Assembly (NCBI GenBank): GCA_013335175.1
Contig: JAAXWC010000004.1
Span: forward strand, 1 to 40,998
Reading direction: 5' to 3'
DNA length: 40,998 nucleotides
DNA from: Candidatus Roizmanbacteria bacterium
GTDB lineage: Bacteria; Patescibacteriota; Microgenomatia; UBA1406; GWC2-37-13
The notes under the pieces were generated by a model, which was not told the origin of the DNA, did no database searches, and saw only the letters and a program-made list of their open reading frames with translations. Of this stretch, positions 1 to 40,998 are shown piece by piece. Made by a program: the position numbers and the translations under genes. The number at the start of each line of letters is the position of its first letter. Position 1 is the first letter of the stretch.

Positions 1-482
1 TCTTTTCCCCTCGAAAAAGTGCTAACACTACCTGTTTTTTGAATGCGGGTGTATGTACCCGCCTCATCTTTTTTTCTCCCATATTGTAAGCTTACCATCT
101 GGTCTAGTTTATGGGGGTAAGTATAGTCTTTCAGGTGGAGTGCAAAGTTAGCAATAAACAGATGCTTATCAATAAACACCTTTGTTTTCTCTGTTTCTCG
201 CCATAATTTTTCAAGTTTAGATACTTCAACATTTGTACGCTCTCGCAAAAATGCTAATCTTTTGGGAGCTATAAAATACAGCGTTGGATGTTTTACAAAT
301 GTTGTGTCTATTTCTACTTTTTTCTCAAGGTAGCCTTTACTGGTCATGTCGCTAAGCCAGAGATTTATTTTTTGATGGGATTTATGTTGGAGAAATTGTT
401 GAATGTGACTTCGATCTAGGAAGCGATAGGTATATATCAGTAGTAAGATTTTTTGCTGTTGTGGTGTTAGTTCTTCTATCAT
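1..482 (-). CDS. Replic_Relax-like winged-helix protein, C-terminus cut by window edge
   Basis: Reading the minus strand from the ATG at 482 gives an open frame of 160 codons that runs off the left edge, so the C-terminus is not seen. The N-terminal ~75 residues (MIEELTPQQQKILLLIYTYR onward) resemble the winged-helix of the Replic_Relax family (PF13814), with conserved-looking LTPQQ, FLDRSHI and a late FIAPKRLAFL strand-helix. Family members are plasmid or conjugative-element proteins, often next to TraG-like ATPases, and that is the case here: a TraG-like fragment lies 150 bp upstream on the same strand. A possible ribosome site (GGAGG, then AGGTGGG) precedes the ATG. The family call rests on motif recognition only; no profile search was possible. 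Confidence 0.7.
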   Translation of the reverse strand, partial: MIEELTPQQQKILLLIYTYRFLDRSHIQQFLQHKSHQKINLWLSDMTSKGYLEKKVEIDTTFVKHPTLYFIAPKRLAFLRERTNVEVSKLEKLWRETEKTKVFIDKHLFIANFALHLKDYTYPHKLDQMVSLQYGRKKDEAGTYTRIQKTGSVSTFSRGK

Positions 483-501
483 AGTATTGTTACCCACCTA
501 A

Positions 502-605
502 CCTCCCTTATTAAGGGAGGAACACATGGAATTGTGTTCCGCTATATTATATATAATATATATAGCGATCAGTAAAATAAATACAGAGCATTGTTATAAT
601 GCTCT
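502..605. other. cluster of four palindromes between Replic_Relax and TraG-like genes
   Basis: Four dyads follow one another: CCTCCCTTATTAAGGGAGG (502-520), GGAACACA/TGTGTTCC (519-540), an imperfect AT palindrome (541-566) and AGAGCATT/AATGCTCT (585-592/598-605). On the minus strand the last one is followed by a T-rich stretch and could terminate the TraG-like transcript. The GGAGG half of the first also lies upstream of the Replic_Relax start and could sequester its ribosome site. Confidence 0.55.
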
Positions 606-634
606 ATATAGAAATTATATGGTTGCAGTGGACT

Positions 635-1648
635 TCAACTATCAGACGAAGGTTGTACCTCAATTTTTGTAAACGTCTTTTCTTTTGAAACTTTTCTTTG
701 AGCGGGGGGACTTGTAGTTATTTCAGGTTTCTTTGGTTCTTCTTCTTGCGTATCAATAGTGACTCCATACTGATGTCGGGATGCTTCAATTACACTTCGC
801 TTAATTTCTTCATTTTGAGATACATCAAACTTTGCCACTTTCCCCGTAAAGGTACTGGCGATTTCTGTTGAGTTAATGCGGATATAAAAGGTGTATAACG
901 GAAGGTTTGAAATATCATGTTTTGCTATGTCGGGAGAAAAGATAGGAAGGAGTAAGTCTTCATCATTCGGGCTATTCGTCAGGAACGAAATAATGGTGCC
1001 GGCATTGGCAAGAATAATCTGGAGTAGCATGCGATCGATCTGAGCTGTCGTCTGATGAGCAAGTACCGTATCAAGCCGATATTTGCGGGCTTCAGAAAGA
1101 ATCTGTACAAAGGTCTCAGTGGCAAAATTCTGAAATTCATCGATATACAGGAAAAAGTCTTTCCGCTTCTCTTCCGGAATATGTACCCGTCTAAGAGCAG
1201 AAATCTGAAGCTTGGCAACAAGGAGGCTTCCCAAAAACGATCCGATATCCTCTCCGATCTTTCCCTTTGATAGATCGCATATTAGGATTTTCCCGCTGTT
1301 CATCACATCGTCCAGGTCAAGGGTACTTTTCGGTGTCCCCAGAATATTGCGAGTCATGAGAAAAGTTAAGAAAAGCCCTAGCTTATTGGTAATTGGCGTT
1401 ATCATCTCCGTTTTCTGAGAACTGGCCAGACTATTAAACTCCTGATTCCAGAAATGTTTGAGCATAGGATCATTTAGTTTATCCGTTACTCCTTTCCGAT
1501 ACGTCTTGTCTGTTAATAGATAGTAAATCGTCATCATGGTTGCGTCCTTTTGTTCAAGCGCGGTAAGCACCGTATTTCGTAGAATGTGTTCCATTCGCGG
1601 ACCGATACAAATGTCGTGCTCTATCAAAATAGTCAAATACCTCACCAT
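635..1648 (-). pseudogene. TraG/VirD4-like coupling ATPase, C-terminal half only
   Basis: The 337-aa product matches the C-terminal part of type IV coupling-protein-like ATPases (TraM-recognition/TraG_D-C region): GPRMEHILRN at residues 16-25, Walker-B-like FFLYIDEFQNF at about 165-175, and AHQT at 197-200. These proteins pump DNA or protein substrates into a type IV secretion channel and are usually 600 residues or more. The N-terminal membrane segments and Walker A are absent. In frame, a TAG lies at 1667-1669, seven codons before the ATG, so the missing half cannot be recovered by an earlier start. It is therefore a 5'-truncated remnant. It sits upstream of a Replic_Relax gene, a usual partner. 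Precise family is inferred. Confidence 0.75.
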
Positions 1649-1713
1649 CTGACCACTGAGGAACTGCTATTGGTTCTACCTGTTGGGACATGGGGTATTT
1701 TATTACAGAATAA

Positions 1714-1730
1714 AACACCCGAAGGGTGTT
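1714..1730 (-). terminator. intrinsic terminator, minus strand
   Basis: AACACCC (1714-1720), a 3-nt loop and GGGTGTT (1724-1730) form a 7-bp stem. On the minus strand it is followed by TTATT. It begins only 3 nt after the stop codon of the small minus-strand ORF at 1734-1850. Confidence 0.65.
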
Positions 1731-1733
1731 AAA

Positions 1734-1850
1734 TTAAAAGTAATAAATTATCCCAATCATCTGATGCTTTTTTAAGGCACGAATTCCATAGATAAGAGCA
1801 AAAATATCTGTAATACCAGTGGATATACCCGACCCCTTTAGGTAACTCAT
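1734..1850 (-). CDS. small hydrophobic ORF, 38 aa
   Basis: A 38-codon minus-strand frame with one membrane-like segment (GISTGITDIFALIYGIRAL) and a basic KKHQ after it. It ends 3 nt before a good intrinsic terminator, which is the main reason to list it. The frame stays open for about 20 codons before the ATG with no clear ribosome site, so it may be the tail of a decayed membrane protein. I do not recognise the family. Confidence 0.3.
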   Translation of the reverse strand: MSYLKGSGISTGITDIFALIYGIRALKKHQMIGIIYYF

Positions 1851-1900
1851 TGTTAAGAGAACATTCGCATAGGTTCTAAAGTAAATGATAAATACCTGTA

Positions 1901-1935
1901 GTTCGATTTATAAATATTACATTGGTAAATCGAAC
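1901..1935. promoter_or_regulatory. 10-bp perfect dyad upstream of DUF2207 gene
   Basis: GTTCGATTTA (1901-1910) and TAAATCGAAC (1926-1935) are perfect inverted repeats with a 15-bp spacer, 50 bp before the DUF2207 start. There is no T-run after it, so an operator is more likely than a terminator. It lies between divergently oriented coding regions. Confidence 0.5.
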
Positions 1936-1985
1936 GAGCACATATTACATTTCAAAAATACAACAATAGTGCTACCATATAGCAT

Positions 1986-3710
1986 ATGAAACAATTTGCA
2001 ATAGTGTTACTCTTTCTTATTTTTTTTACAGCTGTTATTCCTATCCACGCACAATCTCTTAGTTATATTTCTCAGTTTACAAGCGATATCACTATCGAAA
2101 AAGACGGAACAATTCAAATAATTGAAACGATCGCTGATAATTTTGAAGATGGACCGGGCCATGGATTATGGCGACATATCCCGCTTATACGAAAGGGACA
2201 AGATAATAAAAAATATAAAATGGGTTTTACACTTCAAAAAATCCAACGGGACGGAATTGATGAACCATATACTCGCGAAGATACTAGTCAAGAAGCTGTA
2301 ATCCGCGTGGGATCATCTACAAAAACCTATCAAGGTTTGCATATCTATACGATCGCTTATAAAGTAACCGGAACATTAGGATACTATGAGAATCACGATG
2401 AACTGTATCGCAATATAACTGGTAATGAGTGGCCATTTCCTATAAACGCAGTAACAACGACGATTCATATGCCCGATGTACTTCCTATATCTTCAATGGC
2501 AATTAGTTGCTATACGGGTCTAAACGGCAGTAAAGCTCATGACTGTTCTTATAAAATTGCTTCAAACGGTGCGACCATTACAACAAATAGCATCTTACAT
2601 GCGAAGGAAGGTCTAACTGTGGCATTTAGCTTTCCTAAGAATATTATTGCAACACAAATACCAACCTTAGCACAACAGGATCAATCAAAAAAAGACAATA
2701 GTATAAAATGGGAAACAGCTACACCAGGGGGGAAAGTGCGCGCAGCGCTATTTATTCTGTTAGGTATCGGAGTGGTAGGATGTGTTCTCTATTGGTACCT
2801 CCTCTTGCCAATTTTAATTGCCAGAAAGTACTATAAATCTGCTTTCAGTAAGATTAATACCGTTCCTATCTCATTTGATCCACCTAAAACAAAAACTGGA
2901 CGATTTTATACCCCAGCAGAGACTGGCATGCTACTTATTCAATACGACTCTCCTCGATTTATCGTTGCAACAATTATCGATCTTTCCTTTCGAGGATTTA
3001 TGAAAATTAATGAACGGAGTAAAGATAATTTTTATCTGATAAAGGAAGAAAAAGATATCAATTGTCTGGAAACATTTGAAAAAATGCTGATTACGAATTT
3101 ATTTGGAGCATCAAACGAAGTGGAGGTAAACGCTCTTAACGATAATGAGAGTTTTCAATCAGCAATCAAAGATATTTATCAGGCCATATATAGCGAAATG
3201 AAGAAAGAAGAAGTATTACCTGAAGCAACAATCTATGTAGCTAAACAAAAAAAAATTGCTTTAATGATAGGAGCAATACTCAGTTGTAATACTTTACTTT
3301 TTTTTGCTTCAATTCTTTCCTTGTTTCAGACATATTACACTCCTTATGGTTTATCACAATTACTTATTGTTAAGGGATTAAAAAGGTTTCTCAGTTCGCA
3401 GGAACGTCAGCTTAATTTTGAGGCAGATAAACAATTTCTTTTTGAACGTTTACTCTCGTATGCAACAGTATTTGGCATAGAAAAAATCTGGATGGAACGT
3501 TTTGCAGATGCAAATTTAACTTCGCCTGTATGGTACAGTGGATATGAGAATACCGCTTTTGCTATGAATTCATTTTCCCGTAGTTTCACTACCTCCATTA
3601 CTCATCTGAGTACTGCGTCTACCATTGTCACGTCATCAAGTATGTCAGGATCCCATAGTTCTGGTAGTTCAGGTGGGGGGAGTGGTGGGGGAGGTGGAGG
3701 TAATTGGTAG
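1986..3710 (+). CDS. DUF2207 domain membrane protein with Gly-rich tail
   Basis: 574 aa. An N-terminal signal peptide (residues 1-22, ending HAQS) leads into an extracellular DUF2207 beta-rich domain (SYISQFTSDITIEKDGTIQI, then GPGHGLWRHIP). A membrane segment at about 252-275 and a second hydrophobic stretch near 425-455 follow. The C-terminus is Ser/Gly-rich and ends in GGGNW, as is common in this YciQ-like family. The function of the family is unknown. No Shine-Dalgarno precedes the ATG; a TACCAT box ends 6 nt before it. A 9-bp stem hairpin follows the stop. The gene is intact although its neighbours on both sides are remnants. Confidence 0.85.
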   Translation: MKQFAIVLLFLIFFTAVIPIHAQSLSYISQFTSDITIEKDGTIQIIETIADNFEDGPGHGLWRHIPLIRKGQDNKKYKMGFTLQKIQRDGIDEPYTREDTSQEAVIRVGSSTKTYQGLHIYTIAYKVTGTLGYYENHDELYRNITGNEWPFPINAVTTTIHMPDVLPISSMAISCYTGLNGSKAHDCSYKIASNGATITTNSILHAKEGLTVAFSFPKNIIATQIPTLAQQDQSKKDNSIKWETATPGGKVRAALFILLGIGVVGCVLYWYLLLPILIARKYYKSAFSKINTVPISFDPPKTKTGRFYTPAETGMLLIQYDSPRFIVATIIDLSFRGFMKINERSKDNFYLIKEEKDINCLETFEKMLITNLFGASNEVEVNALNDNESFQSAIKDIYQAIYSEMKKEEVLPEATIYVAKQKKIALMIGAILSCNTLLFFASILSLFQTYYTPYGLSQLLIVKGLKRFLSSQERQLNFEADKQFLFERLLSYATVFGIEKIWMERFADANLTSPVWYSGYENTAFAMNSFSRSFTTSITHLSTASTIVTSSSMSGSHSSGSSGGGSGGGGGGNW

Positions 3711-3715
3711 TGCAA

Positions 3716-3736
3716 TATCTTATTAAGAATAAGATA
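3716..3736 (+). terminator. hairpin after DUF2207 gene
   Basis: TATCTTATT/AATAAGATA is a perfect 9-bp stem with a 3-nt loop, starting 6 nt after the stop codon. The following tract is only weakly T-rich, so termination strength is uncertain. Confidence 0.5.
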
Positions 3737-3829
3737 CTTGTATACAGTAAGTAAAAAGTAAGTATTTTGTAAATATAATAAGTTTCATTCAAACATCTAA
3801 CGCAACACTCTAGGCGCGAAGCGCCAGAA

Positions 3830-4247
3830 ATGGTACGATACAGTATGCACACATATACGCGGTTGAAAATGGAAGAACGGGAGGAGATAAGTCGAATGCT
3901 TGCGAGTCGAAAAACACTGCGCATGATTGCAAAAGTACTCAGGCGGAGTGTAAGTACAATCAGTCGAGAGGTGCGTGCAGGAAGCTGTAACAAGTACACG
4001 TATCGAGCAAAACGTGCACAGGATCGGTCATATCGGGACATGAGCAAGCGGAATACAGGGAACTATCTTTTAACGAAGAACGAACAGCTCAGAGAATATG
4101 TGTTTGGAAATCTCAGGCAGAAATGGTCACCAATACAGATTGCAGAACTCATCAAAAAACAGTATTCTACGGACAACAGTATGCGCATATCACACGAGAC
4201 CATTTACAGCTATTTGTATGTGCTTCCGCGAGGGACACTGAAAAAAG
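3830..4247 (+). pseudogene. IS30-family transposase, N-terminal fragment
   Basis: The first ~140 codons match an IS30 transposase: YTRLKMEEREEISRMLA, a helix-turn-helix with STISREVRAG, then WSPIQIAELIKKQY and ISHETIYSYLYVLPRGTLKKDL. This is the DNA-binding region only. The whole DDE catalytic domain is missing, and after about 4247 the sequence turns into another gene in another frame. The usual IS30-like start is the Met at 3845 (MHTYTRL). The fragment cannot be an active transposase. The exact junction near 4240-4260 is an estimate. Confidence 0.8.
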
Positions 4248-4259
4248 ATTTATCCTCAA

Positions 4260-4773
4260 GACCTTTTTGGAAAAGGGGAATAGAATCAGAACGATTAACT
4301 TCCGTTCAAAAGAAGTTGAAGAGATAAAAGATATTCCTTGGGGAGAATACAAGCATATTATTCCTAATAGTACAGGCACGTACATGCTTCTTTATAATGA
4401 AAAGAAATTTTCTTATTTTGATCTCTCAAATCTGAAGGAAGTATTCCATTACGATTATAAATGGGATGGATGGGATCAGCTTAAAGAAGTGATGGTTGAT
4501 GATCATGATCCATTTATTATTGTTAAGAAAGAAAGATGGTTGGATTATGTATACACAGTTGTAAACCTTAGGACAAAAGAGGAAAAGTACGTCAATCTCA
4601 AAAGTTTAAAAGCTTTTAAGGATGAAAAACAAATAGACTGGTTTCTTTTAAGTTCTGACGGTAATTACCTTCTTTTTGACTCTTGGCGACAAATTAATGC
4701 CTATAAAACTTTGAACCCTAAAGAAATAGATCCTCACATACAAACTAGAATGCAGTTTTTTATGGTGCGTTGA
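4260..4773 (+). pseudogene. tail of an unknown, probably beta-propeller-like protein
   Basis: After the IS30 fragment, a different frame codes for about 170 residues that look like real protein: repeated strand-turn units with Trp/Gly/Asp (DIPWGEYKHIIPNSTGTYML, then LSSDGNYLLFDSW). This resembles the repeat rhythm of WD40-like propellers. There is no start codon with a ribosome site. The frame upstream of about 4250 is only the out-of-frame reading of IS30 DNA. It is most simply the 3' end of a gene broken by a rearrangement. I do not recognise the family. Confidence 0.5.
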
Positions 4774-4827
4774 AAATATATACTTTGCTTCATATCATGC
4801 TTTTTTTAATTATCACCAACAGTTTTT

Positions 4828-4846
4828 GTGCCGGAGAGAGGACTTG
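4828..4846. repeat. 19-bp copy of tRNA-Leu 3' end (att-like direct repeat)
   Basis: GTGCCGGAGAGAGGACTTG is identical, in the same orientation, to 6381-6399, the 3' acceptor and T-arm part of tRNA-Leu. The two copies bound a 1.5-kb segment, the classic arrangement of an element integrated at a tRNA 3' end. It is followed at 4847-4896 by an inverted, diverged copy of the hairpin core of the 160-bp repeat (ends GCTCAAC and ACGGACAGTTAGTCC). Confidence 0.75.
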
Positions 4847-4956
4847 CTCAACGGTCCGTTCGCGAGCAGAAGGCGAGTGATTACGGACAGTTAGTCCCAC
4901 GAATTTGAAAACGAAGCGGGGAACCTCAATAATATTCCTCTGAAGTCCTCGAGTGT

Positions 4957-5073
4957 ATGTGCACCATCTGGGACGATGTTCGAACCTATCTCACCTTAAA
5001 GATTGATCCCAAAGAAAAGGCGGAACTTCTTGCGGCCATTGCCTACTTCCAGAAAAAGGAGGTGAACAAATGA
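4957..5073 (+). CDS. small ORF, 38 aa, translationally coupled to PLD gene
   Basis: ATG at 4957 opens a 38-codon frame (MCTIWDDVRTYLTLKIDPKE then KAELLAAIAYFQKKEVNK) whose TGA overlaps the ATG of the next gene (ATGA). The tail codons also form the strong Shine-Dalgarno AAGGAGGTGA of that gene. The composition is protein-like and mostly helical. It could be a short antitoxin-like partner or the remnant tail of a longer gene; the frame is closed by a TAA about 11 codons upstream. Family not recognised. Confidence 0.45.
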   Translation: MCTIWDDVRTYLTLKIDPKEKAELLAAIAYFQKKEVNK

Positions 5074-5504
5074 TGCAACACTCTATTTTATACAATGAAC
5101 AAACGTTCTACAAACAATTTATCGATGATCTCCTTCACGCCAAGCATGAGGTCATTATTGAAAGTCCCTTTATCACCTCGAACCGAATGGAAACGCTTAG
5201 TCCGATATTCGAGACTCTCCTCGCAAAGGAAATTGAGATTACTCTGGTTACTAAATATCCGGGTGAACATGACGAAGAGTTTTTCAGAGATCAGGCAACC
5301 GAGGAAATACTATCCTGTGTTGAGATGGGGGTGAATGTTCAATTTGTAGACGGGCTTCACCGAAAAACAGCCATCATAGATAGGGAAATACTCTATGAAG
5401 GCAGCCTCAACATCCTGTCTCAAAACAATAGTCGGGAGATTATGCGCCGGATTGATGATAAAGATGAGGCTCGAAAATTACTGAAATTTTTGAAAGTGTT
5501 TTAA
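5070..5504 (+). CDS. phospholipase D-like domain protein
   Basis: 144 aa with one complete HKD motif: H97-x-K99-x4-D104 (HRKTAIID), then G111-S112-x-N114 as in PLD superfamily members. Upstream strands (EVIIESPFI, ITLVTKYPG) fit the PLD fold. One HKD motif means it would have to dimerise to form an active site, as small bacterial nucleases of this superfamily do. Substrate is not evident; a nuclease or phosphodiesterase is possible. It starts inside the preceding small ORF (ATGA) with a strong Shine-Dalgarno, unlike most genes here. Its stop abuts the stop of the convergent receiver gene with no gap. It lies inside the putative tRNA-Leu island. Confidence 0.8.
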   Translation: MMQHSILYNEQTFYKQFIDDLLHAKHEVIIESPFITSNRMETLSPIFETLLAKEIEITLVTKYPGEHDEEFFRDQATEEILSCVEMGVNVQFVDGLHRKTAIIDREILYEGSLNILSQNNSREIMRRIDDKDEARKLLKFLKVF

Positions 5505-6185
5505 TTAGCGTTTTTCAGGATGTCCAGAATGCACGCCAACCATTCTCCTCAAACTATTTGCAAATTCTGGGTCGTTAAATCTAGTCAATTCATCCCAGTT
5601 ATTGAGGATGAAATCTTTGGGAGGCAAATATAAACAACCTGGTTTCGTACTAGTTATCAAGTTGTTATTTAAATCTATTCTTGTTCTCGTGGACTCTTGA
5701 CTATAAGATATCTCATTTTTATTAAGCCAATCGCCGTAATTAGGTATACTTCGATCTCTTTCTAACTGTGGAAGATTATTCAATATATCTCCGCAGTAAA
5801 AACCGAGCATTCCCGCATCTTCTCTTTTATCGAGGTTCTGAATTCTATTAGCAGTTAATTGTTCGCCATATATTCGTTGGACACCTTCAGGATTAGAACA
5901 TAATAAAGTAATCAGTACTATCGGCTGTCGAAGTTCTTCTGAGGCGCGCCTAAGCTGTAGCGCTATCTGTGCTCCCCTTGTGTTTTCGCCTTCTATATCA
6001 TTATCGGTTATAAGAATTTGCGGTAAGTTCCCATTACGTAAGTCTCGCCGAACTAAATCAAAATTAGGACTTGTCTCAACTAATGTATTAGAGCTCTGTA
6101 GTCCAGTCGTCAGATGCTCCCCAACCATTTCTAGCCAGTTTTCAGAGTCTTCTACATACATCACTCGTCTTTGTTGTACTTGCAT
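5505..6185 (-). CDS. receiver-domain protein with unknown C-terminal part
   Basis: 226 aa from the ATG at 6185, chosen because a TTGAAA-17-TATAAT promoter ends 7 nt before it; a longer frame to 6239 would contain that promoter. Residues 7-130 look like a CheY-like receiver: RRVMYVEDSENW with the acidic E-D pair, ILITDNDIEG carrying the likely phospho-Asp, and a Lys in NLDKRED. The last ~90 residues (SYSQESTRTRIDLNNN onward) have no recognised output domain. No histidine kinase is adjacent. It is probably an orphan signalling protein carried on a mobile segment; phosphorylation by a chromosomal kinase is only a guess. Confidence 0.65.
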   Translation of the reverse strand: MQVQQRRVMYVEDSENWLEMVGEHLTTGLQSSNTLVETSPNFDLVRRDLRNGNLPQILITDNDIEGENTRGAQIALQLRRASEELRQPIVLITLLCSNPEGVQRIYGEQLTANRIQNLDKREDAGMLGFYCGDILNNLPQLERDRSIPNYGDWLNKNEISYSQESTRTRIDLNNNLITSTKPGCLYLPPKDFILNNWDELTRFNDPEFANSLRRMVGVHSGHPEKR

Positions 6186-6192
6186 GAAGCGT

Positions 6193-6221
6193 ATTATAAG
6201 CTTTATCAATACGAATTTCAA
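6193..6221 (-). promoter_or_regulatory. promoter of the receiver gene
   Basis: On the minus strand, TTGAAA (6216-6221), a 17-bp spacer and TATAAT (6193-6198) lie 7 nt before the ATG at 6185, implying a leaderless or nearly leaderless transcript. Confidence 0.65.
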
Positions 6222-6254
6222 TCTGTATTGTTGGGACAATTATAGACACTCATC

Positions 6255-6330
6255 AGTAGAAAAGGACTTGAACCTATTTTGAGGCTAGGTTTTGACGAAG
6301 TTGAGAGATGTGTATAGGCTCGAACCTACT
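6255..6330 (-). repeat. two orphan tRNA T-arm-like fragments
   Basis: On the minus strand, GGTTCAAGTCC (6264-6274) and TAGGTTCGAGCCTA (6315-6328) match the B-box/T-arm consensus GGTTCRANNCC. Neither has an acceptor stem or anticodon arm around it. They lie just downstream of the intact tRNA-Leu, in the island, and may be relics of tRNA 3' ends. Confidence 0.4.
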
Positions 6331-6378
6331 AGACACAATTTAGAGCCTACAGAAAGGCCGATATTTTGAAGGAAAACT

Positions 6379-6466
6379 TGGTGCCGGAGAGAGGACTTGA
6401 ACCTCCACGCCTTATTCAGGCACAGGTTCCTAAAACCTGCGTGTATACCAATTTCACCACTCCGGC
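6379..6466 (-). tRNA. tRNA-Leu (anticodon TAG)
   Basis: Minus-strand GCCGGAG (from 6466) pairs with CTCCGGC near the 3' end, followed by discriminator A and an encoded CCA (6379-6381). The anticodon stem CAGGT/ACCTG encloses loop TTTAGGA, giving anticodon TAG. A long variable arm (class II) and T-arm GGTTCAAGTCC are present. Its first ~16 nt are repeated in the adjacent 160-bp repeats and its last 19 nt at 4828-4846. Confidence 0.92.
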
Positions 6467-6849
6467 AATCTTAAACTAATTATTACCCGTAACCTTGAGG
6501 TGTATACTCCGCCACATTCATGCTTTCGACTCATCGTCTCGTGCATTCATTTGTTGGCGGACTAACTGTCCGTACTTCCTCACTTCGTATCGGTAACGGA
6601 CAGTTGAGCAATTTCACCACTCCGGCTATCTTAAACTAATTATTACCCGTAACCTTGAGGTGTATACTCCGCCACATTCATGCTTTCGACTCAACGTCTC
6701 GTGCATTCATTTGTTGGCGGACTAACTGTCCGTACTTCCTCACTTCGTATCGGTAACGGACAGTTGAGCAATTTCACCACTCCGGCAATCTTAAACTAAT
6801 TATTACCCGTAACCTTGAGGTGTATACTCCGCCACATTCATGCTTTCGC
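6451..6849. repeat. 160-bp tandem repeat, 2.5 copies, containing tRNA-Leu 5' end
   Basis: Units begin at 6451, 6611 and 6771 with an exact 160-bp period and only a few mismatches; the third stops at about 6849. Each unit starts with the first ~16 nt of tRNA-Leu (minus strand GCCGGAGTGGTGAAAT) and carries a 10-bp inverted repeat, AACTGTCCGT/ACGGACAGTT, with a 22-nt loop. The rest of the gap up to the rhomboid gene at 7008 holds a small TTTCGC/GCGAAA hairpin (6844-6860) and a minus-strand TATAAT (6886-6891), and no gene. Confidence 0.9.
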
Positions 6850-7007
6850 CTTGCGCGAAATTTATGGCATCGTAATTTCATACTGATTATATCATTTCCC
6901 TCGTAAAAATATAGGGAATAATTTCCAGAAAATGGCAGTTCTATTTAATAGAACAGATCTATTTATTTGGATTTATTTGATAGCTTAAACTATTTCGTAC
7001 TATTTGA

Positions 7008-7673
7008 TCATTTCCACTCTTGTTTCGTGATAATTTTGTAAAGTAGCGCAAGAAACATTCCAATAAAAAATCCACTTACATGAGCGAACCAAGCAATGCC
7101 TCCCTGATTTAAATCGATGGCAACCAAAGAACCAATACCATAAATAAACTGGGTAATAAACCAATATGCCAAAAATAGCCAGACAGGTATTTCAAAGAGA
7201 GTTAGGAAGAGAAAAATGGGTATAAGAACTTTCACATATGCTTTACTAAAAAACACAAAATATGCCCCTGCAATGCCGGAAACTGCCCCAGAAGCACCTA
7301 CCAGAGGCAAACTACTTTGTGGGATAAGAATATATTGAGCTAATGTTGCGATTATTCCACAAAAGAGATAGAAAACACAGTAGCTTGCATGTCCAATTCT
7401 TCCTTCTACATTATCGCCAAAGATATAGAGAAACCACATATTTGATAGCACATGAAAAATTCCTCCGTGCATAAACATTGCTGAGAATATTTTAAAGTAA
7501 GAAGAATACTCGAGTACGTTAAATTGGGCTGATATGAAGCCATAATTATAAATATCCATCTCGATTCCTCCGCTGCTAAATTGGTACGAAAATATAAATA
7601 CATTGAGGATAATAATAATGAGGTTTACAATAGGAAAGCGTGTAGTTGGGGCCGTATCTGAAATAGGGAACAT
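7008..7673 (-). CDS. rhomboid family intramembrane serine protease
   Basis: 221 aa from the Met at 7673 (MFPISDTAP), the usual rhomboid N-terminus; a longer frame reaches 7700. Six or more membrane segments are present. The catalytic serine sits in GASGA (S128) and the histidine in WFAHVSGF (H198). The family motif HGGIFHVLSNMWFLYIFG (69-86) supplies the conserved His/Asn region. The protein would cleave membrane-protein substrates within the bilayer. A TATACT box lies 13 nt before the chosen start. No neighbour indicates its substrate. All expected catalytic residues are present. Confidence 0.92.
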   Translation of the reverse strand: MFPISDTAPTTRFPIVNLIIIILNVFIFSYQFSSGGIEMDIYNYGFISAQFNVLEYSSYFKIFSAMFMHGGIFHVLSNMWFLYIFGDNVEGRIGHASYCVFYLFCGIIATLAQYILIPQSSLPLVGASGAVSGIAGAYFVFFSKAYVKVLIPIFLFLTLFEIPVWLFLAYWFITQFIYGIGSLVAIDLNQGGIAWFAHVSGFFIGMFLALLYKIITKQEWK

Positions 7674-7746
7674 ACAAATAAGCAAAAGTATAATATGCAA
7701 GGCCCCAAAGTATAATTGTTCACCGCAAGAAGTAGGTAAGAAGACG

Positions 7747-8970
7747 TTATCGGGCTGTAATATGTTCAGCGAGCCATCCGGAAATTTGCTCTATGTTAAA
7801 AGATTTCCAATCGGTTGCTCCAATTTGAAATAAAGTCGCACCCAGCACATAATTGTCTCTTTGAATCTGCGTATCGAACCACTGCAACCACTTTTCGTAT
7901 TCTTCATTGGAAACGCGAGCTAAATATCCGCTCGTTTCAGGGTTTCCTTCCCTGTCTATTCCTGCTTCAGATAAAATCATCGGCAAATTCACAAGAGTTG
8001 GCTCCAACTCAACAATAAGTGAATGAAGGAGTCGGTAGCGCAATGACGTATACTGCTCTTGAGTTTCATCAGTAGTGTATTGATAAGTGTACGCATGATA
8101 ACAAAGTGCTCCCGCCGTTGCGTATGCTTTTTTCAATGCAGGTAGAAATTCCTGGAGCTTCTCTTTGATCGCTCCTGTATCGCCCGGAGGATTCCCAACC
8201 GGGATACTCCCAATACAGGTTCTCATACCACTCTGAGCATTGAGTTCAATTGTTTTTGACCAAAATGTATTGAGCCATGCTGCTTGTTCTTTTGTGTTCC
8301 AATCGGGAGTGGAGTTTGTTTCATTTGGGGCTTCTATATAGGTAAAAATATGTTTGTCATTCCCCAATTTATCAAGTACTGGTTTAATAACCGTTTCGTA
8401 ATAATCAGAGGCAGATTGTTCCGGATCATTTGCAAGAGAATACTTTTTTATGTTATTGTACATAGACAAAACAACTATTCCACCCGAAATAGTATTTTTA
8501 TACGCTTTTGTAGCCTCCAGCAACGAAGTATTTGCTTGAGGATCGAGTACACGGATAATTCTTGGCTTTGCAGCAATAATTTTTTTTGCGCCTTCTGAAT
8601 AGGTGTCTATAAGAAAAATTCCTAGTTTAGATGAAGCTACCGTTGGAGCTTTGTTTGGTTCCGTAATTCCATTCGTCATGCTCACGAGTAGTTGGGAAAT
8701 AGCACTCACTGTATCTGTTTTTTTTGCTTCTTGCGTGGCTGTTTTTTGAATCGGACGTGAAGAGGGCAGGGGAGTGGTTTGTGAAGAGGAGACTTCTTCG
8801 GGATACGATACTGCTGCTTGTTTTTTTGTCGATAGTGTTAGGAGTACCGCACCTATTGCAAAAAGAAATGCTCCGACGATAACACTAATGTAAATAAGTG
8901 TTTTGTGAGTGTTATACTGTTTGAACGTGTTCTCCATAGAATCAGGGGTGGAATATAGTGTTTTTTTCAT
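7747..8970 (-). CDS. membrane-anchored glycoside hydrolase-like TIM-barrel protein
   Basis: 407 aa from the Met at 8970 (MKKTLYS). A short cytoplasmic part is followed by one membrane segment (residues 25-47), a Ser/Thr/Pro-rich linker to about 112, and a barrel-like domain starting LGIFLIDTYSEGAKKI. The strands fit a clan GH-A architecture: an Asn-Glu pair in YIEAPNE (E217, candidate acid/base) and LSEAGI (E335, candidate nucleophile), with an HAY motif at 292-294 between them. Such proteins hydrolyse or bind cell-surface glycans. The exact GH family is not recognised, and activity is inferred from only these two glutamates. It is single-gene; the flanking genes are a rhomboid and tRNA-Ser. 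Confidence 0.6.
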   Translation of the reverse strand: MKKTLYSTPDSMENTFKQYNTHKTLIYISVIVGAFLFAIGAVLLTLSTKKQAAVSYPEEVSSSQTTPLPSSRPIQKTATQEAKKTDTVSAISQLLVSMTNGITEPNKAPTVASSKLGIFLIDTYSEGAKKIIAAKPRIIRVLDPQANTSLLEATKAYKNTISGGIVVLSMYNNIKKYSLANDPEQSASDYYETVIKPVLDKLGNDKHIFTYIEAPNETNSTPDWNTKEQAAWLNTFWSKTIELNAQSGMRTCIGSIPVGNPPGDTGAIKEKLQEFLPALKKAYATAGALCYHAYTYQYTTDETQEQYTSLRYRLLHSLIVELEPTLVNLPMILSEAGIDREGNPETSGYLARVSNEEYEKWLQWFDTQIQRDNYVLGATLFQIGATDWKSFNIEQISGWLAEHITAR

Positions 8971-9018
8971 TATAATATAAACACGAAACATTTGCGTGAT
9001 AGTCCGCCAACAATCGCT

Positions 9019-9099
9019 CTTTGAGACGTCGAATGAATAATGGTGAGTGAAGTCTCAAAGTAAGATGTGGTGGAGTTGAATCTCGACCGGTAGGTCGAG
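9019..9099. other. two hairpins upstream of tRNA-Ser
   Basis: CTTTGAGAC (9019-9027) pairs with GTCTCAAAG (9052-9060), and CTCGACC (9082-9088) with GGTCGAG (9093-9099). The region also has AGTCCGCCAACAA just before the first arm, a 13-bp word that also occurs in the repeats next to tRNA-Leu. Confidence 0.5.
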
Positions 9100-9147
9100 A
9101 ACAAGACAGTATCAGTAGTTTATCGGCTATTGGTTAACAATCCGTTT

Positions 9148-9235
9148 GGAAGGGTGCAGAGAGTGGTTGAATCGGCACGCCTGGAAAGCGTGTATGGCAG
9201 CAATGTCATCGCGGGTTCGAATCCCGCCCCTTCCG
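9148..9235 (+). tRNA. tRNA-Ser (anticodon GGA)
   Basis: GGAAGGG (from 9148) pairs with CCCTTCC (9228-9234), with discriminator G at 9235. The anticodon stem CACGC/GCGTG encloses loop CTGGAAA, giving anticodon GGA. A long variable arm (class II) and T-arm GCGGGTTCGAATCCCGC are present. CCA is not fully encoded (GCA follows). A GAAGCCC/GGGCTTC hairpin (9244-9271) lies just downstream. Confidence 0.93.
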
Positions 9236-9326
9236 CATTCGCCGAAGCCCATATGAGCGTAGGCGGGCTTCATCAATGCTTTGGCAGACTAGTTTGTTGT
9301 GACAATCAATTTATCTGAGGAAATGG

Positions 9327-9344
9327 TTACACCACATGGTGTAA
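9327..9344. promoter_or_regulatory. 8-bp dyad before the coiled-coil gene
   Basis: TTACACCA and TGGTGTAA are perfectly inverted with a 2-nt centre, 15 bp upstream of the ATG at 9360. This is operator-like; a TAAAAT box partly overlaps its right arm. Confidence 0.4.
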
Positions 9345-9359
9345 AATTAACATACTATT

Positions 9360-9767
9360 ATGATAACTACCCAAACATCGCTCGAGAAACTTCAATTGGA
9401 AGAGGAGGAACTCGCAAGGGAAACAGAGCTTATCAAAAAGATGGAACAAAGAATAGCGGCCGATGAAAAACGAATTCTTCATGAAGAAAAAATGGTAGAA
9501 TCTACTCTCAAAGCATCAGGAATAGCAGGTGATTTGGGGATGACAACTATCTTTGGCCGAACTCAGAAATTGAGAAACATCTTCATAAAAAGAGTAAGCA
9601 AACACAAATTTATCACTACACTTCTTGTAACTACTGGAATTGTTCTTGTATGGCGTGGAATCTGGCACCTTGCCGATGAAACACCCATTTTGTCTATTGC
9701 AGCTGTTTCGTTCGTTGTGGGAATACTTATCCTTTGGGTTATAGACCGGTTTACTGAGTTGAGATAA
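9360..9767 (+). CDS. coiled-coil protein with two membrane segments
   Basis: 135 aa. Residues 5-50 are strongly charged with heptad-like Leu/Ile spacing (LEKLQLEEEELARETELIKK), predicting a coiled coil. Hydrophobic helices at about 78-97 (FITTLLVTTGIVLVWRGIWH) and 104-125 (ILSIAAVSFVVGILILWVID) follow, so it is likely an inner-membrane protein with a cytoplasmic coil. I do not recognise a named family. Similar small coil-plus-hairpin proteins are common in CPR genomes. It stands alone between tRNA-Ser and a decayed ferredoxin fragment. No clear Shine-Dalgarno precedes the ATG. Confidence 0.65.
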   Translation: MITTQTSLEKLQLEEEELARETELIKKMEQRIAADEKRILHEEKMVESTLKASGIAGDLGMTTIFGRTQKLRNIFIKRVSKHKFITTLLVTTGIVLVWRGIWHLADETPILSIAAVSFVVGILILWVIDRFTELR

Positions 9768-9783
9768 TAAGGGATAATTTATT

Positions 9784-9857
9784 CTTCTACAACAATCGCC
9801 TGGTTGCAGCAAACAGCAGCGGCATCGTTTGCTTTTTGTTGAATCAACAGATACTTT
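9784..9857 (-). pseudogene. ferredoxin gene relic (internally deleted copy)
   Basis: Positions 9784-9842 match 17852-17910, the 3' part of the ferredoxin gene, with a single mismatch. Immediately after, TTGAATCAACAGA matches 18019-18031 near that gene's 5' end. The middle is missing, and the break falls at a TTTGTTGAA word present at both places, which suggests deletion between short repeats. The remaining reading frame lacks the Cys cluster. It lies between the coiled-coil gene and the 3' end of the GT39 gene. Confidence 0.75.
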
Positions 9858-9858
9858 C

Positions 9859-11817
9859 TTAGTTTGCTTTGATGCTCAATTTATAGAGCGTCATGGTGCC
9901 TCCGTAGTTTACTATCGTCCCGTTTGCCTTCACCCAGGAATTCACCGAATTATTTTCCATCGGGCCTCCGCGGCCACGACTGTCCGAATCAAGATAATAC
10001 TGCAACTGACCACTCGCAACCAACTTTTTTAATGAATCCACTGTCAGGGCATTGTCACTTCCATTAAATCCACCTACCGCCATAACCGGTGCACCGCCGG
10101 AAATCTGAATCGGGGCAGATTCATTTGCGGAAGCTACCGCAACAATCCACTTTGCAGTCCCTCGATGAGCAAGTAAATAGGAAACCAACGTTTTATCTGC
10201 ACTGGCGGATTCGTTATTTGTTCGCGAAACCGCTGTAGCACCCGGACCAGAGGTGGGAATACTCCCGGTATGGGCCGTTGTTATCGTAGAAAAGGTAAAC
10301 GCAAAAGGGCTCGCCAAACATACGCACAAAGCAAGGCATAAACTCAATCGTTGCCCCATTTGATTCTGTATCAATCGAAAAATAATAAGCAGACCACTTG
10401 CAAGAATACCACCCCAGAGAACTGCTGGAGTAAGCAATGGCCAGTAATTTCCGTAGTTTAATAAAACTACGCTTGTTCCGGTCGTGCTCAAAACCAAAGC
10501 TGGAAGTATCCACCAAAAATTTTCACTTTTATTATAGAGTTTTAATATTTCAGGAAGACCAAGTCCAACCAACGCAGCAATCGCAGGTGCCAACACAACT
10601 ACATAGTACGGATGAATAACACCACTCATTATGCTAAAAATACCGATGTGAAGTGCGAGCCACCCGAACCAAAATAGGGTAGCAGTTCGCTGCAAACTCA
10701 TTCGAGGTGCATAAAATATTTTTCCGATAAGAACCATAAAACATAGTGCTGCTGCGGGAAGAAACCAGCCAATATTGGGGCCGAAATCCGAGTTAAATAT
10801 ACGCAAAGCACCTGTTTTTCCACCAAAACCTGTTCCACCAGGTCCAGAGCCTCCTCCAGGGCCACCACCACCATATCCTCTGCCCGGCGGACCACCAGGC
10901 CCTCCAAAACCGCCCTCCATCTGACCAATCGGTGGGGGAGTATGATAGCCATCTTGCAGGGGAGGTTGCCCGATACCATGAGCAGGTCCGCCTTTCCCCG
11001 TTGCTCCATTTCCTAAAATTCGACTTAACCCATTGTATCCCGTAATTAAATCCCACACCGAGTTACTCGAGCTACTTCCGATGTAAGGACGTGCCTGAAC
11101 CGGCGTAACTGACACAGCCACCGTCCACCAAAGCGTGGCAACAATGGTAATGATACCGACGACAAACAGCTGATATATCCGTTTGTACCATGGGACCGGT
11201 GCAAAGATCAGATACAACAGAACCATAACCGGCAGCAATATCAACCCCTGCAACATTTTCGTATTAAAAGCGCAACCAGTGAAGATGGCAGTTAGAGAGA
11301 GCCACAAAACGGGCTTTTTTGAATCAAACGCCCGCAAAAATGTATACGCGCTCGCGGTTAAAAACATCGTTAAAAATCCGTCTGGATTATTAAATCGGAA
11401 CATAAGAGCGGCGACAGGGGAGAGAAGCATAATAATTCCTGCAAGAGCCGCACTCTGAAACTGAGCAATTCTTCTGACAGTTGCATACACTAAACCAACG
11501 GTAATTACTCCTGACAGTGCATTCGGAGCAAGCATGCTCCAACTTGAAAAACCAAAAATACGCGCACTCAGTGCCATGATCCAGATGGCCATCGGTGGTT
11601 TATCGACCGTTATAAAATTTGAGCCATCAAGACTCCCAAAGAAAAATGCTTTCCAAGAAGTACTCGCTGCCTGAACAGCGGCGGCATAATAACTATTGGC
11701 ATATCCATTATGGGAGAGATCAAAGAAATATACTCCGGTTGCCGTGAGCATTAAGAGTATAAAAAATAGTTTTTCCCATCGCTGTGTTCCTTCGAAAATC
11801 GATTTTATCAATTTCAT
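9859..11817 (-). CDS. GT39/PMT-type membrane glycosyltransferase with Gly-rich loop
   Basis: About 652 aa from the Met at 11817 (MKLIKSIFEG); the frame is open to 11838. It is a polytopic GT-C protein of the PMT_2/ArnT-like superfamily: NGYANSYYAAAVQAASTSWK with early extracytoplasmic acidic motifs, VDKPPMAIW, then FRFNNPDGFLTMF. A Gly/Pro-rich loop at about residues 290-345 is typical of the YkcA/YkcB-like subgroup. It ends in a soluble domain (VSYLLAHRGTAKWIVAVASA). It would transfer a sugar from a polyprenyl-phosphate donor to an envelope acceptor. A TTAA-type response-regulator motif lies just upstream. The terminator of the DUF5666 operon separates it from the exporter genes, so it seems to be a separate unit under the same regulator. 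Confidence 0.85.
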   Translation of the reverse strand: MKLIKSIFEGTQRWEKLFFILLMLTATGVYFFDLSHNGYANSYYAAAVQAASTSWKAFFFGSLDGSNFITVDKPPMAIWIMALSARIFGFSSWSMLAPNALSGVITVGLVYATVRRIAQFQSAALAGIIMLLSPVAALMFRFNNPDGFLTMFLTASAYTFLRAFDSKKPVLWLSLTAIFTGCAFNTKMLQGLILLPVMVLLYLIFAPVPWYKRIYQLFVVGIITIVATLWWTVAVSVTPVQARPYIGSSSSNSVWDLITGYNGLSRILGNGATGKGGPAHGIGQPPLQDGYHTPPPIGQMEGGFGGPGGPPGRGYGGGGPGGGSGPGGTGFGGKTGALRIFNSDFGPNIGWFLPAAALCFMVLIGKIFYAPRMSLQRTATLFWFGWLALHIGIFSIMSGVIHPYYVVVLAPAIAALVGLGLPEILKLYNKSENFWWILPALVLSTTGTSVVLLNYGNYWPLLTPAVLWGGILASGLLIIFRLIQNQMGQRLSLCLALCVCLASPFAFTFSTITTAHTGSIPTSGPGATAVSRTNNESASADKTLVSYLLAHRGTAKWIVAVASANESAPIQISGGAPVMAVGGFNGSDNALTVDSLKKLVASGQLQYYLDSDSRGRGGPMENNSVNSWVKANGTIVNYGGTMTLYKLSIKAN

Positions 11818-11840
11818 ATGCCCCATGGTACAAAACAAAC

Positions 11841-11857
11841 CTTAAGAATTGCTAAAG
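11841..11857 (-). promoter_or_regulatory. predicted response-regulator box before GT39 gene
   Basis: CTTTAG-N5-CTTAAG on the minus strand (hexamers 11 bp apart) matches the boxes before the exporter operon and the two-component operon, with one base changed. It lies 24 bp upstream of the chosen start. Confidence 0.45.
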
Positions 11858-11874
11858 GTCTCGTATCAAATAAA

Positions 11875-11900
11875 TAGCGCCCTTCCGAAGAAGGGCGCTA
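11875..11900 (-). terminator. intrinsic terminator of the exporter/DUF5666 operon
   Basis: TAGCGCCCTT (11875-11884) and AAGGGCGCTA (11891-11900) form a perfect GC-rich 10-bp stem with a 6-nt loop, followed on the minus strand by TTTATTTG. It lies 26 bp after the DUF5666 gene stop. Confidence 0.85.
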
Positions 11901-11926
11901 CGTGCAGATTCTTATTCTTTGTTCTG

Positions 11927-12448
11927 CTATTTATTGGTTGTCTGTTCTCCTGGTTGCCCTGGTGGTTGTCCGCCTCCAGATACTCCCGGGAAAAGACCCG
12001 TACCAATGGCTATTGTTTGAGCAGTAACCGTTCCATCTGTTCCTTCAGAACCAATGACATTAATCTGTGTTCCTGTTTTTAACTCAGAAACAGCAGCTTC
12101 TGTTGTTTTGTTCACTTTGGTCTGAGTTGAATAGATAACGATTTTTGAACTCCCATCCTGCGTTTTTACCGTAATCGAATCTTTGTCAATACTGACAATC
12201 TCTCCGCTTATCGGTCTTTTCCCTTGCGCGTTTGCTCCGCTTGTGGGCCGTGTTCCACTTGTAGTGGTTCCCGAGCCACCATTCCCTCCCTGAGCATTTT
12301 CAGGTTGCGCATTTGTTCCTGCAAACTGTGCGGATGGGCTTGTGCCGTTCTGACTCTTTTGATATTGAAGTCCACCAAAAAATCCAAATATCCCTGTAAA
12401 AATTCCGACAACAATAACCGTTATTAAATTAAATTTTTTTTCTTGCAT
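11927..12448 (-). CDS. DUF5666 domain protein, membrane-anchored
   Basis: 173 aa. An N-terminal membrane segment (LITVIVVGIFTGIFGFFGGL) is followed by a Gly/Thr/Ser/Asn-rich linker and a small OB-like domain (ISGEIVSIDKDSITVKTQDG, then TQINVIGSEGTDGTVTAQTI) that fits DUF5666. The tail is Gly/Pro-rich (GVSGGGQPPGQPGEQ), like the tail of the adaptor protein. DUF5666 proteins have no proven function. The strong Shine-Dalgarno AAGGAGGTGA precedes the ATG. It is the last gene after the MacAB-like exporter and is followed by a terminator, so it is likely co-transcribed and may sit with the exporter outside the membrane. Confidence 0.8.
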   Translation of the reverse strand: MQEKKFNLITVIVVGIFTGIFGFFGGLQYQKSQNGTSPSAQFAGTNAQPENAQGGNGGSGTTTSGTRPTSGANAQGKRPISGEIVSIDKDSITVKTQDGSSKIVIYSTQTKVNKTTEAAVSELKTGTQINVIGSEGTDGTVTAQTIAIGTGLFPGVSGGGQPPGQPGEQTTNK

Positions 12449-12551
12449 TTTTATTTCACCTCCTTTCTAACTACAACTAATTCGTTTTAATTTTCCTTAC
12501 CTCATTTCCTCGTCATCGTGTACGCGAGGATGACAACGTTACCCACCTCCT

Positions 12552-13775
12552 TTATTCGTACCTCAGCGCCTCAATAGGTTGTAAACTTGCCGCTTTCCGT
12601 GCTGGATACCAGCCGAAAATAATTCCTATTCCTGTCGATACTGCAAAAGCTAAAAATACTGAACTTAAAGAAATTACAAACGTAGAACTGGCAATTTTTG
12701 TGTATACATAAAAACCACCTACACCAAAAATAATCCCAATGAGTCCACCCGTAAAAGTGAGAATGACAGACTCAATAAGAAACTGCATAATAATTACTTT
12801 CTTCTTCGCACCTAGCGCTTTACGAAGGCCTATTTCCCGAGTGCGCTCTGTTACGGTAACTAACATAATATTCATAATTCCAATACCTCCGACGAGCAAC
12901 GAAATCGCCGCAACACCCGATAGGAGAGCTGTAAAAGTCCCACTTACTTGAGAAACGGTATTTAAAATATCCTGTTGCGACATAATGGTAAAATCAGCAC
13001 TTGCCGGACTGCTAATTTTATGACGGGATAGCAGCAAATAGCCAACCTGATTCTGAGCGCGGATCATAACATCAGAGCTTTTTGCTTCAAGATAAATTGA
13101 ACTTAAATACTTCACCCCAAACAACTGTTTTTGAGCTGTGGAGAGGGGAACAAATATCATATCGTCCTGATTCGTCATTCCCGATCCTCCCTTTGAAGAT
13201 GTTATTCCAATAATTTTGAACGATTGCCCGCTAATTCGTATTTCCTGACCGATAATATTAGTATTTCCATCGAACAGATCATCAACAACCGTAGGTCCCA
13301 AAACAGCTACTTTTGTATTTGAAGCTACGTCTCGTGCAGTAATAAACGACCCACTTGCCAAAGTAATTTGACGGACGGAAGCGTAGTTTGCGGTAACCCC
13401 ATAAATTTGTGTATTGGTATTGCTTTTTCCCGCAATTACCTGACCTCGGCTGGAATAAACAGGGGACACTTGTTTAACGGTGGTTATTTTTGAAGAACTT
13501 TCAATGGCCTTCGCATCGTCGTAGGTAAGGGTTGTTCGCCCTCCTGCTGCACCGCGAACACCGCCAGAAGTTTGCGATCCAGGAGACACCGTAAGTAAAT
13601 TAGATCCAAGCGATTGAATCTGCGACTGAACCGCCTGTTGACTTGCCTGCCCGAGTGATACAAGGGCAATCACACTCCCAATACCAATAATAATGCCAAG
13701 CACGGCAAGACCAGTTCGCAGTTTGTTCACCGCTAAATTTCGATAACTTGTTATGATCAGTTTGAAAATATTCAT
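12552..13775 (-). CDS. MacB-like ABC transporter permease
   Basis: 407 aa with the MacB/FtsX layout: an N-terminal membrane helix (LRTGLAVLGIIIGIGSVIAL), a large periplasmic MacB_PCD domain (residues ~45-240), then three helices in the FtsX domain (GVAAISLLVGGIGIMNIMLV, a middle helix, and a last one before GWYPARKAASLQPIEALRYE). The motif VTERTREIGLRKALGAKK is the cytoplasmic coupling loop. It starts 7 nt after its ATPase partner and would form a mechanotransmission-type exporter with the ATPase and the HlyD-like adaptor. The substrate is unknown. It is full length. Confidence 0.92.
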   Translation of the reverse strand: MNIFKLIITSYRNLAVNKLRTGLAVLGIIIGIGSVIALVSLGQASQQAVQSQIQSLGSNLLTVSPGSQTSGGVRGAAGGRTTLTYDDAKAIESSSKITTVKQVSPVYSSRGQVIAGKSNTNTQIYGVTANYASVRQITLASGSFITARDVASNTKVAVLGPTVVDDLFDGNTNIIGQEIRISGQSFKIIGITSSKGGSGMTNQDDMIFVPLSTAQKQLFGVKYLSSIYLEAKSSDVMIRAQNQVGYLLLSRHKISSPASADFTIMSQQDILNTVSQVSGTFTALLSGVAAISLLVGGIGIMNIMLVTVTERTREIGLRKALGAKKKVIIMQFLIESVILTFTGGLIGIIFGVGGFYVYTKIASSTFVISLSSVFLAFAVSTGIGIIFGWYPARKAASLQPIEALRYE

Positions 13776-13782
13776 AGTTTGG

Positions 13783-14487
13783 TTATATTTTTTTCTGCTC
13801 TTTATTTAAAATATCTTCACCGATTTTTCCATCTTTTATGTAAATAATTCGTTTTGCAAAATGGGCAATATCCGGTTCGTGGGTAATCATGATAATAGTA
13901 TGGCCTTTGTCGTTTAGCTTTTGAAAAATGCCCATAATTTCATCTGCCTGAGCACTTGAAATATTTCCAGTTGCCTCATCGGCAAGAAGAATTGCAGGAT
14001 CCATTACCAGCGCTCGCGCTATTGCAACGCGCTGTTGCTGCCCACCCGATAGTTGGTTGGATGAATGGTGGACACGATCTTGTAGCCCTACCAACTCGAG
14101 GAATCTGAGTGCCCGATCTTTTTGCTCCTGATCCGATACTCCTGCGTAGCTCATCGGCAACATGACATTGTCCAAAGCGGTCGTGCGGGGAAGCAAATTA
14201 TATGCCTGAAACACAAATCCAATTTTTCTATTTCTAATATCGGCCAGTTCATCTTCCGTCAATTTTTCAACTGTTTCACCGTCCAAAATATATTTTCCAC
14301 TTGTTGGTTGATCGAGCGCACCTAAAATATGCATGAGTGTCGATTTACCCGAACCGGAGGGACCCATAATAGCGACAAACTCACCCTTGTAAATGGTCAG
14401 GGAAATATCGGATAACGCAACCGTCTCCATATCTCCCATTTTGTATATTTTTGACAAATGAGATATCTCAATTATTGGAGTGTTCAT
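13783..14487 (-). CDS. MacB/LolD-type ABC transporter ATPase
   Basis: 234 aa. Walker [10 protein letters not shown] (42-50), Q-loop in [10 protein letters not shown] (91-100), signature LSGGQQQR (146-153), Walker [10 protein letters not shown] (166-174; the common DEPTG is DEATG here) and switch histidine in [10 protein letters not shown]. It is full length for the family. The gene is packed between the adaptor (6 nt upstream) and the permease (7 nt downstream), so the three form one export unit. ATP binding and hydrolysis residues are all present. Confidence 0.95.
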
Positions 14488-14492
14488 AGGTA

Positions 14493-15917
14493 TTAAAAAC
14501 CAGGTGGTCCTCCTCCTCCTGTCATCCCTCCAGGCATACTGTTACTTTTATTACTACTTTTTGAACTAGAATTTTTTGAAGTACTACTAAACGATGAAGT
14601 GGTATTGTTCTCACTTGCTGAATTAGCAGAGATCATATTGGTTATAATGGCATCTCCTTCTGAGAGTCCTGATGTAATCTCTGTTTGAGTATCGTCCGAG
14701 CTCCCGGTTGTAACTGCTACCGTTGAAACCTTACTATTTTTAAGTACCGAAACCGTCGAAGTATTGTTTGTGGTGGTAATTGCAGCAGAAGGGATAAGGA
14801 GAACATCAGTTTTTACATTTGTGATTATAGAGGTTGATACCGCCATATTCGGATAAATTGCCACATCGGTTTTATCGAGGAGAATGGTAACAGGATAGGA
14901 AGTTACCCCCGAGCTAACACTTCCTGAAGTATCAACCGCCAGAACTTTCCCGGTAAATGATTTACTGCTATATGCGTCCAACGTTATCACTACTTTCTGA
15001 TTTGGCACCACATTGATTACATCTGATTCCGTCAGATTGACCGTGGCCTGAAGCTGTCCATCGGTACTATAAATTTTTCCAATTTTTTGTGAAGTTATCG
15101 TATTGCTCGAATCTGATGAGCTCGCGGTCGTTGATGTCGCTGTTTTTGAAGTTGAAGAACTCGAGATAATCACCCCCGTTGCAAGTGAAAGATTATTTAC
15201 CGTTCCATCTATAGGGGCCGTAATAATGGAGGATACTTCATCATAATCGCGCAGTGCCGCTGTTACTTTTGCCCGCGCTTTCGCTATTTCTGCGTCTGCC
15301 GTTTTATATTTATTTTCTGATTCTGCAAATGCTTTATACGCCTTATCGACATTTTTGTCTACAATCGTTCGTTCCGAAAGCGTCCATTCTTTTTTTGTTG
15401 CCGGATTTAGTGGTTCCAGATCTTTTGTCTTTACCGCATCTTCCGCATCGAGAATAGCCTGTCGGTCTTTCCACATTTGAATATCATATTCATCTTTCGT
15501 TTTTTCCGCAGTTTTCACCGCATTGAGTGTATCGATATAATTAGACCATGCCGTTGCTTGTTGTTCTAACCCGTATTCATCCAACGTAAGTTCTGCAATT
15601 TTTTGGCCTTTTTTCACGACATCTCCATTGGTAACATAGACGGTTTTTATTGTGCCTGTTGCGGCCGTGGTAATATTGGTACTATTCCCCGATGAAATGG
15701 TCCCCGAGGCAGTGATCGAGGTGGTAAGTGTCCCTTTGGCGGCTTTTGCCGTTTGGTACTGTATTTTTTTTGTTTGAAACCGGGGAATTACCAACTTCAC
15801 TCCAACACCGATTCCGATAAGAATAATAAGAAATAGAATTTTATTCTTTATCGAGGTGTGCAAAAGAGCAGAAAATAGCTTGGTTAGATTTTGTTTTATA
15901 TGAGTTAAAATGTGCAT
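14493..15917 (-). CDS. HlyD/MacA-like periplasmic adaptor protein
   Basis: 474 aa. One N-terminal membrane helix (ILFLIILIGIGVGVKLVIPR) is followed by the first lipoyl half (GTIKTVYVTNGDVVKKGQKI), a hairpin of charged helices (about 125-220), the second lipoyl half (ITAPIDGTVNNLSLATGVII), a beta-barrel domain and a membrane-proximal domain. The C-terminus is Ser-rich and ends in PGGMTGGGGPPGF. This is the adaptor of a MacAB-like exporter. In a cell without an outer membrane it may only reach into the cell wall. It is the first gene of the operon; three TTAA elements spaced by 11 bp lie just upstream. Confidence 0.9.
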   Translation of the reverse strand: MHILTHIKQNLTKLFSALLHTSIKNKILFLIILIGIGVGVKLVIPRFQTKKIQYQTAKAAKGTLTTSITASGTISSGNSTNITTAATGTIKTVYVTNGDVVKKGQKIAELTLDEYGLEQQATAWSNYIDTLNAVKTAEKTKDEYDIQMWKDRQAILDAEDAVKTKDLEPLNPATKKEWTLSERTIVDKNVDKAYKAFAESENKYKTADAEIAKARAKVTAALRDYDEVSSIITAPIDGTVNNLSLATGVIISSSSTSKTATSTTASSSDSSNTITSQKIGKIYSTDGQLQATVNLTESDVINVVPNQKVVITLDAYSSKSFTGKVLAVDTSGSVSSGVTSYPVTILLDKTDVAIYPNMAVSTSIITNVKTDVLLIPSAAITTTNNTSTVSVLKNSKVSTVAVTTGSSDDTQTEITSGLSEGDAIITNMISANSASENNTTSSFSSTSKNSSSKSSNKSNSMPGGMTGGGGPPGF

Positions 15918-15940
15918 GAATTTAACATAATTAATAATTC

Positions 15941-15966
15941 TTAATGTTTCCTTAAGATCTGTTTAA
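15941..15966 (-). promoter_or_regulatory. predicted response-regulator boxes before exporter operon
   Basis: Three TTAA cores start at 15941, 15952 and 15963, exactly 11 bp apart. On the minus strand the two nearest the gene read CTTAAG-N5-ATTAAGAAT. This direct-repeat geometry is what OmpR/PmrA-type dimers bind. The boxes lie 24-50 bp before the adaptor ATG, in the -35 region. Confidence 0.6.
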
Positions 15967-16068
15967 AGATATATCTGGCGAATTGGCAAATCTGATATCT
16001 TATTTTAAAAATGCTTTATGTGGAGTATATGAAAAAAAGCTTAAGAATCTCTTTGCATATTCTTACGA

Positions 16069-17094
16069 TTAACTGAAGGAAGAGGAGAGGGGAAGCTGGA
16101 GCGTAAAGACCGTACCTTTCTCAAGTTGACTCGATGCTTCAATAATCCCACGATTATTTTCAACAATTTTTTTCGCAATGGAAAGGCCTAATCCGTATCC
16201 TTCAGATTGAGACCGCGATTTATCTGCTCGATAAAATCGCTCGAATATATGCGGAAGATCCGTTTCTGAAATTCCAATCCCCGTATCTTGCACCATGATT
16301 TTTATATAGTTTTGAGTTTTTTCAGAAATAACTGATATTTCCGATTCGTTAGGACTATATTTTATGGCGTTATCGAGCAATATGACGAAAAGTTCGGTAA
16401 GACTATTTTTATCTCCGACGATAATTGCATCTTGTAGAGAAACCTTTATCAGCGTGTTTTTTTGTCTGGCAAGTGCCATAACTTTTTTGTGGGCAGATGC
16501 TACGATTTCCGCAATTGATAGTTTTTCCTGTTGGTTATGGTTGTGTAAACTATGCACTTTTGTTAACTTTAAAAGATCATCGGTTAAATTTTGGAGAGTA
16601 CTCAGTTCTTCCAAGTTGCTCGTAATAAGTTTTCGGGCCTGATCATCGGATAAATGATGCTCTAAAAGACTACCTTCCATTTCTGCCCGGAGCGTTGCAA
16701 TCGGTGTTCGAAGTTCATGGGAGGCATTGGAGATGAATTGGTTTTGTTCATCAATCATTATTTTTATCGGACGAAGAGTTCTGCCCGCCAAAAAATACCC
16801 CGCGCCTCCTGCAATAATCCCGATCCCTAAATCTATAAAGATAAGCGTATACAGTAATTGCTGTTCTTGCTTTTGCAGATCCTCAGTACGTAACATCGTG
16901 GGAGCATCGGGTGGGGGAGCCATTTCATTCGGCGGTCTTGATTGAAATCGCCGTATCCGATCATTTTGCATGTGAATCAGGCCTTCAATTTGATGCGAAA
17001 CTACGGCATAAATCACCACACTAAAAACTACCGTAATAAGCATAATAATCGAAAGATACCAAGCTGTTAGTTTGAAATGCGCTGAACGGAACAT
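16069..17094 (-). CDS. sensor histidine kinase
   Basis: 341 aa. Membrane helices at about 9-31 and 80-103 bracket a short (~45-residue) extracytoplasmic sensor loop rich in Pro, Met and acidic residues (RPPNEMAPPPDAPTM). Then come the H-box NASHELRTP (phospho-His H126), N-box LLDNAIKYSP, G1 VQDTGIGIS, the FERFYRADKSRS motif and G2 GYGLGLSIAK. It is full length without a clear HAMP. It lies 4 nt after the response regulator and just upstream of the exporter operon, so it most likely controls export in response to an envelope signal. The signal cannot be read from the sequence. Confidence 0.93.
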   Translation of the reverse strand: MFRSAHFKLTAWYLSIIMLITVVFSVVIYAVVSHQIEGLIHMQNDRIRRFQSRPPNEMAPPPDAPTMLRTEDLQKQEQQLLYTLIFIDLGIGIIAGGAGYFLAGRTLRPIKIMIDEQNQFISNASHELRTPIATLRAEMEGSLLEHHLSDDQARKLITSNLEELSTLQNLTDDLLKLTKVHSLHNHNQQEKLSIAEIVASAHKKVMALARQKNTLIKVSLQDAIIVGDKNSLTELFVILLDNAIKYSPNESEISVISEKTQNYIKIMVQDTGIGISETDLPHIFERFYRADKSRSQSEGYGLGLSIAKKIVENNRGIIEASSQLEKGTVFTLQLPLSSSFS

Positions 17095-17098
17095 AGCA

Positions 17099-17776
17099 TT
17101 AATTTTCTTCTATTGTATACCCGAATCCATGAACTGTTTTTATAACCGGGTCTTTATCTGGGAAGGGCGCTTCAATTTTATCGCGTAGATGTTTAATATG
17201 CACCTCAACGGTACTGAACAAAATATCGGCATCATAACTCCACACATTGTTTACAATCTGTTCTTTACTCAGAATTTTATTTTTGTTTTTCATGAGATAT
17301 TCAAGAAGAGAAAATTCTCGAGTTGAAAGATAGATTGTTTTATCGCTCCGTTTTACCTGAAAAGAAATTGGATCGAGAGAAAGATCTTTTATTTTTAGTA
17401 GGGTATCATTTGTTTTTTCCGGTCGTCGTACCAGTGCACGAATGCGAGCGAACAGTTCTTCAAAAGAAAATGGTTTCACCATATAATCGTCTGCTCCTGC
17501 ATCCAATCCATTTACCTTATCATCGATCTGACCGCGCGCTGTTAACATAAGAAGGGGAGTGCCAATACCTGCTTTTCGTATTTCTTTACATATTTCGATT
17601 CCATCCATTTTAGGAAGCATGCTATCGAGTATAATCAGGTCGTATTTTTCACCAATAACCAGATCTAAACCTTTTTCTCCGTCATATACCACATCTACTA
17701 CATATTTGTGAAGTTCAAGTGCCCGTTTGATAGCTTCGGCAAGCTTTATTTCATCTTCTACTACAAGTATTTTCAT
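17099..17776 (-). CDS. OmpR/PhoB-family response regulator
   Basis: 225 aa from the ATG at 17776 (MKILVVEDE), the standard receiver start; the frame is open to 17935 but that extension overlaps the ferredoxin gene and has no receiver homology. Receiver: acidic E7/D8, phospho-acceptor D51 (LIILDSMLPKMDG), T79 in MLTA and K101 in VKPFSFEEL. The C-terminal winged helix starts near 130 (LLKIKDLSLDP) and includes the usual TVEVHIKHLRDK recognition helix. First gene of the two-component operon. A CTTAAG-N5-ATTAAG box just before its start suggests autoregulation. Confidence 0.95.
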   Translation of the reverse strand: MKILVVEDEIKLAEAIKRALELHKYVVDVVYDGEKGLDLVIGEKYDLIILDSMLPKMDGIEICKEIRKAGIGTPLLMLTARGQIDDKVNGLDAGADDYMVKPFSFEELFARIRALVRRPEKTNDTLLKIKDLSLDPISFQVKRSDKTIYLSTREFSLLEYLMKNKNKILSKEQIVNNVWSYDADILFSTVEVHIKHLRDKIEAPFPDKDPVIKTVHGFGYTIEEN

Positions 17777-17798
17777 ACTTATAAGTATATTTTTTATT

Positions 17799-17816
17799 CT
17801 TAATTTTTGCTTAAGG
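17799..17816 (-). promoter_or_regulatory. predicted autoregulatory box before response regulator
   Basis: On the minus strand CTTAAG-N5-ATTAAG, followed by AAT, has TTAA cores 11 bp apart (17800 and 17811), the same motif and spacing as before the exporter operon. A TATACT box lies between it and the ATG at 17776. Confidence 0.6.
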
Positions 17817-17843
17817 AAAATATACGTGGTACAAACAATAGGA

Positions 17844-18041
17844 TTATGACTCTTCCACAACAATCGCCTGGTTGCAGCAAACAGCAGCGGCATCGTTTGC
17901 TTTTTGTTGAACCGCAGAATCCTGCAAAGGAGCATCCGGTTTTACCTGAGAAACCCCCTCGACAATTTCAAAAACTTCTTCTGCCATGCTCACACAGAGT
18001 CCACATCCAATACATTTTGTTGAATCAACAGACACGTTCAT
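17844..18041 (-). CDS. single [4Fe-4S] ferredoxin
   Basis: 65 aa from the ATG at 18041 (MNVSVDSTK); a TTG start at 18074 is possible but adds no homology. The cluster ligands are C10, C13 and C16 (CIGCGLC) with the fourth most likely C55 in AVCCNQAI, where the usual Pro after the Cys is replaced by Cys. The product is a small soluble electron carrier. It is divergent from the gene at 18107. A second, decayed copy of this gene lies at 9784-9857. No oxidoreductase partner is next to it. Confidence 0.85.
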   Translation of the reverse strand: MNVSVDSTKCIGCGLCVSMAEEVFEIVEGVSQVKPDAPLQDSAVQQKANDAAAVCCNQAIVVEES

Positions 18042-18069
18042 AGGAAATAAATTAAACTTAGGTAATTGG

Positions 18070-18098
18070 TTCAAAGTATACCAAATATGTGATATAAT
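18070..18098 (+). promoter_or_regulatory. promoter of the gene at 18107
   Basis: TTCAAA (18070-18075), a 17-bp spacer and TATAAT (18093-18098), 8 nt before the ATG. The transcript should be leaderless. Confidence 0.6.
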
Positions 18099-18106
18099 CT
18101 AAAGTT

Positions 18107-18718
18107 ATGGATCAAGAAAATAAACCATCAGACATATTCCCGAGATTGGAAGAACAAAAATCCTTTTCACTGCCAGATATTGACACTGGTGCTGTCACTT
18201 GGGCAACAAAGCAGTTTGAACTTAACCCAGCGGATACGGGTGAATTAATTTCACATCGTCGTCGAGAAAGTGTGCTCGCTTACTCAATAGATTTTCATAA
18301 CAACCTAGTAGCAGCAAACCCCAATTTCCATTCAATTTATACTCTTCTTGATGATAAGCAGCGTCATGGTTTTGCTTTAGCAATTGGACTATATGATAAT
18401 TCAACCAACGGTGACTTAAATATTCGCTTACGTTCAGTTGATTCAGGACGTATTTCTGATATTGAACAACTCTTTATTTCAGTACTAAATAATAAAACAA
18501 CTAAAGAACGAATTGAATTCATGGAAAGCTACGATCAAGGACCTGATTTTAAAGAGATACCTTCTTTGTGGAAAGAATCTCAACCTATATTGGGAAAAAC
18601 ACTCGTTGATATGGCAAATACCTATAGAAAAAAAACTGAAGGAATGGAAATGCTTAATGGGGCAAAACTTGCTACAGAAATGCTCCGTATCCATCACCTA
18701 AAATTACTAGGAAAGTAA
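18107..18718 (+). CDS. hypothetical protein, 203 aa
   Basis: A soluble, mostly helical protein with no signal peptide or membrane segment. The N-terminus is acidic and Pro-containing (MDQENKPSDIFPRLEEQKSF). A region around residues 65-110 has alternating hydrophobic positions and basic residues (DKQRHGFALAIGLYDNS, then LNIRLRSVDSGRISDIEQLF). I do not recognise the family. A promoter ending 8 nt before the ATG and no Shine-Dalgarno point to a leaderless mRNA. It is flanked by the divergent ferredoxin gene and the convergent P-type ATPase gene. Confidence 0.7.
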   Translation: MDQENKPSDIFPRLEEQKSFSLPDIDTGAVTWATKQFELNPADTGELISHRRRESVLAYSIDFHNNLVAANPNFHSIYTLLDDKQRHGFALAIGLYDNSTNGDLNIRLRSVDSGRISDIEQLFISVLNNKTTKERIEFMESYDQGPDFKEIPSLWKESQPILGKTLVDMANTYRKKTEGMEMLNGAKLATEMLRIHHLKLLGK

Positions 18719-18831
18719 ATTCATAACTGCTGTCTTTGCAAATTAATTTTTGTCGTTCATCAGATATCAAATAGGAAAGTCAGAAGTTTTTTTTAATAAG
18801 CAATAATTTCAAACAATACGATAATCTGGCC

Positions 18832-21336
18832 CTACCCCGTAACTTTTTTGATAAAAACACTTTTTACCGTTTCTACAAGAAATAAATAGGTGGTTACTAA
18901 TAGTGCAAGGATCGCAAAATAGAGTGGGGGAGGGGACACAAACCCAAGAGATTTCCCAAACGGAGTAAAGGGAATCAGGACACCGGCAGCAACAACCGAG
19001 ATACACGTTGCAAGCAACCAAAAGCTTGGTTTGCTTAAGAAAAACGGCCTTCGGGCCGTTCGAATAATAAAAACCACTAACACCTGCGTTGCCAGCGATT
19101 CAATAAACCAACCCGTTTGAAACAATCCTGTCGGGGCATGAAATACAAAAAGAAGAATCGCAAACGTTAAGAAATCATAAAACGAACTCAATGGTCCAAA
19201 AAAAATCATATAATTGCGGATAAACTGGATATTCCAATGCCGTGGTTTTCGCAGTTCTTCTGCATCTACGGTATCTGACGGAATACTCATCTGTGAAATG
19301 TCATACAGTCCATTATTTAATAAAATTTGGACGGGTGTCATCGGTAAAAAAGGCAAGAAAAATGAAGCACCAGCAGCAGAAAACATGTTGCCAAAATTTG
19401 AACTCGTACCCATTAAAATATATTTAATGGTATTACTAAAGGTTCGTCGCCCCTCAATAATTCCATCTGCCAACACATGCAAACTCTTTCGGAGAAGAAC
19501 CAGAGAGGCCGCATCTTTGGCCACATCTACTGCGCTATTGACCGATATTCCCACATCGGCACTATGGAGCGAGGGGATATCATTAATCCCGTCTCCCAGA
19601 TACCCAACGGTATGTCCCAGTTGCTGCAACGTTTGAATTACTCGTAGTTTTTGTTCGGGTGAAACACGTGCAAAAACAGTAGTCTCCTGAATTACCGACT
19701 TTAGATCCTGTTCCGACATCAGATCTAGTTCATCCCCGACAATAATTCGAGAAACCTCCATTCCCACTTCTTTACAGATTTTTTTCGTAACCAACTCGTT
19801 GTCGCCCGTTACTACTTTTACTGCAACATGCAACTTACTCAAAAGAAGCAAAGCATCTTTGGATGTCTTTTTGGGTGTATCTAAAAATGTAATAAAACCA
19901 GAAAACTCAAGTCTGTCTGCATCTTTCCAAACATACGTCTCTTTCGATTCAATCGCTTTCGTAGCCAGTGCAATTACCCGATAGCCTTCATTACTCAGTG
20001 CAATATACTCGCTATGCAACGTTTTCTTTTCATCCTTAGCCAAAGTACAGCGATCAAAAATCGCCTCCGGCGCACCTTTGGCAATAAGTGTCTGTTTCGA
20101 TTCTGCGGCAACCACCGTAAACATGCATTTTTTATCGTAATCAAACGCTTCTTCAAATACTTTTTTCATCTCCGGGGGAGTAATATCATATTTTTGTGCA
20201 TATTCCCACAGCGCAACATCTATACTATTTCCAAAAATCCGGTGGTGAACAATCGCGTTATTACAAAGAAGTGCCAGCTCTAACAGTTTCTCATTTTTTG
20301 GAGCGACGACCTGAATCTCTCCCTCGGTGAGGGTACCCGTTTTATCGGTGCACAGAACATCCATGTTTCCCAAATTCTCTAAAGAAATAAGTTGCTTTGC
20401 AATGACATGTTTTTTTGCGAGTTTCCCCGCGCCATGAGAAAGGCTGATCGTTACGATAACGGGGAGAAGCTCCGGCGTCAGTCCTACCGCAATCGCAAGC
20501 GAGAATAACAACGATTCAAGCCATTGGTGTCCGAGAAAAGCATTCACTGCAAAAATTCCAACCGTAAGGACGAGAATGACTTTCACAATAAGATCGCCAA
20601 AACTTGCAAGTCCTTTTTGAAACTCCGTTGTTGGTTTTAAAAAGGAGGTACTCTTCGCAATGGTTCCAAACTCTGTATCGGCACCAGTTCGCAGTACCAC
20701 TCCCTTGCCACAACCGCTTACTACATTTGTTCCCATAAACCCAATGTTATTCAGTTCATTTATATCCCGAATCGGGCCATCCAAGGGGGCACTTTTTTTA
20801 ATAAGAAGTTTTGATTCTCCCGTAAGTGCCGACTGATTCACCTCTAAATTATCCGCTTCTAATAACCGGATATCCGCGGGTATAATACTCCCCGGAGAAA
20901 GAAGCACAACATCTCCTATTGTTATCTGAGGGACCGGTAATTCCTGTTTTTCTCCCTCTCTCACCACCACTGCTAACAACGAAATTTTCTTCATAAGCAT
21001 TTCGACTGTTCGTTCCGCACTATATTCATTCCAGAATCCCAAACTTATGCTTACCAAGATCATGGCAAAGATATAATAGGCACTTACCTGTTGTCCCAAC
21101 AAAAAGGAAAGAACCGTAGCAATCGTAAGGATTAAAATAAGCGGATTACTCGTTATCTGACGGATAAAGAGGGTGAATACATTTGTTTTCTTTGTGTGAA
21201 TTGCATTCGGTCCGTAGATATGCAAACGTTTCAGAGCCTCTGAATGAGAAATACCCCTTACAGACGAATTTAATTTTTGCAGAATCGTTTCTTCTGAGGA
21301 ACTCCACACCCATGTATCTTTCATAATCTGCGCCAT
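18832..21336 (-). CDS. mgtA: MgtA-type (P3B) Mg2+ P-type ATPase
   Basis: 834 aa. The actuator motif TGES (172-175), PELLP in the membrane (288-292), phosphorylation loop DKTGTLTEG with D331, KGAPE in the nucleotide domain and GDGINDIPSL in the phosphorylation domain are all present. The C-terminal half matches the magnesium-transporter subgroup rather than the Ca2+ or Na+ pumps: GNMFSAAGASFFLPFLPMTP, NNGLYDISQMSIP, FFGPLSSFYDF. It imports Mg2+ using ATP. A TATAAC box lies 6 nt before the ATG, so it is probably leaderless. No Mg2+ riboswitch-like leader fits in the 56-bp upstream gap. Confidence 0.88.
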   Translation of the reverse strand: MAQIMKDTWVWSSSEETILQKLNSSVRGISHSEALKRLHIYGPNAIHTKKTNVFTLFIRQITSNPLILILTIATVLSFLLGQQVSAYYIFAMILVSISLGFWNEYSAERTVEMLMKKISLLAVVVREGEKQELPVPQITIGDVVLLSPGSIIPADIRLLEADNLEVNQSALTGESKLLIKKSAPLDGPIRDINELNNIGFMGTNVVSGCGKGVVLRTGADTEFGTIAKSTSFLKPTTEFQKGLASFGDLIVKVILVLTVGIFAVNAFLGHQWLESLLFSLAIAVGLTPELLPVIVTISLSHGAGKLAKKHVIAKQLISLENLGNMDVLCTDKTGTLTEGEIQVVAPKNEKLLELALLCNNAIVHHRIFGNSIDVALWEYAQKYDITPPEMKKVFEEAFDYDKKCMFTVVAAESKQTLIAKGAPEAIFDRCTLAKDEKKTLHSEYIALSNEGYRVIALATKAIESKETYVWKDADRLEFSGFITFLDTPKKTSKDALLLLSKLHVAVKVVTGDNELVTKKICKEVGMEVSRIIVGDELDLMSEQDLKSVIQETTVFARVSPEQKLRVIQTLQQLGHTVGYLGDGINDIPSLHSADVGISVNSAVDVAKDAASLVLLRKSLHVLADGIIEGRRTFSNTIKYILMGTSSNFGNMFSAAGASFFLPFLPMTPVQILLNNGLYDISQMSIPSDTVDAEELRKPRHWNIQFIRNYMIFFGPLSSFYDFLTFAILLFVFHAPTGLFQTGWFIESLATQVLVVFIIRTARRPFFLSKPSFWLLATCISVVAAGVLIPFTPFGKSLGFVSPPPLYFAILALLVTTYLFLVETVKSVFIKKVTG

Positions 21337-21392
21337 GTATTAGTTATACCAAAAAACCTACCCTCTTTACCAATGCAAACTGCCACAACTGC

Positions 21393-21587
21393 TTAATCCA
21401 TTGTCCCCAGGACCTTGGATATCTCTGTGGAGGAATGGAACTCTCCGTCGGGAAGCTCCTGAAGCATAGCAATAACTTTTTCATCTGCTCCCTCCTTTTG
21501 AGCTTTTGCAATAATGTCTTCTCTGGTACACGGATAATCCACTTCCTGTAAATATTTTTGAATTTGAACTGGATTTATATCTGCCAT
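21393..21587 (-). CDS. DUF2795 small protein
   Basis: 64 aa from the ATG at 21587 (MADINPVQIQKYLQEVDYPC), preceded by a strong AAGGAGG. It has the DUF2795 pattern: L/I-spaced helix, YP-C-R-EDII-A (YPCTREDIIAKAQKEGADEK), then MLQELPDGEFHSSTEISKVL. Function of the family is unknown; the fold is small and helical. An earlier in-frame start to 21662 would lack a ribosome site. It lies upstream of the P-type ATPase gene on the same strand, 57 bp apart. Confidence 0.8.
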   Translation of the reverse strand: MADINPVQIQKYLQEVDYPCTREDIIAKAQKEGADEKVIAMLQELPDGEFHSSTEISKVLGTMD

Positions 21588-21669
21588 ATGGTTTTCGCCT
21601 CCTTCCTTACACAATGAATAACGTCTTCTCCTGAATATAGCAATCTCAAAACAGACTGACAAGTTTGTT

Positions 21670-21815
21670 CGTCATTCCCCTGGAACGAGGAATCCAGAGG
21701 ACAATTTTCTATGATGAGATTTCATCCCAAGGTAATTAGTCGATTGGATCTCCCTCGACGATTGTACATTATACGGGGACTTGTCTATCGGTCGCCCGTC
21801 TGCACGGGGATGACG
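21670..21815. repeat. MITE-like dispersed repeat, 146 bp
   Basis: Begins CGTCATTCCCC and ends GGGGATGACG, giving near-perfect terminal inverted repeats. The right part (CTCGACGATTGTAC, then ACGGGGACTTGTCTATCGG) matches, in inverse orientation, 39450-39519, and partly 28583-28706. No coding capacity. The rest of the 21588-22288 gap holds two doubtful small ORFs. Confidence 0.75.
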
Positions 21816-21986
21816 TTTGCTATAGGAAGAAGTATAAAGGGGCATGTACAAGACTCCTACAAGAACAAAGTAAGAGTTCTCCAAGAAAAGGTTCTTACCT
21901 CTTTCTTACATAAATTTAAACAAAATTTAGTAAAGAACCAGTAAGGTACCCGTAGGAAAAGCGTTACTATTTGATAAATAATTTGT

Positions 21987-22106
21987 ATGTACTACACACA
22001 AACAATCTCTCAGAAGATTGGAGAAACAATAGAGGATGTACGAGAAAGAGCCATTGCGATAATCAAAATATACAGTGGAGCACTTTTTGGTATAAGCACA
22101 GCCTAG
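21987..22106 (+). CDS. small ORF, 39 aa
   Basis: MYYTQTISQKIGETIEDVRE followed by RAIAIIKIYSGALFGISTA: an amphipathic N-terminal helix and a short hydrophobic end. It has no convincing ribosome site and lies in a 700-bp gap. The composition is protein-like but not diagnostic; it could be chance. Confidence 0.25.
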   Translation: MYYTQTISQKIGETIEDVRERAIAIIKIYSGALFGISTA

Positions 22107-22183
22107 ATTTCTGTTTCTGCATTTTGCATTGACTGGGGAAATGGAGTATTATGCAAACAGATAGTGTTGTTTGAAATTTTCCT

Positions 22184-22276
22184 ATGAAAATTTTTATTGT
22201 TGTTGTGCTTTGGATCTCCGCTATACTTATATGCTTAGAGCTTACCATCTGGAACTACTCGCTTGGCGGGCCGTGA
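22184..22276 (+). CDS. small membrane peptide ORF, 30 aa
   Basis: The frame codes MKIFIVVVLWISAILICLEL plus ten more residues: a single membrane helix with one Lys at the start. No Shine-Dalgarno. Listed only because such peptides can be real; it may be chance. Confidence 0.2.
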   Translation: MKIFIVVVLWISAILICLELTIWNYSLGGP

Positions 22277-22288
22277 TGCTATTTTCTC

Positions 22289-22711
22289 TCACTTAAAAAA
22301 TGTAATAATCAGCGTACCAAGCGTAATAAGAGCGGTTCCAACAACGACTGCTACGGTAAGTTTTTCTTTGAGAATAAGCGCAGCAAAAATAATAGTCAGT
22401 ACCAGACTCAGTTTATCAATCGGAGCGACGCGTGAGGCTTCTCCCAACTGCAATGCTCGAAAATAAAAAAGCCAGGAAAGCCCTGTGGATATTCCTGAAA
22501 GAACAAGAAAGAGAAGCGTAAATCGGGGGATTGTGAACATTTGTTTATACGATCCTTGAACGAGGATAATTCCCCACGCAAAGATCAGAATAACAACGGT
22601 TCGTATTGCGGTTGCCACATTCGAGTCTACAGAACGCACACCAATCTTGGCGAGTATAGCGGTGAGTGCAGCAAAAACCGCTGATAAAAATGCATAAAAT
22701 GCCCAGCTCAT
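22289..22711 (-). CDS. EamA/DMT-family single-domain transporter
   Basis: 140 aa, four to five membrane helices, one EamA repeat: WAFYAFLSAVFAALTAILAK at the start, then WLFYFRALQLGEASRVAPIDKL and a last helix (VVVGTALITLGTLIITFF). This half-size form must dimerise, as EmrE-like and other short DMT proteins do. Substrate unknown. A TATAAT box lies 6 nt before the ATG, so it has its own, probably leaderless, transcript although it follows the SurA-like gene by only 13 bp. Confidence 0.88.
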   Translation of the reverse strand: MSWAFYAFLSAVFAALTAILAKIGVRSVDSNVATAIRTVVILIFAWGIILVQGSYKQMFTIPRFTLLFLVLSGISTGLSWLFYFRALQLGEASRVAPIDKLSLVLTIIFAALILKEKLTVAVVVGTALITLGTLIITFFK

Positions 22712-22724
22712 TATTTGATTATAC

Positions 22725-23438
22725 TTAATAGTTCACCAAATAATCTACCTTTGCTTTCTTTTGTAAGTCAGAGATGTACGTTTCCACTTTCGTATTCATT
22801 CCTTGCTGAGAAAGCTGCTCTTTGATACTAGCGCGCAATTCCGGAGTAACTGTTTCAGATAAAGAACCTTTATTTTTCTCTATGTACTCATCCACTTCCT
22901 TATCCGTTACCGGAGAAGCGTTTCCAACCAACTTTTCTAGCATAATCTGAAACTTTAGCTGAGTTTTTAAATCTGCTTTCGTCATACCATTAGCTGCGAG
23001 TGCGGCGTCAAGTGTTTGTCCCTGTTTTGAAAGCGTTTCCGAAATTGATTTTAATTTTGCATTTACATCTGCATCAGACACTTTTATATTTTTTTTGGCT
23101 GCTTGTTGTTCAATAAGCGTTTTAGTCACCATATTGGTGAGTGTTTTCTTTCCACCAGTTTTTTCCAGTTCAGAGATAAGCGCGAGTCGACTAATAGGCT
23201 GACCATTTACCAAAGCGACAACAAAAAGATTTTTAAAATAATAGACTGCTCCAACAAGCAAAACTATTGCAAAAATTATGTAGTATTTTTTATAGGAAGG
23301 TTTTGCAGCGACAGTGTTTTCCACTACCGATTCCTCTTTTACACGAGCAGGTGCTACTGTTTTCTGTTTAGTACTTTTAACGGAAGACGTAGCTTTTGTT
23401 GATTTTGTTGGTTTAGATGTTTTGTTAATTTTTGGCAT
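22725..23438 (-). CDS. SurA/PrsA-like N-terminal domain protein, membrane-anchored
   Basis: 237 aa. A Lys/Thr-rich cytoplasmic tail (residues 1-45) precedes one membrane helix (YYIIFAIVLLVGAVYYF). The outside part has the SurA_N signature VNGQPISRLALISELEKTGG, KTLIEQQAAKKNIKVSDADV and a helical arm ending VETYISDLQKKAKVDYL. No parvulin isomerase domain is present, so the likely role is a chaperone or holdase for exported proteins. TTGACA occurs upstream on the minus strand. It lies just upstream of the EamA gene. Confidence 0.75.
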   Translation of the reverse strand: MPKINKTSKPTKSTKATSSVKSTKQKTVAPARVKEESVVENTVAAKPSYKKYYIIFAIVLLVGAVYYFKNLFVVALVNGQPISRLALISELEKTGGKKTLTNMVTKTLIEQQAAKKNIKVSDADVNAKLKSISETLSKQGQTLDAALAANGMTKADLKTQLKFQIMLEKLVGNASPVTDKEVDEYIEKNKGSLSETVTPELRASIKEQLSQQGMNTKVETYISDLQKKAKVDYLVNY

Positions 23439-23526
23439 GTGAATATTTTATCACAAGATAAATTAAATATTTGTCAAGAAAAAAATAGATAGGTATTCAC
23501 TATGTACAAGTATCTATCCCGCGCAT

Positions 23527-24468
23527 TTAAGTTAAAAGCTTTTTTAGGTCGTCCAGAGCGTCCGCATCGTGAATCGAAATAACCAATACCTTTGCGTTAA
23601 TAGCCTTCAATTGCCGGATTATTTTCTTTAGTTCTGAGGGGGAGATCAGATCTGATTTTGTGAGTAAAATATGTTCTGGCTTCTCCAAAAGAGCTGGATT
23701 AAATTGACCAAGTTCCTGGCGAATGGTAAGATAATCGCGCTTTAGATTGTCCGATTCGGAAGAAATACAATGTAAAAGCATTTTAACCTTTTCTATGTGT
23801 TTTAAAAACTTAATACCCAATCCACGGCCAGAGGAAGCGCCTTCTATCAATCCCGGGATATCTGCGAGTACGGTCCCGTGAAGAGTGGCTAAATTTGGTT
23901 CTAATGTGGTAAAAGCATAGGCAGCTGTTTTTACTTTTGCAGCCGTAATTTCGTTGAGAAGACTGCTTTTCCCCGCATTTGGCAAGCCAATGAGTCCATA
24001 ATCGGCGATTAATCGCATAATGAGTTTTACCCGTCTTGTTTCACCTGGTAAGCCCGGTTGTGCAGTTCTTGGAGCAGTATGACGGGACGATTTAAAAGAT
24101 GCATTTCCTCGTCCGCCTTTGCCACCTTTACACCAGAGAAGGGGAGTACCGTCTAAAGGAACTTCCTCTTCTTGTTGTGTTTCAAGATCTATTATGGCTG
24201 TTCCTGGAGGGACATCTACAAATAAATCCGCGCCTTTTTTGCCATCGCAGAGATTTGATTGACCTGCGTATCCATGTTCTGCTTTGATTGCCCGCATTTG
24301 GGTAAATTTTGCCAAGGTAGCAAGATTATGATTTACCTTGAAATATACCGAGCCTCCAGAACCTCCGATTCCTCCGTCTGGACTCGTACGATACCCAGGG
24401 AAAAACGATACCTTCCCCGGACCGCCATGACCAGCCGTTGCTGATACTTCAATTTCATCTATAAACAT
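23527..24468 (-). CDS. obgE: Obg family GTPase, short form
   Basis: 313 aa. The N-terminal Obg glycine-rich fold covers residues 1-156 (GGPGKVSFFPG, GGIGGSGGSVYF, KGGKGGRGN). The G domain has G1 GLPNAGKSS (161-169), switch TTLEP, G3 ADIPGLIEGA and G4 LLTKSD. The OCT domain found in many Obg proteins is absent; the protein ends right after the G domain. It is an essential ribosome-assembly GTPase. A TATACT box lies 6 nt before the ATG. Sequence is otherwise canonical. Confidence 0.95.
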   Translation of the reverse strand: MFIDEIEVSATAGHGGPGKVSFFPGYRTSPDGGIGGSGGSVYFKVNHNLATLAKFTQMRAIKAEHGYAGQSNLCDGKKGADLFVDVPPGTAIIDLETQQEEEVPLDGTPLLWCKGGKGGRGNASFKSSRHTAPRTAQPGLPGETRRVKLIMRLIADYGLIGLPNAGKSSLLNEITAAKVKTAAYAFTTLEPNLATLHGTVLADIPGLIEGASSGRGLGIKFLKHIEKVKMLLHCISSESDNLKRDYLTIRQELGQFNPALLEKPEHILLTKSDLISPSELKKIIRQLKAINAKVLVISIHDADALDDLKKLLT

Positions 24469-24526
24469 GAGATTAGTATACCAGAAATAACACGAAATAG
24501 CTTATAGAATATCGCTTTATAACAAT

Positions 24527-26056
24527 CTATTTTAACCTTCCATAATGCAGATACAACCCTTCGTCGAGCGCTACTGTATTCTTTTCATACCAATCCCATA
24601 AGTCAGGGACAAACATATCATCTTCTCGAGCGCGAATTTCAGTATTAAACGGATGAATAAATCGCGCATCATCCGTTGCCAATTGTTCATCCAGTACCTG
24701 AATATTACCCAAAAGGAGATAGGTTGGTTTCTGTTTGAGTATATACGGACCGTCATGCTTTTCATGCCCTGCCCATCCGTTGCCTAATGACATATTCTTT
24801 TTTGCAATATGCGCATTGGTAAGGCCCATCATGTCCCACACATACAAATCACTATAATAGCCAACCGCACCAATGGGAACGGCAGCCAGCGAATCCGTCG
24901 GTTTCGCATGGAACTGTAACCATTTACCGACCGCTGTCCAGCGTGGGATTTCATAGGTGCTTTGATAAAAATAATACTGATACTGCGTGTCTTGTGCCGG
25001 GATCATAGATCTTCCCACGATAAAAAGTCCGATACAGATAGATAAAATAAATGTAGTTCGCGTCCTTGTTTGCCAGACATAATCTGCAGTAATGACCAGC
25101 ATCCATGCAAGGTAGGGGAGCATTGGCAGTAAAAATCGGTACATCGGCAAACCATCTCCGCCAACAAAAATCGTACCTCCTACCACCCCTAAAATCATGA
25201 GTAAAGCTAAATACGAGCGACGACGAGATACATACGCAGCAATACCGCAGCATACGGCGAGAGATCCGTACCCATAGCTCCAAAAATATTGGAAGACATA
25301 GTCTATTCCTCTCAGATAAAGGTAAAACGTAGCCCCTACCTTTGCATAGTAGGTATTCGGAACCCAATCATGGAATATGTTCCACCGAACGACTATACCA
25401 AGCAAGAACAATGCAAAAAATGGCAAAGCGTACCAAAATAATGGCCAAAAAGATTTTCTTTTCAACACGGTAAAACATTGGCTTCCTAAATAAAATGCAA
25501 CAAAAATAACGCCTTCACTTCGCGCTAAAACGAGAATAAATGACAGAAAGGCAAAACCAACATATCTCTTTTTTGTCCATATGCCAGTTCCATTTTCATA
25601 CCAACAGAAAAAGAAGGTGAATAATAGAAATGAGTACAATGGTTCTTCTAACCCTCCCAAAGACCATACCGCGCGCACCGCATTTAGACACAAAAAAAGA
25701 AATCCAAAAAGTTTTGCAATAAAAGGGAATCCTTGCTTTGATACAAAAACATAAAATAAAAGAATCTCTGCAAGAGAGAAGAGAAGGCCAAGTGCACGCC
25801 CTGCAAAAACAAGATCAAAGTGAAAATATCCAAATCCAGACAACAACAAAAACCAAAGCGGAGAACTAAATCCTTCTATGAGTTCTCCCTTGTTATACAC
25901 CGGCCCCCATCCAGCTAAAAAGTGTTTCACATACCGAAATGTAATAAAGGCATCATCACTTAAAAAATGAAAATTGAATGAAAGAAACACAAAAAATAAA
26001 ATACCGCAAAGTACGAACAGCCATTCTTCTAATGCTATTTCTCTCAGTTGTTTCAT
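24527..26056 (-). CDS. GT-C membrane glycosyltransferase, arabinofuranosyltransferase-like
   Basis: 509 aa with about ten membrane helices. The first loop carries FLSDDAFITFRYVKHFLAG and then NKGELIEGFSSPLWF, the pattern of AftB-type and related polyprenyl-dependent glycosyltransferases; the DD pair (about 34-35) is the expected catalytic site. A C-terminal extracytoplasmic part follows (MMGLTNAHIAKK). The donor and acceptor are unknown. It starts 1 nt after the stop of a SipW-type peptidase gene, so it belongs to the TasA/SipW-like operon and may glycosylate the exported proteins or a cell-wall polymer; that link is inference. Confidence 0.75.
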   Translation of the reverse strand: MKQLREIALEEWLFVLCGILFFVFLSFNFHFLSDDAFITFRYVKHFLAGWGPVYNKGELIEGFSSPLWFLLLSGFGYFHFDLVFAGRALGLLFSLAEILLFYVFVSKQGFPFIAKLFGFLFLCLNAVRAVWSLGGLEEPLYSFLLFTFFFCWYENGTGIWTKKRYVGFAFLSFILVLARSEGVIFVAFYLGSQCFTVLKRKSFWPLFWYALPFFALFLLGIVVRWNIFHDWVPNTYYAKVGATFYLYLRGIDYVFQYFWSYGYGSLAVCCGIAAYVSRRRSYLALLMILGVVGGTIFVGGDGLPMYRFLLPMLPYLAWMLVITADYVWQTRTRTTFILSICIGLFIVGRSMIPAQDTQYQYYFYQSTYEIPRWTAVGKWLQFHAKPTDSLAAVPIGAVGYYSDLYVWDMMGLTNAHIAKKNMSLGNGWAGHEKHDGPYILKQKPTYLLLGNIQVLDEQLATDDARFIHPFNTEIRAREDDMFVPDLWDWYEKNTVALDEGLYLHYGRLK

Positions 26057-26057
26057 G

Positions 26058-26570
26058 TTATGAACGAGGGCGCCGTACGAATCTGAGAATTTTCAGCACC
26101 TCAATCGTGATAATAATAAGAGCAGGAAGTAAAATAAACAAGAAATTTCCCGGAACGGTTTTTACAAAATTAGCCAAATACCCCAGATAGGGGATAATGA
26201 GAATTACCTTCCCAATTACCAAACGAGGACGTACTGGATCGTCGGCAACCGCATTGGCATCTCCTTTGGTAACGTAAGTATTCCCGCCAATCTGGACAAT
26301 TCTATGGGTAATAATCTCCATTTTATTATCTATCTCTGCATAAAAGGAAATAATATCGCCCACAGAATAGGACGATTCTTGTTTTACTGCAATGAGCATT
26401 CCCTCGGAAAGAGTCGGAGTCATTGAAGTAGATTTATTCGTAAAAATTCGGACAGGAAAACCTAAAATATTTGTAGCTAATAAAAAAATTAACCCGGTAT
26501 AACACAGGTAGATCAAAACACAGGCATAGTACTTTCGCGATTCTGCCAAACGGAACAATCGTTTTATCAT
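26058..26570 (-). CDS. SipW-type signal peptidase I (second copy)
   Basis: 170 aa. ER/SipW-type S26 peptidase: Ser in NKSTSMTPTL (S49) and a His (EIITHRI, H89) in place of the Lys of bacterial Lep, then TKGDANAVADDPV. Membrane helices lie at both ends (about 17-35 and 138-162). SipW-type enzymes process TasA/camelysin-like secreted proteins. It lies 37 bp after the TasA-like gene at 26608-27186 and 1 bp before the GT-C gene. It is about 30-35% similar by eye to the other peptidase in the cluster, so it is not a recent duplicate. Confidence 0.88.
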   Translation of the reverse strand: MIKRLFRLAESRKYYACVLIYLCYTGLIFLLATNILGFPVRIFTNKSTSMTPTLSEGMLIAVKQESSYSVGDIISFYAEIDNKMEIITHRIVQIGGNTYVTKGDANAVADDPVRPRLVIGKVILIIPYLGYLANFVKTVPGNFLFILLPALIIITIEVLKILRFVRRPRS

Positions 26571-26607
26571 AGCTTTATCATACCTGATTTCATACTAATT
26601 CTCACGG

Positions 26608-27186
26608 TTACCATGTACCCGCAATAATGGTATTACTCAAAACCCGCTTGGCATAGAAACCTTTTTCACTCGCAGGATCATCTCGATAGGTTTTAATAAT
26701 GAAATTAAAATCACACTGTTTTTGTTTCAACGACGCTGTTTGATCATCAAATTGCAGAACAAAAACCCAATCTTCTACGCCACTTTTTGGGATAGTAGAA
26801 TCAATGGACAAATCAGCTAATTTTCCTGCGTATTTTACCTGCCAATTTTGCAAAACCTGTACATGAAGGGAGGCACATAAAACTGCTTGAGAAGAGGTAA
26901 CAGCAGTGGAAATTCTGTACTTAAAATCGAGCTTTCCCTCTTTTTTAATTCGAATTGGCCGAATATCATACCCCCCCGGGATAAAACCATTGATAACAAA
27001 TAGTTGTGAAAGGGAAGTGTTCGTCGCTGTATTTTTATCACCAAACGAGAGAGTGGTCGCGGTAAAGCGATTATTTGTTACAACCCGGTCGGCAAATAAG
27101 TCTGCATCCGTCCGCTCGGAATTCATCAAAAACCAACTAATCGCCATTACCAGTATAAGAATCGTTTTGATTCTAAGACCGAGCAT
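26608..27186 (-). CDS. secreted TasA/camelysin-like protein (second candidate substrate)
   Basis: 192 aa with an N-terminal hydrophobic helix (IKTILILVMAISWFLM) and then DLFADRVVTNNRFTATTLSF, close to the A-FSDT--NTFTAGTLDL motif that follows the signal peptide in TasA/CalY proteins. The rest is beta-strand-rich with a few Cys (C123 region and CDFNF). Overlaps the upstream SipW-type gene by 14 nt, so translation is coupled. It is a likely substrate of one of the two adjacent peptidases and may be a minor or adaptor subunit. Function is inferred from context and the short motif. Confidence 0.6.
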   Translation of the reverse strand: MLGLRIKTILILVMAISWFLMNSERTDADLFADRVVTNNRFTATTLSFGDKNTATNTSLSQLFVINGFIPGGYDIRPIRIKKEGKLDFKYRISTAVTSSQAVLCASLHVQVLQNWQVKYAGKLADLSIDSTIPKSGVEDWVFVLQFDDQTASLKQKQCDFNFIIKTYRDDPASEKGFYAKRVLSNTIIAGTW

Positions 27187-27673
27187 GTTTGAATAAGCTT
27201 ATTACTTCACTCAAAATAAGAATAAGAGCGGGCACAACGATAAAAATTACCACTCCCATTGGCGATCGTGCATAACTCACAAAATAGCCAAGCTTTGGTG
27301 CAACAAACTGAACTTTTCCCAAAATAGAATCCTGTGTAATCGTGTTTGCATCTTCAACTGCGTTGGCATCTCCTTTTGTAGTAAAAACCTGCGGTGTCTT
27401 ACTCAGATCAGCCTTTAATATTCTATGTGTTACTATTCTTCCTTCCTCATTTTTAAAGGTAACGACATCATTTTTCATGTATTGAGATTGTGATTGAATA
27501 AGAACAATGTCGCCCGTCATAATCGTTGGTTCCATGGAACCAGATTGCACAACAAACGATCGATATCCGCCAAGTACGCCTTGGTTTGAAGCAACAGTGA
27601 AAATAATAACGAGTCCAAAAGCTCCGAGCAAAAGGTAAGAAATAAGATTAAAAATAAATTTTAGTGTTTTCAT
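27173..27673 (-). CDS. sipW: SipW-type signal peptidase I (first copy)
   Basis: 166 aa from the ATG at 27673 (MKTLKFIFNL); the longer frame to 27733 runs through the intergenic hairpin. The catalytic Ser lies in QSGSMEPT (S46) and the His in RIVTHRI (H83); TTKGDANAVEDANTI is the conserved box E region. Membrane helices lie at both ends. The His in place of Lys marks the ER/SipW type. It lies downstream of the TasA-like gene and separated from it by a hairpin, as in pilin-type operons where the substrate is made in excess. Confidence 0.9.
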   Translation of the reverse strand: MKTLKFIFNLISYLLLGAFGLVIIFTVASNQGVLGGYRSFVVQSGSMEPTIMTGDIVLIQSQSQYMKNDVVTFKNEEGRIVTHRILKADLSKTPQVFTTKGDANAVEDANTITQDSILGKVQFVAPKLGYFVSYARSPMGVVIFIVVPALILILSEVISLFKHARS

Positions 27674-27705
27674 AGTATGGTGTATCTCGTAATGAGAATG
27701 CCAAA

Positions 27706-27733
27706 ATGGGAGGCGCGTTTCCGAGCCTCCCAT
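27706..27733 (-). terminator. intercistronic hairpin after TasA-like gene
   Basis: ATGGGAGGC (27706-27714) and GCCTCCCAT (27725-27733) form a perfect 9-bp stem with a 10-nt loop; on the minus strand TTTT follows after the stem. It lies between the TasA-like gene and sipW and is likely a partial terminator or a 3' stabiliser of the tasA-like message. Confidence 0.65.
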
Positions 27734-27755
27734 GTATGCGCATTAGAAACGAATC

Positions 27756-28385
27756 TTAGTTCGTTGGTGTTGGTCCGTTGATGAGTTGGATAAGGCGGAA
27801 GTCCATGTCGAAGCTTGTGCTATCTCCTTGGATCTCGTTGCCGTATTTGTCCTCAGCCGTTGCCCAGTTTACCCCTACGGTTCGTTCTTCCCCTGGTTGG
27901 AGAACGATTGGAGTGAGTTCATTCCAATCAGTTCCGACCTTGGCTACCTGATCTGTTGCCAATGTGGAGGACACTTTGTTCTGTCCTTCATACGACACAT
28001 TGAGCGTGATCACTTTTCCAAGATCCCCATCGGTCTTTGTTTCACAATCAGGAACAGCTGCCCGTTTCTGATCATTGATACATCCTGCCTCATGGTTTAC
28101 TAGATTTTTCAATCTCACCAGAAGTCTACCGGGAAGTGAACCTGTGTTCTTTACTTTCCAGTCTTTGCTTCCTCCGATGTTTCCATTTTGGCCAATGTTC
28201 TCAAGGACAAAGGGTTGAATTGATTCCCCGTTTGAGTTCACACTCAAATCAAGTGTTCCCACTTTGATTTGATTTTGAGTCGTTGTTCTGATTGCGGTAA
28301 AGTAAGCATATGTTCCGCCAATGGCGAACATAGCCGTAAAACCTATCAAAACAAGACTCAAGATGAGTTTTTTGTTCTTGGGCAT
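27756..28385 (-). CDS. TasA/camelysin-like secreted structural protein
   Basis: 209 aa from the ATG at 28385 (MPKNKKLILS). The signal peptide is of the SipW-dependent type: hydrophobic core LVLIGFTAMFAIGGTYAYFT, with cleavage expected in the GTYA-YFT region. The mature protein then reads QNQIKVGTLDLSVNS, the start of the TasA/CalY beta-sandwich, and is Asn/Gly/Asp/Thr-rich. Homologues form amyloid-like or donor-strand fibres on the cell surface. No metalloprotease motif (HExxH) is seen, so the M73 camelysin peptidase name would not apply. It heads the cluster, has a strong promoter and is followed by a hairpin and the peptidase gene. Confidence 0.8.
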   Translation of the reverse strand: MPKNKKLILSLVLIGFTAMFAIGGTYAYFTAIRTTTQNQIKVGTLDLSVNSNGESIQPFVLENIGQNGNIGGSKDWKVKNTGSLPGRLLVRLKNLVNHEAGCINDQKRAAVPDCETKTDGDLGKVITLNVSYEGQNKVSSTLATDQVAKVGTDWNELTPIVLQPGEERTVGVNWATAEDKYGNEIQGDSTSFDMDFRLIQLINGPTPTN

Positions 28386-28413
28386 AGATCTGTTTAATTT
28401 ATAACAAGTTTTC

Positions 28414-28443
28414 AGTATATGCATTGAGTAAGTAAATTGTCAA
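28414..28443 (-). promoter_or_regulatory. strong promoter of the TasA-like gene
   Basis: On the minus strand TTGACA (28438-28443), an 18-bp spacer and TATACT (28414-28419). The -35 is a perfect consensus. A ~22-nt untranslated leader without Shine-Dalgarno precedes the ATG at 28385. Confidence 0.75.
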
Positions 28444-28582
28444 TATCCAGTACGTAGATGGTGATTATTTGATGTGTAGCAGGCTGAGAGATTGCCACAA
28501 AAGTCCGAAGTTACGTTCACAGCATGCCTTTTATATGTAAGGATTGTGTAAGAATTTCAGCTTCATAAACACCATAACCGTA

Positions 28583-28706
28583 CGTCATTTTGGCAAACCG
28601 CCGATTCGGCGGAACGTCCAGAATCGATAATCCTGGTCGATTCCCGGCAAGCGGGAATGACGGCTGCTATGGCAGTCCCCGTATAAAGTACAATCGTCGA
28701 GGGAGA
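28583..28706. repeat. dispersed repeat copy (MITE-like)
   Basis: Starts CGTCATTT, contains CCGCCGA/TCGGCGG and ATTCCCG/CGGGAAT hairpins, and ends with AGTCCCCGTATAAAGTACAA then TCGTCGAGG, shared with 39450-39519 and, inverted, 21751-21790. The rest of the 28444-28795 gap has no gene that I can see. Confidence 0.7.
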
Positions 28707-28795
28707 TGCAATGACGAATGAAACATCTTAAGGCGATGACGGAGATTCATAATTGGAGACAGTACTATGGTTGAAACGCGCACCTGATAGGTACT

Positions 28796-29425
28796 TTAAA
28801 TCCAGAGGAGTGAAAGCAATGCCATAGATATCCCGAGCAACGTTCCACCTACAACATCGGTTGTCCAGTGTTCTCCTAAACTAACTCGAGATAATAGCAT
28901 GAGAAAAACAATACTTAGTATTCCGCAGTAGAATAGAAAACGAAGTGGAGTATCAAGACGCTTTATTTTTGTTATTAAAAAGGCAATAATGATACCTAAA
29001 AACACAATCCGCAGACTATGCCCCGAAGGATACGAAGACCCCGGTTGGACATACGAGGAGGGGAATTCAAAAGGCAAATCGGTCCGCAACAATAAATGTG
29101 GTGGCCCCGGATGATGTAAAAATCCCTTACCGATAAACTCAATCGCATGCGCTGCAATAAAGGTACCAAGCGCAACAAAGAAACCAAACCATTTTTTTCG
29201 AAGTACCAGTAACACAAACAAAACTACTACGAGCACTTCAAAACTGCCTGCAAGACTGAGGAACGAAAAAAAGGGATCAAATTTATGCGGAATGTGGTCC
29301 TGTAAACGAACCGTTGTATCAAAATCGAGTTTATCAAAGAGGTGCTTTTTTACGAGGAGAGTAAATCCTATAAAACTCAAAAATGACACTATTGAACCAA
29401 TAAAAAAATAAACATTCCTTCGCAT
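28796..29425 (-). CDS. PAP2 family phosphatase
   Basis: 209 aa, about six membrane helices. The three PAP2 motifs are KGFLHHPGP (variant of KxxxxxxRP, with His in the Arg position), SSYPSGHS, and SRVSLGEHWTTDVVGG with the catalytic His. Family members remove phosphate from lipid phosphates such as undecaprenyl pyrophosphate or phosphatidate. A TATAAT box lies 9 nt before the ATG on the minus strand. It is not coupled to a neighbour; the next gene on its 3' side is the TasA-like gene 410 bp away. Confidence 0.9.
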   Translation of the reverse strand: MRRNVYFFIGSIVSFLSFIGFTLLVKKHLFDKLDFDTTVRLQDHIPHKFDPFFSFLSLAGSFEVLVVVLFVLLVLRKKWFGFFVALGTFIAAHAIEFIGKGFLHHPGPPHLLLRTDLPFEFPSSYVQPGSSYPSGHSLRIVFLGIIIAFLITKIKRLDTPLRFLFYCGILSIVFLMLLSRVSLGEHWTTDVVGGTLLGISMALLSLLWI

Positions 29426-29534
29426 ATAGATAATATTATAAAGGAAATTGATTGTTCAGGTGTTTCATATCGTCATTCCTCACTAATGTACGTCATCCCG
29501 GTAACCCGCCTCTACGGCGGGGCATTCAGAATCG

Positions 29535-29563
29535 TTGCCATACCAAGGATCCGCTAGTATAAT
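29535..29563 (+). promoter_or_regulatory. promoter of the NUDIX gene
   Basis: TTGCCA (29535-29540), 17-bp spacer, TATAAT (29558-29563), 9 nt before the ATG at 29573. The upstream gap (29472-29534) carries another partial copy of the CGTCAT dispersed repeat; the -35 lies at its right edge. Confidence 0.7.
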
Positions 29564-29572
29564 TTCTCCCAT

Positions 29573-30004
29573 ATGATTCGCGCCAAATTTATCATCTCAA
29601 TCTACTTTCTCTACATTCGCAATTACAAAATTGTTCTGTTACGAAGAAAAAATACGGGGTATGCCGACGGCATGTACGGTCTTCCGGCTGGCCATTTAGA
29701 AGAACACGAAAGTGCAACTCAGGGAATCGCACGAGAGGTTTCTGAAGAAATTGGTATCAAAACAAATCCTGAAGATTTCCACCTTGTACAGGTCATGCAT
29801 CGTAAAGAATCGGATGAACGGCTTGATCTCTTTTTCATCAATGAAAAAGTAACTGAAGAACCGACGAATGCAGAACCTGAAAAATGCGATGATGTCCAGT
29901 GGTTTTCCTTGGATCATCTTCCAGAAAATATAGTTCCGTACATAAAAAACGCTATCGAAAATTATCAGGGAAAAATTCTCTGTGAAGAACGAGGATGGAA
30001 ATAA
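29573..30004 (+). CDS. NUDIX hydrolase
   Basis: 143 aa. The Nudix box GX5EX7REUXEEXGU is exact at residues 40-62: G40, E46, R54-E55, E58-E59, G61. The fold strands (KFIISIYFLYIRN, IVLLRRKNTGY) precede it. It hydrolyses a nucleoside-diphosphate-linked substrate, possibly sanitising oxidised nucleotides (MutT-like), but the substrate cannot be assigned. Leaderless promoter upstream; a dispersed repeat (30006-30037) directly follows the stop. Confidence 0.93.
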   Translation: MIRAKFIISIYFLYIRNYKIVLLRRKNTGYADGMYGLPAGHLEEHESATQGIAREVSEEIGIKTNPEDFHLVQVMHRKESDERLDLFFINEKVTEEPTNAEPEKCDDVQWFSLDHLPENIVPYIKNAIENYQGKILCEERGWK

Positions 30005-30005
30005 A

Positions 30006-30037
30006 ACGTCATTCCCGCGCAGGCGGGAATCCATTAT
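30006..30037. repeat. short dispersed repeat hairpin
   Basis: GTCATTCCCGC and GCGGGAATCC are inverted around a short centre, right after the NUDIX stop. It is the same CGTCATTCCCG family seen at 30761-30792 and elsewhere, and may act as a 3' hairpin. Confidence 0.65.
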
Positions 30038-30071
30038 TTTAATAGATCAATTTGCTTAATATTGAAAATAT

Positions 30072-30626
30072 ATGACTAAAGAACTTCCCACAACCGCCGA
30101 GCAACCTGTTACATCAATCGAAATCAATGATCCTGATACACAGATTTCCCTTCGCCAACTAACGCCCAATGACGCTCAAAAACTATTTGATTTAATTGAT
30201 AGCAACAGGGAACATTTATCGCAGTTTGGAGAAAATACAGCTGAGAAATATCCAACCACAGAATCTGTTGAGAAAAGTATTCTTCAGCCAATCAATCCCC
30301 GTCGATTACGATTTGGAATTTGGAATAATGGGAATATTATTGGAAGCATTAATATTACTCCCCTCGAAACGCAGTATCGCGCAGAAATTGGCTATTATGT
30401 AGGGGAAGAATTTACGGGAAAAGGATACACAACAAGAGCCGTTGAAATGCTCACCCAATTTGGTTTTGAAGAGCTCCGTTTTCGCACTATTATTGCCGAA
30501 GTGCGGAGTGATAATAATGCTTCAGCGCGAGTCCTGGAAAAAGCAGGATATGTAAAAGAAAGGCAACACAGTAGTTTTGTGTTACGATATACAAGCACAA
30601 AACCCCCCACAACGATTGCCGACTAA
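30072..30626 (+). CDS. GNAT acetyltransferase, RimJ/RimL-like
   Basis: 184 aa. ISLRQLTPNDAQKLFDLIDSN at the start and the acetyl-CoA core near residues 110-150: YRAEIGYYVGEEFTGKGYTTRAVEML, FGFEELRFRTIIAEVRSDN, ASARVLEKAGYVKE. This is the RimI/RimL-type GNAT; targets are ribosomal or other amino groups, or small molecules. The Q/RxxGxG/A phosphate loop is represented by GKGYTT. A weak TAATAT box lies upstream; no neighbour suggests the substrate. Confidence 0.92.
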   Translation: MTKELPTTAEQPVTSIEINDPDTQISLRQLTPNDAQKLFDLIDSNREHLSQFGENTAEKYPTTESVEKSILQPINPRRLRFGIWNNGNIIGSINITPLETQYRAEIGYYVGEEFTGKGYTTRAVEMLTQFGFEELRFRTIIAEVRSDNNASARVLEKAGYVKERQHSSFVLRYTSTKPPTTIAD

Positions 30627-30642
30627 GCGGCAATGACATAGC

Positions 30643-30792
30643 TACGTCATTCCGGTAAGTGAGTAAAACGAACGCATCCGGAATCGTTGTGAGACAATAG
30701 CATCGTCATCCTCTTGGACAGGGGCGACCAATAGACAAAACAAGAACCTCATTAGCTTTTTTCGTCATTCCCGCGAACGCGGGAATCCAGGG
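30643..30792. repeat. dispersed repeat cluster
   Basis: Three related pieces lie in tandem: CGTCATTCCGG (30644 on), GTCATCCTCTTGGACAGGGG then CGACCAATAGACAA (30704 on) and CGTCATTCCCGCG/CGCGGGAATCCAG (30762-30790). They resemble the ends of the element at 21670-21815 and 39450-39519. The gap up to 31143 otherwise holds only the methyltransferase relic and a promoter. Confidence 0.65.
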
Positions 30793-30927
30793 GGTGAGAA
30801 AGTAATTTTCTATCTGAAAAATTCAATCCATAGTATAATGTTTTCAAACCATCAGTAGACTCAGGAAATTCTAAGCGCACTAAGCGGAGGAGGGGAGCAC
30901 ATAAGAAATTAATAACTATTTTCCTCT

Positions 30928-31071
30928 ATGGATAAAACTAGCATTGCTATTCAAACCTACAACAAAATAGCACCTACCTATACCGACAAATATTTTGACG
31001 AAAAGAAAATTCAAGACCTGGACTCCCTCAGCACAGAAGTGTTTTGCGTTATTGGGAAAAAGGATGGTTAG
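30928..31071 (+). pseudogene. SAM-methyltransferase N-terminal relic
   Basis: 47 codons. The start, MDKTSIAIQTYNKIAPTYTD, is the typical first segment of class I methyltransferases, just before the SAM-binding motif, which is absent. The frame then ends. In the +2 frame, VLRYWEKGWLVMK to a stop at 31081 looks like a methyltransferase C-terminus, suggesting an internal deletion that fused first and last parts out of frame. Confidence 0.5.
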
Positions 31072-31087
31072 TTATGAAATAGTATGA

Positions 31088-31137
31088 TATAATTAGAATG
31101 TACTCTAATTATTTTGTAATTTTATTCGAGTATACTC
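31088..31137 (+). promoter_or_regulatory. promoter with two dyads before AAA ATPase gene
   Basis: TATAAT (31088-31093), AATTAGA (31091-31097) inverted with TCTAATT (31104-31110), and the palindrome GAGTATACTC (31128-31137), 6 nt before the ATG. The words GTACTC and GTATACTC recur, so an operator pair is likely. Confidence 0.5.
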
Positions 31138-31143
31138 AAACAA

Positions 31144-32355
31144 ATGGAGCCATTAATTGATATATACAAGCGATTGTTGAATGAAGTATTTCCTCTTTAT
31201 CACCGTACCTATTATGATACCTTTCATATGGATCATAGATGTATCGGTGTAGTTGGTGCACGAGGAGTCGGAAAAACAACCTTTCTTTTACAGTTTCTCA
31301 GACAGCAATACGAAAATTCAGATAAAGGCCTGTATATATCTGCTGACAATCTTTATTTCGCAGATCATACCCTTATTGAGACCGTGGATAAATTCGTAAA
31401 ATACTACGGAGGAGAATTAATTTGTATTGATGAAATTCACCGATACAAAAACTGGAACCAAGAGCTCAAGAATATATACGATTCTTATCCATCGCTCAAG
31501 ATACTGTTTTCCGGTAGTTCGAGTATCGATTTGATAAAAGGTAAATACGATCTCTCTCGCCGTGTTTTACTTCGTCCGCTTTTCGGTTTTTCTTTTCGAG
31601 AGTATCTTGAAATACAGACAGGAAAATCTTATCCGATTTTAGATATAGACACTATTGTGCGAAATGATATGAAATCAAATATAAAATTAGAAACAGTTCC
31701 TAAAATACTCGGGCATCTGCATCAATACTGGGAGAATGGATATTACCCAACTTCACGCTCTATTGAAACGTATACTGCTTTTCAGGAAACACTACTCAAT
31801 ATTATTGATAAAACTGTCTATGAAGACATTAGTGCTTTTTATGCATTAAAAACCGAAAATATCGATAGCTTGAAAAAAATAATATACTTTTATGCTACAT
31901 CAGAACCGGGGACAATGAATATTAATAAGCTGGCAAAAAGTTTACAAAAAGACCATGCCACAATTACACAATATGTTCAGATCCTGCGCGATACCGGATT
32001 GCTTCGTTTTTTATTAATTAACAAAACGGGTCATGCACTCGTCAGAAATGCAGAGAAAATATACTTGGATAACACGAACCTGCTCTATGCGATAAATGCC
32101 GGCATTGGAAAAGAGATACATATTGGTACTGTCCGGGAATTATTTACAATTCAAAGCATTGAACAAGCGGCATATCGTGTATTTTATTCCAGAGATGGCG
32201 ATATTTGTGTAAATAATTACACCTTCGAAATCGGTGGTTTAAGCAAAGAACGCACCCAATTAAAAAATATAGAAAATAGCTTTGTGATTAAAGATGATAT
32301 TGTACATGGTTCAGGTCGCTCTATTCCACTTTACTTATTTGGTTTTTTACGATAA
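31144..32355 (+). CDS. AAA_14/DUF4143 ATP-binding protein
   Basis: 403 aa. Walker A GARGVGKTT (38-46), Walker B ELICIDEIHRYKNW (about 93-106), sensor ILFSGSS, and the Arg-rich DLSRRVLLRPLFGFSFREYL that marks the AAA_14/DUF4143 family. The C-terminal part has a winged-helix-like segment (LAKSLQKDHATITQYVQILR) and then a PD-(D/E)xK-like fold region (NNYTFEIGG). Family function is unknown; many are mobile and numerous in anaerobes and archaea. Its 3' end overlaps the convergent HIT gene by 35 bp. Confidence 0.88.
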   Translation: MEPLIDIYKRLLNEVFPLYHRTYYDTFHMDHRCIGVVGARGVGKTTFLLQFLRQQYENSDKGLYISADNLYFADHTLIETVDKFVKYYGGELICIDEIHRYKNWNQELKNIYDSYPSLKILFSGSSSIDLIKGKYDLSRRVLLRPLFGFSFREYLEIQTGKSYPILDIDTIVRNDMKSNIKLETVPKILGHLHQYWENGYYPTSRSIETYTAFQETLLNIIDKTVYEDISAFYALKTENIDSLKKIIYFYATSEPGTMNINKLAKSLQKDHATITQYVQILRDTGLLRFLLINKTGHALVRNAEKIYLDNTNLLYAINAGIGKEIHIGTVRELFTIQSIEQAAYRVFYSRDGDICVNNYTFEIGGLSKERTQLKNIENSFVIKDDIVHGSGRSIPLYLFGFLR

Positions 32356-32839
32356 AACCTAGATCGAGAAGCAATTTTTCTCCATACATTTTTCTCTCCT
32401 CAGGTAATGCCAGATATTTGTGTGTTTTATGTTCAAAAAACTGGTCATTTTGATAGCGGGGGAATACATGTAAATGATAGTGCAGAGCATGTTGATCTCC
32501 TGCCGGTTCGTTGTTTTGCACCAGCGTAATTCCCTCACACTCATATGCTTTTTTTAGAGCGGCAGTCATCTTTTTTGCGACGGCAAAAATCTGAGCTCCA
32601 ACCTCATTCGGCACATCAAAAATATTTTCATAATGAGCATTTGGCACCACTAGTATATGCCCGGGATTGTGTTCAAGAAAAAAGGAACTTATGAGTGCCG
32701 AGACCGTTTCATCGCGATAGATAAAATCCGTTTTGAGAATCAGCGTTTCTTCACTTTCAATACCCTGAATTCCTAGACAAATAGGACAACGATAGTTTTC
32801 CGGCGCATGATGAAACATAATCATATTGTAACACTTCAT
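32321..32839 (-). CDS. HIT family protein
   Basis: 172 aa (start could be 32839 or the Met at 32818). The histidine triad HYHLHVFP (H120-x-H122-x-H124) and an N-terminal C-x2-C (CPIC, residues 18-21) fit the zinc-containing HIT subgroup. These enzymes hydrolyse nucleoside phosphate bonds such as AMP-lysine or dinucleoside polyphosphates. It overlaps the convergent AAA gene by 35 bp. It is divergent from the purB-like gene, with 45 bp between the starts. Confidence 0.92.
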   Translation of the reverse strand: MKCYNMIMFHHAPENYRCPICLGIQGIESEETLILKTDFIYRDETVSALISSFFLEHNPGHILVVPNAHYENIFDVPNEVGAQIFAVAKKMTAALKKAYECEGITLVQNNEPAGDQHALHYHLHVFPRYQNDQFFEHKTHKYLALPEERKMYGEKLLLDLGFIVKNQISKVE

Positions 32840-32867
32840 CTTCCCATGAAAAAAAATAAGAAGGTGT

Positions 32868-32873
32868 TATAAT
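32868..32873 (+). promoter_or_regulatory. -10 box of purB-HAD gene
   Basis: TATAAT at 32868-32873, 11 nt before the ATG. No clear -35 at 17 bp. No Shine-Dalgarno; leaderless start expected. Confidence 0.55.
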
Positions 32874-32884
32874 GTCGAATTATT

Positions 32885-35050
32885 ATGGCAGCACCAGAAG
32901 GAAAAACGTTCGGAGCTTACGAAAATATAACTTCTCCTGAACAAAAACAGTATTTGCAAGCGATCTCAACGATAGACGGAAGGGAATATCCTTTTACCCA
33001 TGAACTGAGAGATTATGTTGGTTATGAAGCAATTCATTGGTATCGCGGTCTCGTTGAAACAGAATTCCTTGTTGCTCTCTGTGAGAATCAGTTTCCCGGA
33101 GCTCCAAAACTTTCAAAAGATGAAAAACGTGAAATTTATAGTTGCGTAACACCTCACACCTTTGACCCAAAAACAGTAGATGATATTGAACATTACGGAA
33201 GAAATGGAGTCGGGCCTACTGAGCACGATGTTAAAGCTGTTGAGCTTCACTTACGGGAATTGTTTGACAAAAAAGGTATCGGAAACTTAAAGGAATGGAT
33301 CCATTTTTCATTAACCTCAGAAGATCTCAACAATATTGCGTGGAACTTAATGATTCGCGATGCGCTGAACAATGTATGGATGCCTCACATGCTTTCTGTA
33401 ACGGATCAATTAGCAAACCTGTCAGTAACCTACGCCGACACGCCTGTAGTAGGACGAACCCATGGCATGAAAGCCTCTCCTACTACATTTGGAAAACGTT
33501 TTTCGTATCCGCTCGCTCGTCTAACTCAAGAAATGGAGTTTATTTCCGGACTCAATCTAAGTGCTAAGTTATCCGGCCCTGTAGGAAATCACAATGCCAT
33601 GAAAGAGGTGGCCCCTGATTTTGATTTTCCCGATTTCGCCAAACAATTTGTCGAAAGTATGGGGTTTGAGTATGAAGAGAATGCTACCCAAAGAAGTAAT
33701 CATATCAATATTGTCCACTTGTTTAACGAACTTGGTATTACAAATAGCATTCTCATGGACCTTTCAAATAATGTGAGACTTGGCGTGCGTGATGGGAATC
33801 TCCGAATCATTAAAAATCCATCCCATACCGGTTCGTCAGTTATGCCTCACAAAACAAATCCTTGGTTGTTCGAAGTAGGAGAAGGATATGGAGAAATTAC
33901 CGAGGCTATGATTTCATCACTTCAAAAAGGTTTACTCGAAAGTAATGATGAACGCGATTTAACAGATCATCCGTACGAACGAAGTTATGGAGAAATCATT
34001 GCACGTTTAATGATTACGCTTAACTACACAGAAGAAGGACTATCAATGTTGGAGGTAGATAAACAACACGCGCAAAAAGAACTAGAAGAGAGTTGGGAAG
34101 TATTGAGTGAAGTTATTCAAATGATCGCACGGCAACAGAATATAGAAAATAGTTACATGAAGATAAAAGCCGCCGTAAGACCGGAAGAGGCAGTTACCCA
34201 ACAACTCATTCAAGAAATAATTGAGCAAACCTTTCCTGATAATGCAGACATCCGAAACAGATTACTGGCTCTCAGTCCTGAAACCTATCTCGGGTATGCT
34301 CCTCAAATTGCGCGAGAAACGGCAATAAAATATCGAGAAGCAAAAAAACAATTGGAAAAAGGAATTCTTGATCCGGCAAAACGAATAGATGGAGTAGTTT
34401 TTGACTTTGATAATACCTTACAAATGGGGGATAAAGAAGAACTTCATGCACGGTTAACCGCAATTTCGGAAAATCTCGATTTACATTTTTCAGCCGAAGA
34501 ACTTCGAACGATAGGAATGGGTACGAGTAGTTTCACCGAAATGAAAACACTGCTTGTAAAAAACTATAATGCTCGTAATCCTCATAACCCTATTACAATA
34601 GAAGAACTGACAAATGCAAATAAACAAGTTACCGGAACCTTTGATCATTATTTTTACTTAGCAGATGGAGCTAAGGAATTATTGGATGAATTAAAGGTTA
34701 CCGGGAAAAAAATTGCTATTGTTACTACTCGTGGTCCTTCTGTGCTGAGAATTCTTGAAAAATACGGCATTACAGAACACATCGATGTCATCATTCATAG
34801 TGAAAGTCAGGAAGGTTTAAACCGAAAACCACACCCGGAACCGATAGTATTGGCGCTGGAAAAAATGAGAATTTCACCTGAACGCACCCTTATGGTGGGC
34901 GACAAACAAACCGAAGATGTCCGAGGAGCAAAAGCAGCCGGTATCAATAAAGTAGCACTGATCTCTCCAGAAAAACCAAATCGGTATGACGCACAACCCG
35001 ATCATCATTTTACTTCTCTTAGTCCGCTCATTACACTATACTGTAGATGA
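32885..35050 (+). CDS. purB: adenylosuccinate lyase fused to a HAD hydrolase
   Basis: 721 aa. Residues 1 to ~480 are adenylosuccinate lyase-like: HEL-D-YVGYEAIHWYRGLVE, FSLTSEDLN, GRTHGM, and the superfamily signature SSVMPHKTNPW at about 316-326. Residues ~500-715 are a HAD hydrolase of the phosphoglycolate-phosphatase type: VFDFDNTL near 504-511, IVTTRG, RKPHPEP and LMVGDKQTEDVRGAKAAG. The lyase releases fumarate from adenylosuccinate (and SAICAR). The HAD part likely dephosphorylates a small phosphate ester, possibly a nucleotide. The connection has no frameshift or stop, and the TGA overlaps the next start (ATGA), so both domains are read as one protein. Confidence 0.88.
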   Translation: MAAPEGKTFGAYENITSPEQKQYLQAISTIDGREYPFTHELRDYVGYEAIHWYRGLVETEFLVALCENQFPGAPKLSKDEKREIYSCVTPHTFDPKTVDDIEHYGRNGVGPTEHDVKAVELHLRELFDKKGIGNLKEWIHFSLTSEDLNNIAWNLMIRDALNNVWMPHMLSVTDQLANLSVTYADTPVVGRTHGMKASPTTFGKRFSYPLARLTQEMEFISGLNLSAKLSGPVGNHNAMKEVAPDFDFPDFAKQFVESMGFEYEENATQRSNHINIVHLFNELGITNSILMDLSNNVRLGVRDGNLRIIKNPSHTGSSVMPHKTNPWLFEVGEGYGEITEAMISSLQKGLLESNDERDLTDHPYERSYGEIIARLMITLNYTEEGLSMLEVDKQHAQKELEESWEVLSEVIQMIARQQNIENSYMKIKAAVRPEEAVTQQLIQEIIEQTFPDNADIRNRLLALSPETYLGYAPQIARETAIKYREAKKQLEKGILDPAKRIDGVVFDFDNTLQMGDKEELHARLTAISENLDLHFSAEELRTIGMGTSSFTEMKTLLVKNYNARNPHNPITIEELTNANKQVTGTFDHYFYLADGAKELLDELKVTGKKIAIVTTRGPSVLRILEKYGITEHIDVIIHSESQEGLNRKPHPEPIVLALEKMRISPERTLMVGDKQTEDVRGAKAAGINKVALISPEKPNRYDAQPDHHFTSLSPLITLYCR

Positions 35051-35619
35051 TAAAAATAATACTCACCGGTGGACCACATGCCGGGAAGACTACACTGTTA
35101 GGAGAACTCAAAAATAAACACCCAGAATATTGGTATGTGCCAGAACCAGCAACAATTGTTATTCAAAATGAGCAAAACAAAGAAACTGAAAAGCCAGGTT
35201 ATACCGGTAAGTTCCCGTGGAACAACTACGCTGAATTCGGAAAATTAGTTATCGCTGAATCCCTAAAATTAGAAGCCACTATTCCTCCCGAAAAGGAAGT
35301 CGTCATTCTTGATCGCAGTCTTGTCGATACCATTGGGTACGCTCGACTCAATAATTGTGAATTTTTGCTCAATGATTTAATTTCACATGCCGAACAAGCA
35401 CACTATTCTCTCGCGTTTTTTTGCCGACCAGTTGGTCTCTATGCAGTTTCACATGTCCGAAAAGAGACCGAGGTACAGGCTTCTCAAACCGAACAATTTT
35501 TAAAAAAAGCATACGAAGATATGCAAATCACTACGATAGAAATTCCTGCATATGGCATTCAAGAACGATGCAATCATGTAGATTTACTTATTCAATCCGC
35601 TCTACAACAAAAAAAATAG
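35047..35619 (+). CDS. AAA_28-type NTPase/kinase
   Basis: 190 aa. P-loop GGPHAGKTTL (8-17), then WYVPEPAT and later VVILDRSLVDTIGY with a likely Walker B/D-R-S motif, as in AAA_28 (NadR/thymidylate-kinase-like) proteins. It probably phosphorylates a nucleotide or cofactor precursor. It is coupled to the purB-HAD gene by an ATGA overlap, so a role in nucleotide handling is possible but inferred. Confidence 0.8.
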   Translation: MIKIILTGGPHAGKTTLLGELKNKHPEYWYVPEPATIVIQNEQNKETEKPGYTGKFPWNNYAEFGKLVIAESLKLEATIPPEKEVVILDRSLVDTIGYARLNNCEFLLNDLISHAEQAHYSLAFFCRPVGLYAVSHVRKETEVQASQTEQFLKKAYEDMQITTIEIPAYGIQERCNHVDLLIQSALQQKK

Positions 35620-35634
35620 TGGTATGATTACTTT

Positions 35635-36288
35635 ATGCAAATGAAGAAATTATTACTCGGTGGGGGAGCGGTACTCGCCATAGGTATCTTTTTGGCTGTA
35701 ATCTATGCCGTCACAAACACCCCTGCCAAAACAACCTATCATCCCGAACTCAGTAAAATAACTGCTTCAGATCATATTTCTTGGTCTCCCGATAACAAAC
35801 AAATTCTGGTTGAGTACAGCGATTTCCAATGCCCCGCGTGTAAAATCGCACATGAATATTTAAAGTCTTTTGCCACTACAAAAGAAGGGCAACAGGTGCT
35901 AAAAAAAGTAACGTTTGTCTACCGATATTATCCCTTAACGCAAATTCATCAAAATGCTTTAGCATCTGCTTATGCCGCTGAAGCTGCAGGGAAACAACAA
36001 AAGTTCAACGAAATGGCAGATGTCCTCTTTACGAAGCAAGGGGAATGGGGAACAATCTCAGACGCACCGGCAAAATTTGTTGAATACGCAAAAAGTTTAG
36101 GCCTCAATACCGATCAATTTCAAAAAGACATGACATCGCAAGAGACAGTGGCACGAATAGCCGCAGATATCAAATCGGGAGATTCGGTGGGTATAGAAGC
36201 CACCCCCACATTCTATTTGAACGGTAAAAAACTGGAATTAAACTCACCCGACGATCTAAAACAATCCTTGCTTGAGGTGAGTAAATAA
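35635..36288 (+). CDS. membrane-anchored DsbA-like thiol oxidoreductase
   Basis: 217 aa. An N-terminal membrane helix (residues 5-26, LLLGGGAVLAIGIFLAVIYA) is followed by a thioredoxin fold with active site FQCPACK (C66, C69) and the cis-Pro loop EATPTFYLNG (about 190-199), the layout of DsbA/Thioredoxin_4 family proteins such as BdbD. It would form disulfides in exported proteins. It has the first start of the downstream set; a TATGAT box lies 7 nt upstream. Substrates could be the Cys-containing exported proteins here. Confidence 0.92.
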   Translation: MQMKKLLLGGGAVLAIGIFLAVIYAVTNTPAKTTYHPELSKITASDHISWSPDNKQILVEYSDFQCPACKIAHEYLKSFATTKEGQQVLKKVTFVYRYYPLTQIHQNALASAYAAEAAGKQQKFNEMADVLFTKQGEWGTISDAPAKFVEYAKSLGLNTDQFQKDMTSQETVARIAADIKSGDSVGIEATPTFYLNGKKLELNSPDDLKQSLLEVSK

Positions 36289-36295
36289 CCGAACT

Positions 36296-37168
36296 ATGTC
36301 CTCTCAGTATTCATTCCGTTTCCATTTTTCACCCACACTTCATCCTATTCTTTTCTCTGTCCCACAAACAAACCAGTACCAAACTATTACGCATCTTACT
36401 ATACCTGCGGATAGAGAGCTTTTAGCCGTCGGGGACAATCAGGTACTATCCATTTCCCACGATACAACTGTTTCGTTTGATTATGTAGCCCATGCGATAA
36501 AACGTTCATTTTCATTAGAGTACACTCTTTTTGACTATGAAAAAAACCACATTGATAAAAATTTTTATCTCAAACCAAATCGTTTCATAGATGGATTCGA
36601 TTCAGACATCATGACTGTTTTACAACAGGTTCTCTCTGGAATACACACGAATTCTCTTTTTGAAATAATTTGGAATGTATATCAGCATGTCCTATCAGTA
36701 CTAACCTATGGAGATCCGATTACCGGTTTATATACCGTTAAACAAGCTCTTACAAAACCAAGAACCGATTGTGGAGGTTTCTCCACGCTTCTTTTGTCTT
36801 TGCTTCAATCAAAAGGTATTCCTGCACGTTTGGTAAGCGGTTTTTTTGTAAATCCAAAGCGATTCCAGAAAATCCAATCCAAACTTCTTGCACCAGAATT
36901 AAGTTTTGAAGCCTTAGCAATGCATGTCTGGGTTGAGGTGCTCTTACCAGACGGATCATGGTTTCCGATAGATCCGGCAACAGAGTGGAGGAGATCTCAT
37001 GGATTTTCAAAACGAAAGGGCGGTTTTGGAGTTACCGAAGCAGATAGATTAGTTGTTTCCTATGGCTGCGATCATATGTTTACATTCGATGAAAGAAAAA
37101 TTCAGGTAGACTTATTACAATATCCTGTCGCCGCCATGGCGTGCAAGCCCGGAATGACATACTTTTAA
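36296..37168 (+). CDS. transglutaminase-like protein
   Basis: 290 aa. Catalytic triad as in the Transglut_core family: Cys in RTDCGGFSTLLLSLL (about 158), His in MHVWVEVLLPDGSWFPIDP (about 210) and Asp in PIDPATEW (about 225). The N-terminal ~110 residues are beta-rich. No signal peptide is seen. Family members include proteases and peptide ligases; the specific role is unknown. It lies 7 nt after the DsbA-like gene and 23 bp before the aminotransferase gene, on one strand. Confidence 0.85.
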   Translation: MSSQYSFRFHFSPTLHPILFSVPQTNQYQTITHLTIPADRELLAVGDNQVLSISHDTTVSFDYVAHAIKRSFSLEYTLFDYEKNHIDKNFYLKPNRFIDGFDSDIMTVLQQVLSGIHTNSLFEIIWNVYQHVLSVLTYGDPITGLYTVKQALTKPRTDCGGFSTLLLSLLQSKGIPARLVSGFFVNPKRFQKIQSKLLAPELSFEALAMHVWVEVLLPDGSWFPIDPATEWRRSHGFSKRKGGFGVTEADRLVVSYGCDHMFTFDERKIQVDLLQYPVAAMACKPGMTYF

Positions 37169-37191
37169 CTTTTTACTTTTTAATTATCATT

Positions 37192-38400
37192 ATGCTCTCA
37201 ACCGATTTTGCACCAAACGAACAATGGGACGACGCGCTGTTCAGTTTACGATTGATGTTTCAACCCTGGAAATGGTATCATGGCACCGCAATAAAGCAAG
37301 CAGGAAAGCAACTTCAATCATATTTCTCAACAAATAGTGATACAACAGTTCACTTTTCTATCAGTGGGCGTGGGGCTTTGTATCAGCTTTTAAAAGCACT
37401 TGATCTTCCACAAAATACTCAAGTGATCGTCCAAGCCTTTACCTGTGAAGCAGTAATTCTTCCGGTACTCGCGAACCATCTTACTCCCGTTTATTGCGAT
37501 ATTGAAGAACAAACCTTTTCTATCGATCCTGTTCAATTAACAAAAGCTCTCAACTCAAATACGAAAGTAATTATACTTCAGCACACCTTTGGCATCTATC
37601 CGCATCGGGAAAAAATTCTCAAGATTGCTGAAAAAAATAGTTTGATAGTGATCGAAGACCTCGCCCATGGATGGGATATGGATAAAATGAAACAGAGTGG
37701 GGGAGAGAGCTATAAAATTCTCTCTTTTGGCCGATCCAAAGCTTTTTCTTCGGTAACTGGCGGCGCAGTTATTTCACCTAAAAACTATATTTCTCAAAAA
37801 TTAGCCACACAAGAAAAATCTCTTCGGTCGATCGGATCCCTTACCCTTATTCGCTACCTCCTTTATAAACCCTTATCTGTCCTCATCAAAAAAACCTATG
37901 ATATTTTTCTGGGTAAAATTCTGCTTTTTTTCGCTAAAAATCTTCAACTTATTTCTCCGGAACTTTCACAAAAAGAGAAGCGGGGAGTATATGATGAAAT
38001 AAATAATTTTTCCTTTCCAAACGCCTTAGCAGTGCTACTCATTCACCAGCTCAATAAATATGATCAAATATATATAAATAGAAAAATACTATGCGATAAT
38101 TACAATCGTATTTTTTCCGTAAATCATGCGTATTCTACCGGCTTATTGCGCTATCCGTTGATAGTAAAAAATAGGGGAGATGTATTAAAAAAAATGCAAA
38201 AACAAAACATATTTTTAGGAAAATGGTACGATACCCCCATAGCTCCCAAAGGCATTGATTTAGAAATAATGAGGTACAAAAAAGGGAGCTGTCCCGTGGC
38301 AGAAAAACTGTGTGCAGGAATCGTAAATCTTCCTACTACTCACTGTCATTCCGCCATTCCCGGAATTTATACAACAATGCAATGGGCTCAGCTTGCCTAA
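37192..38400 (+). CDS. DegT/DnrJ/EryC1/StrS-type aminotransferase
   Basis: 402 aa from the ATG at 37192 (MLSTDFAPNE); a GTG start at 37141 would overlap the previous gene. It has the sugar-aminotransferase features: ISGRGALYQLLKAL near residue 60, FTCEAVILPV, VIEDLAHGWD (Asp binds pyridine N) and SFGRSKAFSSVTGG with the PLP lysine at about K183. This family makes amino sugars for envelope polymers. It is in the DsbA to FemAB run of genes. Confidence 0.85.
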   Translation: MLSTDFAPNEQWDDALFSLRLMFQPWKWYHGTAIKQAGKQLQSYFSTNSDTTVHFSISGRGALYQLLKALDLPQNTQVIVQAFTCEAVILPVLANHLTPVYCDIEEQTFSIDPVQLTKALNSNTKVIILQHTFGIYPHREKILKIAEKNSLIVIEDLAHGWDMDKMKQSGGESYKILSFGRSKAFSSVTGGAVISPKNYISQKLATQEKSLRSIGSLTLIRYLLYKPLSVLIKKTYDIFLGKILLFFAKNLQLISPELSQKEKRGVYDEINNFSFPNALAVLLIHQLNKYDQIYINRKILCDNYNRIFSVNHAYSTGLLRYPLIVKNRGDVLKKMQKQNIFLGKWYDTPIAPKGIDLEIMRYKKGSCPVAEKLCAGIVNLPTTHCHSAIPGIYTTMQWAQLA

Positions 38401-38417
38401 TCTGCTACAATAACACC

Positions 38418-39443
38418 ATGGATCGTATTACTCCTATTCTCGCTCGATCAGAATGGAACTCGTTCTTTGAAAAGAACGATTCTCCTTCATTTCTTCAATC
38501 ATGGGAGTGGGGAGAGTTTCAACAAAAACTCGGGTACCATGTTGAGCGAGTAGGAATTGGAGACACAGTCTCTATACAAGCTATTGCCCAGATTATTACC
38601 GTTACTGCAAAACGCGGGTCTTTCCTGTTTATCCCACACGGGCCGATCATACAGACTCATCTTCAATATATGGAACAAGAAGAATTGTTAGCCGATCTAA
38701 CAACCTACCTAAAAAAAATAGCCCATCAACGCAACTGCACATTTCTCCGTATTGCTCCCTATGATTTAGATGCTCCTGAAAATACACAACTCTATCAAAG
38801 TCTTGGATATCAACCCGCATCCCTTTATATGCATGCAGAACACATGTGGGTATTACCACTCAATAAATCGGAGGACGAACTGCTGGCCGATATGCGAAAA
38901 ACAACTCGATACCTTGTTAAACGTGCATCCAAAGATGGGGTGGAAATAGAGAAACGTACAGATGAAGAGAGTGTAGAAATTTTTATGAAACTGTATGAAA
39001 AAACGGCAACACGTGAAAACTTTACCCCTTTTTCAAAAGAGTATATTCTTGAAGAATTTCGAGCGTTTCACAAAACGGGAAATGCCGTATTCATTTTTGG
39101 AAAAGTAAAAGAGGAATACCTTGCAGGAGCTCTTGTAGTATTCACCAAGTCTACCGGTTTTTATCATCAGGGAGCCTCAATTCATACAAAACTTCCGGTA
39201 CCGTACGCGCTGCAATGGGAAGCAATTCGAGAAGCAAAAAAACGGGGATGTAAGATTTATAACTTCTGGGGCATTGCACCCGATGAAAATAAAAAACATC
39301 CGTGGGCAGGGTTAACCCAGTTTAAAAAAGGTTTTGGAGGGATGCAAATTAATTATGTCCCCACGATGGATCTTCCCATAAAACCGGCCTATATTATTAC
39401 GAATATCTACGAGCACCTCCTCCGGTGGAGAAGGGGAGTGTAA
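38418..39443 (+). CDS. FemAB/FmhB-like aminoacyltransferase
   Basis: 341 aa from the ATG at 38418 (MDRITPILAR); a longer frame overlaps the previous gene. Recognised by FLQSWEWGEFQQKLGY (25-40), LRKTTRY-like region (DMRKTTRYLVKRASKDGVEI) and the second GNAT-like domain ending YNFWGIAPDENKKHPWAGLT, FKKGFGG. The double GNAT fold transfers amino acids from aminoacyl-tRNA to lipid II or peptides (peptidoglycan bridge). A TACAAT box lies 6 nt before the ATG. The last gene before the insertion sequence. Confidence 0.9.
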   Translation: MDRITPILARSEWNSFFEKNDSPSFLQSWEWGEFQQKLGYHVERVGIGDTVSIQAIAQIITVTAKRGSFLFIPHGPIIQTHLQYMEQEELLADLTTYLKKIAHQRNCTFLRIAPYDLDAPENTQLYQSLGYQPASLYMHAEHMWVLPLNKSEDELLADMRKTTRYLVKRASKDGVEIEKRTDEESVEIFMKLYEKTATRENFTPFSKEYILEEFRAFHKTGNAVFIFGKVKEEYLAGALVVFTKSTGFYHQGASIHTKLPVPYALQWEAIREAKKRGCKIYNFWGIAPDENKKHPWAGLTQFKKGFGGMQINYVPTMDLPIKPAYIITNIYEHLLRWRRGV

Positions 39444-39449
39444 CTCTTC

Positions 39450-39519
39450 CGTCATCCTCGTGCACACGGGCGACCGATAGACAAGTCCCCGTACAAAGTA
39501 CAATCGTCGAGGAAGATCC
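39450..39519. repeat. dispersed repeat copy, inverted relative to 21750-21815
   Basis: CGTCATCCTCGTGCACACGG through GTACAAAGTACAATCGTCGA matches, as its reverse complement, the right part of the 146-bp element at 21670-21815 over about 62 bp with a few mismatches. It lies between the FemAB-like gene and the insertion sequence. Confidence 0.75.
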
Positions 39520-39558
39520 TTGCATTTTTCACTATAATCAGTATAAACTAATTGAAAA

Positions 39559-40933
39559 ATGGTACTGAAATTACTATAGGGAAACGGTAAATTTTAGCGA
39601 TCGTGGTTCAAGAAAATATTTAACTCAAATAACCGATCTTGCTCTTTGCGTACCTTTTTTGCAAAGTCATTGTCACTCATTGCGTAGGCAATTTTGTCTA
39701 AGCCTTCCAGGGTGATTTCTTCTTTTAAATACGATTTTTCTGCTGCCTTTTCCAGCTCTTTTAGTTTCTCATACGGTGTTTTGTATTCTCCGTAAACACT
39801 CCGTTCTCTTCCTTTGGCGTCTACTTTTGTTTCGGTCACATACCCACAAGGTCTGTGATAGTTGAGGTACCGATTAAACAGTGTCGTAAAAAACACATTC
39901 ATTTCATCAACAATTTCTTTGTTCAAATGTTCATATCCAAAATTCTTTCGGATGACACTTCCATTCTTCCCTTCAATCAGTGCTTGATCGTTACAATTTT
40001 TTGTTCGGGATTTGGTTTGATGTATCAGTATTTTGTTTAGTATTGATGCCACCACTTTGTTGATGAATTCACTCCCTCGGTCCGAATGAAAATTAAATAT
40101 CACAAACGGGAATTGATCAAGTAAAATTCGAAGTGCTGGAGCGAGATATCTCTCGCTAATTTGCGGCACGCAAATTACCACCTCCCACTGGGTAATCTCA
40201 TCTACTGCGTTTATGTGATACACATCCCTTTGGTGCACTGTATCAACCCGAATCGAACCTGGCTTGTTGTTGGTTTCTGGCTTTGTCGTCTCTCCTATTG
40301 CACGTTGTACTGCCTGTGTTTTTTGTAAATATTTTGACTGATAACTATCTCGTTCTCTCAAATTATTAATATGCGATATTGATACTTTTGCGATATGTTC
40401 ATACTCTTTTTTCTTGAATGTTTCATACTCTCGTCTCAGGATCTCATGCGTTGCTCCGGCACTTAATCTAAAATGCAACTCATCAGTTGCCTCAAGCAAC
40501 TTCACATCATACGATGTATATACCCGTCGATATGCTGTTTTTCTCACATATGTTTTCTTTGTTAATGTCCCGATGAGGCATCGTTCAATCAATCGAAACA
40601 ACTGTGTATGCTTGTATCCTGTCAGTTGTTTCAGATATGAAAGTACAATCCGTTTATCTGTTTTTTTCAATTGATAGTACCCAAACCGTTCAACGGTTTC
40701 TTCAATGCAACTGTATTTTTCCTCCTGATTTTCGATTCGGAGCACCATCTTTTGTGATGACCCCACAAATGCCCGTAATTCTTCCATTGTCTCGATATGT
40801 ATGTCTTCCATTATTACTTTCATAGCTCTTGAACCCCATCATTATCGCTCATCCCTTTTTTCATTTCTACCCATAGTTTTGCATCTTTTCACTCCCTTTT
40901 TTCGATTAGTTGCAATCCCTCGTTCAGTACCAT
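39559..40933 (-). mobile_element. insertion sequence with 11-bp terminal inverted repeats
   Basis: ATGGTACTGAA (39559-39569) and TTCAGTACCAT (40923-40933) are perfect inverted repeats flanking a single DDE transposase gene, 1375 bp in all. No clear target-site duplication is seen at these borders, so the true ends may be slightly different. Sequence between the transposase start and the right end (40824-40922) holds nothing else that I can recognise. Confidence 0.75.
39594..40823 (-). CDS. DDE (rve) transposase
   Basis: 409 aa. An N-terminal helical DNA-binding region (residues 35-160) precedes an integrase core with D194 (IRVDTVH), D248 (FNFHSDRGSEF) and E284 (NDQALIEGKNGSV), the DDE triad with the usual D-G-S-E-F context. 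The C-terminus is charged and helical. It resembles IS481/ISNCY-type transposases of CPR genomes; the exact family is not assigned. The frame is intact, so it may be active. Contrast: the IS30 copy at 3830 is broken. Confidence 0.9.
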   Translation of the reverse strand: MKVIMEDIHIETMEELRAFVGSSQKMVLRIENQEEKYSCIEETVERFGYYQLKKTDKRIVLSYLKQLTGYKHTQLFRLIERCLIGTLTKKTYVRKTAYRRVYTSYDVKLLEATDELHFRLSAGATHEILRREYETFKKKEYEHIAKVSISHINNLRERDSYQSKYLQKTQAVQRAIGETTKPETNNKPGSIRVDTVHQRDVYHINAVDEITQWEVVICVPQISERYLAPALRILLDQFPFVIFNFHSDRGSEFINKVVASILNKILIHQTKSRTKNCNDQALIEGKNGSVIRKNFGYEHLNKEIVDEMNVFFTTLFNRYLNYHRPCGYVTETKVDAKGRERSVYGEYKTPYEKLKELEKAAEKSYLKEEITLEGLDKIAYAMSDNDFAKKVRKEQDRLFELNIFLNHDR

Positions 40934-40956
40934 CTTCCGTTATACAATTCTTAATC

Positions 40957-40985
40957 TTGATCTTTTTTATGTCTTATAGTATAAT
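40957..40985 (+). promoter_or_regulatory. promoter for a gene starting at 40994
   Basis: TTGATC (40957-40962), 17-bp spacer, TATAAT (40980-40985), then ATG at 40994, 8 nt later. Only five bases of the presumed leaderless gene are inside the window. Confidence 0.6.
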
Positions 40986-40998
40986 TTGCAATCATGAA

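Follow-up and report, generated by a model that had tools for sequence, protein, structure and literature searches.

Does a cluster that encodes two TasA-like proteins, two SipW-type signal peptidases and a GT-C glycosyltransferase form one surface-fibre system, and if so, which of its genes belong to that system and does each peptidase serve a subunit of its own? The question arises in the Patescibacteria, which are mostly uncultured and whose cultivated members live on other microbes. The window analysed here is the whole of a 40,998-nt stretch of a Candidatus Roizmanbacteria contig (JAAXWC010000004.1, positions 1 to 40,998), and its source genome measures 1.45 Mb and is rated 100% complete. 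The gene calls of the original prediction are correct, and all parts that it named, including the promoter, the hairpin, the catalytic residues, the gene overlap and the 1-nt spacing, were located where it had placed them, on the minus strand:

28414..28443, minus strand: sigma-70-like promoter TTGACA-18-TATACT upstream of TasA1, with 11/12 consensus matches
27756..28385, minus strand: TasA1, TasA/camelysin-like major fibre subunit (putative), 209 aa, predicted cleavage GGTYA|YFTA
27706..27733, minus strand: RNA hairpin in the gap between TasA1 and SipW1, likely a 3' stabiliser or partial terminator, from MFE and z-score
27173..27673, minus strand: SipW1, SipW/archaeal-type signal peptidase, S46/H83, SGSM motif
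26608..27186, minus strand: TasA2, putative accessory subunit of the TasA superfamily, 192 aa, predicted cleavage RTDA|DLFA, two invariant cysteines
26058..26570, minus strand: SipW2, second SipW-type peptidase, S49/H89, remodelled motif STSM
24527..26056, minus strand: GT-C-like glycosyltransferase with an AftB-like N-terminus, outside the conserved cassette, probably co-transcribed here

We propose, with a probability of roughly 0.58, that the first four genes constitute a surface-fibre cassette with a main and an accessory subunit, in which SipW2 would act mainly on the accessory subunit. The promoter hexamers (TTGACA at 28443-28438 and TATACT at 28419-28414, with an 18 nt spacer) make up the best of 17 matches in the region, while shuffled sequence gives 11.8 matches. 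An ATG at 28424 lies between the hexamers, and the start of TasA1 is therefore placed at 28385, as had been assumed. The best start of SipW1 is 27673, its gene overlaps that of TasA2 by 14 nt (27173-27186), and the GT-C gene starts 1 nt after SipW2.

Comparison with related genomes delimits the system. TasA1, SipW1 and TasA2 recur together at 21 related Patescibacteria loci whose flanks differ between genomes, and SipW2 follows TasA2 at 16 of the 21, giving a conserved unit of four genes in the order TasA1, SipW1, TasA2, SipW2. Exceptions are an inverted, downstream TasA1 (L038), a TasA1 cut by the contig edge (L037), a split TasA1 with a short SipW1 (L040), and a truncated SipW2 that lacks the serine region (L026). 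Most relatives with a name come from Candidatus Roizmanbacteria or other Patescibacteria; Levyibacteriota, Nealsonbacteria and Moranbacteria are each the label of one find, and Collierbacteria that of a distant variant. The cassette is spread patchily among Patescibacteria. Among 83 genomes of the order, TasA2 occurs in 16 and a strong TasA1 in 15, all of them within the 16 (co-occurrence 15/15; Fisher's test without correction for phylogeny, p about 1e-15), and the sixteenth TasA2 sits at a contig end. The predicted co-occurrence in related genomes is therefore borne out, and since the four genes are conserved in many genomes, chance, including the possibility that TasA2 is a chance open reading frame, is ruled out. 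A PAP2 phosphatase (28796-29425) and Obg adjoin no other cassette and were rejected as members.

The glycosyltransferase had been suggested to belong to the system and to glycosylate the fibre. Its 1-nt distance from SipW2 makes co-transcription with the cassette probable in this genome, and its N-terminal 100 residues show weak similarity to the GT-C enzyme AftB (9dlf, E 9.4e-7), both of which would favour a fifth member. However, no homologue adjoins any other cassette among the loci collected, and the only one in the 82 other genomes of the order (G026) stands among unrelated neighbours in a genome that has no cassette. For these reasons the GT-C gene is a local neighbour and not a member of the system; glycosylation of the fibre by a fifth component is very improbable, and as a general feature of such fibres it is unlikely.

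Profile searches place the first subunit in a known family. TasA1 passes PF12389 (25.7 bits, gathering cut-off 22.5) and the model of the SipW-dependent-type signal peptide, TIGR04088 (29.4 bits, cut-off 19), which also matches eight of nine TasA1 orthologues at E <= 0.01, and it fails the TasA equivalog NF046066 (20 bits, cut-off 450); judged by these profiles, TasA1 is a relative within the family and not the Bacillus orthologue. A search of its AlphaFold model, of low-to-middling confidence (pLDDT 67), returned the TasA fibre 8aur as the best PDB match by Foldseek (E 5e-7, probability 1.00, TMq 0.54), followed by the Sulfolobus thread 7pnb, an archaeal donor-strand filament. Thus the fold expected for a TasA-like protein was recovered for TasA1, and family assignments and the conserved cassette alike agree with the TasA/SipW-type fibre system that had been proposed. 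Searching the sequences of solved structures gave nothing significant for either TasA1 or TasA2.

TasA2 is a more distant case. It fails PF12389 (13.9 bits against the gathering cut-off of 22.5), which matches one of ten TasA2 members, weakly, and its mean identity across loci is lower than that of TasA1 (39% vs 52%). Its AlphaFold model (pLDDT 79) is a beta-sandwich with nearest folds in FimA and the FimH lectin domain (TM about 0.4), which are donor-strand pilins and adhesins, and TasA is not among its top 50 fold matches. Where a TasA fold had been expected, the model of this subunit thus gives a sandwich that resembles donor-strand pilins and not TasA itself. Alignment of the two families by hhalign covers 92 columns of their N-terminal halves (probability 91%) with the predicted cleavage regions in register, and this N-terminal similarity would fit a TapA-like initiation of the fibre.

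Relatives of TasA2 point to where it may have come from. Across 380 genomes sampled evenly from the phylum, a TasA2-like domain was found in 15 others, always within frames of 412 to 1356 residues. Most of these loci consist of one or more TasA-like genes, a SipW and then the large protein, of which the TasA2 domain forms the N-terminus; a further exported protein, hydrophobic at its C-terminus, is often encoded after it. At one locus (L070), SipW and the TasA2 domain share a single 688-residue frame. The partners of the fused domain include a lamin tail domain (LTD), identified by Pfam in six of seven large proteins scanned, and other domains; PF12389 was passed in four (L064 23.3, L066 36.0, L068 28.6 and L072 24.1 bits). 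Free TasA2 looks like a detached N-terminal module of such proteins, a direction of change that we infer, and SipW2 looks as if it occupies the place held elsewhere by the further exported protein.

The hairpin after the first subunit, which had been taken to suggest an excess of that subunit, proved to be conserved in position. In the window the gap that holds it has an MFE of -28.7 and a z of about -4.7, and a terminator scanner did not call it an intrinsic terminator, its tail containing only four T. A strong hairpin (z <= -3.3, where the control was a shuffle of adjacent base pairs and not an exact dinucleotide shuffle) occupies the gap between TasA1 and SipW1 in 12 of the 19 cassette loci, and the equivalent gap in 10 of 12 loci of the large-protein type, with unrelated sequences. 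Of the seven cassette loci without one, four have a gap shorter than 40 nt. Most likely the hairpin raises TasA1 over the downstream genes, through 3' protection or partial termination.

Both peptidases belong to the SipW/archaeal type. They pass TIGR02228 (cut-off 51.85) with 100.8 bits for SipW1 and 81.1 for SipW2, fail the Bacillus SipW equivalog NF046067 (113.9 and 72.7 bits, cut-off 190), and at about 30 bits each fail the LepB model TIGR02227 (cut-off 47), which a separate LepB of the same genome passes with 172.8 bits; clustering with general Lep enzymes, which would have spoken against the system, was not seen, and a role as the general LepB was rejected for both. Their dyad is Ser-His and not Ser-Lys, and it is invariant in the orthologue alignments. 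New here is that SipW2 forms a distinct clade which has lost the glycine before the nucleophile: support is 95/73 (bootstrap/SH-aLRT) for SipW2 and 94/94 for SipW1, the bootstrap not being fully settled, and among scorable sequences a glycine precedes the catalytic serine in 3 of 15 SipW2, as against 20/20 SipW1 and 18/18 single SipWs. The variable residue before the nucleophile and the long branches, together with truncation in one genome and absence from others, might mean that SipW2 is degenerating or has been repurposed, for example as a membrane assembly or anchoring factor, and is no longer a signal peptidase. This is quite improbable, given that 7/7 aligned SipW2 retain the GD motif as well as the Ser/His dyad and that SipW2 passes the TIGR02228 cut-off in every SipW2-bearing genome tested.

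If SipW2 is an active peptidase, its likeliest substrate may be read from the cleavage sites, which were predicted from sequence. At the TasA1 site, P2' is mostly aromatic, with leucine at two loci. Free TasA2, by contrast with the large proteins, always has T-x-A|D-(L/I/M), with D at P1' without exception among the sequences seen; about 15 large proteins have D at P1' in none and mostly Y, F or W. Since the motif of SipW2 and the site of TasA2 have both changed, substrate and peptidase appear to have changed together. Co-evolution analysis lends this modest support: in partial Mantel tests on 12 loci, thinned to leave out near-duplicates and with the distances of the other genes held constant, TasA2 correlated with SipW2 (0.52, p 0.014) and TasA1 with SipW1 (0.38, p 0.04), values that lose significance once corrected for six tests, and none of the cross pairs fell below 0.05. 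On the other hand, five loci from at least three lineages keep TasA2 with no adjacent SipW2, and four TasA2-bearing genomes that are 91-99% complete (G034, G004, G012 and G089) hold one SipW-type peptidase above the cut-off, and thus SipW1 or LepB must suffice there. The earlier idea of one peptidase per subunit consequently gains modestly from the motif change and the co-evolution signal, but a strict one-to-one service is not required. A tentative account, to which we would give somewhat less than even odds, is that duplication or acquisition supplied this lineage with a second SipW, which then changed along with its substrate, the aromatic-type site of free TasA2 becoming A|D while the SipW2 motif was remodelled.

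The lineages that keep TasA2 without SipW2 could also be explained if TasA1 and TasA2 were co-major subunits of a mixed filament, like TasA and CalY in Bacillus cereus, with a redundant SipW2 that has no special substrate; B. cereus indeed copolymerises two camelysin-type subunits with one SipW (PMC13082335). Yet TasA2 is less conserved than TasA1 and misses the family model, it is encoded downstream of the hairpin, large proteins carry its relatives as N-terminal modules, and the SipW2 motif and the TasA2 site are unlike those of all single-SipW systems seen. We hence regard co-major subunits as rather unlikely, and retain the cassette with a main and an accessory subunit. In this cassette, TasA1 would be exported and cut by SipW1 before its aromatic N-terminus (A|YF), and mature TasA1 would polymerise by donor-strand exchange into the main fibre. 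TasA2, putatively less abundant, may start, cap or anchor the fibre in a TapA-like role. SipW2, a paralogue with a remodelled active-site motif, would mainly cut TasA2 at its changed site A|D-L/I/M, and the hairpin 3' of TasA1 would set a high ratio of TasA1 to TasA2.

We found no published description of TasA/SipW systems in Patescibacteria in the open-access literature. The present locus identifies a compact, putative fibre kit in this group, its parts predicted, and the link between TasA2 and large lamin tail proteins may reflect a means, general in Patescibacteria, of joining large surface proteins to TasA fibres. If the pairing is true, one fibre operon would hold two specificity channels, the accessory subunit maturing apart from the main fibre protein, and the paired change makes signal-peptidase specificity directly testable with few recombinant proteins.

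One comparison is with the loci of other Patescibacteria in which a TasA-like gene and SipW precede a TasA2 domain fused to a lamin tail domain (for example L064, L065, L072 and L047). They share the order, hairpin included, and SipW and the TasA2 gene adjoin or overlap there as well. They differ in having a single SipW with the SGSM motif, a TasA2 domain joined to large C-terminal parts and never D at P1', and another exported protein often stands in the position of SipW2. The archaeal donor-strand filaments, namely the Sulfolobus threads (7pnb) and, as described in PMC10151520 and PMC9674648, the bundling pili of Pyrobaculum, resemble the predicted fibre in their donor-strand beta-sandwiches; the search of solved structures revealed no significant sequence relation between these filaments and the cassette subunits.

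TapA of Bacillus initiates the polymerisation of TasA with its own N-terminal donor strand, and TasA2 is likened to it by proposed role, not by homology: TasA2 has two invariant cysteines, an A|D site and homologues that are domains of large lamin-tail proteins. In B. subtilis the tapA and sipW genes overlap (PMC10151520), and an aromatic P2' makes TasA a poor LepB substrate (PMC10269814). In B. cereus, the sipW-tasA/capP (bc1280)/calY system produces sortase-independent filaments from two camelysin-type substrates and a chaperone-like accessory protein, all three processed by one SipW (PMC13082335); the cassette differs from it in its second peptidase, none being described in B. cereus. With tapA-sipW-tasA of B. 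subtilis the cassette shares a TasA-type major subunit, a SipW-type peptidase and an accessory subunit in one cluster, and the coupling of peptidase and accessory-subunit genes by overlap. The cassette would work like both Bacillus systems. That it departs from the classical three-gene set had been recognised in the original prediction; the differences are its order of major subunit, peptidase, accessory subunit and peptidase, the presence of two peptidases, and an accessory subunit of another nature.

Within the order, the free cassette of TasA1, SipW1, TasA2 and SipW2 was not seen to co-occur with the other type of TasA-like locus, where a TasA-like gene and a single SipW-type signal peptidase accompany a large protein with an N-terminal TasA2 domain. 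Family members G036, G010, G081 and G085 lack the free cassette and carry loci of this other type in its place (L031/L081, L079, L080 and L082, respectively). Related genomes of genus g13 have a split TasA1, a truncated SipW2 or no SipW2 (loci L040, L026, L016 and L023), suggesting that the cassette is decaying stepwise, or else that the assemblies contain errors. At locus L070 (8417-10483), a single reading frame of 688 residues holds both a SipW peptidase and a TasA2-like domain, the peptidase apparently being fused to a member of its own substrate family. A Collierbacteria variant of the TasA/SipW locus was also found (L047, 5637-14900). There the genes for TasA and SipW are followed consecutively by those for a TasA2-like/lamin-tail-like protein, a protein with a membrane anchor, a repeat protein of 1499 residues and finally a sortase-like protein.

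Further features were identified in the window:
9859-11838, PMT_2/YkcB-like membrane mannosyltransferase
30010-30031, palindromic element CATTCCCGC-N6-GGGAATC
30766-30787, second copy of this element
35635-36288, DsbA-like thioredoxin

The two palindromic elements compare with a chance expectation of 0.01 matches. The mannosyltransferase is the window's second GT-C-type enzyme and shows no linkage to the cassette. The presence of a DsbA-like thioredoxin would fit the formation of disulphides in proteins that are exported, among them TasA2, which has two invariant cysteines.
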